DNA of 64,000 nt from Bacteroidaceae bacterium. GTDB taxonomy: Bacteria > Bacteroidota > Bacteroidia > Bacteroidales > Bacteroidaceae. The stretch spans positions 1 to 64,000 of the forward strand of contig JAKSIV010000007.1 in NCBI GenBank assembly GCA_024398635.1. The letters are read 5' to 3'. How positions within the stretch are numbered: position 1 is the stretch's first letter; each line of letters begins with the position of its first letter. Made by a program: the position numbers and the translations under genes. This document shows, piece by piece, positions 1 through 64,000 of the stretch. The notes under the pieces are model-generated. The model saw only the letters and a program-made list of their open reading frames with translations, did not search any database and was not told where the DNA came from.

Positions 1-434
1 TCGACAATCATACCACCCTTTGTGCGGCACTTGATGTAACCCTTTACAATCTCCTGTGAATCCAAAGCCTCGTTCACGCGATCCCATGAGCGTGACTCAC
101 GAGCCTTTTTATGTGACAGAAGCAGCTGACCCTTCTTGTCTTCTGTGTTCTCAATGTAAACTTCTACCTCGTCGCCTACCTTGAGGTCGGGGTTGTAGCG
201 GAATTCGCTGATGGGGATAATACCATCGGACTTGTAACCGATGTTTACGATAACCTCGCGCTTGTTGATGGCTGTGACAGTACCGTTAACGACTTCGTTG
301 TCGGCAACCTTGTTGAGGGTTGTGTCATAAGCCTGCTCGAGCTGCTCTTTTGACATGCCTGTTGCGGCAGTTCCGTTTTCAAAAGCATCCCAGTCAAATT
401 CCTGAAGGGGAGCTACATTCTTTAAATCTTCCAT
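1..434 (-). CDS. rpsA: 30S ribosomal protein S1, N-terminal part (runs off the window)
   Basis: The reverse strand reads an open frame from ATG at 434 to the window edge, about 144 residues. It begins MEDLKNVAPLQEFDWDAFE and contains S1-type RNA-binding stretches such as VNGTVTAINKREVIVNIGYK and VGDEVEVYIEN. S1 binds mRNA and the 30S subunit and helps start translation, which matters in Bacteroidetes where Shine-Dalgarno sequences are weak. The acidic N-terminal leader before the first S1 domain is typical of Bacteroidetes S1. The remaining S1 domains lie outside the window. A promoter and a hairpin leader precede it. Confidence 0.93.
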   Translation of the reverse strand, partial: MEDLKNVAPLQEFDWDAFENGTAATGMSKEQLEQAYDTTLNKVADNEVVNGTVTAINKREVIVNIGYKSDGIIPISEFRYNPDLKVGDEVEVYIENTEDKKGQLLLSHKKARESRSWDRVNEALDSQEIVKGYIKCRTKGGMIV

Positions 435-485
435 TAGTTAAAATTTGAAACTAAAATAAAGTTGGACAATATGTTGTAAACACAT

Positions 486-521
486 GCCAACGCCTTGGCG
501 GCATTGGCGGGCGCAAAGATA
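486..521 (-). promoter_or_regulatory. rpsA promoter -7 box and 5' leader hairpin
   Basis: On the minus strand TATCTTTG (521 to 514) matches the Bacteroides -7 consensus TAnnTTTG. Just downstream, at 508-486, the sequence can fold as GCCAA-t-GCC-gccaa-GGC-g-TTGGC, so the hairpin would lie at the very 5' end of the transcript, roughly 50 to 75 nt ahead of the rpsA start codon. No clear -33 TTG is seen at the usual distance. A regulatory role is inference. Confidence 0.5.
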
Positions 522-585
522 GCACTTTATTATTTAAATAAAGCGTTTTTGAGTCAAATTTTAAGCTGAAAATGCAGAGTTTCAA

Positions 586-3168
586 TCAGAATCCTGCATC
601 AAGAGTGTAGGGGACTCCTGTCGAAGTCATGCCCGCAGCTTCAACTTTGAAATGCTTGGTGATAGAGTTGTTATAGAACTCAACCTGCGCTTTACCCTCC
701 TCGTCGGTGATTACATTGGGATTCCAGTAGAGTGTGCGGCGGTAATCCACGTCACCGAATATGGGGCCTTCGGGGTACTGCGGCGAAAAAAAACTGTAGG
801 GACGCGAGTAGCCGTCAACCGTCGTGATACGCTTGTTTATGTTGAACAGGTCTTCACGGCTGCTCAGCTCGCCTGGCTCCTTGACCTGTATGTCGACAAG
901 CATAAGCCTGCGGTACAGATCATCGCCGAATATGGTCTGGATGGTCTTGTTCAGGAAGTTCTGATAAAGAGGACATTGTGCCAGGATGTTCATCATGAAC
1001 ATGGGCCTGTCGAATACTATGATGCTCTTTATGTCCTTGGAATCAATAAGACTTGGGTTCTCAAATACACCTGTGTTAAGATAGGATGAACTGTTGTGGA
1101 CATACAGGAACGGTTCCCATCCGTTGATGGAGCCTATACCTCCGCTGGAATCGAGCACAACTTCATATCCCTTGTCGATCAGGTATCCTGTCAGGTCTGT
1201 CGTGTAGTCGCCTTTGTCCAGTTCCAGTTCCACGTCCTTAACCACATCGAATGCCTCGAATGTGAAATAGTCTATGTACATGCGGTCTTCATCAATGTCC
1301 ACATCGGGCAATAGGTAACCGGTTGCCACGTTTATGACGGTGGGCAGTCCGTCATCCTCTTCCTTATCCTTGGATTTGTCCTTTTTTGACCCGTTGCCCT
1401 TGATGCCGGTCCAGATGAGTTCGCCGGGGGTGTATGCCCTGATGGCGGGTATTGACGGACGGTCAATACGGATTCTGGCGCTGGTTCCTATAAGGGGCTT
1501 GCGGTTAGTGAAGGCGTCGATGGAGAATTTGGCTTTGTCGTAGAATTCGGCTCCTATGTCAAAACCAAAGTATCCTGTGGTGTCCGTTGTGTAAGAGTAT
1601 ATCTCAGTGAGGGTCTTGTCCTGCGGTACCAAAGAGGCCGAAACCTCCACTCCCTCCATGGTCTTCTTGCCAGAGTTGTTGAGAATCCAGCCGTTCAGGG
1701 TAAGGCTCTCCTCCATGCGGTGACGTTCGGAGAAGTCTTTCTGGCCGGTCATGGTGTCCCAGTCATAACGCTCCCAACCCTGGACCATGCAGAGTAGGTC
1801 CATTGCCTGGTCACGCTCGGGATCATCGGAGTCAAAGTACCACGACGGGCGCTCTATGAAACCTCTAAGATCCGATGACAGCAGCATTGAAGTGCGCAGG
1901 TCATCATCGAATGCGTTTGTCTGGGTGCGTGAGTCGCGGACGGACAGACAGAAACGGTCTCTGAACGGGTTTTCCTTCTCGTTAAGCGTAAAGTTGAGGG
2001 TTATCTTCTCAAACGGATTGTAGCTCTCCTTGTCAGATGTTACTTCAAGCACCGGTGTCTTGATTACCTTACTGCGGTGATAGAAGGAGCGGCAGGCGTA
2101 TTTTATGCCGTTCTTGTCAAACAGATAAATCCTGCAGACTCCTTCAGGTACTCCCCGAAGTGATATTTTCCTTTCAACCGGAGCATTGTCCGTCTCAATC
2201 GTGCCAAAGTCCATCAGCTCTCCGCGGCAGGTAAGTCCCATGCCTAATGTCTGGCCTGAAAGGCCGTATGTACCATCAACTGTCACGGTCAGGACGTCAG
2301 TGCTGTCCTGGGTTACTGCCATTGTGAATCCTGAAGGCTCTGCCAGTGGCAGGTTGAAGCTGCGCGTGGTGCCGTCAACGTCTATCAGGACCTCGTTACG
2401 CCTCTCCTGAGGGGTGAATGTAAATTCTCCCATTCCGTTGTGAATGGTGCTGAATGTTATATCCTTGCCTTCAATCTGTCCGGTGGCATCAACTCCGAAT
2501 CCGGTCTCATCGGTAACCTTGAATGCTACGCGGCAGGGTTTTCCAAGAATAAGATGGCCGCCCTCGGGGTAGAAAGAGGCATTGATGTTGCGCAGTTTCT
2601 CGGTCTTGGGACGGAACTCCGATGTCTCGGAACGCTTGATGGTGATTGCCGGACTGGATTCGTAATAGTTTCCCTCTTCCTTGGGCGGGTCATATACGGC
2701 CAATACCCTGGAGAACAGTATCTCATTGTCAAAGTTCAGCATATAACTGGTGTAGGCGCGAACCTCATAGAAACCGCTGGGGTATTCCACTACGCCGCGT
2801 TTCTCACGGGCCTGCGCCGTTGAACCGTCCAGCAGAGGGAACGAACCGTCGGCCTGACCTGCCACGATTTTCAGTTTCTGCTGTTTGAGAAGGACTCCTG
2901 TGGGTGAAAGCAAATCTACATAAAGCACTTTACTCTGTGCCCTCTCGAGTGTTGAGGCATTAACTACGAAAGCCTTGAACCAGATGGTCTCTCCGGTGTA
3001 GTATGAGGTGTTGTCGAACTGGATGAATACTTTCTCCTGCGGGAATATGCTGTTGAACTGATGGATGTTGCCTGCATATTTCATCAGTGAGTCAATGCTG
3101 GAGGACTGTGCATGGCATGGTACGGCAGCCAGCATGGCAAGAGCGAGGATAATTATGGATTTGCGCAT
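586..3168 (-). CDS. Exported MG2-domain protein with carboxypeptidase-regulatory-like and plug-like regions
   Basis: About 860 residues. I place the start at 3168 because the next residues, MRKSIIILALAMLAAVPCHAQ, form a clear signal peptide; the longer upstream frame lacks one. Near residue 45 there is an MG2-type stretch (VFIQFDNTSYYTGETIWFKA), as in alpha-2-macroglobulin-like and TonB-receptor-associated Bacteroidetes proteins. Near residue 490 comes a carboxypeptidase regulatory-like segment (LTLNGWILNNSGKKTMEGVE), then a plug-like region. The C-terminal end has a YWNPNVITDEEGKAQVEF module. It probably sits in the periplasm or at the outer membrane. The substrate is unknown. It is transcribed divergently from the UPF0371 gene. 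Confidence 0.7.
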   Translation of the reverse strand: MRKSIIILALAMLAAVPCHAQSSSIDSLMKYAGNIHQFNSIFPQEKVFIQFDNTSYYTGETIWFKAFVVNASTLERAQSKVLYVDLLSPTGVLLKQQKLKIVAGQADGSFPLLDGSTAQAREKRGVVEYPSGFYEVRAYTSYMLNFDNEILFSRVLAVYDPPKEEGNYYESSPAITIKRSETSEFRPKTEKLRNINASFYPEGGHLILGKPCRVAFKVTDETGFGVDATGQIEGKDITFSTIHNGMGEFTFTPQERRNEVLIDVDGTTRSFNLPLAEPSGFTMAVTQDSTDVLTVTVDGTYGLSGQTLGMGLTCRGELMDFGTIETDNAPVERKISLRGVPEGVCRIYLFDKNGIKYACRSFYHRSKVIKTPVLEVTSDKESYNPFEKITLNFTLNEKENPFRDRFCLSVRDSRTQTNAFDDDLRTSMLLSSDLRGFIERPSWYFDSDDPERDQAMDLLCMVQGWERYDWDTMTGQKDFSERHRMEESLTLNGWILNNSGKKTMEGVEVSASLVPQDKTLTEIYSYTTDTTGYFGFDIGAEFYDKAKFSIDAFTNRKPLIGTSARIRIDRPSIPAIRAYTPGELIWTGIKGNGSKKDKSKDKEEDDGLPTVINVATGYLLPDVDIDEDRMYIDYFTFEAFDVVKDVELELDKGDYTTDLTGYLIDKGYEVVLDSSGGIGSINGWEPFLYVHNSSSYLNTGVFENPSLIDSKDIKSIIVFDRPMFMMNILAQCPLYQNFLNKTIQTIFGDDLYRRLMLVDIQVKEPGELSSREDLFNINKRITTVDGYSRPYSFFSPQYPEGPIFGDVDYRRTLYWNPNVITDEEGKAQVEFYNNSITKHFKVEAAGMTSTGVPYTLDAGF

Positions 3169-3186
3169 TAATCTGTTTTTTTGATA

Positions 3187-3220
3187 TGGCAAAAGTAGAA
3201 AATAATTACTAAATTCGCAA
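3187..3220. promoter_or_regulatory. Compact symmetric divergent promoter (MG2 protein / UPF0371 gene)
   Basis: The minus -7 box TACTTTTG occupies 3197-3190 and the plus -7 box TAAATTCG occupies 3210-3217, separated by 12 nt. A minus-strand TTG (3220-3218) lies 20 nt upstream of the minus -7 box. At the mirror position for the plus strand there is TGG (3187-3189). The arrangement is the same as at 42273-42306. The plus transcript would have a leader of only about 6 nt. Confidence 0.6.
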
Positions 3221-3226
3221 TCCGTT

Positions 3227-4708
3227 ATGATATACGGATTTGACAACGATAAGTATCTTAGGATACAGTCCGAACACATCAAGGAGCGCATAGCTCAGTT
3301 CGGTGACAAACTTTATCTCGAGTTCGGAGGCAAGCTCTTCGATGATCACCACGCCAGCCGCGTACTTCCCGGTTTCCAGCCTGACAGTAAGTTGCGTATG
3401 CTCAACCAGCTGAGCGACTATGCTGAGATTATAATCGTAATCAGTGCCGTTGATATTGAGAAGAACAAGGTTCGCAGTGACCTGGGTATCACCTATGATA
3501 TGGACGTATTGCGTCTTCGTGAGGAGTTCCAGTCACGTGGCCTGATGGTAGGATCGGTTGTAATTACCCACTACAACGGCCAGTCCAGTGCCGATGCTTT
3601 CCGCGAGCGCCTCAAGCGTCTGGGCATTGTTACCTACGTGCACTACATCATTGAGGGATATCCCAATAACGTAGCCCTGATTGATTCCGATGAAGGATTC
3701 GGACGCAATGACTATGTGGTTACCACACGTCCTCTGGTGGTTGTCACGGCTCCAGGTCCCGGAAGCGGCAAGATGGCTGTCTGCCTGAGTCAGCTTTATC
3801 AGGAGCAGAAACACGGTGTCAAGGCCGGATATGCAAAGTTTGAGACATTCCCCATATGGAACCTTCCGCTCAATCATCCCGTCAACATAGCATATGAGGC
3901 TGCAACTGCAGACCTTGATGATGTGAACATGATTGACCCGTTCCATCTTGAGGCTTACGGCAAGACCACAGTCAATTACAACCGCGACATAGAGATATTC
4001 CCTGTCTTGGATGCCCTGTTCAAGGGTATTTACGGCGAGAATCCGTACAAGTCACCCACCGATATGGGCGTGAACATGGCGGGTTTCTGCATCAGCGACG
4101 ATGAGGTTTGCTGCCGTGCGGCCAAGGATGAGGTGATACGCCGTTACTATACCGCCCTGGGTGATATGGCCAGCGGCAAGACCAATGAGGTGGAGGTGAA
4201 CCGCATTGCCCTGCTCATGAACAAAGCCGGAATCACTACAGCTACACGTCGCACAACAGTAGCCGCCAAGGAACGTCAGGAGGAGACCGGTGTTCCGGCA
4301 GCTGCAATGGAGTTGAATGACGGAACTATCATAACTTCCAAGACTACGGCTCTGCTTGGTCCCAGTGCTGCATTGATTCTCAATGCAACCAAGCATCTGG
4401 CAGGTATAGACCATGATATCAAGCTCATTCCTCAGAATATGATCGAGCCTATCCAGAAGACCAAGGTTGATTATCTGCACGGTAACAACCCTCGTCTGCA
4501 TACCGATGAGGTTCTGGTTGCCCTTTCAATCCTGAGCCAGCAGGATGACAACTGCCGCAAGGCACTGGATATGCTGCCTGAGCTTCGCGGATGCCAGGTT
4601 CACTGCACGGTACTGCTCAGCGAGGTTGACCGCAAGATTTTCCGCAAGTTGGGCGTGGGCCTGACTTGTGATCCTGTCAAGAAAAAATACTTTGCAAACG
4701 GCAAATAA
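3227..4708 (+). CDS. UPF0371 / DUF1846 family protein
   Basis: 493 residues, the usual length of this family. It starts MIYGFDNDKYLRIQSEHIKE and carries the family stretches LYLEFGGKLFDDHHASRVLP and FEFGGK-type residues near the N terminus. A glycine-rich APGPGSGK segment at about residues 175-182 resembles a nucleotide-binding loop. Structures exist for the family but no accepted function, so I give none. It is first in an operon: its stop is 2 nt before the exporter gene. The -7 box TAAATTCG ends only 10 nt ahead of the ATG. Confidence 0.9.
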   Translation: MIYGFDNDKYLRIQSEHIKERIAQFGDKLYLEFGGKLFDDHHASRVLPGFQPDSKLRMLNQLSDYAEIIIVISAVDIEKNKVRSDLGITYDMDVLRLREEFQSRGLMVGSVVITHYNGQSSADAFRERLKRLGIVTYVHYIIEGYPNNVALIDSDEGFGRNDYVVTTRPLVVVTAPGPGSGKMAVCLSQLYQEQKHGVKAGYAKFETFPIWNLPLNHPVNIAYEAATADLDDVNMIDPFHLEAYGKTTVNYNRDIEIFPVLDALFKGIYGENPYKSPTDMGVNMAGFCISDDEVCCRAAKDEVIRRYYTALGDMASGKTNEVEVNRIALLMNKAGITTATRRTTVAAKERQEETGVPAAAMELNDGTIITSKTTALLGPSAALILNATKHLAGIDHDIKLIPQNMIEPIQKTKVDYLHGNNPRLHTDEVLVALSILSQQDDNCRKALDMLPELRGCQVHCTVLLSEVDRKIFRKLGVGLTCDPVKKKYFANGK

Positions 4709-4710
4709 AT

Positions 4711-5958
4711 ATGGACCAGAAGGATGACCTGTTGACCGGGGTGATGCAGGTGGCAACCGAGGCCGGGCATATAATGCTTGAGAACGGTGCCGAGATCTTC
4801 CGCGTGGAAGAGACCATGGAGCGCATTACCCGTCATTATGGTATAGATTCAGGTCGTTTCTTTGTCTTGAGCAACGGTATCCTTACATCGGGGGGAACCC
4901 GGTACTCCAATGTGGAATTCATCCCGTTCAAGGGGGCTCAGTTGGAGAAGGTGGTTGCCGTAAACCGTCTGTCACGCGCTATAGAGAAGGGCGGCTGTTC
5001 CATTCAGGAGGCCCGTCAGCGCTTATCGGAAATAAAGAACATGAAGGCTAAGCCGTTCCTGGAGCAGGTCATGGGATCTGCCGTGGGCAGCGGCGCTTTC
5101 TGTGCAATATTCGGCGGAAGTTATCTGGACTGCGCTGCATCGTTTGTTGCGGGTCTTCTGCTGTACGTTTTCGTGTTGCTGGTAAGCAGGCGCGGCATGT
5201 CCAAGATCGTAACCAATATTCTGGGCAGCATTCTTGCCACGACCTTGTCAGTCCTGTTTATCAGGATAGGCTTTGGCGAGCATCCGGGTAACATGATAAT
5301 AGGCTCACTGATTCCCCTTATTCCCGGTGTACCATTCACTAACGGTATCCGTGACCTGGCAAATGAGGATTATATTGCCGGTTCCACACGAATGATAGAC
5401 GCACTCACCGTTTTCTTCTGTATCGCGGCTGGTGTGGCACTGACGTTTTTGGTTGACGGTCGTATTGAAAACGGTATCATCGTTCTGGATGGAATGCAGA
5501 CCAGTGCCGAGACGGCAGGGTGGCTTTTTCAGGCTGTATCCGCTTTTCTGGGTACTGCAGGGTTCGCGGTATTGTACGGCGTGCCGCGTAAGGAGTACAT
5601 CCATGCGAGCGTTTGCAGCACGATAGGCTGGATGGCTTATCTTTTAATGCTGCGTCTGGCAAACGCGACTGTCATTGAATCTACGTTTGTGGCCACGCTG
5701 GTGGTCGTTTTGGTGTCAAGGTTTATGGCTGTTGACCGCAAGTGCCCGGTCATAGTGTTCCAGATATGCGGAGTTTTCCCGCTTATTCCCGGCGCCGGCA
5801 TATTCTGGACGGTGTATTACATAGTGAATAAGGAACTGTCGGTAGCCCTTACGACAGGGTTTACTGCACTTGGTATGGCTGTGGCCATAGTGCTCGGCAT
5901 CATCTTTATGACAAGCCTCCCGGGGCGTATGTTCAAGATAGCCCAGAAGAAGGCATGA
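4711..5958 (+). CDS. Threonine/serine exporter family membrane protein (ThrE-like)
   Basis: 415 residues. The N-terminal part (about 1-255) matches the ThrE/DUF1212 type, with the conserved cytoplasmic start (AGHIMLENGAEIFRVEETME) followed by several hydrophobic helices. The C-terminal part (about 265-410) is a second membrane block of the ThrE_2/DUF3815 type. Both halves are fused in one chain, as in ThrE of Corynebacterium. The family exports threonine and serine from the cytoplasm by proton exchange; the substrate here is inferred. Two RLIPGVPF/LIPGAGIFW-like motifs mark the two halves. Its stop overlaps the next start (ATGA). Confidence 0.88.
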   Translation: MDQKDDLLTGVMQVATEAGHIMLENGAEIFRVEETMERITRHYGIDSGRFFVLSNGILTSGGTRYSNVEFIPFKGAQLEKVVAVNRLSRAIEKGGCSIQEARQRLSEIKNMKAKPFLEQVMGSAVGSGAFCAIFGGSYLDCAASFVAGLLLYVFVLLVSRRGMSKIVTNILGSILATTLSVLFIRIGFGEHPGNMIIGSLIPLIPGVPFTNGIRDLANEDYIAGSTRMIDALTVFFCIAAGVALTFLVDGRIENGIIVLDGMQTSAETAGWLFQAVSAFLGTAGFAVLYGVPRKEYIHASVCSTIGWMAYLLMLRLANATVIESTFVATLVVVLVSRFMAVDRKCPVIVFQICGVFPLIPGAGIFWTVYYIVNKELSVALTTGFTALGMAVAIVLGIIFMTSLPGRMFKIAQKKA

Positions 5959-6521
5959 TCAACGTATCGGTTTTTGATGACATGGAGCTCTGCACCGATC
6001 AGGAGGTGGAGCGTATGCTGCCGTTGGTTCCGGAACCGCGTCGCAGTGAAGCACTTAGGTTCAAACATACGTTCGGCAGGTTTGCATGTCTTAAATCGTA
6101 CCTGATGCTCTCGGAACTGCTTCGTTCGGAGTTCGGTTTGGAGAAGTTCAGGATGGAGATTGCCGAGCACGGCAAGCCTTTCCTTTCAGGTCATCCCGAT
6201 ATCCATTTCAATATCAGTCACTGCCGGAAGGCCATAGCTGTTGTCGTGAGTGACAAACCTGTGGGAATAGACGTGGAGGCGTTCCGTAATTTCAATGACG
6301 GGCTGCTGGACAAAAGCATGAACCCAGCTGAAAAAGCCGAAATCCTTAAATCCGATACGCCCCAAGAGACGTTTGCTTCATACTGGACCCGCAAGGAGGC
6401 GGTATTTAAAATGCAGGGTACCGGAATAACCGATAACCTGCATCATATATTGTCGGGTGGGGTGACAACCGGCACCAAAGTCAATCGCGAAAAGGGTTAC
6501 GCGTTGTCTGTTGCGTGGTAA
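5955..6521 (+). CDS. 4'-phosphopantetheinyl transferase superfamily protein
   Basis: 188 residues. It transfers phosphopantetheine from CoA to a serine of a carrier protein. The two signature blocks are present: GIDVEAFR (about residue 97), with the metal-binding Asp, and FASYWTRKEAVFKMQGTGI (about 135-153) with the WxxKEA core. It is short, like other single-domain bacterial Sfp-type enzymes. The start overlaps the exporter stop by 4 nt, so it is probably translationally coupled. The carrier protein it serves is not in the window. Its 3' end overlaps the convergent kinase gene by 25 nt. Confidence 0.88.
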   Translation: MINVSVFDDMELCTDQEVERMLPLVPEPRRSEALRFKHTFGRFACLKSYLMLSELLRSEFGLEKFRMEIAEHGKPFLSGHPDIHFNISHCRKAIAVVVSDKPVGIDVEAFRNFNDGLLDKSMNPAEKAEILKSDTPQETFASYWTRKEAVFKMQGTGITDNLHHILSGGVTTGTKVNREKGYALSVAW

Positions 6522-7351
6522 TCCACCAGTCCGTTCATGGGGCTGGCTTCAATCTTTCCAATGGTCATACCAAGCAGCTCGGCGGTCTCCTTGAGTTCGT
6601 CGGCAAAACTGTTGGCCAGTGAGCCTACAAAGTGCACCGGCATCCATGGCTTATGGTAGCTTATTACATTGCGTGTAAAGAACTCCTGGAAGCACTGGAT
6701 GATAAGTTTGTGAACCTCGGGGACAGTGCGCCTGTCAAATATGAACGGTGCGAATCCTGCTATGTAACGGTTGGGAAGAGGCTTGCGATACACATTCTCA
6801 ATGATGATATCCTTGGTGAGAGAGTAACGCTCCATGAATTCGCGGCTCACCGGTTCGGGCAACTGGCGTTTCAGACAGTCGCTGATGAAACGGCGGCCCA
6901 ATGCGGCACTGCTTCCTTCATCGCCCAGGATGTACCCTAGTGACGGTACCTGGTCAATTATCTCCTTTCCGTTATAAAGACATGAGTTGGATCCTGTGCC
7001 CAATACGCAGGCTACGCCCTCGGAGTGGCTGCAAAGGGCACGGGCGGCGCCGAGCATGTCGCTGTCGACGGTTATTTCGGCAGCGGGAAAGAATTCCTTG
7101 AGCATTCCGGCCATCTGTGCGCAAATGGCCTCGGTTGCACAACCGGCTCCGTAATAGAACAACTGGGTGACAGATTCGGAATCCATCCCTGCAATCTGTG
7201 GCAGGAGCTCATTTGATATGATGCCGTTAATCTCATCGGCACTCTGATGGCAGGGGTTGATGCCTTGTGTCTTATATATCTTCAAGTCGCTGAGGGTGCC
7301 GAAGAATCCCCAGTCAGTCTTGGTGGAACCGCTGTCAACTACAAGTTTCAT
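6497..7351 (-). CDS. BadF/BcrA-type sugar kinase, MurK-like (N-acetylmuramate or N-acetylglucosamine kinase)
   Basis: 284 residues. The ASKHA phosphate-binding blocks are visible: MKLVVDSGSTKTDWGFF at the N terminus and ACVLGTGSNSCLYNGKE near residue 115, followed by GYILGDEGSSAALGRRFI, typical of GlcNAc and MurNAc kinases. In Tannerella forsythia a related kinase, MurK, phosphorylates MurNAc taken up by the inner-membrane transporter MurT, with murQ beside it. Here the permease gene precedes it with a 4-nt overlap, which supports the same role. No murQ lies next to it. Specificity for MurNAc versus GlcNAc cannot be decided from sequence alone. Confidence 0.75.
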   Translation of the reverse strand: MKLVVDSGSTKTDWGFFGTLSDLKIYKTQGINPCHQSADEINGIISNELLPQIAGMDSESVTQLFYYGAGCATEAICAQMAGMLKEFFPAAEITVDSDMLGAARALCSHSEGVACVLGTGSNSCLYNGKEIIDQVPSLGYILGDEGSSAALGRRFISDCLKRQLPEPVSREFMERYSLTKDIIIENVYRKPLPNRYIAGFAPFIFDRRTVPEVHKLIIQCFQEFFTRNVISYHKPWMPVHFVGSLANSFADELKETAELLGMTIGKIEASPMNGLVDYHATDNA

Positions 7352-8613
7352 TGTTTCTTTCCAAAATCAGGTTCGTATTTGATTATTGCCGAAACGACGC
7401 ATGTCACTGCGCAGCATGCTATAACCCAGATAAAGAATGTGCGGTAGCCCATGCTCTCCTGAAGCATGCCCGATATCATGCCGGGCAGCATCATTCCCAA
7501 AGCCATTATGCCGGTACTTATGGCATAATGCGATGTCTGGTGTTCTCCGCGTGCAAAATACATAAGGAACAGTGTGTAGGCGGTAAATCCGAATCCGTAA
7601 CCCATCTGTTCAATGAAAATGCAGGTACTTACCAAGGCCATATTCTGTGTAGGGAACCAACTCAGGTAAACATACACAAGGTCAGGGACGGATATGGCGG
7701 CCACCATATACCATATGCATTTTTTAAGTCCGAAATGCGACAGGGTTATTCCTCCCAGGATACCTCCGAGCAACAGACCTATCACTCCCAGCGTGCCTTG
7801 TGCAAAACCTACCTGACCTGTGGTGAGAGCCAGACCTCCAGCGGCCTCAGTGTCAACCAGGAACAGGGGGGCAATCTTGCCCAACTGGGCTTCGGGGAAC
7901 CTGAACAGCAGTATGAACAGCAATGCGGGTACTATGTGAGGCTTCTTGAAATAACTCACGAATGTCATTCCGAACTCCTTGAGTATGTTGCTGCCGGATA
8001 TGCCTGTGGTACAGTCTGCAACGGGATGGGGCAGTATGTACGAGTGGTACAGCCAGAGCAGAATCATAAGTCCGCCTGCTACCATGAATCCCAGACTCCA
8101 TGCACGTACGGTTGATCCGAACGCCTTTTCAAACTGTCCTACAAGTATGAGCAGACCGCCTTGTCCTGCAATCATTGCTATACGGTAAGCGGTATTGCGG
8201 ATTCCGACAAAAAGTGACTGCTCTCCCTCGTCCAGGCCAAGCATGTAGAATCCGTCAATGGATATGTCATGAGTGGCCGAACTGAATGCCAGCAGCCACA
8301 GGATAGCCAGTGACCACTTGAAGAAGTTTGTGGTGTTGAGTGTCAATGCCACGCCGGCCAGACCTGCTCCCAGAATCAACTGTGTGAGCAGAAGCCACCA
8401 GCGCTTGGTCTTGATCAGGTCCACAAACGGACTCCAGAACGGTTTGATGACCCACGGCAGGTATAGCCAACTGGTATAGAGAGCCACATCAGCGTTGCTT
8501 ATACCCAGCTGCTTGAACATGATGGCCGATACCGTAACGACCAGCACGTAAGGTAGTCCTTCGGCAAAATACAGTGTGGGCACCCAAGCCCACGAAGCTC
8601 TAGGTGATGCCAT
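7348..8613 (-). CDS. MFS permease, AmpG/MurT-like (muropeptide or amino-sugar importer)
   Basis: 421 residues with about 12 hydrophobic segments. The N-terminal stretch (LYFAEGLPYVLVVTVSAIMF) and WLYLPWVIKPFWSPFVDLIK match the AmpG branch of the major facilitator superfamily, which carries anhydromuropeptides inward. Coupling to the MurK-like kinase by an ATGA overlap suggests that the substrate is a cell-wall sugar or muropeptide. The start codon follows the flavodoxin stop directly (8614/8613), so all three genes probably share a transcript. Confidence 0.8.
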   Translation of the reverse strand: MASPRASWAWVPTLYFAEGLPYVLVVTVSAIMFKQLGISNADVALYTSWLYLPWVIKPFWSPFVDLIKTKRWWLLLTQLILGAGLAGVALTLNTTNFFKWSLAILWLLAFSSATHDISIDGFYMLGLDEGEQSLFVGIRNTAYRIAMIAGQGGLLILVGQFEKAFGSTVRAWSLGFMVAGGLMILLWLYHSYILPHPVADCTTGISGSNILKEFGMTFVSYFKKPHIVPALLFILLFRFPEAQLGKIAPLFLVDTEAAGGLALTTGQVGFAQGTLGVIGLLLGGILGGITLSHFGLKKCIWYMVAAISVPDLVYVYLSWFPTQNMALVSTCIFIEQMGYGFGFTAYTLFLMYFARGEHQTSHYAISTGIMALGMMLPGMISGMLQESMGYRTFFIWVIACCAVTCVVSAIIKYEPDFGKKQ

Positions 8614-9168
8614 TTACTTAACGGGGATAGCCTCTTTGAGTTTATCAATAACTGCCTGGCGTGCCTCGGGGGTGGGGTTACGCTTGAGAGTGGTACCCTC
8701 AACAAGGTTCAGGTCAGGATACTGCTGCTTAATATAGTTGAAAGAGTTGGTCAGGTCACTGCTTCCAGAAGTGGAGAAGATGATGACGGTCTTGCCCTTG
8801 AGGTCATTTTTCTCTATGAAGGTGTAAATGATATTGGGTGCGTAATTACCCCAGATGGGGAATCCTATGAAAACTACATCGTACTGCTTGAGATTCTTGG
8901 GGCTCTCCTTGAGCTCGGGACGCATAGCTTTGTCGGCCATCTCCTTGAAGGCGCGTGCCTCGCGGTTACCCAGGTTTACATCCTCGGCGGTGTAGGGCTG
9001 GGCACCCTCAATCTCGAACAGGTCGGCACCGGTTGCCTTGGCCAGATCCTGTGACAGGGATTTTGTTGTACCTGAAGCTGAGAAGTAGGTTATCAATACT
9101 TTAGGTTCCTTTGCCGAGCAAACGGCCATCATCATGATGGCGAGTGTCAGAATAAGAGTTTTCTTCAT
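8614..9168 (-). CDS. Exported flavodoxin-family protein
   Basis: 184 residues. It begins with a signal peptide (MKKTLILTLAIMMMAVCSA), then a flavodoxin fold. The FMN phosphate loop is visible as YFSASGTTKSL (about 28-38), and PIWGNYAP and IIFSTSGSSDL match the isoalloxazine-contacting loops of the flavodoxin_4 family. Flavodoxins are normally cytosolic, so the export signal is notable; similar exported members are known in Bacteroidetes. An electron-transfer role is inferred. It is the first gene of the flavodoxin-permease-kinase unit and has its own -7 box. Confidence 0.83.
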   Translation of the reverse strand: MKKTLILTLAIMMMAVCSAKEPKVLITYFSASGTTKSLSQDLAKATGADLFEIEGAQPYTAEDVNLGNREARAFKEMADKAMRPELKESPKNLKQYDVVFIGFPIWGNYAPNIIYTFIEKNDLKGKTVIIFSTSGSSDLTNSFNYIKQQYPDLNLVEGTTLKRNPTPEARQAVIDKLKEAIPVK

Positions 9169-9204
9169 AGTCGTATCTTTTCTTGTTAGTTGTTATCTGA
9201 ACTG

Positions 9205-9234
9205 CGAATATATGAAAAAAAGAGAGTATCTTAG
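9205..9234. promoter_or_regulatory. Divergent -7 boxes for the flavodoxin operon and ybjQ
   Basis: The minus strand reads TATATTCG (9212-9205), a good match to TAnnTTYG. The plus strand reads TATCTTAG (9227-9234), a weaker match. The 14 nt between them are purine-rich on the plus strand. Neither has a clear TTG at -33. Confidence 0.4.
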
Positions 9235-9258
9235 CCATGAACAATAATTGAATTGCAT

Positions 9259-9579
9259 ATGATAATGACAACAACTCCGACCATAGAAGGTCGTAACATT
9301 ACCGAATACCGTGGCGTAGTGTTTGGCGAGGTAATAACAGGTGTAAACTTTATAAAGGATTTTGCCGCAAGCATTAGGGATTTCGTAGGCGGTCGCAGTG
9401 GTTCTTATGAGGATGAACTGCTCAACGCACGTGCCCAGGCCATGAAGGAACTCGAGGATAGGGCATACAAAGTCGGAGCCGATGCCGTTGTGGGTATAGA
9501 TATCGATTATGAGGTGCTGGGCCAGAGCAACAGCATGCTCATGGTTACGGCCTCCGGCACTGCAGTAAAGCTGGGATAA
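9259..9579 (+). CDS. ybjQ: YbjQ / UPF0145 family protein
   Basis: 106 residues. The start at 9259 gives an N terminus [11 protein letters not shown] that lines up without gaps with E. coli YbjQ (MQFSTTPTLEG). The family core is clear: [27 protein letters not shown], and [12 protein letters not shown]. Members form rings and were once called heavy-metal-binding, but no function is established. It is a single-gene unit, convergent with the Lrp remnant. Confidence 0.9.
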
Positions 9580-9625
9580 TACCGGACAACTCCCGAATAA
9601 CCTTGCTTTTTGTCGAGGTGGCCTG

Positions 9626-9943
9626 TCAGGGAATGGTCACCCCGTGGGTGTTTTTGGTCTCGGCCATTACAAAGACGCTGTGAAGACTGCCCAGGCAGCT
9701 CATGGCGCCTAGTTTGTGTTGCATGAACTGCTGGTACGCGTGCATGTCGCGTGCATATACCTTTATCATGAAATCGTAGTCGCCGCTGGTGTTGAAGCAC
9801 TCCGTAATCTCGTCTATATCCTGGACTGCGTCAATGAACTGCTGTATCATCTCCTCGGAATGCTGCTTGAGGCGGATGTTGCATAACACCATTATGCCGT
9901 TACCCACTTTCTGTGAGTCCACTACAGCCATATAACGGGTTAT
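9626..9943 (-). pseudogene. Lrp/AsnC-type regulator, C-terminal (RAM) domain only
   Basis: The frame runs from about 9943 to 9626. From the ATG at 9931 it encodes about 101 residues with a typical Lrp effector domain (VLCNIRLKQHSEEMI, FNTSGDYDFMIKVYARDM, HSVFVMAETKNTHGV). The HTH domain of about 60 residues that should come first is gone. Upstream of the ATG the frame still reads I-T-R-Y, as in full-length Lrp proteins, and loses similarity at about 9943. That shows a real truncation rather than a natural stand-alone RAM protein. A short product from 9931 could still be made. Confidence 0.8.
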
Positions 9944-9967
9944 GAAAACTGATAAAACATACGGAAT

Positions 9968-10213
9968 ATGTCTATAAGAACAAACATTCTGGGCTACCCT
10001 CGCGTGGGTGCCAATCGTGAGCTCAAAAAAGCCGAGGAGGCATACTGGGCCGGAAAGATTTCAAGGGAGGAACTGCTTGACAGGCTGCTGCCGGTTTACA
10101 TAGAGATACTCAGGCAGCTTGAGGATCTGGGGGCCGAATATGTACAGATAGATGAACCTTTCCTTAATACGGACATTTCAGATGAGGTCAGGGCCGCATA
10201 CCGCAGACTTTGA
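9968..10213 (+). pseudogene. metE: metE remnant (cobalamin-independent methionine synthase) with internal deletion and early stop
   Basis: 81 codons. The first 37 ([20 protein letters not shown] onward to ISREELL) match the MetE N terminus. The next 44 ([20 protein letters not shown] then VQIDEP) match the region that in full-length MetE lies around residues 185-225, so about 130-150 codons are missing in frame. The frame then stops at 10211, and the remaining 500 or more residues, including the zinc-binding catalytic domain, are absent. It cannot be an active methionine synthase. It starts 25 nt from the Lrp scar, which suggests one eroded locus. Confidence 0.85.
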
Positions 10214-10304
10214 GAAACGTTACTCAAAGCGCAGCGAAAGCTATAATGAGGATCTGATGAATCTGGGACTGGAAAAGATTCCGGCCGATATTCGTTTCAA
10301 GTAA
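10203..10304 (+). pseudogene. C-terminal fragment of an unidentified protein
   Basis: Right at the metE stop a different frame is open to a TAA at 10302 and reads [20 protein letters not shown], then a tail ending KIPADIRFK. It has coding-like composition and no start codon, so it looks like the tail of a gene joined to the metE remnant by deletion. I do not recognise the parent family. Confidence 0.4.
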
Positions 10305-10470
10305 GACAGGACGTCACGAAAGCCAATATTCGTGGTCGGTTGATTTGGCAATCCCGGCCACACCGTCCTTGAAAAGGATGAGCCAACGCTTTCTATTGTA
10401 ATATTTGAAAGCGTAAAGATAGTGTTTTACTTGCAAATAAGAGCCGGATGGACTATTTTTGGGTTCTGAT
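10305..10470. other. Non-coding stretch upstream of the kinase-RapZ fusion
   Basis: This completes the degenerate zone 10214-10470. The minus strand has an open frame ending at 10314 whose last residues (RKRWLILFKDGVAGIAKSTD) look protein-like, but its start lies inside the opposite gene. I treat it as a possible remnant only. I see no convincing promoter for the downstream gene, although AT-rich sequence lies at 10395-10440. Confidence 0.3.
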
Positions 10471-11916
10471 ATGAATGCAGAACTCAAAGAGCTTTTCGGC
10501 CGGTATGCAGGGGCCGATGCACAGTCTGTGACCCGCCTCACCGCGGCAGGTTCCAACCGTGTCTATTACCGTCTGAGTGCATCGGATGGTAAAACCGTTG
10601 TAGGGGTAGAGGGTACCAATCCTGATGAGAACAGGGCGTTCCTGGTCATTGGCCGTCATCTGCGTGCCGCAGGTCTGCCTGTTCCTGAGATCCTTGCCGT
10701 TACAGATTCCGGTATGTGCTACCTGCTGCAGGACCTGGGTGACGAGTCTTTGTTCGGACTGTCGGAGAGCGCCCGTGACTGTGGGACCTACAGTGCGGAG
10801 CAGACCGCCTTGCTTGAAAAGGTGATGCGTCTGTTGCCTGACCTTCAGTTCAAGGGAGGTGACGGGCTGGATTACAGCGTCTGCTTTCCGTGTGAATCAT
10901 TTGACCGACGCAGCATATTCTGGGACCTGAACTATTTCAAGTACTCGTTCCTCAAGGCAACAGGGCTTGAGTTTCATGAGGCCAAGTTGGAGGATGATTT
11001 TGAACGTCTGTCAGCGGTATTGTTGGCCGATGCCCCTTACAATACATTCATGTACCGTGACTTCCAGGCACGCAACGTGATGGTAAAGGACGCAGAGCCC
11101 TGGTTCATAGATTTCCAGGGAGGCCGTCGCGGACCGGTGGAGTATGATGTGGCATCGTTCCTGTGGCAGGCCCGTGCCGCTTACCCCGCTTCGTTGCGTG
11201 AACATCTTATAGATACATATATTGACTCTCTTGCCCGATACCGTAAAGTTGATTCCACAGCATTCCGTAAGGGGCTTATGCATTTTGTGCTGTTCCGTAC
11301 ACTTCAGGTGCTGGGCGCATACGGATTCCGTGGCTATTTTGAGCGCAAGCAGCATTTCATAGAGAGCATTCCTGCTGCCATCGGTAACCTGAATGACCTG
11401 TTGAATGCGGGAGTAGGTGCTAAAGAGTATCCCTATCTGATTCAGGTGCTCAGTGATATGGTCAGGTTGCCGCAGTTTGCACCTGTATCTGTTCCGGCTG
11501 ACGGTAAACTTACCGTACGTGTAATGAGTTTCAGTTACCGCAAGGGCGGCATCCCTGAGGATAACAGCGGCAACGGAGGCGGATTTGTATTTGACTGCCG
11601 TGCCATGCATAATCCCGGCAAGTATGACCAGTACAAGAAGATTACCGGGGCCGATGCACCCGTGATTGAGTTCCTGGAGAGCCAGGGTGAGGTGCAGCAT
11701 TATCTGGACAATGTCTACGGACTGGTTGATCCGGCGGTTGACAAATATATCGGACGCGGATTCCTGAACCTGATGGTGGCATTCGGCTGTACGGGCGGCC
11801 AGCACCGCTCGCTCTATTGCGCCAACCATCTGGCCGGGCACCTCAAAGAGAAATACGGTGACAGGATACATATCGTCCTTGAGCACCGTGAACAGAAAAA
11901 ACGCATCGAGCTATGA
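10471..11916 (+). CDS. AmgK-like sugar kinase (APH fold) fused to a RapZ C-terminal domain
   Basis: 481 residues from the ATG at 10471. Residues about 1-325 form an aminoglycoside-phosphotransferase fold: GSNRVYYRLSASDGKTVVGV near the N terminus, the catalytic loop YRDFQARNVM (Asp and Asn kept, the usual His is Tyr), and WFIDFQGGRRGPVEYDVAS for the metal site. Residues about 345-481 match the C-terminal half of RapZ (MSFSYRKGGIPEDNSGNGGG, FGCTGGQHRSLYCA, LEHREQKKR). In E. coli that half binds GlcN-6-P and small RNA. The P-loop half of RapZ is absent. The next gene is MurU-like with an ATGA overlap, so the kinase half probably makes MurNAc or GlcNAc 1-phosphate for recycling. Confidence 0.85.
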   Translation: MNAELKELFGRYAGADAQSVTRLTAAGSNRVYYRLSASDGKTVVGVEGTNPDENRAFLVIGRHLRAAGLPVPEILAVTDSGMCYLLQDLGDESLFGLSESARDCGTYSAEQTALLEKVMRLLPDLQFKGGDGLDYSVCFPCESFDRRSIFWDLNYFKYSFLKATGLEFHEAKLEDDFERLSAVLLADAPYNTFMYRDFQARNVMVKDAEPWFIDFQGGRRGPVEYDVASFLWQARAAYPASLREHLIDTYIDSLARYRKVDSTAFRKGLMHFVLFRTLQVLGAYGFRGYFERKQHFIESIPAAIGNLNDLLNAGVGAKEYPYLIQVLSDMVRLPQFAPVSVPADGKLTVRVMSFSYRKGGIPEDNSGNGGGFVFDCRAMHNPGKYDQYKKITGADAPVIEFLESQGEVQHYLDNVYGLVDPAVDKYIGRGFLNLMVAFGCTGGQHRSLYCANHLAGHLKEKYGDRIHIVLEHREQKKRIEL

Positions 11917-12656
11917 ATGCGCTGATTCTTGCGGCAGGACTGGGAACGCGGCTTGGAGACCTTACATCGGACCGCCCCAAGGCACTTGTGGAGGTTCTCG
12001 GTAAGACAATGCTGGAGCATCAGCTGCGTCATCTTTCAGCGGCAGGATTTGACCGTTTCGTAATAAACATACACCACTTTGCACCCAAGGTAAAGGCTTT
12101 CCTTGGGGAGCACGGGAACTTTGGGCTGGACATCCGTCTGTCCGATGAGAGTGACCTTCTGCTGGATACCGGAGGAGGCATTCGCAAGGCCATGCGGCTG
12201 TTCGGTAATGACCAGCCTGTGATGGTGCATAATGTGGACATTTTCTCCAGTGTGGATCTGAACTCTTTGTACCGTGGCCATATTGAAAGCGGTGCAGACT
12301 CAACTCTGTTGGTGGCTCAGCGTTCCACATCACGTTACCTCTATTTTGATGCTGAGGGCTTGCTACGCGGCTGGAGTAACGAGAAGACCGGACAGGTGCG
12401 TTCCCCGTATCCGGGATTTGACAAGACGCAGTATTCACCATGTGCTTTCCAGGGTATTCATGTCCTGTCGCCGGCCTTATTGCCGTTCCTTGATGAAATT
12501 GCTGAGCAACACTTTTCAATAACAGACTTCTATGTGGACAACGCAGCCCGTCTCAGACTGCGTTCGGTTGTATCGGACGCAAAGGAGTGGGTCGATGCCG
12601 GCAAGCCCGATGCTTTGGAGCGCGCCGCACAGATAATCAAGGCATATTATGAATAA
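11913..12656 (+). CDS. murU: MurU-like sugar-1-phosphate nucleotidyltransferase
   Basis: 247 residues. The N terminus has the nucleotidyltransferase signature MNALILAAGLGTRLGDLTSD followed by RPKALVEVLGKTMLEHQL, and a metal-site Asp in HNVDIFSSVD. In Pseudomonas, MurU joins MurNAc alpha-1-phosphate and UTP to give UDP-MurNAc, bypassing de novo synthesis. The preceding gene encodes the matching AmgK-type kinase and the two overlap by 4 nt. A mannose-1-phosphate or similar specificity cannot be excluded from sequence alone. It overlaps the AlkD-like gene by 8 nt. Confidence 0.8.
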   Translation: MNALILAAGLGTRLGDLTSDRPKALVEVLGKTMLEHQLRHLSAAGFDRFVINIHHFAPKVKAFLGEHGNFGLDIRLSDESDLLLDTGGGIRKAMRLFGNDQPVMVHNVDIFSSVDLNSLYRGHIESGADSTLLVAQRSTSRYLYFDAEGLLRGWSNEKTGQVRSPYPGFDKTQYSPCAFQGIHVLSPALLPFLDEIAEQHFSITDFYVDNAARLRLRSVVSDAKEWVDAGKPDALERAAQIIKAYYE

Positions 12657-13353
12657 GCTGCTTGATGAGATGATGCAGCATGCGGAGCCCTCGCAGGTTG
12701 AGGGCCTGATGCGCTTTTTCAAGACCGGTTCGGGTCAGTACGGCTATGGTGACAAGTTTCTGGGTATAAAGGTTCCGGTAACCCGTGATGTAGTCAAGGC
12801 ATGCTGGAAGGATGTGGGTTTTACTGAACTTGAGGAGTGTGTTACCAGTCAGTATCATGAGGTTCGTCTGGCAGCATTGCTGACTCTGGTGGAGATATTC
12901 AGTCACAACAGGAAGAATCCCGCCTTGCAGAAACAATGCGTGGATTTCTATCTCTCAAATACCGCATACATCAATAATTGGGATCTCGTGGATCTCTCTT
13001 GCTATCCTTTGGTCGGCTCTTGGCTGCTGGACAAAGACCGTAGTCTGCTTTATGACCTGGCCCGTAACGGCAAGACCATCTGGGAACAGCGAATAGGAAT
13101 GGTAAGCACCATGCAGTTTATCCGTCACGGACAGACGGCCGATACCTATGCCATTGCAGAGATATTGCTATATCACAAACACGACCTTATCCAAAAGGCT
13201 GTAGGCTGGCTGCTCCGTGAAGCCGGTAAGCGTGATGCCGATGAACTCCGTTATTGGTTGGAGGCCCGTGCCCATACCATGCCGCGCACCGCACTCCGCT
13301 ACGCCATTGAGAAATTTCCCGACAGCGAGCGTCGCGCTTGGTTGATTAAATAA
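12649..13353 (+). CDS. DNA alkylation repair protein, AlkD-like
   Basis: 234 residues, typical of the AlkD/HEAT-repeat family. Helical HEAT-like repeats cover the whole protein, with the family blocks YGYGDKFLGIKVPVTRDV, YINNWDLVDLSCYPLVGSWL and KTIWEQRIGMVSTMQFIRHG. AlkD removes bulky alkylated bases without flipping them. It is the last gene of the kinase-RapZ/murU unit (8-nt overlap), although it has no evident link to cell-wall recycling. Its stop abuts the stop of the convergent gene with no gap. Confidence 0.88.
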   Translation: MNKLLDEMMQHAEPSQVEGLMRFFKTGSGQYGYGDKFLGIKVPVTRDVVKACWKDVGFTELEECVTSQYHEVRLAALLTLVEIFSHNRKNPALQKQCVDFYLSNTAYINNWDLVDLSCYPLVGSWLLDKDRSLLYDLARNGKTIWEQRIGMVSTMQFIRHGQTADTYAIAEILLYHKHDLIQKAVGWLLREAGKRDADELRYWLEARAHTMPRTALRYAIEKFPDSERRAWLIK

Positions 13354-15501
13354 TCAATAGAATCGTCCCAGAGTAGTACCTGGATAGTAGTGCAGCAGGA
13401 TTTCGCGATAGGTATAGCCTTTGGCTGCCATTACCGCAGCTCCTATTTGGCACAGACCTACGCCATGACCCCAACCGGCTCCCTTCAGTACGAATCCGTC
13501 CTGAGTTTTTTCCACTACGAACGCACTGCTGAACAGATGGCTCTCTGAGAGTGTACGGCGAATTTCCAGTTCCTTGCCTATGGTAACGGTCTGTTTTGTA
13601 CCCTCAATCTCCAGTTCATAGATGCGGCCCGAAGGACCTCGCTTGACGGGACGAATGTCAACGATATCCCCGATATCCAGGCCCGATTTTCGGCGGAATA
13701 TGTCCGATACCTGAGCGGTGGTATATTCAACCGTCCAGCGGTAATAGTCCGGGGTCTCCAAATCATACCCGTTAAGTGATTCGGAGAGAATATTGCCATC
13801 GGCCGAATTACAGAATGACTTGGGCTCGGAAAGGATCCACTCGCGTGCATTCTCTTCAATGCTGAGGTCGGGCAGGGCGCCTTCGTTGATGCTGCTGTCC
13901 CGCAACGCCACCAGGTAGGGCTTGTGCTCATCCTGCCAGCAGGTCTCGAACTGCTCGGTCACGCCGCCGCAGCACTTGCTGAAACGGGCGTCGCACAGAT
14001 GGCCTTCATGTACCAGAGTCTGTCCGAACGTCTCCTTGACGGCGGTCTCGGCTGCGGCGCTGATTATGCGGGTACGGCCCTGGTAACGTTGGCAGTGGTC
14101 ATCGGCACATACATCAAACAGGGTGTGCTGGTCATGATCATACCACTTTATGATGCGGTTCAGGATATGGTCATTGGTTACGGGTGTAGTGACATCGGCC
14201 TTATGATAGGGGGAACGGAGTTGTGCCAATACCCAGCTGCGTGATATCACGGCGTGGGCCTTGAGGAACTCCTTGGTGGCGGTGGGTTTCATCTCCGATG
14301 AGATTACGCTGGTAAGGTAATCCTCAACCGGCAGTATGTTTATGGCGCGTACCAGCCCGTTCTCTACAATGAACTTAAGCTGGCCTGAGAATGTCTGCTC
14401 CTCGTTACGCTCCCAGTGGAATCCTATTCCAATGGTGACGTCATGCAGCGTGAAGGTGCTGCCGTGCTCGCTGGGCTTGAGCGTAAGACTGTCAATCAGT
14501 ATGCCGTTCCAGTTCAGTTTGCCGCCGGTGGCGCTGATTATCATCTCACCTTCATAGACGGCGCGTCCGTCGGTAAAGCTGTCGTTCAGGCAGAACCTGA
14601 TCTCCTTTGCAGCCATTATTCCCACCCTGATCTTGGGTTGCTGCTGGGTTACCTGACGGTATATGTCGAGTACCTGTTTCTCGGTCAGGCTTTCAAAATC
14701 CTCCTTGCGCGGAGTGATTACAAGACCGAACATGTCAATACCTCCGGGACTTACCAGAATCTTGCCCTCCTCTGCGTAATAGCAGTCGGGACGGTGTTTG
14801 CTGCGCGGAATGACAGCGGTTATGACCTGACCGTCACGGTTGAATGATAGTACGTTCATGCGCGGCTCGTACTCGCCGTCATAGATGGTCATTGAAGATA
14901 TGTAATCCCACAGTTTTTGGGGGTCGGAGCCCTTTATGACCGTGACGGGGAATCCAAACGGCTGTATGGTAACGGGCTCGTCTTTCTGCGGCGGCTCGTT
15001 CTCACGCAGTTTGTCCACCAGGGGAATACCTTGGGAGCGGCCAATCTGCATGTGCAGATGGTCCGGGGCCGATGCTCCGCTGCGGGGACCGTTGTAGAAT
15101 ATCATGTATCCGGGCTCCAGCTGCTGTGCAATCCGGAGCATCTTCTCGTAGCAGTCCATGAACTTCTGGGGCCGGTGCGTGCGGCTTACCACACAGAAAT
15201 GCTCATGCAGTATGGGATAGGGGTTGAGCAACAGGTCAAATCCGTCGCCTGCGTCAAAGGTAATCTGCTCCGTGGGGCGGTTCTCGTTGCAGAGAAAACA
15301 GCTGCGGACAGCGGTCTCGGCCGGTTTTACCTTTGCTGTCGTGGATATGATACGGGCGGGGTTGTGCTGCAGTGCCAGACCTGAAGATGAGAGTACACGG
15401 GTCTGTACCTGCTCCAGATTGTCAAAAGCCTGTCTGGCGGCGGGCCATGTTGCCAACTGCTGCTCAAGGCACTGGCCAAGGTGCTTGAATATCTCTTCCA
15501 T
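13354..15501 (-). CDS. DUF4922 (HIT-like) domain fused to a SpoIID/LytB domain
   Basis: 715 residues from the ATG at 15501. The N-terminal part (to about 310) is DUF4922, a GDP-galactose-phosphorylase/HIT-like fold. It has a C-x2-C pair (SCFLCNENRP) and the histidine triad-like SAPDHLHMQIG at about residue 150. The C-terminal part (about 370-715) is SpoIID/LytB: SSEMKPTATKEFLKAHAVIS, then GAGWGHGVGLCQIGAAVMAA and LLHYYPGTTL. SpoIID cleaves denuded peptidoglycan glycan strands. There is no signal peptide, which is odd for a wall enzyme. It is coupled to the glycosyltransferase gene by a TGATG overlap. The pairing is known in Bacteroidetes but its role is not. Confidence 0.82.
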   Translation of the reverse strand: MEEIFKHLGQCLEQQLATWPAARQAFDNLEQVQTRVLSSSGLALQHNPARIISTTAKVKPAETAVRSCFLCNENRPTEQITFDAGDGFDLLLNPYPILHEHFCVVSRTHRPQKFMDCYEKMLRIAQQLEPGYMIFYNGPRSGASAPDHLHMQIGRSQGIPLVDKLRENEPPQKDEPVTIQPFGFPVTVIKGSDPQKLWDYISSMTIYDGEYEPRMNVLSFNRDGQVITAVIPRSKHRPDCYYAEEGKILVSPGGIDMFGLVITPRKEDFESLTEKQVLDIYRQVTQQQPKIRVGIMAAKEIRFCLNDSFTDGRAVYEGEMIISATGGKLNWNGILIDSLTLKPSEHGSTFTLHDVTIGIGFHWERNEEQTFSGQLKFIVENGLVRAINILPVEDYLTSVISSEMKPTATKEFLKAHAVISRSWVLAQLRSPYHKADVTTPVTNDHILNRIIKWYDHDQHTLFDVCADDHCQRYQGRTRIISAAAETAVKETFGQTLVHEGHLCDARFSKCCGGVTEQFETCWQDEHKPYLVALRDSSINEGALPDLSIEENAREWILSEPKSFCNSADGNILSESLNGYDLETPDYYRWTVEYTTAQVSDIFRRKSGLDIGDIVDIRPVKRGPSGRIYELEIEGTKQTVTIGKELEIRRTLSESHLFSSAFVVEKTQDGFVLKGAGWGHGVGLCQIGAAVMAAKGYTYREILLHYYPGTTLGRFY

Positions 15502-16838
15502 CAATTGTTGCGGTTAGTATTGATACGCCTCTGCAACTCAGCTGTGCGGAGGGAGTCCTTGTAAAGATTGTTTGCGTTGACCTTCTCGGCGCTCAGGGCG
15601 GCGTCGCTGTTGCCTTCCCAGCGGCGGCACAGGTAGAGCTCGTCAAAGATACGGCCCAGACGGTACTCTCCGGCAATACGTATGGCAACGGCATAGTCCT
15701 CACCGTAGCTTACGTTGGGGAATCCTATCTTACGTACCACAGGTGTGTAGAACGCACGTGGGGCGCCCAGACCATTTATACGCAGGGCGTTGTTGGGGCC
15801 GTTTTCATCGGTCCACTCCTTATGGCCTATTATGCCGGGAGGCAGGGTCTCAAGGTCAAAGTTACACATGCGGTAGCTGCCAATGACCATGGAGTATCCG
15901 CCCTCGCGGAATTTGTCAACAATTTTCTGTAATGTGTTGGGACTGCTGTAAAGGTCGTCACTGTCCAGTTGGATTGCAAAACGGCCGCAGCGGCTGTCGT
16001 TTATTGCCAGGTTCCAGCATCCGCCTATGCCCAGGTCAGTACGCTCGGGTATGATGTGCACCAGACGCTTGTCTGATTTGACAAGATCGGCCAGGATGGC
16101 GGTGGTTCTGTCAGTAGAGTGGTTGTCAACCACAATGACGTTGTAGGTGCCGTCCAACTTCTGGTTTAATGCAGACTTTACGGCATCGGCAACGGTGCGT
16201 TCGCGGTTGCGGACAGGTATTATGACCGACGCCAGCACCGGGAAACTGCCCTCGTCAACATTTATTGAAAGACCTGCTCCGGGCTTGACGTATCCGTCTA
16301 TCAGTTTCAGGTGCTCGGTGCATACTGCCTCCATCTCTATCTGGACATCGCGGTTACGCGGGTTCACGTAGTCAAACTGTTTCTGGCCCGATGTACGGAA
16401 ATCTGTCTCTGCAATCGTGTACAGAGGCTGGGGTATACGGACAATGGGCAGGCTGCGTTGAATTGCCAGACGCATCTGATAGAAACCTGCGCTCTTGAAT
16501 CCGGCGCCTTCAAACGCCAGATATGTGTCAATGGCTGCTGGCGTAATGAGCACCAGGGCTCCAAAGTCAAAGTCATCCCTCAGGCTACCGCTCTGGATGT
16601 CTATGAGCGGGGCGGGGACTGTGGCATCGGCCCCCATCGTCTTGACGTAATCCGAGTAGACCATGCCGGCACCAGTGGCGTCGGCGAACTGTTTCATGCG
16701 CTCTGCGGCCTCATCGGTCATTGTGACTTCCCGGCCGCTTATGTTAAGCAATATGTGCTGGTTACGGCAGGCGTTGAGAGTGTCCTTTACGTATTGTGTG
16801 GAACTGCCGTATTGTGGTAAATCAATAGTCTGTATCAT
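15501..16838 (-). CDS. Family 2 glycosyltransferase with an extra N-terminal half
   Basis: 445 residues. A GT-A family 2 domain starts at about residue 205 ([46 protein letters not shown] with the metal-binding Asp residues). The first 200 residues resemble a weakened second GT-A unit that lacks a clear nucleotide-sugar motif. No membrane segment is seen, so it should be cytosolic. It is first in a two-gene operon with the DUF4922-SpoIID protein, which suggests a role with envelope glycan, acceptor unknown. A -7 box TATCTTCG lies 7 nt before the ATG, so the leader is very short. Confidence 0.82.
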
Positions 16839-16844
16839 ATTCAG

Positions 16845-16873
16845 CGAAGATAAGGAATTATTTCGTAACTTCG
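16845..16873. promoter_or_regulatory. Divergent -7 boxes (glycosyltransferase / rlmN)
   Basis: The minus strand reads TATCTTCG (16852-16845) and the plus strand TAACTTCG (16866-16873), 13 nt apart. Both match TAnnTTYG. The minus start would be about 3 nt before the glycosyltransferase ATG. The plus leader would be about 54 nt. No TTG lies at the expected -33 position on either strand. Confidence 0.5.
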
Positions 16874-16930
16874 CGTGTTATTGGGACGTATTGTAAGCGT
16901 AGCCCCGTTTATAGTGTAAAAGCGTAAGGA

Positions 16931-17962
16931 ATGGCACTCAGGAACCTGGTTGGAATGACATTGTCACAGCTGCAGCAGGTAGCCGTGGAGAACGGCATGC
17001 CCCTTTTCACCGCCAAGCAGATGGCCGACTGGCTCTACGTGAAGCAGGTCACATCGATTGACGGTATGACCAACCTTTCGCTCAAGGCAAGGGCCAAGCT
17101 CAAGGAGGGATATGAAGTCGCCCTCGCTGAGCCGTCACACAAGGCTGCATCGACAGACGGAACGGTCAAGTACCTGTTTCCCGTACAGAACGGCCATTTT
17201 GTGGAGGCTGTCTATATTCCCGATGATGACCGTGCCACACTCTGTATATCCAGTCAGGTGGGCTGCAAGATGGGCTGCGTGTTCTGCATGACCGGTCGCC
17301 AGCACTATACCGCCAGCCTTACCGCAGGTGAGATACTCAACCAGATACTCTCACTGCCTGGGAAGGAGACTCTTACCAACGTGGTGTTCATGGGTATGGG
17401 CGAGCCGCTAGACAATCTGGAAAACGTGCTTGCGGTTCAGGAGATCCTGACTGCCCCATGGGGATTCGGCTGGAGTCCCAAACGCATCACGATATCCACT
17501 GTCGGACTGCGTCGTGAGCTCAAACAGCTCATTGAGGGTTGCGAGTGCCATATCGCAGTGAGTCTGCATGCACCCACACCGGATAAACGCCGTGAGCTGA
17601 TTCCGGCCGAGAAGGCATTCTCCATGACCGAGATGCTTGAGGTGTTGCGCCGATATGATTTCAGCCACCAGCGCCGCCTCTCATTCGAGTACACCATGTT
17701 TGACGGCGTAAATGACTCCCTTGACGATGCCCGCCAGCTTGTCAAGACACTGAACGGGTTGAGCTGCAGGGTGAACCTGATACGTTTCCACGCCATACCT
17801 GACAGCCCTTTGCGTCCGGTATCCGAGGAAAAGATGACAGAGTTCCGTGACTGGCTGACTTCTCACGGCGTATTCGCAACGATACGTGCGTCACGCGGTG
17901 AGGATATCTGGGCAGCCTGCGGAATGTTGAGTACGGCAAAGAATGAACATCCTAATCCTTAA
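16931..17962 (+). CDS. rlmN: 23S rRNA (adenine2503-C2)-methyltransferase / tRNA m2A37 methyltransferase
   Basis: 343 residues, the family length. It is a radical SAM enzyme: the cluster motif CKMGCVFCMTG is at about 112-122, with the family blocks VFMGMGEPLDNLENVL and ISTVGLRRELKQL. The second catalytic cysteine near the C terminus lies in DIWAACGML. It methylates A2503 of 23S rRNA in the cytoplasm. It heads a long operon with 11 nt to the next gene. Confidence 0.97.
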   Translation: MALRNLVGMTLSQLQQVAVENGMPLFTAKQMADWLYVKQVTSIDGMTNLSLKARAKLKEGYEVALAEPSHKAASTDGTVKYLFPVQNGHFVEAVYIPDDDRATLCISSQVGCKMGCVFCMTGRQHYTASLTAGEILNQILSLPGKETLTNVVFMGMGEPLDNLENVLAVQEILTAPWGFGWSPKRITISTVGLRRELKQLIEGCECHIAVSLHAPTPDKRRELIPAEKAFSMTEMLEVLRRYDFSHQRRLSFEYTMFDGVNDSLDDARQLVKTLNGLSCRVNLIRFHAIPDSPLRPVSEEKMTEFRDWLTSHGVFATIRASRGEDIWAACGMLSTAKNEHPNP

Positions 17963-17973
17963 AACATAAGATT

Positions 17974-19170
17974 ATGAAAAAGTATATCCTTAAAGTTTGC
18001 ATGATGCTGCTGGCGGTTTTGATAACCGTTTCATGCGGCAACGCCCGCAAGGGAGAGCAGTCCCAGCAGAAGGAGGACGTGCAGACCGAGGCAAAGGCTC
18101 AGGTCAAATCCGGTAATGCCAGAAAGGCCAAGAAGTCCAAGAAAGGTAATGCTAAAAAGACAGGACGCAGAAAGAAATCAGTGTTCACTCCTTCATCGGC
18201 AGGTTCACCCTATGAGGTTCTCCTGGTAGCCGGTGCCGAGGATTTCAAGAGCGGAGCAGTTGATTCTCTTTATGGAGTCCTTACAGATGATATGGCCGGT
18301 GTGGCTCAGCCAGAACCGTGTTTCAAGGTTTCCCGTATCAATCAGGGCGATCTTTCAAAGACCCTGCGTCTGTGCCGTAACATCATTCAGATCAAGATAG
18401 ATCCTTCACAGTACACTAAGGCCAAGTTCAAGTACTCGAGGGATGTCTATGCGGCTCCCCAGTTGGTAGCGACAATACAGGCACATGACGCAAACCAGTT
18501 CAAGGAGTTTGTGTCCGATAATCACGACATGATCATAGACTTCTTTACCCGTGCAGAGCTGAACCGCCAGATAGATATCCTCAAAGGTGATCATCAGCCG
18601 CATATCCTTGAAGCCGTAAAGCAGACTTTCGGAGCAGAGATATGGGCTCCGGTTGAGCTTACCAGGATAAAGAAAGGACGCAATTTCGTATGGGCTGCAA
18701 GTCAGGACAGGTTCCCCAAGAATGTAGAACAGAACCTGAATATAGTCGTGTACTCATATCCGTATCGTGATGTGAACACATTCACAGAGGCTTACTTTGT
18801 CCGCAAACGTGATTCTGTCATGAAAGCCAATGTTCCCGGACCCAGGGACGGACAGTACATGATGACCGTGAAAGGTTTCAATCTGATTTCCGAGGAGGCT
18901 GTGCACGGACACTATGCGCAGATAGTACGCGGACTCTGGAACATCAAGGATTACGATATGGGCGGTCCGTTCGTATCCGTATCACGTGTGGATGAGGAGC
19001 ATCAGCGAGTAGTCGTGGCCGAGGCATTCGTCTATTATCCCAATCATCCCAAGAGGGATATCCTTAAGAAACTTGAGGCTGCACTGTATACTTTGCGTCT
19101 GCCTGATGAGTTGCACCTGGAGAGATTCAGCTATGATCTGGATGAAGTCATAATAACCCCCCAAGATTAA
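17974..19170 (+). CDS. DUF4837 family lipoprotein
   Basis: 398 residues. It has a lipoprotein signal (LLAVLITVSCGN, lipobox Cys at about 21), then a lysine-rich low-complexity linker (about 40-70), then the DUF4837 domain starting around SPYEVLLVAGAEDFKSGAVD. The domain is largely restricted to Bacteroidetes and has no known function. It probably sits in the periplasm or outer membrane. It lies between rlmN and pdxA with gaps of 11 and 12 nt, so it is co-transcribed with them. Confidence 0.88.
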   Translation: MKKYILKVCMMLLAVLITVSCGNARKGEQSQQKEDVQTEAKAQVKSGNARKAKKSKKGNAKKTGRRKKSVFTPSSAGSPYEVLLVAGAEDFKSGAVDSLYGVLTDDMAGVAQPEPCFKVSRINQGDLSKTLRLCRNIIQIKIDPSQYTKAKFKYSRDVYAAPQLVATIQAHDANQFKEFVSDNHDMIIDFFTRAELNRQIDILKGDHQPHILEAVKQTFGAEIWAPVELTRIKKGRNFVWAASQDRFPKNVEQNLNIVVYSYPYRDVNTFTEAYFVRKRDSVMKANVPGPRDGQYMMTVKGFNLISEEAVHGHYAQIVRGLWNIKDYDMGGPFVSVSRVDEEHQRVVVAEAFVYYPNHPKRDILKKLEAALYTLRLPDELHLERFSYDLDEVIITPQD

Positions 19171-19182
19171 AAGATACAAGAT

Positions 19183-20274
19183 ATGAGTGAAAGGATAATT
19201 GTAGGCATCACCCAGGGTGATGTGAATGGCATAGGATACGAGGTTATACTCAAGACTTTCGAGGACCCGACCATGTTCGAGTTCTGTACACCTGTAGTGT
19301 ATGGCTCGCCCAAAGTTATGACATACCACCGTAAGGCAATTGATTCACCGACAAACTTCAACGTGGTGGACAGTGCAGCCGATGCACAGCCGGATCGTCT
19401 GAATGTGGTCAACTGCAATCAGGAGGATGTCAAGGTGGATTTCGGAATACCCACCGAGGAGAGCGGTCAGGCAGCATTCCAGGCTCTGGAACGTGCCGTC
19501 AGTGAGTATCGTGACGGTAAGATTGACGTGCTGGTGACAGCCCCCATCAACAAGAAGACAATCCATTCGGATGCTTTTCATTTTCCCGGACACACCGAAT
19601 ATATCGAGGCTCAACTGGGCGAGGGTAACAAGGCGCTTATGATTCTCATGAACAGCTCCATGAGAGTGGCTCTTGCAACCGTTCATGAACCTATATCCAA
19701 GGTGGCTTCACTCCTGAGCAAGGACCTTATAAAGGAGAAACTCCGCATACTTTACAAATCACTCAAGCAGGATTTCGGAATAGAGATACCGCGTATAGCT
19801 GTTCTTGCCCTTAACCCTCATGCCAGTGATGACGGCCTGATAGGTAAGGAAGAGAATGAGATTATCAAGCCTGCCATTGACGAGATTGTGGCCGATAAGA
19901 TACAGTGTTTCGGTCCGTTCTCCGCAGACGGATTCTTTGGCAGCGGCGAGTACCGTAAGTTTGACGCGGTGCTGGCTATGTATCATGACCAGGGTCTCAT
20001 CCCGCTCAAGGCGCTTGATATGGAGTGCGGTGTGAACTTTACTGCAGGATTGCCTGTGGTCCGCACATCGCCGGATCATGGTACAGCATATGATATCGCA
20101 GGCCAGGGCCTGGCCAGTGAGGAGTCAATGCGCCAGGCTATATTTGCAGCTGTTGACATCTATCGCTCACGTCAGAACGAGGAGGAGATACATGCCAATC
20201 CTCTTAAGAAACTTTACTTTGACCGTCGCGATGACAGCGACAAGCTCAAGCATCTGCCTACAGAGAAAGAGTAA
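19183..20274 (+). CDS. pdxA: 4-hydroxythreonine-4-phosphate dehydrogenase
   Basis: 363 residues. PdxA oxidises 4-phosphohydroxy-L-threonine in the vitamin B6 pathway using NAD. Seen here: the N-terminal IVGITQGDVNGIGYEVILKT, the metal-binding His in FHFPGHTEYIE, LNPHASDDGLIGKEE, and AMYHDQGLIPLKAL with another metal His. It is slightly longer than the roughly 330-residue E. coli protein. It precedes the headgroup-type genes by 14 nt. PdxA homologues sometimes act on other phospho-hydroxy acids, so a link to the downstream genes is possible but unproven. Confidence 0.95.
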   Translation: MSERIIVGITQGDVNGIGYEVILKTFEDPTMFEFCTPVVYGSPKVMTYHRKAIDSPTNFNVVDSAADAQPDRLNVVNCNQEDVKVDFGIPTEESGQAAFQALERAVSEYRDGKIDVLVTAPINKKTIHSDAFHFPGHTEYIEAQLGEGNKALMILMNSSMRVALATVHEPISKVASLLSKDLIKEKLRILYKSLKQDFGIEIPRIAVLALNPHASDDGLIGKEENEIIKPAIDEIVADKIQCFGPFSADGFFGSGEYRKFDAVLAMYHDQGLIPLKALDMECGVNFTAGLPVVRTSPDHGTAYDIAGQGLASEESMRQAIFAAVDIYRSRQNEEEIHANPLKKLYFDRRDDSDKLKHLPTEKE

Positions 20275-20288
20275 TCCCATTTGAGAGA

Positions 20289-20981
20289 ATGCGTTTTGGC
20301 ATCATATCAGCAGGTGAAGGCAGCCGTCTGGCATCCGAAGGATTCAGTCAGCCCAAACCGCTGGTGCCTATCTGTGGCGTTCCCATGATTGAACGTCTGG
20401 CCCGCATTATGATGGATTGCGGTGCCGAGCGTATTGCCGTAATTGTTAACGGTGAGAACCCTGAGACCGTAAATCTGCTTGAAAGGTTGGCCGTTGAGCT
20501 GCCGATGGACCTTGTGGTCAGAAAGACACCTTCGCCCATGCACAGCCTGATGGAGCTTGTACCTTATCTGGACAGTGACCGGTTTTGCGTGACCACGGTC
20601 GATACCGTCTTTTCGGAGAGCCGTTTCCGTCTTATGATGGATGAGTTCTCAAAGACCCAGTTGGACGGTCTCATGGGTGTTACTTCACTCATAGATGATG
20701 AGAAACCCCTCTATGTGGATGCGGATGCTGATATGATGATAAGGGGTTTCCATGACACACAGGATGGCTGCAGGTTTGTATCGGCCGGCATCTATGCTCT
20801 CAAGGCCGATGCGCTCAAGGTGCTTGAAGGTTGCATTGGCAGCAATCAGACCAGGATGCGTTATTTCCAGCGTCAGCTGCTTGAGTCGGGAATGCGTCTT
20901 AAGGCTTTTGATATGGGACAGGTGGTCGATGTGGACCATGTAAGTGATGTGCATCGGGCACAGGAGATTGCAAAGCTATGA
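20289..20981 (+). CDS. Nucleotidyltransferase (NTP-transferase fold)
   Basis: 230 residues. The GT-A-like nucleotidyltransferase signature is at the N terminus: GIISAGEGSRLASEG then SQPKPLVPICGVPMIERL. A likely metal-site Asp lies in VTTVDTVFSE. Such enzymes activate sugar phosphates, inositol phosphate or phosphocholine as NDP derivatives. The gene overlaps the ATP-grasp gene by 4 nt, with a CDP-alcohol phosphatidyltransferase two genes on. That suggests it makes a CDP-linked alcohol or polyol; the substrate is unknown. Confidence 0.8.
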   Translation: MRFGIISAGEGSRLASEGFSQPKPLVPICGVPMIERLARIMMDCGAERIAVIVNGENPETVNLLERLAVELPMDLVVRKTPSPMHSLMELVPYLDSDRFCVTTVDTVFSESRFRLMMDEFSKTQLDGLMGVTSLIDDEKPLYVDADADMMIRGFHDTQDGCRFVSAGIYALKADALKVLEGCIGSNQTRMRYFQRQLLESGMRLKAFDMGQVVDVDHVSDVHRAQEIAKL

Positions 20982-21799
20982 GGTACCTTGGGATAAGTCG
21001 TGATGAGTTGTATTCGCCCAATCGTGTAGGGGGCGATACTGCCGTATTCCGTGCCGTTGCAGCTGAGCTGGAACGTTGCGGGAACGATGTGGCCTGCATG
21101 ACCGAGCAGGAACTCGCGGCAAAAGGCATACCCTTGGGCATTGACGGCATATTCCAAATGGCAAGGAGCCGTGAGGCGCTGGCCGTTCTTGAGAAGGCCG
21201 ATGTTCCCGTAACCAATACAGCCCAGGCTGTGATGAACTGCAGCCGTGCCCGTGAGACGGCTTTGCTCCGTGACTCGGGGCTTATTCCGGAAAGCCTGAT
21301 TTGCAAAACCGTCGGTGTACCTTTTGATTGGAATATCTTTCCATGCTGGATTAAGCGTGCCGACAGCCATGCTGTTGACCGCGATGACGTGCAGTTCGTC
21401 CAGGATGCCGGAGAGTGCAATTCCGCCATGCTGGGATTCTCCGAACGAGGAATGAAGGAGTGTGTCCTGCAGGCTCATGTCAGGGGTTGGCTGGTCAAGT
21501 TCTACGGAGTCCGTGGTTATGGACTTGCCGATTGTTATGCCGCATCGGCCAGGGATGGCAAGTTCGGTCTGGAGCGTTATAACGACCAGCCCGGTCAGGC
21601 CAGCGTCGATATGGAAGCGTTGACGGCGGCAGCTGAGCGTGTATCGGCCCTATTGGGGGTTGATGTGTACGGAGGCGATGCCGTGGTGGGAGATGACGGA
21701 AAGATTACGATAATAGATTTCAATGACTGGCCCAGTTTTCGTACCTGCACTGTCGGTGCGGCATCTAAGATTGCGCAGCTGATAATAAACAAAAGATGA
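20978..21799 (+). CDS. ATP-grasp-like protein
   Basis: 273 residues. The fold is suggested by GVDVYGGDAVVGDDGKITII followed by DFNDWPSFRTC near the C terminus, which resembles the D...E/N metal site of RimK-type ATP-grasp ligases, and by LICKTVGVPFDWNIFPCWIK ahead of it. The first 80 residues form a pre-ATP-grasp-like domain. ATP-grasp enzymes join a carboxylate to an amine or thiol, or phosphorylate polyols. The substrate is unknown. It overlaps both neighbours by 4 nt. The final DFND contains Asn where many members have Glu-x-Asn, so activity is not certain. Confidence 0.7.
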   Translation: MRYLGISRDELYSPNRVGGDTAVFRAVAAELERCGNDVACMTEQELAAKGIPLGIDGIFQMARSREALAVLEKADVPVTNTAQAVMNCSRARETALLRDSGLIPESLICKTVGVPFDWNIFPCWIKRADSHAVDRDDVQFVQDAGECNSAMLGFSERGMKECVLQAHVRGWLVKFYGVRGYGLADCYAASARDGKFGLERYNDQPGQASVDMEALTAAAERVSALLGVDVYGGDAVVGDDGKITIIDFNDWPSFRTCTVGAASKIAQLIINKR

Positions 21800-22719
21800 C
21801 AGAGAAGAATAAAAGAGCGGTTGAGGCGACTTTCAAATCGAAAGATACCGAAGAGTGGCTGGATATCTGGTTTACACGTCCCATCGGATTGCTGTTTGCC
21901 AAGGCATTCGGTGCCTTTGGAATACATCCCAACGTGATTACGGTCATATCCATATTCCTGGGCGCGTTTGCCGGTTTCTGCTGGTGGCACACCACCATGG
22001 ACTGGACAATCCTTGGTATACTGATGCTCATGGTGGCCAATTTCCTGGATAGTGCCGATGGACAGCTGGCCCGAATGACCGGCAAGAAGACTCTGTGGGG
22101 TCGTCTGCTTGACGGATTTGCCGGCGATGTGTGGTTCTTCTTCATCTATGTGTTCATAGCATGGAGACTCACTTTTGAACTGATACCTTTGGGTAATGGC
22201 CGGTTCTGGGGTATCTGGATCTGGATAATCATGCTGGTAAGTATGTTTTTCCATTCCCGTCAGGCGGGTCTGGCCGATTATTACCGTAACATATATCTGC
22301 TGTTCCACGGTGACCATTCAGAACTCAATGACAGCCGTGAGCTTACGGCCGAACAGAAATCGACCCCGTGGCGTGAGCGTTGGTTCTGGAAGATATGGTT
22401 ATTCTTCTATCAGAATTATACCCGCAGTCAGGAGGGCATGACGCCGCGGTTCCAGAAGTTCCGTGAGGCTGTGCGTGCCAAACATGGCGATACCATTCCT
22501 TCAGAGTTGGGTGCCGAGTTCTGCCGTCGTACATATCATATCCTTAAATGGACCAATATATCCACTTTCAATACGCGTGCTATCGTGCTCTATATCTCCC
22601 TGCTCGTGGGTATGCCGTGGGTATACTTTGTGTTTGAGATTGTGATAATGAACATCATATTCCTCTATATGAAAGGCTCACACGAACGTGTGTGCCGTGA
22701 CATGACGGACAAGATATGA
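21796..22719 (+). CDS. CDP-alcohol phosphatidyltransferase family protein
   Basis: 307 residues, with several membrane helices. The family motif starts at about residue 89: D-x2-DG-x2-AR-x8-G-x3-D, here LDSADGQLARMTG and WGRLLDGFAGD. The last Asp lies five residues after the previous one rather than the usual four. Enzymes of this family move a phospho-alcohol between CDP and an acceptor, making phosphatidylinositol phosphate, phosphatidylglycerol phosphate or similar lipids. The central hydrophilic part (about 175-245) is long for the family. It overlaps the genes on both sides by 4 nt. Confidence 0.85.
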   Translation: MTEKNKRAVEATFKSKDTEEWLDIWFTRPIGLLFAKAFGAFGIHPNVITVISIFLGAFAGFCWWHTTMDWTILGILMLMVANFLDSADGQLARMTGKKTLWGRLLDGFAGDVWFFFIYVFIAWRLTFELIPLGNGRFWGIWIWIIMLVSMFFHSRQAGLADYYRNIYLLFHGDHSELNDSRELTAEQKSTPWRERWFWKIWLFFYQNYTRSQEGMTPRFQKFREAVRAKHGDTIPSELGAEFCRRTYHILKWTNISTFNTRAIVLYISLLVGMPWVYFVFEIVIMNIIFLYMKGSHERVCRDMTDKI

Positions 22720-23723
22720 AAGGACGCTGGCGTACCATATTCTTTATTTTCGGTCTGGCGGCAGTCGTATTGATGCTGCTTACCTTTGATGCGGATTGGA
22801 ACCGTGTCAAGGAGGTTCTGTCGGAGGCTGGAATATGGTTTCCTGTCATAGTCGTGCTTTGGGGGTTCATTTACCTTATGAACGCCTGTTCGTTCGGACT
22901 CATCATAAATGACGGTACCGGCAAGAGAGTGCCGTTCGGTAAGGTGTTCCAGCTAACCGTTTCGGGGTATGCTTTGAACTATGTCACACCGCTTGGCCTT
23001 ATGGGCGGCGAGCCTTACCGTATCCTGGAACTTCAGGGATATGTGGGCGGCAAGAAAGCGACATCGGCCGTGATACTCTACTCCATGATGCATATCTGCT
23101 CCCATTTCTGTTTCTGGCTATCGGCTGTAGTGCTCTATGTGGTGCTTCATTTCTTGGCCGATGGTTACGGACTGGACGTCTGGATGTGCATTATGCTGGG
23201 CGTGATGACGCTGGTGTTTGTAGCGGTACTCTGGATATTCTCACTGGGTTACAGGAAAGGATTCGTTGTAAAGGTGTTCGGCCTTTTGAGCTGTATTCCG
23301 CTGGTAAAGAAGTGGACTGCCGGTTTTCTGGAGAAGCATCGTGCCGATCTGGAGGAGATGGATGCCCAGATAGCGTTCCTTCACACTCAGCGTCGTGCAC
23401 CATTCTGGTGGTCACTACTGCTTGAGTACGCTGCCCGAGTGGTATCATGCCTTGAGTATTGGCTCCTGATAGGCATGTTTATGCCCGGATTCACCTTCTG
23501 GGACAGCATATTGGTGATGGCCTTCTCGTCACTGTTCAGCAACCTGATATTCTTCTCACCAATGCAGATGGGAGGCTTTGAAGGCGGTATGGCTCTTGCT
23601 GCGGGAGGCGTTCAGGTGCCCGGCGCATACGGACTCTACACCGCACTTGTGGCCCGCCTGCGCCAGGTGGTCTGGACTGTGATTGGTGTTCTGATTATGA
23701 AAATTGGTCGCAAGGATGATTAA
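22716..23723 (+). CDS. Lysylphosphatidylglycerol-synthase-type membrane protein (UPF0104 / YbhN-like)
   Basis: 335 residues with about eight hydrophobic segments. The family pattern includes LTVSGYALNYVTPLGLMGGE near residue 90 and SNLIFFSPMQMGGFEGGMAL near 275, both matching the LPG_synthase_TM domain. The C-terminal aminoacyl-transferase domain of MprF is absent. Stand-alone members are thought to be flippases or transferase partners in the inner membrane. The setting, straight after a CDP-alcohol transferase, suggests that it moves the new lipid across the membrane. This is inference. Confidence 0.8.
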   Translation: MKGRWRTIFFIFGLAAVVLMLLTFDADWNRVKEVLSEAGIWFPVIVVLWGFIYLMNACSFGLIINDGTGKRVPFGKVFQLTVSGYALNYVTPLGLMGGEPYRILELQGYVGGKKATSAVILYSMMHICSHFCFWLSAVVLYVVLHFLADGYGLDVWMCIMLGVMTLVFVAVLWIFSLGYRKGFVVKVFGLLSCIPLVKKWTAGFLEKHRADLEEMDAQIAFLHTQRRAPFWWSLLLEYAARVVSCLEYWLLIGMFMPGFTFWDSILVMAFSSLFSNLIFFSPMQMGGFEGGMALAAGGVQVPGAYGLYTALVARLRQVVWTVIGVLIMKIGRKDD

Positions 23724-24381
23724 GGGAATACTCATAGATTTTGGCGGAACCATAGACTCTAACGGCATCCACTGGTTTGATCAATTCCGTGATGCCTACG
23801 CCCTTGTGGCCGATGTCCCCGAGCCTCTGCTTTGGGATGCCTACGTCCACACCGAGCGCACCCTGGGCCGCAACCCCATTATCGGCCCCGATTATACATT
23901 CTGCAAAACCCTGCAGACCAAGATTGCCCTGCAGACAGAATACCTTCAGTCCAATGGGGTAACCATAACCGCCCAGGATACCATCCTTGATACATGCTAC
24001 AACAAGGTAATAAAACATATCTCCACCGTCTCCAAACCCGTCCTGGAAAGAATACATCTCCCCATGGTGCTTGTAACCAATTTCTACGGCAACATGCACA
24101 CCGTCCTGCAGGAATTCAGCCTTGACCACCTGTTCAAGGACGTGATTGAATCGGCAGTAGTAGGAGTCCGTAAACCAGATCCCCAGATCTTCCGCTTGGG
24201 AGTAAAAGCTCTTGGCCTGGAACCATCGGAGACAGTAATGATAGGTGACAGCCTGGAAAAGGACATCCTCCCCGCCCAATCCATAGGCTGCCAAACAGTC
24301 TGGCTTCAAGGAAAAAGCAGATCCGAAGTGCCGTGCACCCCGGACCTGACTGTAACTTCACTGGCAGAAATAATTCTGTGA
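23716..24381 (+). CDS. HAD-superfamily hydrolase
   Basis: 221 residues from the ATG at 23716, which overlaps the upstream gene by 8 nt. HAD motif I is IKGILIDFGGTIDSNG: the nucleophile Asp is kept but the second Asp of DxD is Gly. Motif II is LVTNFYGN and motif III/IV is GVRKPDPQIF with VMIGDSLEKDIL. It is most like the phosphoglycolate/haloacid group. In this operon a phosphatase removing phosphate from a phosphatidyl-alcohol phosphate would fit, but the missing second Asp makes a normal phosphatase reaction less certain. Confidence 0.82.
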   Translation: MIKGILIDFGGTIDSNGIHWFDQFRDAYALVADVPEPLLWDAYVHTERTLGRNPIIGPDYTFCKTLQTKIALQTEYLQSNGVTITAQDTILDTCYNKVIKHISTVSKPVLERIHLPMVLVTNFYGNMHTVLQEFSLDHLFKDVIESAVVGVRKPDPQIFRLGVKALGLEPSETVMIGDSLEKDILPAQSIGCQTVWLQGKSRSEVPCTPDLTVTSLAEIIL

Positions 24382-24384
24382 GTT

Positions 24385-27300
24385 CTACATATGACTCTTT
24401 AGGTATTTCTTGCCGTTGATTATGTAGAGACCGGGTTGCAGTCTTTCCAAACTATCGGACATAATCTTACGGCCAAGCATGTCGTATATAACCGGATTGT
24501 CTGTACTGTCCCGGTTATCCATGTGGACAGGCTCAACCTTGGTATCAATTGCAATGTTCTTGAACAACTTCCAGCCGTCGGCTTCACGATATGTGCTGAC
24601 AGCGTTTTCCGGCACGTAAAGTGTGGCGTTATTGAATACACTTTCCGTGAACGGACCGCAGTATGACTCTTGCGGGAAGTCATTACCTATCGGTTCAAAG
24701 AATATCCGGTCAAGCAACAGGTGACTTGAATATTCTCTAATGTATCTTCCTTTCACGCCTGATTCTAAATCAATTCGTATCCCCTTGTATTCGCTAGGAA
24801 TAACCAATGTGTCCGCTATTGCAACAGAATCATAACCAGAAGGGTCATTGCTATAGTAGATAGGTGTTTCCCCAAAACTTTGTTGATTAATGGGATCATA
24901 TATAACCACCTCTGAACTGTCCGTTAAACCATACATGACCGGATGAAAATAATTGGGCTTATCACTAGGAAGAATTCCTATGGTAACTTTGTATTCTCCT
25001 GCAGGTATTCTGCCATTGTTGATGATAGTTTTATTATTAGGATAACTGAAATTAAGACTTGAAATATATCTGTTGGAATTCTTGTCAAATAATGCTAAAC
25101 AATAGTTCCTGTTGTCTTTCAAAATGGTTTCACAATCACCGGCAATAAAAGGATTATAAAGCCTCATTGTACCCGGAGTTATATTGGTTGATACCACCTT
25201 CTCTATATTAGGACAGTCTATGAATACATCTTTGTTTATGATTGGACTGCCTTTGAATATTATCTCAGTCAGGGCGTGGCATCCCTCGAATGAGCCCTGC
25301 TCAATCTCGGTTACGCTTTGGGGAATAGTGACAGAAACCAACTCGTCACACTCGCTGAAAGCTTCACTTGCAATACCTGTAACTGAATATTCTGTTCCAT
25401 TGAATATTACGGAAGATGGTATATTAACAGCTCCTTTATAATTGTGGTGTACTACAGAGACTGTCTTTTCAATATCTGAGGTTATCTCGTAACAGATACC
25501 GTCTATATTCAGTCCGCATTCATCAAGTAATCTTATATTCTTAAAACTTGACCAAAAGGAATGTTTGCGATATGTCTCCTTGCTTCCGGCTGGAACATAC
25601 AGGATACAGTTATCAAAGTCGATATCATAAAAATCATATATGCTTATGGGAGTACTTGAATGTAAGTATATGGATTCTATATCAGAACAGTCCCCAAAAA
25701 CATCAAAATATACCTTCCCACCCATGGATGCCGGTAGAGAAACGGTTTTGATGCCGGCACAATACTTAAAGGCATAAGATCCTATGTATGTGATGTCCTC
25801 CGGAATAGTGACGGAAGTAATTCCTGTGCAGCCTTCAAAAGCATAATCTCCGATATACGTCAATCCGTCAGGAATACTGGAAAGGCCGATACATCCAGAG
25901 AAAGCACTCCTGTCAATACTTTTTACACTACTTGGGATGTTGATATCTTTAAGATTATCACAGTTAGAAAAGGCGTAATCCCCGATTGTAGTTACTCCGT
26001 CAGGAATCACTATAGAGGTAAGATTTGTACAATAAGAGAAAGCTTCAGTTCCAATGCTTGTTACATTCTCGGGTATTGTTGTATTTGAACAACCCTGAAT
26101 AAGGGTGTTTGACGCAGTCTCTATAATGGCATTACAATTATCCCTGCTGTCATATACACTGTTCTCAGGGTCAACGCATATGGTTGTCAAGTACGGACAG
26201 TTATAGAATGGACCTTCTCCGATACTGGTAACACTCTTAGGTATGGTGATTGCGGATATACCACAACCAAAGAAAGCACCATGTTCAATAGTTGTCACGC
26301 TTTCAGGAATGGTGACAGATGTTATGGTTCCTTCATCTTCACTATCTTCATATGAGTAAAAAGCTTGTGTTGCAATTCCTATAGTACCCTCTTTTATATC
26401 GATTTGTGTGTTGTCGGGAATAATACCCTTGTAACCTACAAGCCAATTGTCCAGATAGACAGGTCCATCAGGCAGACTGTTATACCACTCTGTACCTCTG
26501 GCAAATTCTAATCCGCGATGCTTGATATAATTATCTCCAAAAACTATCTTATTATAGCTGAAATGGGAATAATCACAATATGTATTGTCCCAGTACAAGG
26601 TGTCTATTAGGTCGAAAGCCCTGTCGCCTATGCTTGTAACACTTTTAGGTATCGTAATAGATTTAAGGATGCGGCCGTAGAATGCACCATCTCCTATACT
26701 TGTTACACTTTCAGGTATTATTATTGATATTGAAGTCCAACCTGTATAGCAGGAAAAAGCACCACTTGCAATTCTTGTTGTTCCGTCTCTTACCGTAATA
26801 GACGTGTCTTGAGGCATCTGACCGAAATATTTGTACAGTATGTCATTTATGTATAATACCCCTTCCGGAAATGCGTTACAACCATCGAAAGCTCCATCGC
26901 CTATGCTTGTTACACTTTCAGGTATTATTATTGAAGTCAAACCTGTACAGCCGGAAAAAGCACTATTGCCTATGCTTGTTACACTTTGGGGAATCTTAAT
27001 GGATTTAAGACGCCCGCACCCGCTGAAAGCCTTGTCTCCAATGACTTTAACACCATCTGATATGAACACTGAATCAAGATTATAACAATCGTAGAATGCA
27101 CTTTCTTCTATTTGGACGACCTTGCTTCCGATAGAAACATATTTTAAGGACCTGCCATAGTTGTTCTTTATAACAGATGGTGAAATATTCGGACTATTCC
27201 AAAATAAAGAATCTATGTCAGAGTAAAAGTCCATTCCATCCAGATAACTCACACTTTCAGGGATAGAAATGGTTTTTATATTATTGCACCCATAAAAAGC

Positions 27301-29016
27301 TGAACTTGCAATTCTGTTTACACCATCCTGAAAATAAACGGAAGCAAGGTTTGAACATCCTTCAAATACATAATGTTCTATTGTTGTTACACTTCCGGGT
27401 ATAGTCACAGATTTGAGACCTGTGCAGCCATTGAAAGCGCAACTTCCTATGCTTGTCACACTTTCAGGTATAATTATTGATGTTAAACCTGTACAGCCGG
27501 AAAAAGCTGAACTTGCAATTCTTTTTGTTCCCTCTCTTACCTTAATATGGGTTCCCTGGGGCATGGTACCTTTATAACCGTACAACAAATCATTCATGTA
27601 CAGTACTCCTTCGGGCTCATCTTCTCCCCATTCTATTCCATTAATAAAAGCAAGTTCGTTTATATCAGTCACTGTTTCCGGGATAGTAGTCGTTTTACAA
27701 CCCAGAATGAGTTTGTTGGACTTGGTTTCAATTATAGCATTGCAATTCTCTCTGCTATCATAGACAGTATTGTTTGGATCAACCTGTATTGAAGAAAGAG
27801 CGGAACATCCACTAAATGCTCCACCATCAATGCTTGTCACGCTTTCCGGAATGGTTATAGTGGTAAGGTTTGCACAAGCCAACAGGGTGTTTGAAGCTGT
27901 TTCAATTATTGCATTGCAATTATTCCTGCTATCGTATTTCTTATTATTTGAATCAACTGTAATACTCCTGAGATTACTGCATCCTGAGAATGGATTAAGG
28001 ATGTAGGGTTGATTTTCATAATAATAGATACCGATGCTGTCCACATGTGCGGGTATATCTATATCTGTCAGTCCGCTATAGCCAAATGCATTAGAGCCAA
28101 TAAAAGACAGATTATCGGGCAAAACAACCGAAGACAGGTCGGAACAGTATTCAAAAGCACCAGCTTCAATTCTAGTTACACTCTCCGGTATTATAATTGA
28201 GGAAAGGCTGCTGCAATCACTGAATGTTCCGGGCTCTATGGTCTTGATTCCGGCTGGTATGATAAATGATTTAAGATTGGAACAATATTTAAAAGCTGCG
28301 TTTCCTATAGCCGTAACGCCATCAGGGATATCTATTGATGTAAGTCCTGTGCAGTCCCAGAATGCGCCATCTCCAATTGCTGTTACGCTCTCAGGGATGG
28401 ATATGTCCGTTAAACCGGAACATCCTCCAAACAAACCATCTTGTATATAGGTTGTTCCGTCCAGAATTGTTGCTGATGTCAGGTTTTCACAATATTCAAA
28501 AGGGCGATAATCGGTTTTAATTTTACCTATAATTACGTGTTTGGGGCCAGGTAGTCCTTCAAACAACCATTTAGAAAAAACTACATTATCATTATCCCAA
28601 ATCAGAGTGTCTATGTTTTCACAATAATAGAAAGCGGAATTATCTATTTCTGATATACTTTCAGGAATGTTTAAACGGGAAAGCGATGTACAATCACAAA
28701 AAGCAGCTCTTCCAATCTTTGTTATGCAGTTTGGTATGGTAATGGCGGTTAAGTCACTACAGCTAATAAAGGCGTTCTCTCCTATGGCTGTGACCTTATA
28801 GTCATTATCGCCAAACTTGATTGAACTTGGAATGGTTATCCGTCCTGAACAATAACCATAATAAGAATCGTAACTGGGACGGGGATTTACCACTGTCATT
28901 GTTTTACTGTTAAAATCAATGTCATAAAACAGTCCTTGAAACTCCAAATCGTAAGCTTGGATACCACTGGAAAATGCAATGAGCGTAATCAGTGCAGCAA
29001 TTGTTCTTTTTCTCAT
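24385..29016 (-). CDS. Giant BspA-like leucine-rich repeat surface protein
   Basis: 1543 residues from the ATG at 29016, which gives a signal peptide (MRKRTIAALITLIAFSSGIQ). Nearly all of it consists of LRR_5 (BspA/TpLRR) units of about 23 residues, of the form IPESVTSIGDGAFxGCTGLT, broken by a few longer segments that repeat YDSRENCNAIIETKSNKLI. The last 35 residues (VIYDMLGRKIMSDSLERL, PGLYIINGKKYLK) look like a type A sorting tail of the type IX secretion system. BspA proteins bind host matrix proteins or other bacteria. It is clearly richer in A+T than its neighbours, and its stop lies 3 nt from the convergent HAD gene. Confidence 0.88.
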   Translation of the reverse strand: MRKRTIAALITLIAFSSGIQAYDLEFQGLFYDIDFNSKTMTVVNPRPSYDSYYGYCSGRITIPSSIKFGDNDYKVTAIGENAFISCSDLTAITIPNCITKIGRAAFCDCTSLSRLNIPESISEIDNSAFYYCENIDTLIWDNDNVVFSKWLFEGLPGPKHVIIGKIKTDYRPFEYCENLTSATILDGTTYIQDGLFGGCSGLTDISIPESVTAIGDGAFWDCTGLTSIDIPDGVTAIGNAAFKYCSNLKSFIIPAGIKTIEPGTFSDCSSLSSIIIPESVTRIEAGAFEYCSDLSSVVLPDNLSFIGSNAFGYSGLTDIDIPAHVDSIGIYYYENQPYILNPFSGCSNLRSITVDSNNKKYDSRNNCNAIIETASNTLLACANLTTITIPESVTSIDGGAFSGCSALSSIQVDPNNTVYDSRENCNAIIETKSNKLILGCKTTTIPETVTDINELAFINGIEWGEDEPEGVLYMNDLLYGYKGTMPQGTHIKVREGTKRIASSAFSGCTGLTSIIIPESVTSIGSCAFNGCTGLKSVTIPGSVTTIEHYVFEGCSNLASVYFQDGVNRIASSAFYGCNNIKTISIPESVSYLDGMDFYSDIDSLFWNSPNISPSVIKNNYGRSLKYVSIGSKVVQIEESAFYDCYNLDSVFISDGVKVIGDKAFSGCGRLKSIKIPQSVTSIGNSAFSGCTGLTSIIIPESVTSIGDGAFDGCNAFPEGVLYINDILYKYFGQMPQDTSITVRDGTTRIASGAFSCYTGWTSISIIIPESVTSIGDGAFYGRILKSITIPKSVTSIGDRAFDLIDTLYWDNTYCDYSHFSYNKIVFGDNYIKHRGLEFARGTEWYNSLPDGPVYLDNWLVGYKGIIPDNTQIDIKEGTIGIATQAFYSYEDSEDEGTITSVTIPESVTTIEHGAFFGCGISAITIPKSVTSIGEGPFYNCPYLTTICVDPENSVYDSRDNCNAIIETASNTLIQGCSNTTIPENVTSIGTEAFSYCTNLTSIVIPDGVTTIGDYAFSNCDNLKDINIPSSVKSIDRSAFSGCIGLSSIPDGLTYIGDYAFEGCTGITSVTIPEDITYIGSYAFKYCAGIKTVSLPASMGGKVYFDVFGDCSDIESIYLHSSTPISIYDFYDIDFDNCILYVPAGSKETYRKHSFWSSFKNIRLLDECGLNIDGICYEITSDIEKTVSVVHHNYKGAVNIPSSVIFNGTEYSVTGIASEAFSECDELVSVTIPQSVTEIEQGSFEGCHALTEIIFKGSPIINKDVFIDCPNIEKVVSTNITPGTMRLYNPFIAGDCETILKDNRNYCLALFDKNSNRYISSLNFSYPNNKTIINNGRIPAGEYKVTIGILPSDKPNYFHPVMYGLTDSSEVVIYDPINQQSFGETPIYYSNDPSGYDSVAIADTLVIPSEYKGIRIDLESGVKGRYIREYSSHLLLDRIFFEPIGNDFPQESYCGPFTESVFNNATLYVPENAVSTYREADGWKLFKNIAIDTKVEPVHMDNRDSTDNPVIYDMLGRKIMSDSLERLQPGLYIINGKKYLKSHM
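26690..27600 (-). repeat. DNA-level repeats within the LRR gene
   Basis: Near-identical DNA blocks recur. CTATGCTTGTTACACTTT-like units followed by CAGGTATTATTATTGA occur near 26693, 26903, 26970 and 27450. The blocks AACCTGTACAGCCGGAAAAA (26940, 27487) and a longer module ending in the same 'met-tyr-ile-asn-asp-ile' type of sequence occur near 26750-26880 and 27500-27620. The similarity goes beyond what repeated protein motifs need, so recent internal duplication is likely. Confidence 0.65.
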
Positions 29017-29352
29017 AAGCAGATCATTGTAGGAATGCCGCGGTGCCCATGCGGGGTAAATAATAACGAAAGTGTGAGCCCACATAACTCATTTCTCTCG
29101 AAGGGCTCTGGAATGCCTTATAGCAGAACTTGAATTAATGTATGCTCACACAGAAGGCTATAGAGTGAGCATTACTCAAAATACAACCAACGTGAGCGTC
29201 TATCATTATTCCCTGCAATATATAGAATTTTCCAGATTCTTCGAGTAGGAATAAAGCTATACGCTTTCTAATATGTCAGCACCAGTGTGCAGATTGCGCG
29301 CTGATACATAGCGCAAATATACAAATATATATATAGTATTTTCAACCAGCCG
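29017..29352. other. AT-rich intergenic region between the LRR gene and the antitoxin
   Basis: I see no gene here. It holds a GCTCAC...GTGAGC inverted repeat at 29143-29169 and AT-rich tracts around 29310-29345. A 36-codon frame from about 29137 has no supporting features. Confidence 0.4.
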
Positions 29353-29384
29353 TTTTGTTTTTTTCTATTGAAACAGTATCTTTA
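29353..29384 (+). promoter_or_regulatory. Promoter of the antitoxin gene
   Basis: TTTTG at 29353-29357 and TATCTTTA at 29377-29384 are separated by 19 nt, the expected Bacteroides -33/-7 arrangement. The antitoxin ATG follows at 29413, leaving a leader of about 25 nt. Confidence 0.6.
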
Positions 29385-29412
29385 CAACCAAAACAATAAA
29401 ACTATTATCATC

Positions 29413-29580
29413 ATGGAAACAGAGAAAAAAAGAAAAACTCCCAGGAAGAAGATGAAGAAATACACTCCTGAGGAGAGGAGAGCCATTAATGCAACTATTG
29501 TTCCACAGAATAAGACTATGAAAGCCTTTGCGGAGCATCAGGGAGAGTTTTGGGTCAAAGACCCGATGTTGTTGCTATAA
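29413..29580 (+). CDS. Small basic protein, probable antitoxin of a PIN-type toxin-antitoxin pair
   Basis: 55 residues from the ATG at 29413. The N-terminal half is strongly basic (METEKKRKTPRKKMKKYTPE) and the C-terminal half is a short segment ending EHQGEFWVKDPMLLL. It is followed after 3 nt by the start of a PIN-domain gene, the standard antitoxin-toxin order, with its own promoter ahead. I do not recognise a named antitoxin family; the call rests mainly on its size and neighbour. Confidence 0.6.
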   Translation: METEKKRKTPRKKMKKYTPEERRAINATIVPQNKTMKAFAEHQGEFWVKDPMLLL

Positions 29581-29583
29581 AAG

Positions 29584-29721
29584 ATGCTTGCTATGAGATA
29601 CCTGATTGACACAAACATCTTTGTATACCTGAGCACTGACCGTGAGGGACTCCATCCTGATGTCTTGACTATTCTAAGCGAACCCGACACATTAGTTTAT
29701 TTTATCTTTAATGAGAAATAA
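29584..29721 (+). pseudogene. Truncated PIN-domain (VapC-like) toxin
   Basis: 45 codons. The frame gives MRYLIDTNIFVYLSTDREGL (from the inner ATG at 29593), the usual opening of a PIN ribonuclease with the first catalytic Asp in LIDTN. It then continues LHPDVLTILSEPDTLVYF and stops after IFNEK. Full PIN toxins are about 125-140 residues with three more acidic residues, all missing. The truncated end runs straight into a strong terminator. It should be inactive, which would leave the antitoxin without its target. Confidence 0.8.
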
Positions 29722-29725
29722 TATG

Positions 29726-29767
29726 AAAAAACGGAGCCGTATCGTTCTGGATGCGGCTCCGTTTTTT
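29726..29767. terminator. Strong bidirectional terminator
   Basis: A perfect 14-bp inverted repeat (29726-29739 and 29754-29767; core CGGAGCCG/CGGCTCCG) is flanked by an A run on one side and a T run on the other, with a 14-nt loop. It lies between the toxin remnant and the convergent esterase gene and can serve both. Confidence 0.9.
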
Positions 29768-29785
29768 GTTCAGTTTTATCTGGAA

Positions 29786-32916
<3,131 letters not shown>

Positions 32917-32923
32917 TTTATAT

Positions 32924-32942
32924 TTTTCAATTTTCAATTTAT
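32924..32942 (-). repeat. AATTGAA-type heptamer repeat at the relA stop codon
   Basis: Read on the minus strand, two units of an (AATTGAA)-like heptamer cover the relA stop (AAT TGA AAATTGAA) and run into the 17-nt gap. Other copies lie at 44786, 44872 and 50119-50195. Confidence 0.6.
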
Positions 32943-35111
32943 CCTTTCCACTTCTCTCACCCCCTTGATCTGCTTAAGCTTCTTGACCAGCCTGTCCAAC
33001 GATGAAAGGTCACTTACCAGCACCGTGAGGTGTCCCTGGAACAGTCCGCCGTTGGAGTCAATGCTGATTGAACGGAGCAGCGTATCGGGCTCCTTGTTTA
33101 TTATTGATGATATGTTTGATACTATGCCTATGTCGTCCTGTCCCACCACATTCAGAGTGATGCTGTACTGGCTGCCGCTCTTGCCTGACCAGCGTGCACG
33201 GACTATGCGGTAGGGGTACCGCTCCTTCATGCGCAACAGGTTGGGACAGCCGCTCCGGTGAATCCTTATGCCGCCGTTTATACTCACGAACCCTGTCACG
33301 TCATCACCGTAAATGGGATGGCAACAGCCGGCCATCTTGAAATCGATACCGGTCAGGTTGTCGCCGATAACCAGAACGTCAGTATCCTGCGCGGCTTTCT
33401 TCTCGGTTTCGGCGAAGGTCTTCTCAATATCAAAATCCTGCGCACTGTGAACCTCCTGACTGGCCTGTGCGGCAGCCTGCATCTCCTCATAGACCTTGAG
33501 CACGTCATCGACCGTAATCTCCTCCTCCATAAGTGCATGGAAGAAAGGAGCCTGACCCTTGTAGCCCATACGGACTATAAGGCGCGACATATCGCTCTCC
33601 TCAATCTCAATCTTACGGTTTTTGAAACGACGCTGAAGCAGTTCGCGTCCGGCTTGAGCCTCGCGGTTGCGGATCTCGTTGATGCCCTGGCGTATGCGCA
33701 TGCGGGCACGGGATGTCACGGCTATGTTCAGCCAGTCCTGCTTGGGCACCTGTGTGGCCGATGTCAACACCTCGACCGTATCGCCGCTCTGCAGTTTGTG
33801 GCTTATGCGCACGTTGCGTCCTCCTACGCGAGCACCCACGCATGTCAGTCCCAATCGGCTATGAATGGAGAAAGCAAAGTCCAGTACCGTTGCGCCTTTT
33901 GGTAACTGACGCACTTCACCGTTAGGAGTGAATACGAATATCTCCTCCTGGTACATATCCAGCGCAAAGTCCTTGCGAAGTTCATCAGGATTGGTGTTAT
34001 GTTCCAGGATTTCGCGTATGCCGGCCATGATGCTGTCGGCCGCTCCTTCACTCTTTATGCCTTTATATGACCAGTGGGCCGCCAGACCGCGTTCCGCTAT
34101 ATCATCCATACGGCGGGTGCGTATCTGAATCTCCACCCATCGGTTCTCGGGTCCGTTGACGGTAATGTGCAGTGATTCGTATCCGTTGCTCTTGGGAACG
34201 CTCAGCCAGTCACGCAGACGCTTGGGATTGGGCTGGTACATATCGGTCACGATACTGTAAACCTGCCAGCATTGGGCCTTCTCCTTGTCTGCCGGCGAAT
34301 CCAGTATTATTCGGATGGCAAAAAGGTCATAAATGTGGTCCAGGGTTGTGTTCTGGGCCTTCATTTTGTTCCATATGCTTGATATGGACTTGGTGCGCCC
34401 CTTGATTGTAAACTTCAGACCGGCCTCTTCAAGACGCTGTTTAACAGGTCCTATGAAAGCCTTGATATATGCTTCGCGGGCGCTCTTGGTTTCGTTGAGC
34501 TGACAGGCTATGCTGGCATAGATATCACGGTGCTCATATTTGACCACCATATCCTCCATCTCGCTCTTGATGGCGTAAAGGCCCAGACGGTGAGCCATCG
34601 GGATATAGAGCAGACGGCACTCTTCTGTTACATGCAGACGATAATCGTTGTCCGGATTGCCCGATAGCATCTTCATCAGTACGTAGCGGTCTGCGATGAG
34701 GCAAATGATCACACGTACATCCTCGGCAAATGATACCAGAAGCTTGCGGAAATTCTCGTCGGCAATGGAATCATGTTTTGAATAGAGCTCCTTTACGCGG
34801 CACATGCCCTGAATAAGCTGTGCTGCATCTTCGCCGAATTGTTTCCGGAACTCCTCGGGAGCAATGAGCCCCTGCTGTATCATAGGGTCAAACAGGGCTG
34901 TGAGCAGGGATGCCTTCTTTAGCCCCGTCTTTTCAACAATCACGATACCGGTCCTGATGCACCGCTCCAGCATGGGAATGCCGTGACTGTCAGTTCCGTA
35001 AGCCCCCTTGGCAACGCCTTCACGGAGCAACCCTTTAAGCCTGCTCCAATCCTCAGCCTCAAACAGCGGTCTTGCCGCCTGCACCAACTCCCTGTATATG
35101 CCAAACTCCAT
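32934..35111 (-). CDS. relA: RelA/SpoT-family (p)ppGpp synthetase with a degenerate hydrolase domain
   Basis: 725 residues from the ATG at 35111. Domains in order: an HD-type region (about 40-190) in which the hydrolase HDxxED motif is replaced (ALFDPMIQQG), so hydrolysis is probably lost; the synthetase (about 215-350) with YDLFAIRIIL, VPKSNGYESLHITV and VEIQIRTRRMDDIAERGLAA; TGS (about 375-440, IFVFTPNGEVRQLPKGATVL); a Cys-containing segment (GCCHPIYGDDV); and a C-terminal ACT domain. It makes the starvation alarmone on stalled ribosomes. Its -7 box ends about 6 nt before the ATG. It heads the operon with the S9 peptidase. Confidence 0.92.
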   Translation of the reverse strand: MEFGIYRELVQAARPLFEAEDWSRLKGLLREGVAKGAYGTDSHGIPMLERCIRTGIVIVEKTGLKKASLLTALFDPMIQQGLIAPEEFRKQFGEDAAQLIQGMCRVKELYSKHDSIADENFRKLLVSFAEDVRVIICLIADRYVLMKMLSGNPDNDYRLHVTEECRLLYIPMAHRLGLYAIKSEMEDMVVKYEHRDIYASIACQLNETKSAREAYIKAFIGPVKQRLEEAGLKFTIKGRTKSISSIWNKMKAQNTTLDHIYDLFAIRIILDSPADKEKAQCWQVYSIVTDMYQPNPKRLRDWLSVPKSNGYESLHITVNGPENRWVEIQIRTRRMDDIAERGLAAHWSYKGIKSEGAADSIMAGIREILEHNTNPDELRKDFALDMYQEEIFVFTPNGEVRQLPKGATVLDFAFSIHSRLGLTCVGARVGGRNVRISHKLQSGDTVEVLTSATQVPKQDWLNIAVTSRARMRIRQGINEIRNREAQAGRELLQRRFKNRKIEIEESDMSRLIVRMGYKGQAPFFHALMEEEITVDDVLKVYEEMQAAAQASQEVHSAQDFDIEKTFAETEKKAAQDTDVLVIGDNLTGIDFKMAGCCHPIYGDDVTGFVSINGGIRIHRSGCPNLLRMKERYPYRIVRARWSGKSGSQYSITLNVVGQDDIGIVSNISSIINKEPDTLLRSISIDSNGGLFQGHLTVLVSDLSSLDRLVKKLKQIKGVREVERIN

Positions 35112-35117
35112 ACTTTG

Positions 35118-35125
35118 CAAATATA
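35118..35125 (-). promoter_or_regulatory. relA promoter -7 box
   Basis: The minus strand reads TATATTTG, a perfect TAnnTTTG, ending 6 nt before the ATG at 35111. Transcription should start about 3 nt ahead of the start codon, so the mRNA would be almost leaderless. The -33 region falls in the left arm of the inverted repeat. Confidence 0.55.
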
Positions 35126-35142
35126 ATGCTTTTTCCTCTCAG

Positions 35143-35262
35143 TTTTTTATTTCCAAGGGTAGGACGTCTGTTTTGGGAACCATCAGTGAAGTGGCGTAAA
35201 GCGGAGTGCCTCGGAACGTTGTGTTCCAAAAAACAGACGTCCTACTCCTAGAAATAAAAAAA
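35143..35262. repeat. Long imperfect inverted repeat (about 38-bp arms, 42-nt centre)
   Basis: The left arm (35143-35180) and right arm (35223-35262) are nearly complementary. The core GTAGGACGTCTGTTTT (35159-35174) is matched perfectly at 35230-35245. T and A runs lie on the outer ends. It sits between two divergent genes, so it does not act as a normal terminator. It could be a small MITE-like element or a structured regulatory site. Confidence 0.75.
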
Positions 35263-35305
35263 GAGAAATAATCTGCCAAAATTTCCGTATAAGAGGTAAA
35301 GTGTG

Positions 35306-35313
35306 TATTTTTG
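35306..35313 (+). promoter_or_regulatory. -7 box of the sigma-54-activator operon
   Basis: TATTTTTG matches TAnnTTTG and lies 20 nt before the ATG at 35334. No TTG is found at the expected -33 position. Confidence 0.45.
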
Positions 35314-35333
35314 TCAGTCTATTTCAGATAGCT

Positions 35334-36545
35334 ATGAATATAGAAGAGATACAGAGGATGAAACAGAGGTTCCGTATCATCGGAAACTCGCCTGAACTGA
35401 ACCGCGCCATAGACGTAGCCATACAGGTTGCGCCCACAGACCTGACGGTCCTGATTACGGGTGAGAGTGGTGCCGGAAAGGATGTTTTTCCAAGAATCAT
35501 ACATGAGAACAGTCTCCGTAAGACCAAGAAATATCTGGCTGTGAACTGCGGCGCAATCCCCGAAGGAACCATTGACTCTGAATTGTTCGGACACGTAAAA
35601 GGTGCTTTTACGAACGCCATCAGTGATAGAAAGGGTTATTTTGCCGATGCCGACGGCGGCACCATCTTCCTGGATGAGGTGGCCGAGCTGCCGCTTGCCA
35701 CGCAGGCCCGCCTTCTCCGTGTGTTGGAATCAGGCGAGTTTATCCGCGTTGGCTCCAGTACGGTTGAGAAAACTGATGTCCGCATAGTAGCGGCCACGAA
35801 CGTAGACCTTCTCAAGGCTATTGAGCAGGGCCGTTTCCGTGAAGACCTGTTCTACCGTCTCAGCACTATTCCCATCAAGGTGCCTTCACTGCGCGAGCGC
35901 GGGGCCGATGTACAGCTGCTGTTCCGTAAGTTCGCGGCTGACTGTGCAGAGAAATACCGGATGCCCGCCATCCAGCTCTCTGAAGATGCCAAGCAGATGC
36001 TCATGACTTATCATTGGCCGGGTAATGTGCGCCAGCTCAAGAATATAACTGAGCAGATATCCATAATGGCTACGCAGAGAGTCATTACCGCCGATATGCT
36101 TCAGGAATATCTCCCTGACCGTCGCACCTCGATGCTGCCCATGCTTGCAGGCGGCCAGCGTCAGGAGAACTCGTTCGAGAATGAGCGCGAGATCCTGTAT
36201 AAGGTGCTGTTTGATATGCGTCGCGACATAACTGACCTTAAGGCTCAGGTCAACAGCATGTCGCAGAACCAGCAGCCCGTGCAGCAGCCGGTATCTATTT
36301 TCACTCCCGAAGAGGGTACGACCACTGTCCAGAATGTAACACCCCGCAAGAGTACGCCTGTGGATGATGACATCCAGGATACCGAAGTTTATGTTGAGGA
36401 GACCCTGTCACTTGATGAGGTCGAGAAAGATATGATAAAACGTGCCTTGGCCAAGCACGGAGGTAAACGTCGTGGTGCAGCTGCGGATTTGAACATATCC
36501 GAGCGCACACTTTACCGTAAAATCAAAGAGTATAATCTGGAATGA
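35334..36545 (+). CDS. Sigma-54-type AAA+ transcription activator (no receiver domain)
   Basis: 403 residues from the ATG at 35334. The AAA+ domain takes about residues 15-250: Walker A GESGAGKD (43-50), the sigma-contact loop GAFTNA at 90-95 in place of GAFTGA, Walker B GGTIFLDEVAELPL, and REDLFYRLSTIPIKVPSLRE. A Fis-type helix-turn-helix is at the C terminus (KHGGKRRGAAADLNISERTL). There is no N-terminal sensory domain. It is first in an operon with lptE, the TPR protein and secG (ATGA overlap with lptE), which suggests envelope control. The altered loop raises doubt about normal sigma-54 use. Confidence 0.88.
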   Translation: MNIEEIQRMKQRFRIIGNSPELNRAIDVAIQVAPTDLTVLITGESGAGKDVFPRIIHENSLRKTKKYLAVNCGAIPEGTIDSELFGHVKGAFTNAISDRKGYFADADGGTIFLDEVAELPLATQARLLRVLESGEFIRVGSSTVEKTDVRIVAATNVDLLKAIEQGRFREDLFYRLSTIPIKVPSLRERGADVQLLFRKFAADCAEKYRMPAIQLSEDAKQMLMTYHWPGNVRQLKNITEQISIMATQRVITADMLQEYLPDRRTSMLPMLAGGQRQENSFENEREILYKVLFDMRRDITDLKAQVNSMSQNQQPVQQPVSIFTPEEGTTTVQNVTPRKSTPVDDDIQDTEVYVEETLSLDEVEKDMIKRALAKHGGKRRGAAADLNISERTLYRKIKEYNLE

Positions 36546-37060
36546 AACACGGCATATTCAAATCTGTCCTTTTCCTGATGGCGTCAGCTTTGCTGATGTC
36601 GGGATGTACCGTATCATACAAGCTGAATCAGTCTTCTATTGACTATAATACCATCAAGACCATCTCCATTGAGACTTTTGCCAATCGTGCGGCTTATCAG
36701 TGGGCTCCTATGGCTCCCATGTTCAATACCTCACTCAGTGACAAATATGAGAATCAGACCAAGCTGCGTCAGGTAAGACGTGACGGAGACCTTGCTTTGT
36801 CGGGTGAGATAACATCGTATGACCAGACCAACAAGTCCATCTCTGCTGACGGTTATTCGTCAATGGTTCAGCTCAGGATGACGGTCAAGGTCAAGTTCAC
36901 CAATACCAAGAAGCATGAGGATGATTTTGACCGTACGTTCAGTGCCAGTCGTGAATACGATTCTTCACAGCAGCTCACTGCCGTTCAGGAAGAACTTGTC
37001 CAGCAGATGATAGATGATATTGTGGACCAGGTGTTCAACGCAACCGTAGCCAAGTGGTAA
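36542..37060 (+). CDS. lptE: LptE-family LPS assembly lipoprotein
   Basis: 172 residues. A lipoprotein signal is seen (LLMSGCTVSYKL, Cys at about 22). The Bacteroidetes LptE features follow: TIKTISIETFANRA and a central SGEITSYDQTNKSISADGYS beta-rich stretch. LptE plugs the LptD barrel and delivers LPS to the outer leaflet. It overlaps the activator gene by 4 nt and the next gene by TAATG. The order activator-lptE-TPR-secG is usual in Bacteroidales. Confidence 0.88.
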   Translation: MKHGIFKSVLFLMASALLMSGCTVSYKLNQSSIDYNTIKTISIETFANRAAYQWAPMAPMFNTSLSDKYENQTKLRQVRRDGDLALSGEITSYDQTNKSISADGYSSMVQLRMTVKVKFTNTKKHEDDFDRTFSASREYDSSQQLTAVQEELVQQMIDDIVDQVFNATVAKW

Positions 37061-37536
37061 TGGGGCAGACCAAGGATGAACGCATGATGTCCCTGTTGGA
37101 TTCGTTCCTTGAGGGCAGGGGAGAGAACGCTTCGGATGTCGCGGAGTTGGGTGCAGTCCCTATGGATTACGTATCGGCCTATCTGGATACGCCGTCGGCA
37201 GTCATCGAAAGTTCGACAGATAAGGCAATCCGTTCCAAGACGGAACAGCTTCTTGATACATTCCTTTCGTCAGATTATGTTAAACCGTCATTCGCTCCCG
37301 TGTCTGACGATGTTCCGGATAATGCTGATGCTGATGAAGATGACGGCACCGAACCTCTTGAAGATTCGTATTTTACCGAGACTTTGGCACGTATCTACCT
37401 CAAACAGCGCCGTTATGACAAGGCGTTGGAAATTATTCGGTCTCTTTATTTGAATTTTCCGAATAAAAGCATTTACTTTGCGGACCAAATCCGGTATTTG
37501 GAGAAATTAGTTAGGATAAATCAAAAATCAGAATAG
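37060..37536 (+). CDS. Hypothetical protein with a C-terminal TPR-like segment
   Basis: 158 residues from the ATG at 37060. The first 110 residues are acidic and low in structure (NADADEDDGTEPLEDS). The end (YFTETLARIYLKQRRYDKAL, then EIIRSLYLNFPNKS) has the pattern of one or two tetratricopeptide repeats. There is no signal peptide and no membrane segment, so it is probably cytosolic. It lies between lptE and secG with a 1-nt overlap and a 3-nt gap. I do not know its function; the TPR suggests protein binding. Confidence 0.75.
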   Translation: MGQTKDERMMSLLDSFLEGRGENASDVAELGAVPMDYVSAYLDTPSAVIESSTDKAIRSKTEQLLDTFLSSDYVKPSFAPVSDDVPDNADADEDDGTEPLEDSYFTETLARIYLKQRRYDKALEIIRSLYLNFPNKSIYFADQIRYLEKLVRINQKSE

Positions 37537-37539
37537 AAA

Positions 37540-37884
37540 ATGTTTAAGGTTTTACTCGTCATTATTGTGATTCTGGCAGTGTTCCTTTGCTTCATTGTCA
37601 CAATCCAGAATTCAAAAGGCGGCGGTCTGGCTGCCGGTTTTGCTTCATCTAATCAGATCATGGGTGTTCGCAAGACTACCGATATCCTTGAAAAGACCAC
37701 TTGGACTCTGATTGCAAGTATTGCAGTTCTGAGCATTCTTACGGCATACGTGGCCAAACCCAAGGCCATCAACTCAACTTCTGTCATGGAGGGTGAGGCA
37801 ATAGAGAACCAGATGATCAATCCGGAGTCATCAACTACCACATTTGATTCTCCGATAGAACTTCAGGATCTCCCCGAGGAGTAA
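37540..37884 (+). CDS. secG: SecG, preprotein translocase subunit
   Basis: 114 residues. Two membrane helices (about 2-20 and 50-70) flank the SecG loop SKGGGLAAGFASSNQIMGVR, which is the family signature. It sits in the inner membrane with SecYE and helps SecA-driven export. The C-terminal tail of about 40 residues is longer than in E. coli. It is last in the operon and followed by a terminator. Confidence 0.92.
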   Translation: MFKVLLVIIVILAVFLCFIVTIQNSKGGGLAAGFASSNQIMGVRKTTDILEKTTWTLIASIAVLSILTAYVAKPKAINSTSVMEGEAIENQMINPESSTTTFDSPIELQDLPEE

Positions 37885-37903
37885 TACACCGTTAATCATG
37901 ATA

Positions 37904-37938
37904 TGAAAAGGAGGCAGTGTCAACCGCCTCCTTTTTCA
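37904..37938. terminator. Terminator after secG (bidirectional)
   Basis: The stem AAAAGGAGGC (37906-37915) pairs with GCCTCCTTTT (37926-37935) around a 10-nt loop and is followed by T. It also faces the convergent LicD gene that ends at 37950. Confidence 0.88.
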
Positions 37939-37949
37939 TTTATACGTTT

Positions 37950-38786
37950 TCATTCTTTCTTTTTGGGGAATGACCTGTTGTCGACATACTCTTTGTACGG
38001 CAGATCATAATTCAGGTAATAGAAATTGTGTTGTTTGCGGTGCTGCTCATCGGGCAGTTTCATATAATCGCCGTATATTGACTTGAGGTATTCGTCCGGT
38101 TTCTCCATCCCGTAAAACTGCCTGCCTTCAAACAGCACGGGAGTGGGCTTCCCTGCAAAAGCTTTCGGGATTATGGCGTGTTTGAAGTCGAACACACAGT
38201 ACAGGTCTGATTTGGGATATGAACCGGATCGCATAATCCTGCAGGCTTTCTTCTGGAGTTTTGCGTTGGTTGTAAGCGCCTGAACTATCCTGGGCACCCA
38301 TGACCTTGGTCCTCTTCCGTGTTTGAAAGGATTCCTGTTGCAGAAATATGCCAGTTTGTTGTAAACCCTGTATCTGATATGCTTGCACTTTGCCAGGAAA
38401 GGGTTGCCGTATGTATCGTCCATAGGAAAGACATCAAGGTAAATACCTCCGACGGAGTTGTAATCCAGCCTTTCTACAATAGTGGTGCTGCCGTCTATGA
38501 ATTTGGCGTATGTGCCTGTAAAGTTGTCGCTTTTTTCTATCGAATTCAGTTCGTACGGTTTGGGAATCCATTCATCCGCATGGCTTACAAGCACGTCATA
38601 ATCCTTGCGGGGCATATTCACATCGGCGTCATCATCCCAAGGTATGAATCCCCCGTGACGGATGGCTCCAAGCATGGTGCCGGCACATAAGTAATATGTC
38701 AGTCCGTGTTCTCTGCAGACCTTGTCAAAGGCGGTCATTACATCCAGAATCCTTAACTGAAGGGGTCTTATGTCGTAATTTGCCAT
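37950..38786 (-). CDS. LicD-family protein (phosphotransferase)
   Basis: 278 residues. The LicD signature is present near the N terminus: YYLCAGTMLGAIRHGGFIPW followed by DDDADVNMPRKDYDVL. The family moves phosphocholine or related phospho-groups to surface glycans, or phosphorylates sugars by a nucleotidyltransferase-like fold. The mature protein is soluble. It is last in the phosphatase-ROK-GT4-LicD operon, 6 nt after GT4. A role in decorating a glycan made by the GT4 enzyme is reasonable but inferred. Confidence 0.9.
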   Translation of the reverse strand: MANYDIRPLQLRILDVMTAFDKVCREHGLTYYLCAGTMLGAIRHGGFIPWDDDADVNMPRKDYDVLVSHADEWIPKPYELNSIEKSDNFTGTYAKFIDGSTTIVERLDYNSVGGIYLDVFPMDDTYGNPFLAKCKHIRYRVYNKLAYFCNRNPFKHGRGPRSWVPRIVQALTTNAKLQKKACRIMRSGSYPKSDLYCVFDFKHAIIPKAFAGKPTPVLFEGRQFYGMEKPDEYLKSIYGDYMKLPDEQHRKQHNFYYLNYDLPYKEYVDNRSFPKKKE

Positions 38787-38792
38787 AATCCT

Positions 38793-39911
38793 TTATATTA
38801 CGCGGTTGTATGTATCGATGAGCGAGTCTGCCAGAGTCTTTGGATAGAAACGGTTTGCGGCATATTCATAGCCGTTCAGAATCATCTCTTTGCGCAGCTT
38901 TTCATCAGTAAGCGCCCGGCTCATCTTTTCTGATATGTCACCTATGTCGTTGGGATTGATAAGCAGCGAATCCGGTCCTGCCGCCTCGGGCAGTGATGAT
39001 ACGTTGCTGGTTATGACGGGACATTTTGAGAGAAGGGCCTCTACTACGGGTAACCCGAAACCTTCATAAAATGACGGGTAGACAAACAGTCTTGCGTTCA
39101 GATACAGGTAACGCAGCCCTTCGGTATGAACTTTCTCGGGTGTGAATATGACCATATCCTGCAGTCCGTGTCCTGCAACGTAATCCAGAACCTTCTGCTT
39201 ATACTCCCTTCCGTCGCCCACTACTACAAGCGGAATCTGCAGGTCTTTGGGTTGCAGTTCCAATCCCTTAATCGCTCCAAGCAGGTTCTTGCGTGAATTG
39301 ATTGAACCTACATACAGCATAAAGGGTTTGCCGCTTATTGATGACACAAGGCTTGCAGGGCATGTGCCCTGGTCATCTGTGTAATAAATGTTGTTTACGG
39401 GCTGATATATTACGTCAATCCTGTCCGGGTCGACATCATAGAACCTGATTACATCCTGTTTCGTGGATTCGCTTATGGCTATTATCCTGTCGGCTTTTTT
39501 GCAGGCATGCCTCCACTTGAGATTGTATGTGATGCGGTCCGTGACATGATACATATCCGTAAATGTCCTGAATGCCACATCATGTATGGTAACGACCGAT
39601 GGTACGTCTATTTTTGCCGGTAACTCGTTCGACAGTCCGTGAAAGATGTCAACGTTGTCTTTTTTTGCAGCCGATGCAAGCCCGAATGTCCTCCATGCGC
39701 TGCCTCTCAGGATGCCGTCTGGCTGTATGGTACGACAATACTCCTTGCTGATGTATTGGTCGGTAATGCTGTTATGCCTGATTTTCGGGGTATAAAGCAG
39801 ATACTCATTGCCAGGGTGGAATTCTGTGAGTATGTCAATTGTAGTCCGGCTATGGTTGCCCAGCCCGGTAAAGTTGTTGAACAGACGTTTTGCGTCGAAT
39901 CCTATCCTCAT
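38793..39911 (-). CDS. Family 4 glycosyltransferase (GT-B fold)
   Basis: 372 residues from the ATG at 39911. The start MRIGFDAKRLFNNFTGLGNH gives the acceptor-side loop. The donor-binding region has LYVGSINSRKNLLGAIKGLE and FVYPSFYEGFGLPVVEALLS (E-x7-E type). Mannosyl- and rhamnosyl-transferases share this pattern, but the sugar cannot be read. It overlaps the ROK gene by 4 nt and precedes LicD by 6 nt. Confidence 0.88.
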   Translation of the reverse strand: MRIGFDAKRLFNNFTGLGNHSRTTIDILTEFHPGNEYLLYTPKIRHNSITDQYISKEYCRTIQPDGILRGSAWRTFGLASAAKKDNVDIFHGLSNELPAKIDVPSVVTIHDVAFRTFTDMYHVTDRITYNLKWRHACKKADRIIAISESTKQDVIRFYDVDPDRIDVIYQPVNNIYYTDDQGTCPASLVSSISGKPFMLYVGSINSRKNLLGAIKGLELQPKDLQIPLVVVGDGREYKQKVLDYVAGHGLQDMVIFTPEKVHTEGLRYLYLNARLFVYPSFYEGFGLPVVEALLSKCPVITSNVSSLPEAAGPDSLLINPNDIGDISEKMSRALTDEKLRKEMILNGYEYAANRFYPKTLADSLIDTYNRVI

Positions 39912-40882
39912 TCGTTTACTGGCCAAACCATTGAACTTGCGCCCAGAATAGCGGCGTCAGACTCCTTAAGTGAGGAGTATAGTATCTGGATCTTGTCCTT
40001 CCAGATTTGCATCAGGTTTTCATTCATCGCCTTTACCATCTCATCGTGGAAGAACTCACGTGATTTGGTGAGACCTCCAAACAGCACGATGGCCTGTGGT
40101 GAGCTGAATTTTACGAAATCACCCAATGCGCGGCCCAGAATCCTGCCGGTAAATACAAAGATATCCTTTGCCAACATGTCACCTTGTACGGCGGCATCAT
40201 AAATGTCTTTTGATGAAATCCTCTCGGGGTCAAGCTTTCGCAGCAGACTGTCCCTTTTGTCATTTTGCAGGAATTCACGTGCGGTACGTGCCACACCCAT
40301 GGCGCTTGCATATGTTTCAAGGCAGCCCTTAAGTCCGCAGTTGCATTGGCGTCCATCCTGTACGACACATACATGCCCCAGCTCTCCTGCAAATCCGTCA
40401 TGCCCGTAAAGCAGACGGCCGTGAGTTATGATTCCACTGCCTACACCTGTACCCAGGGTAATCATTATGAAATCGTTTATTCCGCGGGCTACACCATATG
40501 TGTGTTCACCGCTTGCGGCGGCATTTGCATCGTTAGTTATGCGTACATGGAGTCCGGTAATCTCTTTGAGCCGGTCTGCAAGATAAACTACGCCTGGCTT
40601 GCCCTGGGCATCGCGTGCCCAGCGCAGGTTCGGGGCATAGCGTATCGTTCCGTCCAGGCGGTTTGCGTTTGGAGCGCCTATGCCGATACCTATTACCGTG
40701 CCTTGGCTTGCGGTCTTGCGGACAAGTTCCTTGACTGTACTTGCCAGGAGTTCCAGATACTCGTCAAAGCTGTCAATCAACGATGTGACCACACTCTGGC
40801 AGAGTATGGTCCCATCTTGTGTCACGACTCCACATTTGGAGGATTGACCGCCTATGTCAATACCGATGGCAAGTCTTTGCAT
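39908..40882 (-). CDS. ROK-family sugar kinase (or regulator without DNA-binding domain)
   Basis: 324 residues. The ATP site is at the N terminus (IGIDIGGQSSKCGVV) and the zinc motif GRQCNCGLKGCLETYAS lies near 175-190, with the catalytic Asp in NDANAAASGEH. ROK kinases of this length phosphorylate glucose, fructose or ManNAc/GlcNAc. There is no HTH domain, so it is a kinase rather than an NagC-type repressor. It follows the phosphatase by 5 nt and overlaps the GT4 gene. The pairing of kinase and exported phosphatase is unusual. Confidence 0.88.
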   Translation of the reverse strand: MQRLAIGIDIGGQSSKCGVVTQDGTILCQSVVTSLIDSFDEYLELLASTVKELVRKTASQGTVIGIGIGAPNANRLDGTIRYAPNLRWARDAQGKPGVVYLADRLKEITGLHVRITNDANAAASGEHTYGVARGINDFIMITLGTGVGSGIITHGRLLYGHDGFAGELGHVCVVQDGRQCNCGLKGCLETYASAMGVARTAREFLQNDKRDSLLRKLDPERISSKDIYDAAVQGDMLAKDIFVFTGRILGRALGDFVKFSSPQAIVLFGGLTKSREFFHDEMVKAMNENLMQIWKDKIQILYSSLKESDAAILGASSMVWPVNE

Positions 40883-40887
40883 ATGGA

Positions 40888-42246
40888 TTAGTTGCTGGTC
40901 AGTTCAGCTCTGATTCTGGTCCACTTGTTCAGGATGTCGCGGTAGTACTTCTCAAGCTTGTCCCACTCGTAGAAGTAGGGATACTCAACACCCTTTGCAT
41001 CCTTGTAGCACTCAACCGGCAGTTTGGCCTCCTTCTCATCAACCAGGGCTCTTACCAGAATTTTGCCTTTCTTGTCCTTGAAGAATATGAGTTGCAGGTT
41101 GCTGGCCATGTGAACTATGTCGTAGTTGACCCATTTGTCGGCAAGGTCTTCAATATCCTTGGGAGAGTAGGCGCAGTCGTTGACCTCCATGAGGCAGAGC
41201 AGGGGATAAAGCGCTGTGTCATGTCCGTAACGCAGGTTGGCGCTGGGTGTGCCTGCGGCGATGGCTGCATCGGCCTTGTCCAGGAAATCCTGAAGCAGTG
41301 TTGCGTGGCCGTAAGGAACAATGTTGTTGGTCAGGTCGTGATAACCCGAAACAGAGAACCAATAGAGGTTGTTCTGGAGCCAGCAGTCATACCACTCGTC
41401 GAAAGTGAATACGTCATCCAGGTCAAATCCAAGATAGGAATGGCTGCCCATGTTGGCTGCAATGTCATAGATCTTGGTGTACAGGTCATCCGAGCGGTCC
41501 GATACTGAAACGGATCCTGATGATGATGTCCTCTGATATCTGGTTATGAATGTGGTATCCGTAAACAGGGCGCACATAAGACGCTCCGGGTTGTTGTGCT
41601 TGGCGTTGAAGGCATTGACTGCGGCATTACGCTCGCGGCTGTTCTTGGCGCTGTTGATAGCCCTGTCCTCAGAGTTCATGTAACCTCTGTCGTAATCACT
41701 GCAGTTGTAGTCTATTTTCATCTGAGGCAGTATGCTTGAGAATTCCATCATGGCTGCCGTCATACTGGCCATAACGCGGTGGGATGTGGTTGAACGGGCT
41801 ACTATAGTGGTCTTCTTGTTGAAGATCTCAGGATAGTTGCGGACCATACGGCGGGCAATTCCGCGATGCTGCTGCTGTCCTACTATTGTGAGGTCACCCA
41901 GGTGTCCGTCAGCATCCTTAGCCATTATCTCGATACGTCTCAGGACGTCCTTTCCGAAATCTGTCAAAACACCTTTGTCATCGGCAGCCTGAAGGATTGA
42001 ATACGGATCATTATACTGCGGGGTGTTGAGAAGATAACGTGAACCGTGACGGCCGTAATGACTCATGTAGAAGGGCTTGAAACCTTTTGGAGCCTTTGAA
42101 TAGGTTACACCGGGATCAACGTATTCCAACATGCTGCCTCTGAACTTGTAGAGGTTGTCCTTGTTGATGTCTTCTTTCTTGGTGATTTCAGCACACAGTG
42201 TCAATGGTAACAAGAGTACCAGGCTGATTAGAAATGATTTCTTCAT
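40888..42246 (-). CDS. Exported histidine acid phosphatase (phytase / glucose-1-phosphatase-like)
   Basis: 452 residues with a signal peptide (MKKSFLISLVLLLPLTLCAE). The catalytic RHG is in MSHYGRHGSRYLL (Arg66-His67-Gly68) and the proton-donor motif is RYGHDTALYPL (His342-Asp343). That places it in histidine phosphatase clade 2, next to Bacteroides MINPP and bacterial phytases. It should act in the periplasm on phosphate esters; HD rather than HAE favours a general acid phosphatase over a MINPP, though this is not decisive. It is first in the four-gene operon and uses the divergent promoter with tkt. Confidence 0.87.
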   Translation of the reverse strand: MKKSFLISLVLLLPLTLCAEITKKEDINKDNLYKFRGSMLEYVDPGVTYSKAPKGFKPFYMSHYGRHGSRYLLNTPQYNDPYSILQAADDKGVLTDFGKDVLRRIEIMAKDADGHLGDLTIVGQQQHRGIARRMVRNYPEIFNKKTTIVARSTTSHRVMASMTAAMMEFSSILPQMKIDYNCSDYDRGYMNSEDRAINSAKNSRERNAAVNAFNAKHNNPERLMCALFTDTTFITRYQRTSSSGSVSVSDRSDDLYTKIYDIAANMGSHSYLGFDLDDVFTFDEWYDCWLQNNLYWFSVSGYHDLTNNIVPYGHATLLQDFLDKADAAIAAGTPSANLRYGHDTALYPLLCLMEVNDCAYSPKDIEDLADKWVNYDIVHMASNLQLIFFKDKKGKILVRALVDEKEAKLPVECYKDAKGVEYPYFYEWDKLEKYYRDILNKWTRIRAELTSN

Positions 42247-42272
42247 ATGTTTAGGTCAGTATATTTGTATTG

Positions 42273-42306
42273 TTGCAAAAGTAAGGAAAATAGACTAAAT
42301 TTGCAA
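42273..42306. promoter_or_regulatory. Symmetric divergent promoter (phosphatase operon / tkt)
   Basis: Plus strand: TTG (42273-42275), 20 nt, TAAATTTG (42296-42303). Minus strand: TTG (42306-42304), 20 nt, TACTTTTG (42283-42276). Each TTG is next to the other strand's -7 box. Both -7 boxes match TAnnTTTG. The core matches 3187-3220 in layout. Confidence 0.7.
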
Positions 42307-42341
42307 GCTACTGCGCAAATTCAAACTAAACAAATATAACA

Positions 42342-44357
42342 ATGAACAGTAAAGAATTGATGAACAAGGCAGCCGACAATATCCGTATTCTGGCTGCATC
42401 TATGGTCGAGAAGGCCAAGTCCGGTCACCCCGGTGGTGCCATGGGTGGCGCTGATTTCATTAACGTGCTTTTCAGCGAGTTCCTGGAGTATGATCCCCGC
42501 AACATGAAGTTTGAGGGTCGTGACCGTTTCTTCCTGGATCCCGGCCATATGGCTCCCATGCTTTACTCTCAGCTTGCTCTTACCGGCAAGTTCTCAATGG
42601 AGGAGCTGGCCACTCTGCGTCAGTGGGGCTCACCCGTTACCGGTCACCCCGAACTCGAGGTTGCACGCGGTATCGAGAACACCTCCGGTCCTCTTGGCCA
42701 GGGCCACGTATTTGCAGTTGGTGCCGCTATTGCTGAGAAGCATCTGGCAGCCGTACTGGGTGAGGAGGTAATGAGCCACAAGATCTACGCTTACATCTCT
42801 GACGGTGGTATCCAGGAGGAGATCTCACAGGGCGCCGGCCGTATTGCAGGTACTCTGGGTCTTGACAACCTCATCATGTTCTATGATTCAAACGATATCC
42901 AGCTCTCAACTGAGACCAAGGTGGTAACCGCCGAGGACACAGCTGCCAAGTATCGCGCTTGGGGTTGGAACGTATATGAGATAAACGGTAACTGCGTTGA
43001 CCAGATTCGTGGCGCACTCACCATGGCTCAGAACGCCAACGGCAAACCCACCCTTATCATCGGTAAGTGCATCATGGGTAAGGGTGCCCTCAAGGCCGAT
43101 GGCACCAGTTACGAGCGTAACTGCAAGACTCACGGTGCTCCTCTGGGTGGTGATGCTTACGTCAACACCATCAAGGCTCTGGGCGGTGATCCCGAGAATC
43201 CTCTCCAGATCTTCCCCGAGGTCAAGAAGCTCTATGCTGACCGTGCCAAGGAACTGCGCAAGATCATGGATGCCAAGTATGCCCGCAAGGCTGCATGGGA
43301 GATGGCAAATCCTGAGAAGGCTGCCCTCCTCAAGGAGTGGTTCAGCGGCAAGGCTCCCAAGATTGACTGGAGCAAGGTTGAGCAGAAGCCCGATGACGCT
43401 ACACGTTCAGCATCAGCTGCAGTTCTGAGCCAGTTGGCACAGCAGGTTCCCAACATGATCTGCGCAAGTGCTGACCTGAGTAACTCAGATAAGACCGACG
43501 GTTTCCTCAAGTATACAACCAACATGGGTAAGGGTGACTTCAGCGGTGCATTCTTCCAGGCTGGCGTAGCTGAGCTCACCATGGCTTGCTGCTGCATCGG
43601 TATGGCTCTGCACGGTGGCGTTATCCCCGCTTGCGGTACCTTCTTCGTATTCTCAGACTACATGAAGCCCGCCGTACGTATGGCTGCCCTCATGGAGCTC
43701 CCCGTTAAGTTCATCTGGACTCACGATGCATTCCGCGTCGGTGAGGACGGTCCTACACATGAGCCCGTTGAGCAGGAGGCACAAATCCGTCTCATGGAGA
43801 AGCTCAAGACTCACAAGGGCAAGAACTCAATGCTTGTTCTGCGTCCCGCCGACAGCGACGAGACCACTCAGGCTTGGAAGCTCGCTATGGAGAATACCAC
43901 TTCACCCACAGGTCTTATCCTGAGCCGTCAGAACATCAAGACTCTGCCCGCAGGTAATGACTACAGCCAGGCTGCCAAGGGTGCTTACATCGTAGCCGGT
44001 TCAGACGCTGACTTTGATGTTATCCTTCTGGCTTCAGGTTCAGAGGTATCAACTCTGGTTGCCGGTGCTGAACTCCTGCGCGCCGACGGTATCAAGTGCC
44101 GCATCGTAAGCGTTCCTTCTGAAGGGTTGTTCCGCAGCCAGTCAAAGGCTTACCAGCGCAGCATCCTGCCCGGTAACAAGAAGAAGTTCGGTCTCACTGC
44201 AGGTCTGCCTGTAACCCTTGAGGGTCTGGTAGGTGCCAGCGGTAAGGTTTGGGGCCTGAGCTCATTCGGTTTCTCAGCTCCTTACAAGGTGCTTGATGAG
44301 AAGCTGGGCTTCACCGCCGAGAACGTTTATGCACAGGTTAAGTCATTGCTCAAGTAA
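42342..44357 (+). CDS. tkt: Transketolase
   Basis: 671 residues, full length. The thiamine-diphosphate domain has KAKSGHPGGAMGGADFINVL and YISDGGIQEEISQGAGRIAG (SDG instead of the usual GDG, as in other Bacteroidetes transketolases), then LIMFYDSNDIQLS. The pyrimidine domain has GVAELTMACCCIGMALHGGV and THDAFRVGEDGPTHEPVEQE. It moves two-carbon units between pentose and hexose phosphates, so it can process the xylulose 5-phosphate made by the nearby ara genes. It overlaps rpiB by 1 nt. The codon choice looks like that of a highly expressed gene. Confidence 0.96.
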   Translation: MNSKELMNKAADNIRILAASMVEKAKSGHPGGAMGGADFINVLFSEFLEYDPRNMKFEGRDRFFLDPGHMAPMLYSQLALTGKFSMEELATLRQWGSPVTGHPELEVARGIENTSGPLGQGHVFAVGAAIAEKHLAAVLGEEVMSHKIYAYISDGGIQEEISQGAGRIAGTLGLDNLIMFYDSNDIQLSTETKVVTAEDTAAKYRAWGWNVYEINGNCVDQIRGALTMAQNANGKPTLIIGKCIMGKGALKADGTSYERNCKTHGAPLGGDAYVNTIKALGGDPENPLQIFPEVKKLYADRAKELRKIMDAKYARKAAWEMANPEKAALLKEWFSGKAPKIDWSKVEQKPDDATRSASAAVLSQLAQQVPNMICASADLSNSDKTDGFLKYTTNMGKGDFSGAFFQAGVAELTMACCCIGMALHGGVIPACGTFFVFSDYMKPAVRMAALMELPVKFIWTHDAFRVGEDGPTHEPVEQEAQIRLMEKLKTHKGKNSMLVLRPADSDETTQAWKLAMENTTSPTGLILSRQNIKTLPAGNDYSQAAKGAYIVAGSDADFDVILLASGSEVSTLVAGAELLRADGIKCRIVSVPSEGLFRSQSKAYQRSILPGNKKKFGLTAGLPVTLEGLVGASGKVWGLSSFGFSAPYKVLDEKLGFTAENVYAQVKSLLK

Positions 44358-44785
44358 TGATAGGAATTGCAAGTGACCACGCTGCTTTCCCGTTGAAGCA
44401 GTTCGTTATAGAATACTTGAAGGAGAAGGGGCTGGAGTTCAAGGACTACGGCACCTATACTCCCGATAGTTGCAACTATGCCGACTATGGCCACGCTCTG
44501 GCCCGCGGCATAGAGAACGGCGAGGTAGAGAAGGGCATAGCCATGTGCGGCAGCGGAGAGGGAATCTCCATGACTCTGAACAAGCATCAGGGTATCCGCG
44601 CCGGACTGTGCTGGATTCCTGAGATTGCTCACCTCATCCGTCAGCACAATGATGCCAACGTGCTTGTAATGCCCGGCCGTTTCATCGACAATGACATGGC
44701 CCGCAAGATCATGGACGAGTATCTGAACACCCCCTTCGAGGGGGGTCGCCATCAGGCTCGCGTTGACAGCATTCCTGTTAAGTAA
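44357..44785 (+). CDS. rpiB: Ribose-5-phosphate isomerase B
   Basis: 142 residues, the family length. The N terminus MIGIASDHAAFPLKQFVIEY and the active loop MCGSGEGISMTLNKHQGIRA, with its catalytic Cys, are both present, as is VMPGRFIDN. It converts ribose 5-phosphate and ribulose 5-phosphate and partners transketolase in pentose metabolism. The stop of tkt overlaps its start (TAATG). A heptamer repeat follows the stop directly, then a terminator. Confidence 0.95.
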   Translation: MIGIASDHAAFPLKQFVIEYLKEKGLEFKDYGTYTPDSCNYADYGHALARGIENGEVEKGIAMCGSGEGISMTLNKHQGIRAGLCWIPEIAHLIRQHNDANVLVMPGRFIDNDMARKIMDEYLNTPFEGGRHQARVDSIPVK

Positions 44786-44803
44786 ATTGAGAATTGAAAA
44801 TTA
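44786..44803 (+). repeat. Heptamer repeat directly after the rpiB stop
   Basis: Immediately after TAA the coding strand reads ATTGAGAATTGAAAATTA, the same AATTGAA-type unit found after relA, GH43 and araB. Confidence 0.6.
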
Positions 44804-44804
44804 G

Positions 44805-44836
44805 AAAAAGGCTTGCGAGATTTCGCAAGCCTTTTT
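44805..44836. terminator. Bidirectional terminator (rpiB / GH43)
   Basis: A perfect 14-bp stem (44805-44818 with 44823-44836; core GGCTTGCGA/TCGCAAGCC) with a 4-nt loop is flanked by A and T runs. A second small hairpin TACGCAG-gtt-CTGCGTA lies at 44851-44867. Confidence 0.92.
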
Positions 44837-44871
44837 CATGTCGCGGGCCTTACGCAGGTTCTGCGTATTAA

Positions 44872-44888
44872 TTTTCAATTTTCAATTA
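44872..44888 (-). repeat. Heptamer repeat overlapping the GH43 stop codon
   Basis: On the minus strand the final codons read AAT TGA AAATTGAAAATTAAT, so the GH43 stop codon lies within the repeat. This is the same unit and orientation as at relA. Confidence 0.6.
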
Positions 44889-46525
44889 AATAGTAAATCC
44901 AGCAGGGTGCACAAAGATTTCTCTTTAGTCTCTGATGAGAAGGTGAAGTAGATTGCGTGCTTGCCCTTGAAATCAGCCAGTGCCGGAAGGTTTACTTTCA
45001 TCTCAGTGGGTTGCTGAGACATATCGGCCTTAATCTCAATCTTGCCTATCTGCTTGCCGCCCTGTGATGCCCAGGGTCGGTCAGCCATGATGGTGATGGT
45101 GCCGTCTATGCCCTCGGGTATCAGGTTGAGCAACAGGTTTACATCGCTGCGGCCGCTCGTGGCGTCAAAGTTGAAGTACTTGTAACCCACAATTGAGCCG
45201 TCGGTATTGTTGACCACGGGGTTGGTGTTGTTTCCCAGATCGTAGGGCTTGTCAAACTTGCTGTCAGTTCCGTAGGCCGATGCTACATAAGACCCGGAGA
45301 AAATATTGTTGGGCCAGTCGTGCACTGCAGGAGTGGGACCGGTGTACCAGCAGGCCAGTCCTGCGCTATGACGCTCCAGGGGATCAAGACCGTTCAGCGA
45401 GAAACCCTCAGAGTTGTACTCACCTTCCGATATCTCAACCTTGCCGCCGGGACCCGGAGTCACCTTAACGGTTATGGGTGCAACCATTGCCTGACGTGCA
45501 TACTCATCGGTTCCGGTCTGGCGGTGGTAGAACACGTACCACTGCCCGTTTATCTGGCATATTCCGCCGTGCGTATTACCGTCTATGGTACCCGATGCTA
45601 TTGGCTCACCCTTCTCATTGATCTCGCGTCCGCGGGCGTCAATCACAGTGCCGCCGTAGGTCCATGGGCCAAGCGGGTTGTCACTGTATGCGTATGCCAG
45701 CGTGTAGTTTGATGAGGGTAATCCGAATTCTCCTTCAAGTGTGAATCGGCTATATATAAATATGTACTTGTCCTGTATCTTGCGTATTGAAGAAGCCTCG
45801 AAGAACTTGAACTCGCCGTCCATATATCGGCCGGGAACCATATCCTCCACAATCTTGGTGCCGGGCTTTACGGTTGCCATAGTGGCGGGGTCCAACTCGG
45901 CTGCGTATGAGCGCTCAAAGCCCCAGTAACCGTAAACCTTGCCGTCATCATCTACAAAGACTGCGGGGTCAAATGCCAGCACGCCGTCAGTCACGTTGGG
46001 ATTATTCCTGCTCCAGTTGCAGACCTCAAACGGGCCGTCGGGGCGCTTGCTCTTGCAGACCATTCCGTTGCGGCCTCCTGACTGGTTGTTGGGGTATAGG
46101 TAGTAGGTCTTGGTGCCGTCGGGGGCAGTGACCAGAGTGACATCGGGGGCGTAAAGTACATCGGCCACACCAAGACGGCTCAGCGGCTCGCCGTTTGCGT
46201 TCTTGTCAACCTTGAATATCTCGCCGTCATAACGCCAATGGATAAGGTCATTCACTGAGGCTGACCATACCACCAGTTCGCGTCCACAATAACCTGATAT
46301 CATGCTGTCATGCGAACCATATATATAAACACGGTACTGACCCGGATTGTCCGGATCCTCAAAAACATAAGGCTCTCCGTCGGGGATATGCTCCCAAAGC
46401 GGCAGATAAGGGTTTCCTACTGTCATAAGTTCTTTCTGCTGGTTATCGGCCTGTCCTGAACAGGACATCATAAAGCATGCAACAACCATTGCTACCCATG
46501 ATAGTCCCTTGCTGTAATTTGTCAT
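44882..46525 (-). CDS. GH43-family glycosidase lipoprotein with a C-terminal carbohydrate-binding-like domain
   Basis: 547 residues. The lipoprotein signal has its Cys at about 22 (VACFMMSCSGQAD). The five-bladed propeller of GH43 covers about 35-370: VYIYGSHDSMISGYCGREL, VADVLYAPDVTLVTA, and YMDGEFKFFEASSIRKI with the probable catalytic Glu. A beta-sandwich domain follows (about 385-547), similar to CBM6. GH43 enzymes cut arabinose or xylose from plant polysaccharide. Its place between tkt-rpiB and the ara operon suggests that it supplies arabinose. It has no SusCD pair beside it. Confidence 0.88.
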   Translation of the reverse strand: MTNYSKGLSWVAMVVACFMMSCSGQADNQQKELMTVGNPYLPLWEHIPDGEPYVFEDPDNPGQYRVYIYGSHDSMISGYCGRELVVWSASVNDLIHWRYDGEIFKVDKNANGEPLSRLGVADVLYAPDVTLVTAPDGTKTYYLYPNNQSGGRNGMVCKSKRPDGPFEVCNWSRNNPNVTDGVLAFDPAVFVDDDGKVYGYWGFERSYAAELDPATMATVKPGTKIVEDMVPGRYMDGEFKFFEASSIRKIQDKYIFIYSRFTLEGEFGLPSSNYTLAYAYSDNPLGPWTYGGTVIDARGREINEKGEPIASGTIDGNTHGGICQINGQWYVFYHRQTGTDEYARQAMVAPITVKVTPGPGGKVEISEGEYNSEGFSLNGLDPLERHSAGLACWYTGPTPAVHDWPNNIFSGSYVASAYGTDSKFDKPYDLGNNTNPVVNNTDGSIVGYKYFNFDATSGRSDVNLLLNLIPEGIDGTITIMADRPWASQGGKQIGKIEIKADMSQQPTEMKVNLPALADFKGKHAIYFTFSSETKEKSLCTLLDLLFN

Positions 46526-46565
46526 TTTGGTTAGGATATCTTGTTTGAGCCATAAAGATAAGCAA

Positions 46566-46602
46566 AATAGTACAAAAGGGGTCAGACCCCAATTGTACTA
46601 TT
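46566..46602. terminator. Long hairpin with GGGGTC core over the stop of the DUF805 gene
   Basis: An 18-bp stem with two internal mismatches (46566-46583 and 46585-46602; core GGGGTC-A-GACCCC, outer AATAGTACAA). It overlaps the stop codon of the DUF805 gene at 46601. A sister copy lies at 48943-48969. Confidence 0.75.
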
Positions 46603-47890
46603 ATCTCATCCAACCCTCCACCTTGTATATCTTCTCTGTAAGTTTACGCTTGGTACGGGTGGCATAATCAATGTACCACACTTCAAAACGGGCAAGATAG
46701 AAATCGCCCCAGACACCTTCATAAATGGAAAACTCTCTTGGTTCAGTGATTTTTCCCTTGTCTTCTGGGGTTATCTTTTGAACTGTACTGTCTGTTATCC
46801 TCTTTTTTGACAGTTGTATGTTATCGGTCGCTTCATAGCACTCCAACCAGATTTCACCGTCATCAAACTCTTGGGATATATAAAAACTGTACTTGTACAT
46901 TCCGCCCTGAAAACCTTGACAGACCTGAAGCCATGTAGAGCTGTCATCGGGATTAAACAGATCGGATATATCAGTTTTAAAAGTGTTTCCGAATTCATCA
47001 ACACGTTCAGAACGGAATGAAGGGAGCGGTTCACAGTAATCCACATTCTGCGGAATGGGATGTTCTTTGCCGAAATTATCCACCAAATCGCTGTTGAACA
47101 TCCACCATACGCCTATCCCTATAAAGTTCCAAAGGAATAGGGCTAGCGTACCTCCCATCATAGCCAAATGCCCAAGTATGGCTTTGCCCTGTTTCTTGAT
47201 GAGATAATATACCCAGAGGCCCACGTTTGCAAGTAGCAGGATGATGCTGATTTTTGTTATGACATCCTGAAAATTGATAATCTTGAGCATACAGTCCGAT
47301 ATACCCGCACTGGTGTTTAATGTTCTTCTGACAAGAAAAAGCTGTATTACCTGAAGTATGAGTAGAGGTAATGGCCAAATCCACCACTTTAGAACAAGCT
47401 GTCTGGATTTCATGTTACTTTTTGGCGGTAAGCAGAAAAGAATAAGGAAGGTGAATACCGTCATTGCTGTGACAGAGGAAAGAATGAATGCAAAGGCATC
47501 CGAATAACGGGCTGTAGAGCCGTCCATATTTGAAAGGCCGATGTCCACCAGCACAAGTAATGTAAATATGCATAGTGAAGCTGGAATCAGAAGCGTCCAT
47601 GGTGAGATGCCTGCGTCACGCAGACGGCGCACGGAAACAGTCAGAGACGGAATGAACATTGCAAGCCAGAACAGTCCTAATGAGATTAGAATGCATTTGT
47701 ACACGCTTGACAGCACGCTGTTGTACGCGTTGTCAAGAATAAAGGAAAGCCCTGCCAACGTGCAGACTACCACGACCGATACCGCAAGCACCATGATTGC
47801 CCAGGTCCAGAACTCCCTGCGGCCTGATCTGCCTCTAAACTGGAAGTATTTCCTTAAAGTATCTTCTATTGAGCTCCACATATATCTCAT
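46601..47890 (-). CDS. DUF805 membrane protein
   Basis: 429 residues. The N-terminal 125 residues are a DUF805 unit (KYFQFRGRSGRREFWTWAIM, LTVSVRRLRDAGISPWTLLI). A second membrane block follows (about 140-270), then a soluble C-terminal domain of about 150 residues with no motif that I recognise. It probably sits in the inner membrane. Its start overlaps the winged-helix gene by 4 nt, so it belongs to the same operon. The role is unknown. Confidence 0.82.
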   Translation of the reverse strand: MRYMWSSIEDTLRKYFQFRGRSGRREFWTWAIMVLAVSVVVVCTLAGLSFILDNAYNSVLSSVYKCILISLGLFWLAMFIPSLTVSVRRLRDAGISPWTLLIPASLCIFTLLVLVDIGLSNMDGSTARYSDAFAFILSSVTAMTVFTFLILFCLPPKSNMKSRQLVLKWWIWPLPLLILQVIQLFLVRRTLNTSAGISDCMLKIINFQDVITKISIILLLANVGLWVYYLIKKQGKAILGHLAMMGGTLALFLWNFIGIGVWWMFNSDLVDNFGKEHPIPQNVDYCEPLPSFRSERVDEFGNTFKTDISDLFNPDDSSTWLQVCQGFQGGMYKYSFYISQEFDDGEIWLECYEATDNIQLSKKRITDSTVQKITPEDKGKITEPREFSIYEGVWGDFYLARFEVWYIDYATRTKRKLTEKIYKVEGWMR

Positions 47891-48180
47891 TTTATTCCCA
47901 GCAGGGAGGTTAATGCATTGATGTGATTACTGAATGCTTTTCGGCCTTTCTCAGTGACAGAATAAGAGGTGTTTGGCTTGCGTCCGATGAACTGCTTGAC
48001 GGTCTCGATATAACCCAGTTCCTCCAGCGCACGGATGTGACTGGCCAGGTTTCCATCCGATGCACCAAGCATCCCCTTGAGCGTGTTGAAATCGGCCTGT
48101 CCGGATGCGGTCAGCACAGACATGATTCCAAGCCTGACACGACTCTCAAATGCCTTGTCAAGATTTTTTATTATTGTCAT
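47887..48180 (-). CDS. Winged-helix transcriptional regulator (HTH_34 type)
   Basis: 97 residues, a single winged helix: LGIMSVLTASGQADFNTLKG, then LGASDGNLASHIRALEELGY as the recognition helix and a basic wing (FIGRKPNTSYSVTEKGR). There is no effector domain. It overlaps the membrane genes on both sides by 4 nt. The operator-like TACTTTG palindrome at 48849-48867 in front of the operon is a good candidate for self-control. Confidence 0.88.
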   Translation of the reverse strand: MTIIKNLDKAFESRVRLGIMSVLTASGQADFNTLKGMLGASDGNLASHIRALEELGYIETVKQFIGRKPNTSYSVTEKGRKAFSNHINALTSLLGIK

Positions 48181-48833
48181 CGGTCCTTACGTTCAAATAC
48201 AAACTGGAACCATATGCCCCATATCAGGTGAACCAAACAGAATCCTATAGTCCAAAGCATCAAGCTCCAGGGGGCAAAGGCAAGAGCGACAATACCCAAT
48301 ATTATCTCTACGTATCCGATATACTTGGTTACAGATATACTCAATGCGATAGGCGAAATTACAATCAGAGCCAGCCCGTAGAACACCAGCATAATACCTG
48401 GTATCATGTTGTACAGTCCATTGAACAGTGAAGTGAGGCATACCAATCCACCTGCTGTCATTATGGTAAAGAACGATTTAAGCAGACGACGGGCACCGGC
48501 ATCAAGTGTAAATTCCATTCCTTTGCGTGCAGCCCTGCGCTTGGACATCTCCCAGACAGTCTTGAATGCCGCAGCAAAAACTACAACGCAAACTGCCGTC
48601 ACAATAAGTAAAGTATTCCAATCATAACCGTGCCGGATAGGGTTCATCCAAGCACCCAAAAGCGGACGGAAACTACCATAAAGCCAGAAACTTACCACAG
48701 CTGCACCCAACAAAGCCCACAATCCGGCTACCACACCTGATGCCCCGTCAATATAAAGCACCTTCTGTGACCGCTCCATCAATTCCTTAATGTCACTAAG
48801 CGTCTCTTTAATCTCCTGTTCTTTCATATTCAT
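48177..48833 (-). CDS. Hypothetical four-helix membrane protein next to the winged-helix regulator
   Basis: 218 residues. A short charged N-terminal coil (MKEQEIKETLSDIKELMERS) is followed by four or five hydrophobic helices grouped as two hairpins (about 25-90 and 130-205), with a positively charged loop (MSKRRAARKGME) in between. The pattern of a small membrane protein with a small HTH regulator is common in Bacteroidales, but the function is not known to me. It is first in the operon. The alternative start at 48827 is equally possible. Confidence 0.75.
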   Translation of the reverse strand: MNMKEQEIKETLSDIKELMERSQKVLYIDGASGVVAGLWALLGAAVVSFWLYGSFRPLLGAWMNPIRHGYDWNTLLIVTAVCVVVFAAAFKTVWEMSKRRAARKGMEFTLDAGARRLLKSFFTIMTAGGLVCLTSLFNGLYNMIPGIMLVFYGLALIVISPIALSISVTKYIGYVEIILGIVALAFAPWSLMLWTIGFCLVHLIWGIWFQFVFERKDR

Positions 48834-48848
48834 TCTTGCATTGAAAAG

Positions 48849-48867
48849 TACTTTGCGCTACAAAGTA
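48849..48867. promoter_or_regulatory. TACTTTG-N5-CAAAGTA palindrome (operator/promoter of the winged-helix operon)
   Basis: A perfect 7-bp inverted repeat (48849-48855 and 48861-48867) lies 16 nt before the ATG of the first gene. The minus strand reads TACTTTG, one base short of the -7 consensus spacing. Overlap of a palindrome with the start region suits an operator for the regulator encoded in this operon. Confidence 0.6.
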
Positions 48868-48907
48868 AACACAAACAAACAGAACTTCCAAACAATTCTG
48901 CAGAAAA

Positions 48908-48929
48908 AAAGCCCTGCAAGCAGGGCTTT
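48908..48929 (-). terminator. Terminator of the sugar operon
   Basis: A perfect 10-bp stem AAAGCCCTGC/GCAGGGCTTT with a 2-nt loop. On the minus strand it is followed by a T run (seven T), the usual layout for a terminator after the mutarotase gene. Confidence 0.85.
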
Positions 48930-48942
48930 ATCAGCGAAATTG

Positions 48943-48969
48943 TACAAAAGGGGTCTGCCCCCAATTGTA
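48943..48969. repeat. Second GGGGTC hairpin, just after the mutarotase stop
   Basis: TACAA-aa-GGGG ... CCCC-aa-TTGTA pairs across 48943-48969 and ends 1 nt before the stop of the mutarotase gene. It is closely similar to the hairpin at 46566-46602. Confidence 0.65.
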
Positions 48970-50100
48970 TCATTTTACAGAGAGCTTGTAGATTACAGTG
49001 TGCTCATACTTCTCGCCCGGACGCAGAACCGTGCTGGGGAAGAAGTCGTGGTTAGGAGAATCGGGATACATCTGTGACTCCAGAGCGATAGCGGTGCGTG
49101 CGCCGGTATATACCTGAAGTCCCGGATGGTTGTTCCAAACCTCCATGTAACGACCAGACTTGGGCGAGTAGAGTGATGCAACCATCTCAACCTTGCCCTG
49201 CTCGTTGTGGATCAGGCAGAAGTTGTTGTCATAGTTACGTACCATACCCTCAGGTACCTGACCACCGAAACCGCCGAATCCGCCACGGCCGCCCTGTCCG
49301 GGAGCCGGCGAATACTGACGGTCACCAATGCGTACGGGTTTCTGGAAATCATAGGGAGATCCTTCAACCATACCCAGATCACCGGTCGGGATGTTGCTGC
49401 GGTCAGTCTCAGTGATGAAAGCAGCATTGATCATCAGCTCGTGGTCCATGATGTCGCCATTACCTGCGCCATCCAGATTGAAATAGGTGTGGTTTGACAG
49501 GTTTACAACGGTAGCCTTATCGGTCGTAGCCTCATAACTTATCTGCAGACCACCGTCCTTGGTGATGGAGTAGGTCAGAGTAGTTGTAAGGGTGCCGGGG
49601 AATCCGTCCAGACCATCGGGCAGAACACAACTCAGGACCAGCTTGTTCTTCTTGGCCTTAACGACCTTCCATGCGGTGTGGTCAAAGCCCTTGGCACCGC
49701 CGTGAAGTGTGTGCTGGCCGCTGTTCTTGGTTATGTTGTATTCAACTCCGTCAAGTGTGAACTTGCCGTTTGCGATACGGTTGGCATAACGACCCAGAGC
49801 CGGGCCTACCATACCCATGTTGTAACGCATGTACTGGTGGATGTCATCGTAGTGGGTTACCAGGTTAGCGTACTCACCGTTCTTGTCAGGAGCGTAAAGG
49901 CCTACCACAAATCCTCCGTAGTTGATGATCTGTGCAGCCACCTTACCTTTTTTAATAGTATATAAGGCAACTTTCTGGCCATCAATGATGGTATCATAAG
50001 GTGCTGTGGGCAGAAGCGGGAACTTGGGCTTTGCTGCGCTGGCTGATAAGCAGAATGCTACTGCTGCAACAGCCATTAAAACTTTGGATAATTTCTTCAT
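48970..50100 (-). CDS. galM: Aldose 1-epimerase (mutarotase) with an N-terminal signal peptide
   Basis: 376 residues from the ATG at 50100. The signal peptide is MKKLSKVLMAVAAVAFCLSA. The catalytic residues are in HTLHGGAKGFDHTAWKV (His), LSNHTYFNLDGAGNG (His) and ALESQMYPDSPNHDFFP (Glu). A Gly/Phe-rich insert ([14 protein letters not shown]) at about residue 285 is not found in the other two copies. It converts alpha and beta sugar anomers, here probably in the periplasm. It ends the eight-gene sugar operon, 92 nt after araB, from which it is separated by heptamer repeats. Confidence 0.9.
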   Translation of the reverse strand: MKKLSKVLMAVAAVAFCLSASAAKPKFPLLPTAPYDTIIDGQKVALYTIKKGKVAAQIINYGGFVVGLYAPDKNGEYANLVTHYDDIHQYMRYNMGMVGPALGRYANRIANGKFTLDGVEYNITKNSGQHTLHGGAKGFDHTAWKVVKAKKNKLVLSCVLPDGLDGFPGTLTTTLTYSITKDGGLQISYEATTDKATVVNLSNHTYFNLDGAGNGDIMDHELMINAAFITETDRSNIPTGDLGMVEGSPYDFQKPVRIGDRQYSPAPGQGGRGGFGGFGGQVPEGMVRNYDNNFCLIHNEQGKVEMVASLYSPKSGRYMEVWNNHPGLQVYTGARTAIALESQMYPDSPNHDFFPSTVLRPGEKYEHTVIYKLSVK

Positions 50101-50118
50101 ATGCATAAGGACTTTTAA

Positions 50119-50195
50119 TAATTGAGAATTGAGAGTTGTTCCGCACCGGATGGCCAATTCTCAATTCTCAATTTTCAATTTTCAATTTTCAATTA
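50119..50195. repeat. Heptamer array forming a hairpin between araB and galM
   Basis: TCAATTC/TCAATTT units run in tandem from 50161 to 50195 (five units, ending on the araB stop). A facing copy AATTGAGAATTGAGA at 50120-50134 can pair with TCTCAATTCTCAATT near 50158-50172. The array fills most of the gap between the genes. Confidence 0.7.
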
Positions 50196-51791
50196 ATTCT
50201 TGTACTTAACTGCTGCTTCCTCAATAGGCAGGCATTTCTTGTAGTTTTCAATGTATGCGTTGAATCCTGCTACATCCTCAGGGGTAGGAGCGACCGATGT
50301 TCCGGTATCGCCGGCAAATACCGCATCGTCAAGGAACTCAGCCAATGACTGCTTCTTCTTGTTGTTGATAAGGTACGATGCCAGGATAGCCATACCCCAG
50401 GGACCGCCTTCACCTGCAGTCTTCATGCAGGAGATAGGTGAATTCAGGGCAGCGCCCAGAATCCTCTGGCCAACACCGGGAGTGGTAAACAGACCGCCGT
50501 GACCGGTTATGCGGTCCACCTTGATCTTCTCCTCGTTGAACAGGATATCGTTACCAACCTTGAGCACACTGATAGCGCCGCTTATAATAGCGCGCATAAA
50601 GTTGGCCAGGTTGAACTTGTCGTTAGCGGAGCGTACAAACAGCGGACGTCCGTCGGCAAAACCGGTAACAGGCTCGCCCGATACGTAGTTGTAGCTCATA
50701 ATTCCGCCGCAGTCCGGATTACCCTTCAGTGCCACATTAAAGAGGTTGGTAAAGAGCTTGCCCATATCAACGGGAATACCCATAATCTCCTCAAACTCCT
50801 TGAACAGGTTAACCCAGGCATTCAGGTCACTGGTGCAGTTGTTGCAGTGAACCATAGCCACGGGGCTGCCATCGGGAGTAGTCACGATATCAATCACCTC
50901 ATGCGGTTTCTTGAGATCCTTCTCAAGCACGATCATTGAGAATGATGATGTACCGGCCGATACGTTACCGGTGCGCGGACGAACTGCGTTGGTGGCCACC
51001 ATACCTGTGCCTGCATCGCCCTCGGGAGGACAGATGGGAGCACCCGGTTTGAGATGACCGGTGATATCCAGTTTGCGGGCGCCGGCCTCGGTCAGCACGC
51101 CTGCATCCTGGCCTGCGTCAAGTGACTTGGGCAGAATGTCAAGCAGTTTCCAGGGATAACCCTTGGTAGCAATCAGCTTGTCAAACTTGGCTACCATTTC
51201 GGCATTGTAGGTCTTGGTCTTGGGATCAACGGGAATCATACCCGATGCGTCACCCACACCCAGAACTCTCTTGCCTGTGAGCTGCCAGTGGATGAAACCT
51301 GCCAGAGTGGTCAGGAAATCAATATCCTTTACGTGCGGCTCATTGTCCAGGATAGCCTGATACAGATGTGATATGCTCCAGCGCAGAGGTACGTTGAACA
51401 CAAACAGGTCAGACAGCTCGGCGGCTGCCTTGGCGGTGTTGGTGTTACGCCATGTGCGGAACGGAACCAGTATGTCACCGTGCTTGTCAAAAGGCATGTA
51501 ACCGTGCATCATGGCGCTTACGCCAATTGCTGCAAGGTTCTCAATCTCAACCTCGTACTGCTTGAGCACGTTCTTGCGCAGGTCAGCATAGCAGTCCTGC
51601 AGACCGAACCAGATGCTCTCAACGCTGTATGTCCACAGTCCGTTAACCAGTTGGTTCTCCCAGGTGTGACTGCCTTGTGCTATCGGCTTGTACTCAGGGT
51701 CAATGAGCACAGCCTTGATACGGGTCGAGCCAAACTCGATACCGAGTATGGCCTGACCTTTCTCAATTACTGATTTGGGATCGTATGCCAT
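50193..51791 (-). CDS. araB: Ribulokinase (FGGY carbohydrate kinase)
   Basis: 532 residues. The FGGY N-terminal phosphate loop is AILGIEFGSTRIKAVLID. The C-terminal ATP domain has RITGHGGLFTTPGVGQRILG and GEGGPWGMAILASYL. Sequence alone would suit a xylulokinase-like kinase, but it lies 1 nt after araA and in order with araD, so ribulokinase is the better call. It phosphorylates L-ribulose in the cytoplasm. The length matches the Bacteroidetes AraB group. Its stop codon is in a heptamer repeat. Confidence 0.86.
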   Translation of the reverse strand: MAYDPKSVIEKGQAILGIEFGSTRIKAVLIDPEYKPIAQGSHTWENQLVNGLWTYSVESIWFGLQDCYADLRKNVLKQYEVEIENLAAIGVSAMMHGYMPFDKHGDILVPFRTWRNTNTAKAAAELSDLFVFNVPLRWSISHLYQAILDNEPHVKDIDFLTTLAGFIHWQLTGKRVLGVGDASGMIPVDPKTKTYNAEMVAKFDKLIATKGYPWKLLDILPKSLDAGQDAGVLTEAGARKLDITGHLKPGAPICPPEGDAGTGMVATNAVRPRTGNVSAGTSSFSMIVLEKDLKKPHEVIDIVTTPDGSPVAMVHCNNCTSDLNAWVNLFKEFEEIMGIPVDMGKLFTNLFNVALKGNPDCGGIMSYNYVSGEPVTGFADGRPLFVRSANDKFNLANFMRAIISGAISVLKVGNDILFNEEKIKVDRITGHGGLFTTPGVGQRILGAALNSPISCMKTAGEGGPWGMAILASYLINNKKKQSLAEFLDDAVFAGDTGTSVAPTPEDVAGFNAYIENYKKCLPIEEAAVKYKN

Positions 51792-51792
51792 A

Positions 51793-53325
51793 TCACTTCA
51801 GGGCTTTATTGAGCATGTAATAAACCTCGTTGTTACGAAGCTGCTGCTTGAAACCGCTGATAGTGGTATTCTTGTCGATACCGATGTACTCTATACCGCA
51901 CATCTCGGCAAAATCCTCCCAATACTCGGCTGTGATATCGTATGAGAAAGCACTGTGGTGTGTGCCACCTGCCAGTATCCATGCGCCTGCGCCGATCTCA
52001 AATGTAGGCTGCGGAACCCAGAGGGCCGATGCAACCGGCAGTTTGGGCATCGGTTTGGGCTCGATGCACTCAACCTCGCTGGTGATGAGACGGAAACGGT
52101 TACCCAGGTCAACAACGGTTGCCTTGATACCGCGGCCGGTCTTGGATGTAAATACCAGACGTGCTGTCTGCTGCTTGCGGATACCTATACCCAGGAAGTG
52201 AACCTCCAGCTTGGGCTTGCCGGTAGCAATCAGCGGGCATATCTCCAGCATGTGGCTCTGCAGGCTTGATGTGCAGTCGGCGGCAAAGTTCAGGGTGTAG
52301 TCCTCAAGGAATGAGCAACCCTTGGGCATACCCTGGTTCATAACCCAGAGAGTACGCTGCAGGCAGGCTGTCTTCCAGTCGCCCTCGGCACCGAAACCGT
52401 AACCCTCCTGCATCAGACGCTGTGATGCCAGGCCCGGAATCTGGTCGAATCCGCAGAAATCAGGGGCGTCGATATCGGCGTCACCCAGGTCATCAAAGTT
52501 GGTGGTGAAAGCGGTAGCGTTCTCATCCTTGAGCACGCGACGCAGAGCGATCTCAGCCTTGGCTGCGTTATGGACCTTCTCCCAATATACCTTCTCACCG
52601 CTCTCATCAATCTTGATGGTGTAGAGCTTCTTGTACTCCTCAACCAGGGCGTCAGCCTCGGCATCGGTAACCTTCTTGAAGTAATCCATCAGTGATGATA
52701 CGGGGTAGTAGTCTACATGGTAACCCATGCGCTGCTCAAACTCAACGCGGTCACCGTCGGTAACGGCCACGTTGTTCATGTTCATACCGAACATAAGGCA
52801 GCGTACGTTATGTGCATCGGCACGGCCGGCAGCGGCGCGAGCCCATACGGCAATCTGCTTCTGAGCCTCAACGCTCTTCCAGTGGCCTACCACAACCTTG
52901 CGGGCTACACGCATACGGGTGCATATGTGACCGAACTCGATGTCGCCGTGGGCGCTTTGGTTCAGGTTCATAAAGTCCATATCAATGGTGTCCCAGGGAA
53001 TATCGGTGTTGTACTGTGTGTGGAAGTGGAGCAGGGGCTTCTCAAGAGCCTGCAGACCCTTGATCCACATCTTGGCGGGGCTGAATGTGTGCATCCAGGT
53101 GATGATACCTATACACTTGCTGTCATTGTTGGCAGCCTTCATTACGGCTTCAACCTCGTTGCTGCTGTTGGCAGTACCTTTATATACTATCTTAACGGGG
53201 ATGTTGCCGCTCTTGTTCAGACCTTCAACCATCTCCTTTGAGTGACCGTCCACTGCAACTACTGCATCGCCTCCGTAAAGGAGCTGTGCACCGGTAACCC
53301 ACCAAATTTCAAAATTATCAAACAT
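51793..53325 (-). CDS. araA: L-arabinose isomerase
   Basis: 510 residues, the normal length. It starts FEIWWVTGAQLLYGGDAV and has the family stretches WMHTFSPAKMWIKGLQAL and HTQYNTDIPWDTIDMDFMNL. Metal-site Glu and His residues fall in FLEDYTLNFA and CPLIATGKPKLEVHFLG. It converts L-arabinose to L-ribulose. It lies 20 nt after araD and 1 nt before araB. Confidence 0.96.
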   Translation of the reverse strand: MFDNFEIWWVTGAQLLYGGDAVVAVDGHSKEMVEGLNKSGNIPVKIVYKGTANSSNEVEAVMKAANNDSKCIGIITWMHTFSPAKMWIKGLQALEKPLLHFHTQYNTDIPWDTIDMDFMNLNQSAHGDIEFGHICTRMRVARKVVVGHWKSVEAQKQIAVWARAAAGRADAHNVRCLMFGMNMNNVAVTDGDRVEFEQRMGYHVDYYPVSSLMDYFKKVTDAEADALVEEYKKLYTIKIDESGEKVYWEKVHNAAKAEIALRRVLKDENATAFTTNFDDLGDADIDAPDFCGFDQIPGLASQRLMQEGYGFGAEGDWKTACLQRTLWVMNQGMPKGCSFLEDYTLNFAADCTSSLQSHMLEICPLIATGKPKLEVHFLGIGIRKQQTARLVFTSKTGRGIKATVVDLGNRFRLITSEVECIEPKPMPKLPVASALWVPQPTFEIGAGAWILAGGTHHSAFSYDITAEYWEDFAEMCGIEYIGIDKNTTISGFKQQLRNNEVYYMLNKALK

Positions 53326-53345
53326 AAATATCCTTTTTTATAGTG

Positions 53346-54050
53346 TTACTTTTTCTTCTGGCCGTAGTAGGCGTTGGGGCCATGCTTACGGCTGTAGTGC
53401 TTCTCAATCAGAAGCGGATTCATCGTGAGGTCCGGGTTCACTGACAGGGCCACGAACGCCATCTTGGCGCACTGCTCCATCACCTTGGCGTTATAGACAG
53501 CGTTATCGGGTGATGTGCCCCATGAGAACGGACCGTGGTTCTTTACCAGCACGGCGGGAGTGTGGTCGGGGTTGATCTTGCGGATGTTCAGAATCTCATC
53601 CACAATCACGTTACCGGTCTCCAGTTCATACTGACCCTTAACCTCAGCCTCGGTCATATCGCGTGTGCAGGGGATATCCTTATAGAAATAGTCGGCGTGA
53701 GTTGTGCCGATGTTAGGGATGTCACGCCCGGCCTGTGCGAATGCGGTGGCATAGGTAGAGTGGGTATGCACCACGCCCTTAATATTTGGGAATGCCCTGT
53801 ACAGAACCAGGTGAGTAGGGGTGTCCGATGAAGGATTGAGGTCTCCCTCAACGACCTTACCGGTCTCGAGGGAGACAACAACCATATCACTTGCCTTCAT
53901 CTCGTCATAGCTTACGCCGCTGGGTTTTATCACTACAAGGCCTTTCTCACGGTCAATGCCCGATACGTTACCCCATGTGAATATTACCAGACCCTGCTTA
54001 ACCAGATCAAGGTTGGCTTTGAAAACCTTCTCTTTAAGTTCTTCGAGCAT
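53346..54050 (-). CDS. araD: L-ribulose-5-phosphate 4-epimerase
   Basis: 234 residues. A class II aldolase fold: [20 protein letters not shown] near residue 25, zinc His residues in [15 protein letters not shown], the catalytic Asp region in [10 protein letters not shown], and a third His in [16 protein letters not shown]. It makes D-xylulose 5-phosphate, the feed for transketolase. It starts 4 nt after the transporter stop. Confidence 0.95.
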
Positions 54051-54054
54051 GATA

Positions 54055-55980
54055 TTACCAGAGGAAAATATAGAGGATAAGCAGAATCACAATAACGCCC
54101 AGAGCGCCCCAGTTGAAAGTCTTGTCGGTCTTGAAAAGTTCCAGATCGATACCCACAGCCTTGGCATCCTGAACCTTGTCCTTTGCATTTGAACGCAGAT
54201 AGAAGCCCAGAACGGCCAGTATTGCGGCAAGGAAGAACAGAGCCTCGAATCCCCATCCGCGCAGAACCGGGTTGATTACACCGATGATAGCGGCAATCAG
54301 TGAACCGGCAGCGCAGATAAAGAGAATCTGTGACCACTTCATCTGAGCGTCGATGGTGTGCTGGTCAAGCTTATCGGCCTCAACGATTCTGCTCTTGTTG
54401 AATATGGACATAGGTATGAAGATTGCAACCAGAACCATGAACACATAACCCATACGGAGCATGAACGGAGTATTGGGCATGAGGAACTTGAATGCAATTG
54501 AGAATACGAATGTACCGATAGCGGCAACTACGGCTGCGGGACCTGAAGCGCGCTTCCAGAGCAGACCCAGACCAAAGATGACTACGATACCCGGATATAC
54601 GAATCCTGAGTACTCCTGAATGAACTGGAATGCCTGGTCCATGCTTCCAAGGATAGGATATACGCTGCAGAGAGCGATGATCAGGGCGCATACTGATGTG
54701 ATACGGCCTACGTTTACAAGGTTCTTCTCAGAAGCATCCTTCTTGAAGTACTGCTTGTAGATATCCATTGTGAAGATGGTTGATGTTGAGTTGAACATCG
54801 AAGCCAGGGATGAAATAACGGCTGCACTCAGAGCTGCAAATGACAGACCCTTGATGAATACCGGAGTAAAGTTGCGGATCAGGAAAGGATAAGCATCGTC
54901 AGATACTGAAATACCACCTGCCAGCTGAGCGAACATGTCGGGCTGCTGTGTCTTGATATAGAATGCGCATACACCGGGGATACATACTATGAACGGGATC
55001 AAGATCTTGAGGAATGCAGCGAATACCATACCCTTCTTTGCCTCGTCCAGGCTCTTTGCGGCAAGACCCTTCTGGATGATGTACTGGTTGAAGCCCCAGT
55101 AACCCAGGTTGGTCAACCACAGGGCACCTACTATAACGGCGATTCCCGGAATGTCAAAGTATGCATCGGGAGTCTTGGCCTGGTTCACAACCAGATTGAA
55201 GTGAGAGTCACCCGGCAGTGATTTGAGTTTGTGGTAAACTTCTCCAAGAGCGGCCATGGCACCACCATTCAGATCCAGCTTGTCGGCGATAACGTCCAGA
55301 GCTGCATAAGCGGTGATAAGACCACCACCAACCAGGAAGGCAACCTGCATTACATCGGTCCATGCTACTGATGACAGACCGCCGTAGATTGAATATACAC
55401 CGGCGATGATGTACAGCAGCAGAATGATGATAAGACGTACGGGAATCTCGGTTGAGCCGATCAGGAGAGCGCATCCGCGCAGACCAAGGATCTGCTCAAT
55501 AGCCAGAGCACCCAGCCATGCAACAGAAGTCAGGTTTACGAATACATAGAGGAAGAGCCAGAAGATAGAGAATGCCAGACCTGTGCCCGGATTGTAACGC
55601 TCACGCAGGAACTGCGGGATGGTGAATATCTTCTTCTCAATCATGACGGGGAGCAGGAACTTACCTACAACGATAAGTGTGGCTGCTGCCATCAACTCAT
55701 AAGCGGCGATTGCGATACCTGATGCGAATGCGGTACCTGACATGCCGATAAACTGCTCGGCACTGATGTTTGCGGCAATCAGTGAAGCACCTACTGCCCA
55801 CCATGTCAGGGTGTTACCTGCCAGGAAGTAGTCCTTTGAGTCTTTTTCTTTACCGTCTTTACTGCGGGACAGGAAGAATCCCAGGAAAATAAGGATTGCC
55901 AGATAGGCAACGAATACTACATAGTCAATCGGTTTGAAACCGTTGTTTGACAATGCACCAATAATGTCTGTATTGTTCAT
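54055..55980 (-). CDS. Sodium/solute symporter (SSS family), probable arabinose/galactose importer
   Basis: 641 residues with about 14-15 membrane helices. The SSS signature is present ([20 protein letters not shown] then [19 protein letters not shown]), as in SGLT and the arabinose symporter AraP of Bacteroides. It imports sugar with sodium across the inner membrane. It is in order between the lipoprotein mutarotase (32 nt) and araD (4 nt). In Bacteroides thetaiotaomicron the Nudix-type repressor AraR lies in this part of the ara cluster, as I recall; no such gene is present here. Confidence 0.9.
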
Positions 55981-56012
55981 TTGTTATTAATTAGTTAGTT
56001 GATTTTTCGTGA

Positions 56013-57161
56013 TTATTCTACGCCGAACTGGTAGATGCAGTGGCTGTAGTACTCCTGACCGGGAACCAGTTCTGCGCTGTACCAACCGGGCAGATTTGAC
56101 TTGTTGGGGCTGTCGGGGAACTTCTGTGTCTCCAGGCAGCAGCCGGTGCGCTGCTCCATCTTGTTGCCCTGCTTGTCAAGACCTGAACCATCCAGGAAGT
56201 TACCTGCATAGAACTGTACGCCCGGCTCGTTGGTGTAAACCTCAACGTAGATACCGGTGATGGGGCTGTAGAGCTTGGCTGCGCACTTGGTGTCATCGCA
56301 CTTGGTGTTCAGAACCCAGTTGTGGTCATAGCCGTTACCGTTTTTGAGCTGCTCATAGTCATAGTTGTTGATCTCCTTGCCTATGGCCTTACCCTTTGTG
56401 AAGTCCATCGGGGTGCCTGCAACCGGCAGGATCTCACCTGTGGTCATGTATGTGTCATCACAGGGAGTGAAGTAGTCGGCATTCAGGGTCAGGATGTGGT
56501 TGGTGATAGGAATTGAGTGGTCACCGTTCAGGTTGAAGTAGCTGTGGTTGGTCATGTTTACAACAGTCTTCTTGTCGGTGGTAGCTTTCCATACAATGTC
56601 AATGGCGTTCTTGTCATTGAGGGTGTAGGTAGCGGTTGCTATGACGTTACCCGGGAAACCTGCCTCACCGTCAGCTGAGTTCATTACCAAGGTAATGCTG
56701 TTCTTCTTAACCTCCTTTACATCCCATACCAGATTCTGCCAGCCAAGAGGAATGGTAATGTCGCAACCTCCGTGCAGGCAATGGCCGAAGTTGTTCTGCG
56801 GCAGCTGATAGGTTACGCCGTCCAGGGTGATCTGGCCCTGGTTGATACGGTTTGCATAACGACCTACTGTCGATCCGAAATCGCTGGCCAGAGTGGTGTA
56901 GTCCTTGATGTTACCGAAACCGATGACAGCATCCTGCATGTTACCGTTCTTGTCAGGAACCATGATAGCCACGATACGTGCGCCAAAGTTGGTTACCCAA
57001 ACCTCGCAACCGTTTTTGTTGCTCAGTTTGTACAGGTCAGTCTGCTTGCCTGTAAACTCCATCTGGAAGTCGGCCTTGCTGAGGACCGGAGCATCCTTCT
57101 CTGAACAGGCTGTCAGTGCCAACATACCTGCCATGAGAGCGATAAAACTTGATTTTTTCAT
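56013..57161 (-). CDS. galM: Aldose 1-epimerase (mutarotase) lipoprotein
   Basis: 382 residues. The lipoprotein signal has its Cys at about 19 (LMAGMLALTACSEKD). The catalytic residues are in GHCLHGGCDITIPLGW, NMTNHSYFNLNGDH and CLETQKFPDSPNKSN. It is likely tethered in the periplasm or outer membrane, where it would supply the right anomer to the symporter. It sits between galK (28 nt) and the symporter (32 nt). Confidence 0.92.
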   Translation of the reverse strand: MKKSSFIALMAGMLALTACSEKDAPVLSKADFQMEFTGKQTDLYKLSNKNGCEVWVTNFGARIVAIMVPDKNGNMQDAVIGFGNIKDYTTLASDFGSTVGRYANRINQGQITLDGVTYQLPQNNFGHCLHGGCDITIPLGWQNLVWDVKEVKKNSITLVMNSADGEAGFPGNVIATATYTLNDKNAIDIVWKATTDKKTVVNMTNHSYFNLNGDHSIPITNHILTLNADYFTPCDDTYMTTGEILPVAGTPMDFTKGKAIGKEINNYDYEQLKNGNGYDHNWVLNTKCDDTKCAAKLYSPITGIYVEVYTNEPGVQFYAGNFLDGSGLDKQGNKMEQRTGCCLETQKFPDSPNKSNLPGWYSAELVPGQEYYSHCIYQFGVE

Positions 57162-57189
57162 TTGTTTGGTTATTTAGTTGATTGTTGAA

Positions 57190-58344
57190 TTATTGCAGTC
57201 TCCTTGAACCATCACCGATGGTGACATCGTATATCTCGGGGATAATACCGTATTTACGGGCATAGTCGCGTTTGACTTTTGACGTAAACTTGTCCGCAAT
57301 GGTATCGCGCACCAGATTGATGGTACATCCTCCAAAACCGCCTCCCATTACACGGCTTCCGGTAACCCCGCACTCCTGTGCCGTCTTTACCAGAAAATCC
57401 AGTTCCGGGCAGCTTACCGTATAGTCATGGCTCAGTCCCCAGTGCGTCTCGTACATCTTCTTGCCTACAAGTTCGTAGTCACCCTCCTGGAGAGCTTCGC
57501 ATACAGCCATGACACGCTCTTTTTCGTCCAGGACATAACGGGCGCGGCGGTAGTCGGCATCGGTCAGTCTCTCCTTGACGGCATCCAGCATCTGGTAGTT
57601 GGCATCACGCAGGGTCTCCACACCTCCGAACTCGCGGTTCATAAGCGCTACCGCCTTCTCACAGCTTTCCCGACGTTCGTTGTACTCGTTACCCAGCGAA
57701 TGCTTGACCATGGAGTTGACAAGAATCATTTTGTATCCCGTGGGGTCAAACGGGAAGTACTCATATTCCAGTGAGCGGCAATCCAGACGTATAAGGCAGT
57801 CTTTCTTGCCGAATACCGATGCGAACTGGTCCATTATACCGCACTTGACGCCGCAGTAGTTGTGCTCGGTGGCTTGTCCTATCTTGGCCAGTTCGAACTT
57901 GTCTACACGTCCGTCGGCGAACATCGTGTTCAGTGCAAAGGCAAAGACGCTCTCAAGCGCTGCCGATGATGACATGCCTGCTCCAAGTGGAACATCACCT
58001 GTGATTGCTGCGTTGAAACCGCCCACTGATACGCCACGCTCCTCCAGTTCACGGCACACCCCGAAAATGTAACACGCCCAATGCTCCTCCGGTTTTGAGG
58101 TGTCATCGAGCGTGAATTCCACGTAAGGGTACTCTTTCTGGTCAAGTGCCAGCAGGCATACCTTGCGTGAGCCGTTTCGGTATATTTCAATTGCAACACC
58201 CTTGTCCACAGCACCTGGAAATACGAAACCACCGTTATAGTCGGTGTGTTCGCCTATCAGGTTGATGCGACCGGGCGAAAAGTATAGGTCACCGCTCGTG
58301 CCGAATTGCTGGCGGAACCTGTTTCTCAGGGTGGTTGTATCCAT
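57190..58344 (-). CDS. galK: Galactokinase
   Basis: 384 residues. GHMP kinase motifs: GRINLIGEHTDYNGGFVFPG (galactose site), VPLGAGMSSSAALESVF (ATP loop) and GSRVMGGGFGGCTINLV at the C terminus. It phosphorylates alpha-D-galactose, the anomer made by GalM. It starts 9 nt after the cytosolic mutarotase and belongs to the same operon. galT and galE are not in the window. Confidence 0.97.
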   Translation of the reverse strand: MDTTTLRNRFRQQFGTSGDLYFSPGRINLIGEHTDYNGGFVFPGAVDKGVAIEIYRNGSRKVCLLALDQKEYPYVEFTLDDTSKPEEHWACYIFGVCRELEERGVSVGGFNAAITGDVPLGAGMSSSAALESVFAFALNTMFADGRVDKFELAKIGQATEHNYCGVKCGIMDQFASVFGKKDCLIRLDCRSLEYEYFPFDPTGYKMILVNSMVKHSLGNEYNERRESCEKAVALMNREFGGVETLRDANYQMLDAVKERLTDADYRRARYVLDEKERVMAVCEALQEGDYELVGKKMYETHWGLSHDYTVSCPELDFLVKTAQECGVTGSRVMGGGFGGCTINLVRDTIADKFTSKVKRDYARKYGIIPEIYDVTIGDGSRRLQ

Positions 58345-58353
58345 ACAGGGGGA

Positions 58354-59439
58354 TTATTCCACTCCGAAACGATAGATTGTTGTCTGTGTGTAAACCTCTC
58401 CAGGATTCAGGACCGTGGTGGGGAAATACGGATGGTTGGGGCTGTCGGGGAAATGTTCGGCCTCAAAGCATATGGCACAGCGCTTGGGCAGTGTCGATCC
58501 GTGGGCACATGTGCTGCCGCTGCAGTAGTTGCCTGAGTAGCACTGTACACCGGGCTCGGTTGTGTAGCACTCCAGAGTGCGGCCGCTTGCGGGGTCAACG
58601 CACTTGACGGCAAAACTCAACTCACCCGGCTCACGCTTGTTGAGAACCCAGCAATGGTCATAGCCGTTGCCGTTCTTGGTCTGCTGTCCCTGTCCGATAC
58701 GCTCACCAACCTTGTGCGGGGTGCGGAAGTCGAACGGTGTTCCCTCAACTTTGTCGATTGTGCCCAGAGGAATTGCTGTGTCATCAATGGGAATATAGTG
58801 ATCGGCGTTGATCGTCATATCGTAGTCCAGAACCGTGAGCGGGTTCTTCTTCATGCCGTTCAGTGTAAAGTAGGCATGCTGTGTCAGACATGCTACGGTC
58901 TTCTTGTCTGTTGTTGCCTCATACTCTATGGCCAACTCGTTGTCATCGGTCAGACGATATGATACGTTTACGTCCAGGTTTCCGGGAAATCCCTCCTCGC
59001 CATCCTTGCATAGGTAGTGCAGTTTGATAGTCTGCTGGTCAGTCTGCTCGGCATCAAAAACACGCTTGTGGAAACCGGTGGGACCTCCGTGAAGGCTGTT
59101 GGGATCATTGTTGATGGCCAGTGTGTACTGCTTGCCGTCAAGTGTGAACTTTCCGTTTGCTATGCGGTTACCGTAACGGCCGATAAGTACGCTCAGGAAA
59201 GTCTCCTCGCTGTCCATGACGTGCTGGATGCTGTCATGACCCCAGACCACGCTCTCCATCTTACCGTTGCGGTCCGGCATCATTATGGCGCACAGTGCAC
59301 CTGCAAAATTTGTTACGGCTATCTCTGCTCCCTTCTTGTTGCGGAGTATGTAAAGATCTGTTTTCTTACCCTGGACTGTTGCCTGAAAATCCTCTCTCTT
59401 GAGGCCGGCCAGATTGTCTTTAACAAAGAAATCACTCAT
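58354..59439 (-). CDS. galM: Aldose 1-epimerase (mutarotase), cytosolic
   Basis: 361 residues without signal peptide (MSDFFVKDNLAGLKREDF). The catalytic residues are in NSLHGGPTGFHKRVFD (His), CLTQHAYFTLNG (His) and CFEAEHFPDSPNHPYFP (Glu). It converts beta- to alpha-galactose for galactokinase, next in line. It is the first gene of the sugar operon and follows the operator-like palindrome. Confidence 0.93.
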   Translation of the reverse strand: MSDFFVKDNLAGLKREDFQATVQGKKTDLYILRNKKGAEIAVTNFAGALCAIMMPDRNGKMESVVWGHDSIQHVMDSEETFLSVLIGRYGNRIANGKFTLDGKQYTLAINNDPNSLHGGPTGFHKRVFDAEQTDQQTIKLHYLCKDGEEGFPGNLDVNVSYRLTDDNELAIEYEATTDKKTVACLTQHAYFTLNGMKKNPLTVLDYDMTINADHYIPIDDTAIPLGTIDKVEGTPFDFRTPHKVGERIGQGQQTKNGNGYDHCWVLNKREPGELSFAVKCVDPASGRTLECYTTEPGVQCYSGNYCSGSTCAHGSTLPKRCAICFEAEHFPDSPNHPYFPTTVLNPGEVYTQTTIYRFGVE

Positions 59440-59447
59440 ATAGTATG

Positions 59448-59494
59448 ATTGGCTTAATTGGTTATTAAAAATAAAACACGCAAATTAAGCCAAT
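59448..59494 (-). promoter_or_regulatory. Operator-like palindrome and promoter of the arabinose-galactose operon
   Basis: A perfect 12-bp inverted repeat ATTGGCTTAATT (59448-59459) / AATTAAGCCAAT (59483-59494) with 23 nt between. On the minus strand TTGC near 59517 and a -7-like TTAATTTG at the distal arm are about 20 nt apart, so the distal arm would cover the -7 box and the proximal arm the transcript start. This suits repressor binding. Confidence 0.65.
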
Positions 59495-59528
59495 TTCAGA
59501 TACTATTGCAAGCGATTGAGCTAAAAAA

Positions 59529-60842
59529 TCAGCCCTGAATAAAGAAATCCGGCATGGTAAGCAGGTCTGCCACCACGAAGGTGCTGCCGCCTACGAATAT
59601 CAGGTCCTCGGGTGATGCTTCACGCTGTGCTGTGGTTACAGCCTGAGCTACAGTACGGAACACTCTGCCTGTCAGTCCAGACTCGCGTGCCAGATCCCTC
59701 AGCTTGCTTGCGTCAAGGGCTCTCTGGACCGAAGCCTGGGTAAAGTAGTACCGTGCGTTCTTGGGCATCAGGGCAAGCACATCGGTGATATCCTTGTCAT
59801 TTACCATACCCATCACGATACGCAACTGCCCGAATCCGGGTTTTGAAGACAACTCCTCAAGATGTTGTGCAATGTATTTCAGTCCGTGGCTGTTGTGTCC
59901 GGTGTCGCAGATGATATCAGGCTTTTTGCCCACCCTCTGCCATCGGCCGCGCAGTCCTGTCATACGGCAAACATCCTTGAAACCCTTTCTGATGGCGGCT
60001 TCCGAGATGCTGAATTTATGTCGCTTAAGTTCGTCGATAGCTGTCAGAATGGTATTGGCATTCTTCTCCTGACACAATCCTGCCAGTCCGCTCTCAAGCG
60101 CGGGTAGGGCCGTGGTCTCGTAAACGACCTTGGACGGATTTATGTATTTATGCGAAATTATCTTACAATTATCCTGTGCAAATATAACTTTTGTCCCAAC
60201 CTCCTCAGCTTTGCGTTCAAACACCGTTCGGGTAACATCGCTATGCTCGCCGATCACCACCGGTACGTTCTTCTTGATTATTCCGGCCTTCTCGAAGGCA
60301 ATCTGCTGCATGGTCTGGCCCAGGAATTTCATGTGGTCATAGCCGATATTGGTGATGACCGAGAGTACCGGCTTTATGATGTTGGTACAGTCCATTCGGC
60401 CGCCCAGACCGGTTTCGATAACTGCCACGTCAACCTCCTGCTCTGCAAACCAGCTGAAAGCCATGGCAGTCGTCACCTCAAAGAATGAAGGATGAAGCGG
60501 TTCCAGGAACTTGCGGTTTTTCTCGATGAAGCTGACCACGAACTCCGGACTCACCGGCTTGCCGTTCACTCTGATACGCTCGCGGAAATCAGTCAGATGG
60601 GGCGATGTGTAGAGTCCGGTCTTAAGGCCCGATGCCTGCAGTATGGCGGCCAGGGTGTGCGATACGCTGCCCTTGCCGTTGGTGCCGGCTACATGTATGG
60701 TCTTGAACAGTTTGTGGGGGCATCCCAGGTGGTGGTCTATCGTCACCGTATTGTAAAGGCCTTCTTTATATGCCTCCTGGCCTACGTTTTGGAAAAGGGG
60801 TGTTTGTGTGTAGAGGTAATCTACAGCTTCTTGGTAGTTCAC
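59529..60842 (-). CDS. folC: Folylpolyglutamate synthase / dihydrofolate synthase
   Basis: 437 residues. The Mur-ligase-like ATP loop is AGTNGKGSVSHTLAAIL near residue 53. Other family stretches are LYTSPHLTDFRERIRVNG and GGRMDCTNIIKPVLSVITNI. It adds glutamate to folates. It lies 6 nt after dnaJ, so it is probably in the grpE-dnaJ operon. Confidence 0.94.
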   Translation of the reverse strand: MNYQEAVDYLYTQTPLFQNVGQEAYKEGLYNTVTIDHHLGCPHKLFKTIHVAGTNGKGSVSHTLAAILQASGLKTGLYTSPHLTDFRERIRVNGKPVSPEFVVSFIEKNRKFLEPLHPSFFEVTTAMAFSWFAEQEVDVAVIETGLGGRMDCTNIIKPVLSVITNIGYDHMKFLGQTMQQIAFEKAGIIKKNVPVVIGEHSDVTRTVFERKAEEVGTKVIFAQDNCKIISHKYINPSKVVYETTALPALESGLAGLCQEKNANTILTAIDELKRHKFSISEAAIRKGFKDVCRMTGLRGRWQRVGKKPDIICDTGHNSHGLKYIAQHLEELSSKPGFGQLRIVMGMVNDKDITDVLALMPKNARYYFTQASVQRALDASKLRDLARESGLTGRVFRTVAQAVTTAQREASPEDLIFVGGSTFVVADLLTMPDFFIQG

Positions 60843-60848
60843 TATTGC

Positions 60849-62021
60849 TTAATCAAAATAACTTCGGAATTTTCGGAACAGTTTCTCCTTGACGGATGGA
60901 GTGGGCTGGAAATGGTCCGATGTCTGGAATTTCTCCATAGCCTGTTTCTCCTCCTTGGAGAGATTTTCCGGTATATAAACGCTTACGTTTACAATCATGT
61001 CGCCGCGGCGGCTGGTGTTGACCTCGGGGAGTCCCTTGCCGCGCAGACGCAGCATCTTGCCGGGCTGTGTGCCGGGTTCTATCTTGAGCTTGACGGCACC
61101 GTCCAGCGTGGGTATCTCTATGGCTCCGCCCAATGCGGCCTGCGGTACGGTAAGCAACAGGTTGTAGACCAGGTCGTTCTCGTCGCGAACCAGGTCTTTA
61201 TGAGGAATCTCCTCAATCTGTACCAACAGGTTGCCGTTATAGCCGTTGTGCTTTCCGGCATTACCCTTGCCCTCCACTGAGAGCTGCATGCCTTCGGCTA
61301 CGCCAGCCGGTATGCTTATCTCAACAATCTCCTCGCCATATACAACGCCGTCACCGCTGCAATGCGGGCAACGGTCCTTGATTATCTTACCTTCACCACC
61401 GCAGCGTGGGCATACGGTCTGGGTCTGGACCATACCGAAGAAACTCTGCTGGGTGCGCATAACCACACCTGAACCATGGCAGTCGGGGCATGTCTCTGCG
61501 GCCGATCCGTCCTTGGCGCCGGTGCCCTTGCAGTGCTGACAGGGAACCAGTTTCTTGAGTTTGAACTTCTTGGTTACGCCGGTGTTTATCTCCTCAAGTG
61601 TCAGTGCCACCTTAACCCTCAGGTCCGATCCTCTGGACTTGCGTTCTCCGCTGCGGCCTCGTGTACGGCTGCTCCCGAATCCGCCGAATCCGCCGAATCC
61701 TCCGCCTCCGAATATATCACCGAACATGGAGAATATATCATCCATGGACATGCCTGCGCCGCTGAATCCGCCGCCTCCGCCGAATCCTCCTGCGCCGTTC
61801 AGACCGTCAAATCCGAACTGGTCGTATTTGGCCCTCTTGTCCGGGTCGCTCAGCACGCTGTAAGCCTCGGCAGCCTCCTTGAACTTCTCCTCGGCCTCCT
61901 TGTTGCCGGGGTTCTTGTCAGGGTGGTACTGGATGGCTTTCTTGCGGTAAGCCTTCTTTATCTCATCGGCTGTTGCGGTCTTGGGGACCTCAAGCACCTC
62001 ATAGTAGTCTCTCTTAGCCAT
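60849..62021 (-). CDS. dnaJ: Chaperone DnaJ
   Basis: 390 residues. The J domain comes first with YHPDKNPGN (the HPD loop), then a Gly/Phe-rich linker (about 75-115), four CxxCxGxG zinc motifs ([32 protein letters not shown]), and the client-binding C-terminal domain. It brings unfolded protein to DnaK. It follows grpE by 4 nt. dnaK is not in the window. Confidence 0.97.
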
Positions 62022-62025
62022 ATCG

Positions 62026-62640
62026 TTATTCTCCTACGGCCACTTTGGCGTGGCGCAGCACTTTGTCGTTTAGTTTATATCCGTCGATGGCACAGTCCAG
62101 GACCTTGCCTTTCAGATCCTCGCTGGGTGCGGGAATCATGGCTATGGCCTCATGGAAATCGGTATTGAAAGGCTCGTTCTTGGGTGAGATCTTCTGTAAT
62201 CCCTTCTGCTCAAGAATGTGCATCAGCTTGTTGTAAATCAGCTCCACGCCCTCTTTGAGCGCGCTGTAATCCTCAGATTTTGCAGAGTTGGCAATTGCTC
62301 TCTCCAGGTCGTCAATGACCGGGAGTATGTCGGTTACGACACCTGCACTGCCGTTCAGGATAATCTCTGCTTTCTCCTTCATGGTGCGTTTGCGGTAGTT
62401 GTCGAATTCGGCCATCTGACGCAGCAGGCGGTCCTTGAGATCGGCTACCTCGGCTTCACTCTTGGCCAGCTTGGCCTCAACGGTCTCCTCTTCTGGCTCC
62501 TGGGGCGCGTCCTGATCGTTTTTGGAGTCGCTCTCCTTTGCGGATTCGGCCTCCTGCTCCGCGCCGTTCAGAATCTCTTTTTCTTCGTCCTTCTCGGATT
62601 GGAAATTTTCTGACATTTTATGTTTGTTTTTTCTACTCAT
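62026..62640 (-). CDS. grpE: Nucleotide exchange factor GrpE
   Basis: 204 residues from the ATG at 62640 (a second possible start is at 62616). A long acidic and coiled N-terminal part (about 10-90) is followed by the GrpE core: [40 protein letters not shown], and the C-terminal [20 protein letters not shown]. It releases ADP from DnaK. A sigma-54-like promoter precedes it and dnaJ follows after 4 nt. Confidence 0.95.
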
Positions 62641-62672
62641 TTCTTCAATTCTTTCAATAACACCAGATATGC

Positions 62673-62688
62673 AGCAAACATTGTGCCA
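62673..62688 (-). promoter_or_regulatory. Sigma-54-like promoter before grpE
   Basis: The minus strand reads TGGCACAATGTTTGCT, with GG and GC 10 nt apart. It differs from the consensus TGGCACG-N4-TTGCW at one base. The start would be about 62662, about 22 nt before the grpE ATG. Confidence 0.55.
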
Positions 62689-62716
62689 CGGCAGTGAGCG
62701 GTGACACAGTGGCACA
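62682..62716. repeat. TGTGCCAC-N19-GTGGCACA inverted repeat before grpE
   Basis: A perfect 8-bp inverted repeat with 19 nt between lies in the gap between cdd and grpE. Its arm at 62682-62689 overlaps the -24 part of the sigma-54-like promoter. It is not a CIRCE element. It may also form a hairpin after cdd, but no T run follows. Confidence 0.55.
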
Positions 62717-62732
62717 TTAAAAAAACATAAAC

Positions 62733-63215
62733 TTATTTCATAGAATCGGCACCGAAACAGAACGGAAGGATAGCGTCAGTTCCTCCATCTATTATCATTG
62801 TGCCGTCTATACCGTAAAGGATATAGCGTATTGGCTTTCCTCCGCGTTGTTCGGTTTCGGCCAGAACCTGGCGGCATGCACCGCAAGGCGTGATGGGCTG
62901 TGCCGTATAACCTTTGTCGTTGCGTGCTGCAATAGCCAGGGCTACAACGGCTTTGCCGGGGTGGGCATGGCCTGCTGTAAACAGTGCTGTCCTCTCGGCG
63001 CACAGTCCGGACGGGTAGGCGGCGTTCTCCTGATTGCTGCCTGTCACGATGGTTCCGTCATCAAGCAGCAGGGCGGCTCCGACTTTAAATCCGGAGTAGG
63101 GCGACCAGCTGCCGGCGGTAGCCTCTTTTGCGGCATTTACCAGAGTCAGGTCATTGCCTGCAAGTTCATCCTGTCCCAATAAACTCCACTCTATTGTACG
63201 GCTAAGCTTTTTCAT
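62733..63215 (-). CDS. cdd: Cytidine deaminase
   Basis: 160 residues. The zinc motifs are SGLCAERTALF (CAE) and TPCGACRQVLAE (PCxxC). The substrate loop SYSPYSGFKVGAALL-like (here GSWSPYSGFKVGAALL) is near residue 37. It converts cytidine and deoxycytidine to uridine forms. It is a single gene; a -7-like TAACTTAG lies at 63248-63241 on the minus strand. Confidence 0.95.
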   Translation of the reverse strand: MKKLSRTIEWSLLGQDELAGNDLTLVNAAKEATAGSWSPYSGFKVGAALLLDDGTIVTGSNQENAAYPSGLCAERTALFTAGHAHPGKAVVALAIAARNDKGYTAQPITPCGACRQVLAETEQRGGKPIRYILYGIDGTMIIDGGTDAILPFCFGADSMK

Positions 63216-63240
63216 ATGTTTTCTGTCAATTATCAGACCG

Positions 63241-63278
63241 CTAAGTTACTCTATTTTCGGCATATTTCACTAACTTCG
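63241..63278. promoter_or_regulatory. Divergent -7 boxes (cdd / glucosaminidase)
   Basis: The minus strand reads TAACTTAG (63248-63241) and the plus strand TAACTTCG (63271-63278). The plus box is 18 nt from the ATG at 63297. Confidence 0.45.
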
Positions 63279-63296
63279 CGTAACCATCCGAATAAA

Positions 63297-64000
63297 ATGA
63301 AAATACTCCGTTTCGCTTCAATTGCTTTGCTGCTGATGTCGGTATCGTGCACTGTCTCCAAACAGGTGGTTCCCACGCATACGACAGCAAAGGATGCGTA
63401 CTCGGACTATATAGCCCGTTACAGCAGTATGGCGGTGGAGCAGATGAAAAAATACGGTATTCCCGCCAGTATCACTCTTGCGCAGGGACTTCTGGAATCT
63501 GATGCGGGACGCAGTACTCTGGCCACCAAGTGCAACAACCACTTCGGTATAAAGTGCCATAATGACTGGACCGGACGCAAGATGTATCACGATGATGATG
63601 AACGTCAGGAGTGTTTCCGCTGCTATAAGGATGCCGATGACTCATTCCGCGACCATTCTCTGTTCCTGGTTAACGGAGCTCGTTACCAGTCTCTTTTCAA
63701 ATTGGGCAGTACCGATTACAAGGGTTGGGCCAAGGGACTTAAGGCTGCCGGTTATGCTACCAGTCCCACATACGCTGATAAACTGATTGAACTCATTGAA
63801 CGTTATGGTCTGGACCGTTATGACAGCAGGAACGGTGTTCGTCTTAAGCCGGGACAGATACCTCATCAGCCTTTGCTGGTAAACGGTCAGCGTTGCGTGC
63901 GCCTGCGTGAAGGCGAGACCCTCAAGGATATTGCACGTGAATACGGCATGCAGCTCAGCTTGCTTCGTCGTTTCAATGAGGCCGAACGCAAGTTCGTCCC
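63297..64000 (+). CDS. Exported glucosaminidase (FlgJ/GH73-like) with LysM, 5' part (runs off the window)
   Basis: The frame is open from the ATG at 63297 to the end of the window, 234 codons. A lipoprotein-type signal is seen (MKILRFASIALLLMSVSCTV). The GH73 domain covers about 30-170, with KYGIPASITLAQGLLESDAG (catalytic Glu) and NNHFGIKCHNDWTGRKM, then LVNGARYQSLFKLG. A LysM-like segment starts near 200 (VRLREGETLKDIAREYGM). It cuts the glycan strand of peptidoglycan between GlcNAc and MurNAc and would feed the salvage enzymes earlier in the window. Confidence 0.9.
   Translation, partial: MKILRFASIALLLMSVSCTVSKQVVPTHTTAKDAYSDYIARYSSMAVEQMKKYGIPASITLAQGLLESDAGRSTLATKCNNHFGIKCHNDWTGRKMYHDDDERQECFRCYKDADDSFRDHSLFLVNGARYQSLFKLGSTDYKGWAKGLKAAGYATSPTYADKLIELIERYGLDRYDSRNGVRLKPGQIPHQPLLVNGQRCVRLREGETLKDIAREYGMQLSLLRRFNEAERKFV

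Follow-up and report, generated by a model that had tools for sequence, protein, structure and literature searches.

An ATP-grasp enzyme constantly accompanies the transferases of a putative alternative inositol-lipid cluster in Bacteroidales

Inositol lipids of gut Bacteroidetes influence the capsule, resistance to antimicrobial peptides and fitness in the host (PMC9246714). In Bacteroides thetaiotaomicron, the BT_1522-BT_1526 genes use MIPS and a CDP-alcohol transferase for inositol lipids; this route passes through PIP, employs a phosphatase of the PgpA type and has no NTP transferase or ATP-grasp enzyme. A second gene set, found in Bacteroides vulgatus and Prevotella, encodes an NTP transferase, a CDP-alcohol transferase and a HAD protein in that order, and its functions are termed unconfirmed by the source paper itself (Heaver et al. 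2022, PMC9246714). A lysylphosphatidylglycerol synthase homologue lies near both inositol clusters (PMC9246714). The nearest solved structures are those of Archaeoglobus (AF2299 and IPCT/DIPPS) and Thermotoga maritima (IPCT), in which an NTP transferase makes CDP-inositol and a CDP-alcohol transferase then acts on it; the product of IPCT/DIPPS is a di-inositol phosphate solute. We know of no ATP-grasp partner of the Archaeoglobus and Thermotoga systems, nor of biochemistry for any member of the alternative cluster. In Caulobacter, the headgroup of ceramide diphosphoglycerate is supplied by CpgD, an IPCT-like cytidylyltransferase acting on phosphoglycerate (PMC12275187). Neither MIPS, nor an ATP-grasp enzyme, nor a transferase of the alternative type is described with CpgD.

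The window analysed here is a 64,000 nt stretch from a Bacteroidaceae bacterium. As an initial annotation had claimed, it contains five co-directional genes on the forward strand, and their overlaps of 4, 4, 4 and 8 nt were confirmed from the sequence. The genes encode an IPCT-like NTP transferase (Pfam NTP_transf_3; 20289..20981), an ATP-grasp enzyme without an assigned family (20978..21799), a CDP-alcohol phosphatidyltransferase (Pfam CDP-OH_P_transf; 21796..22719), an LPG_synthase_TM (UPF0104) membrane protein (Pfam PF03706; 22716..23723) and a HAD hydrolase predicted to be a phosphatase (Pfam Hydrolase/HAD_2; 23716..24381). The start of the HAD gene was taken as the ATG at 23716; an alternative TTG start lies at 23704. 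The pdxA gene (19183..20274, forward strand) ends 14 nt before the NTP transferase gene.

Among the 80 closest loci, the exact order pdxA-NTP-ATPgrasp-CDP-LPG-HAD was found in 36, and 19 otherwise complete loci kept this order minus the LPG gene, which is thus optional in the cluster. In 6 loci the order ran on into MIPS, and the remainder were mostly contig-end truncations or minor variants. Because the order recurs among these loci, the arrangement is not a matter of chance. The five-gene order is retained in Bacteroidales, and genes that stay together across these genomes support the proposal of a single conserved pathway for activating a phospho-alcohol and joining it to lipid. A further suggestion, that pdxA supplies a phospho-hydroxy acid for the headgroup, had to be abandoned because rlmN-DUF4837-pdxA is a separate housekeeping block. 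This block was present without the cluster in two genomes, and the cluster was located away from pdxA in three others; pdxA is a positional neighbour outside the pathway.

By its domain content, its gene order and the linkage to MIPS in relatives, we assign the cluster to the 'putative alternative inositol lipid cluster' described in gut Bacteroidetes. It has the same order of NTP transferase, CDP-alcohol transferase and HAD genes, and the published cluster likewise has an LPG synthase homologue in the vicinity and MIPS either nearby or, in P. copri, elsewhere in the genome (PMC9246714). The initial annotation had taken the genes for an unknown pathway distinct from the inositol cluster, which is at odds with this match. 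Its observation that no inositol-phosphate synthase is present holds for the neighbourhood only, as MIPS (PF01658 and PF07994) is encoded unlinked in the same genome (G000:C12:58010). In seven loci of relatives MIPS lies directly downstream of the HAD gene. The set of PAP2 IPC synthase, PIPS, GtrA and PgpA with MIPS was not found in the window cluster. PgpA of the BT_1525 type was not found in the window genome either, so the B. thetaiotaomicron route looks absent. Both cluster types were present in one locus of another genome.

Comparison of the two transferases with solved structures placed both near inositol enzymes. The NTP transferase gave a weak NCBIfam match to the IPCT/DIPPS model; its best single-sequence match in the PDB was the T. 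maritima IPCT (4jd0), nearly over the full length, and IPCTs were among its closest structures. The active-site residues of IPCT are R16, K26 and D112 (PMC12275187). The corresponding R13, K23 and D105 were invariant in 28/28 sequences, with the same spacing of Arg and Lys; the enzyme thus has the active-site Arg, Lys and Asp of IPCT, residues which alone do not fix the substrate. For the CDP-alcohol transferase, the nearest structures by both sequence and fold were AF2299, IPCT-DIPPS and PIP synthases. Its motif D85xxDGxxAR...G102xxxD106xxxxD111 was invariant (40/40), and the Pfam match was above the cut-off. All motif residues are present, with the last Asp one position beyond the canonical DxxxD (D106-x4-D111) that is found in AF2299.

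The cluster very probably produces lipids of the phosphatidylinositol type by way of CDP-inositol, a judgement that leaves aside the role of the ATP-grasp enzyme. Counting against it are the unlinked position of MIPS in the window genome, the missing second Asp in the HAD protein and the genomes G163, G313 and G376 described below. The headgroup could instead come from another phospho-alcohol or phospho-acid, such as phosphoglycerate (through CDP-glycerate, as with CpgD) or a hydroxy acid derived from pdxA. CpgD provides a precedent for an IPCT-like enzyme feeding a lipid headgroup with a different substrate (PMC12275187), and MIPS is lacking in 5 genomes that carry the ATP-grasp gene, among them G313 and G376, where genes for the NTP, ATP-grasp, CDP and HAD proteins are all present. 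However, the transferase of the cluster is nearest to inositol enzymes, and pdxA belongs to a separate block. The link to MIPS is strong in both presence and position, and because of it we rejected another headgroup as the main reading and consider it improbable.

Among 393 Bacteroidales genomes, MIPS was present in 47/52 carriers of the ATP-grasp gene versus 15/341 non-carriers (odds ratio about 200); the compared genomes are related, and the p-value of the co-occurrence therefore overstates their independence. In 38/52 carriers the two genes are no more than 5 kb apart. All MIPS-linked alternative transferases (39/39) were in genomes that carry the ATP-grasp gene. Fusions were also found: ATPgrasp-CDP in one locus, NTP-ATPgrasp in three, and NTP-ATPgrasp-CDP in one, as a single protein of 820 aa. 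The NTP transferase and the lipid transferase thus have the ATP-grasp enzyme as their constant companion. The text of the paper on the alternative cluster is silent on such a gene (PMC9246714). The five-gene order agrees with that of the B. vulgatus cluster, in which the tags BVU_RS13095 (NTP transferase), RS13105 (transferase) and RS13115 (HAD) leave one free tag on each side of the transferase.

Pfam and NCBIfam searches with the ATP-grasp protein gave nothing above threshold. Its ATP-grasp identity, proposed earlier, was nevertheless right: a template-free AlphaFold2 model (pLDDT 94.3) matched ATP-grasp enzymes in Foldseek, with Ddl, ArgX and RimK as neighbours. Because these are ligases and the top chain in a profile search of the PDB, 7drm (3e-7), is also ligase-like, a kinase would not be the first call from the predicted fold alone. 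The same profile matched ITPK chains (1z2n, 1.7e-5; 7pup, 7.6e-5; human ITPK1, about 2e-4) better than RimK (0.045). No strong RimK match was found in the genomes of relatives, therefore no control profile from the clade could be made and the preference for ITPK stands without one. The motif IIDFNDWPSF aligns with DVNVFPSY and DLNYLPSF of ITPKs, which share with the window protein the pattern D-x-N-x-[FWL]-P-[SG]-[FY] and a conserved Lys preceding an aromatic residue (KFY in AtITPK4). The second metal motif was DxN in 32/32 members, as in ITPKs (DVN, DLN, DIN), versus ExN (ELN) in 7drm. The similarity is at profile level only: the cut-off of PF05770 (ITPK) was not reached, with E 0.0012 for the best of 32 members and no match for the window protein, and known ITPK substrates are mostly polyphosphates. 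The profiles of the ATP-grasp and NTP enzymes were unrelated, as expected. On this sequence evidence the enzyme leans to a kinase over an amino-acid ligase, and the chances that it is an inositol or inositol-phosphate kinase appear about evenly balanced.

We infer the following route. MIPS would convert glucose 6-phosphate to 1D-myo-inositol 3-phosphate, the IPCT-like NTP transferase would give CDP-inositol, the CDP-alcohol transferase would move phosphoinositol from CDP-inositol onto diacylglycerol or ceramide, and the LPG_synthase_TM protein might flip the lipid product. MIPS places the phosphate at D-3 of inositol, and phosphatidylinositol is normally linked through D-1. A search for the stereochemistry of PIP synthase found nothing among the papers searched, so the argument from D-3 and D-1 rests on general knowledge. 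Tentatively, we propose that the ATP-grasp enzyme acts as a bacterial kinase of inositol or inositol monophosphate and catalyses an obligatory step of the CDP-inositol route that has been overlooked; with the HAD phosphatase it would relocate the phosphate that MIPS leaves at D-3 to D-1.

Within the same inositol-lipid pathway, two other roles for the enzyme have to be weighed. It might be a ligase that adds an amino acid or another acyl group to the headgroup, with the LPG-type protein exporting the aminoacylated lipid. The 7drm match and the neighbours Ddl, ArgX and RimK fit this role, and in MprF the LPG_synthase_TM domain flips aminoacylated lipids. The ligase role is rather doubtful, however, in view of the ITPK-like DxN and the weak score of RimK; moreover, many clusters keep the ATP-grasp gene without LPG, and its fusion between the NTP and lipid transferases points to a reaction on the soluble headgroup. 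Alternatively, a kinase could serve only for salvage of free inositol from diet or phytate, independently of the MIPS product. The ITPK-like motif would suit this function as well, G313 and G376 carry the gene without MIPS, and in G163 it is retained beside a B. thetaiotaomicron-type cluster without the NTP or alternative transferase genes. An optional gene would be expected to be lost often, yet this one accompanies every MIPS-linked alternative transferase and may be fused between the NTP and lipid transferases; salvage as its only role is unlikely.

The HAD protein was assigned as a ceramide transferase in the published scheme (PMC9246714). We read it as a phosphatase; the published guess is unlikely because the protein is small, belongs to the HAD family and has phosphatases as relatives. 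Residues D9, G11, T13, N123, K154, D179 and D184 were invariant in 27/27 sequences. Motif I, DxGGT, is without the usual second Asp, which was not accepted as proof of inactivity, as a HAD that functions with the first Asp alone has been cited (PMC7614388). The LPG_synthase_TM protein is a possible flippase.

The NTP, CDP-alcohol and HAD gene set was already known as a predicted inositol-lipid cluster, and the extra ATP-grasp enzyme is omitted from the published pathway. This alternative pathway is common in Prevotella, predicted and unproven. A constant and sometimes fused enzyme corrects the pathway as drawn and narrows the candidate reactions to a short list. It also raises a stereochemical question, namely through which position inositol is joined to the lipid. 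If the proposed shift of phosphate by the kinase and the HAD protein is true, a Kennedy-type pathway would yield the same stereoisomer as other phosphatidylinositols.

The NTP transferase (20289-20981), ATP-grasp (20978-21799), CDP-alcohol phosphatidyltransferase (21796-22719), LPG_synthase_TM (LPG, 22716-23723) and HAD (23716-24381) genes were found, as the initial annotation had claimed, to be co-directional on a single strand, with successive overlaps of 4, 4, 4 and 8 nt, the last assuming that HAD starts at the ATG at 23716. The closest relatives of the cluster were in uncultured Bacteroidales, many of ruminant gut origin. The five-gene order, which that annotation had proposed to seek in other genomes, was present in full as pdxA-NTP-ATPgrasp-CDP-LPG-HAD in 36 of the 80 closest loci; 19 of the 80 had the same order without LPG, the member most frequently missing, and in 6 the cluster ran on into inositol-phosphate synthase (MIPS). 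The upstream gene pdxA had been suggested as a possible headgroup supplier. It was found in 11/11 genomes tested, and the rlmN-DUF4837-pdxA or rlmN-pdxA block stayed intact both without the cluster (G083, G129, G332, G043) and where the cluster sits elsewhere (G026, G189, G412), which argues against such a role. A second nucleotidyltransferase, of sugar-phosphate type, lies outside the cluster 8 kb upstream (11913-12656), and a DUF4922 (Ap4A phosphorylase-like) protein fused to a SpoIID domain is encoded on the minus strand at 13354-15504.

The cluster very probably makes an inositol lipid. In a single-sequence search, the best structural match of the NTP transferase was the T. maritima IPCT (4jd0); in a profile search further IPCTs matched, with heptose and sugar enzymes scoring similarly or better. 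NTP residues R13, K23 and D105, which match the active-site Arg, Lys and Asp of IPCT, were invariant in 28/28 sequences. Both sequence searches and the fold of its model (pLDDT 93.4) put AF2299, IPCT-DIPPS and PIP synthases closest to the CDP-alcohol transferase, whose final motif Asp was shifted by one residue (D106-x4-D111) in 40/40 members. In HAD the catalytic motifs were complete apart from the second Asp of motif I, replaced by Gly in 27/27. The initial annotation had set aside an inositol cluster for want of a nearby MIPS; none is indeed near the cluster, but MIPS is encoded elsewhere in the genome (G000:C12:58010) and adjoins the cluster in relatives, directly 3' of HAD in seven loci (L055, L098, L116, L119, L129, L140, L147) and 5' of NTP in L165.

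Among 393 Bacteroidales genomes, the transferase was found in 61, the ATP-grasp gene in 52 and MIPS in 62. MIPS was present in 47/52 ATP-grasp carriers versus 15/341 non-carriers (odds ratio 204); the genomes, one per species, are yet related to each other, so the p-value is indicative only. All transferases within 8 kb of MIPS (39/39) belonged to ATP-grasp carriers, and 38 of the 52 ATP-grasp genes lay within 5 kb of MIPS. Some genomes departed from the usual gene set. Genomes G313 and G376 kept NTP, ATP-grasp, transferase and HAD without MIPS. G163 carried the ATP-grasp gene with a B. theta-type cluster of MIPS, PAP2, PIPS and GtrA (L155:134-4968); PgpA lay away from this cluster, and NTP and the alternative transferase were not found in that genome. 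G337 had a hybrid order (L163:7820-15663) of MIPS, alternative transferase, PAP2, PIPS-type transferase, GtrA, PgpA, ATP-grasp, NTP and pdxA, in which the complete B. theta cassette (PAP2 to PgpA) sits between transferase and ATP-grasp. Eighteen transferase matches were near neither MIPS nor the ATP-grasp gene, some adjoining LPG-type proteins or acyltransferases, and may serve another lipid. At L056:7359-11757 and L169:7315-9988, paralogous transferases unlinked to MIPS or ATP-grasp were linked to an LPG-type protein, acyltransferases, an SDR or an IspD-like cytidylyltransferase, perhaps a second uncharacterised lipid cluster.

For B. vulgatus and Prevotella, an alternative inositol lipid cluster of NTP transferase, CDP-alcohol transferase and HAD has been described in the vicinity of MIPS, with an LPG synthase homologue close by and, in P. 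copri, MIPS unlinked; the proposed route, CDP-inositol to PI-DAG to PI-ceramide, was termed unconfirmed (Heaver et al. 2022, PMC9246714). By the B. vulgatus locus tags, a single gene separates NTP from the transferase and another separates the transferase from HAD, consistent with ATP-grasp and LPG at those places. The text of that paper makes no mention of an ATP-grasp protein, and a 2025 review adds nothing further on it. The window cluster is of an already predicted kind, and its constant ATP-grasp component is previously unrecognised.

Pfam matched four of the five cluster genes, and the second had no Pfam or NCBIfam assignment. Its template-free AlphaFold2 model (32 relatives; mean pLDDT 94.3, pTM 0.90) had D-Ala-D-Ala ligase, ArgX and RimK as structural neighbours and bears out the annotated ATP-grasp enzyme. 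Fusions joined ATP-grasp to the transferase (L084) and to NTP (L123, L161 and L166), and at L172:6937-9396 it formed the central part of a single 820-aa NTP-ATPgrasp-transferase protein; these fusions assign it to the pathway of the adjoining genes. The top PDB match of the ATP-grasp profile was the ligase-like chain 7drm (3.1e-7), which we take to be the peptide macrocyclase PsnB; six inositol-phosphate kinase (ITPK) sequences followed (1.7e-5 to 2.2e-4), and RimK reached only 0.045. The C-terminal IIDFNDWPSF aligned with ITPK DVNVFPSY, DLNYLPSF and DINAFPGY, whereas 7drm has ELNASAMF at that position. A phosphorylated substrate would suit the invariant basic residues R8, R63, R90, K126, H167 and K174, and inositol monophosphates have been reported as substrates of ITPK1 enzymes (PMC7614388). 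The odds that the ATP-grasp protein is some kind of kinase acting on inositol species are about even.

The MIPS product is 1D-inositol 3-phosphate, and phosphatidylinositol is normally linked via D-1; the B. theta route handles this D-3/D-1 problem by a PIP intermediate plus a phosphatase. Were CDP-inositol made directly from this 3-phosphate, the lipid would be the opposite stereoisomer. HAD and ATP-grasp might together relocate the phosphate of the MIPS product, via free inositol or via Ins(1,3)P2. If true, phosphate relocation would account for the retention of all the cluster genes, a pattern to which G313, G376 and G163 are exceptions; we hold this full scheme only tentatively.
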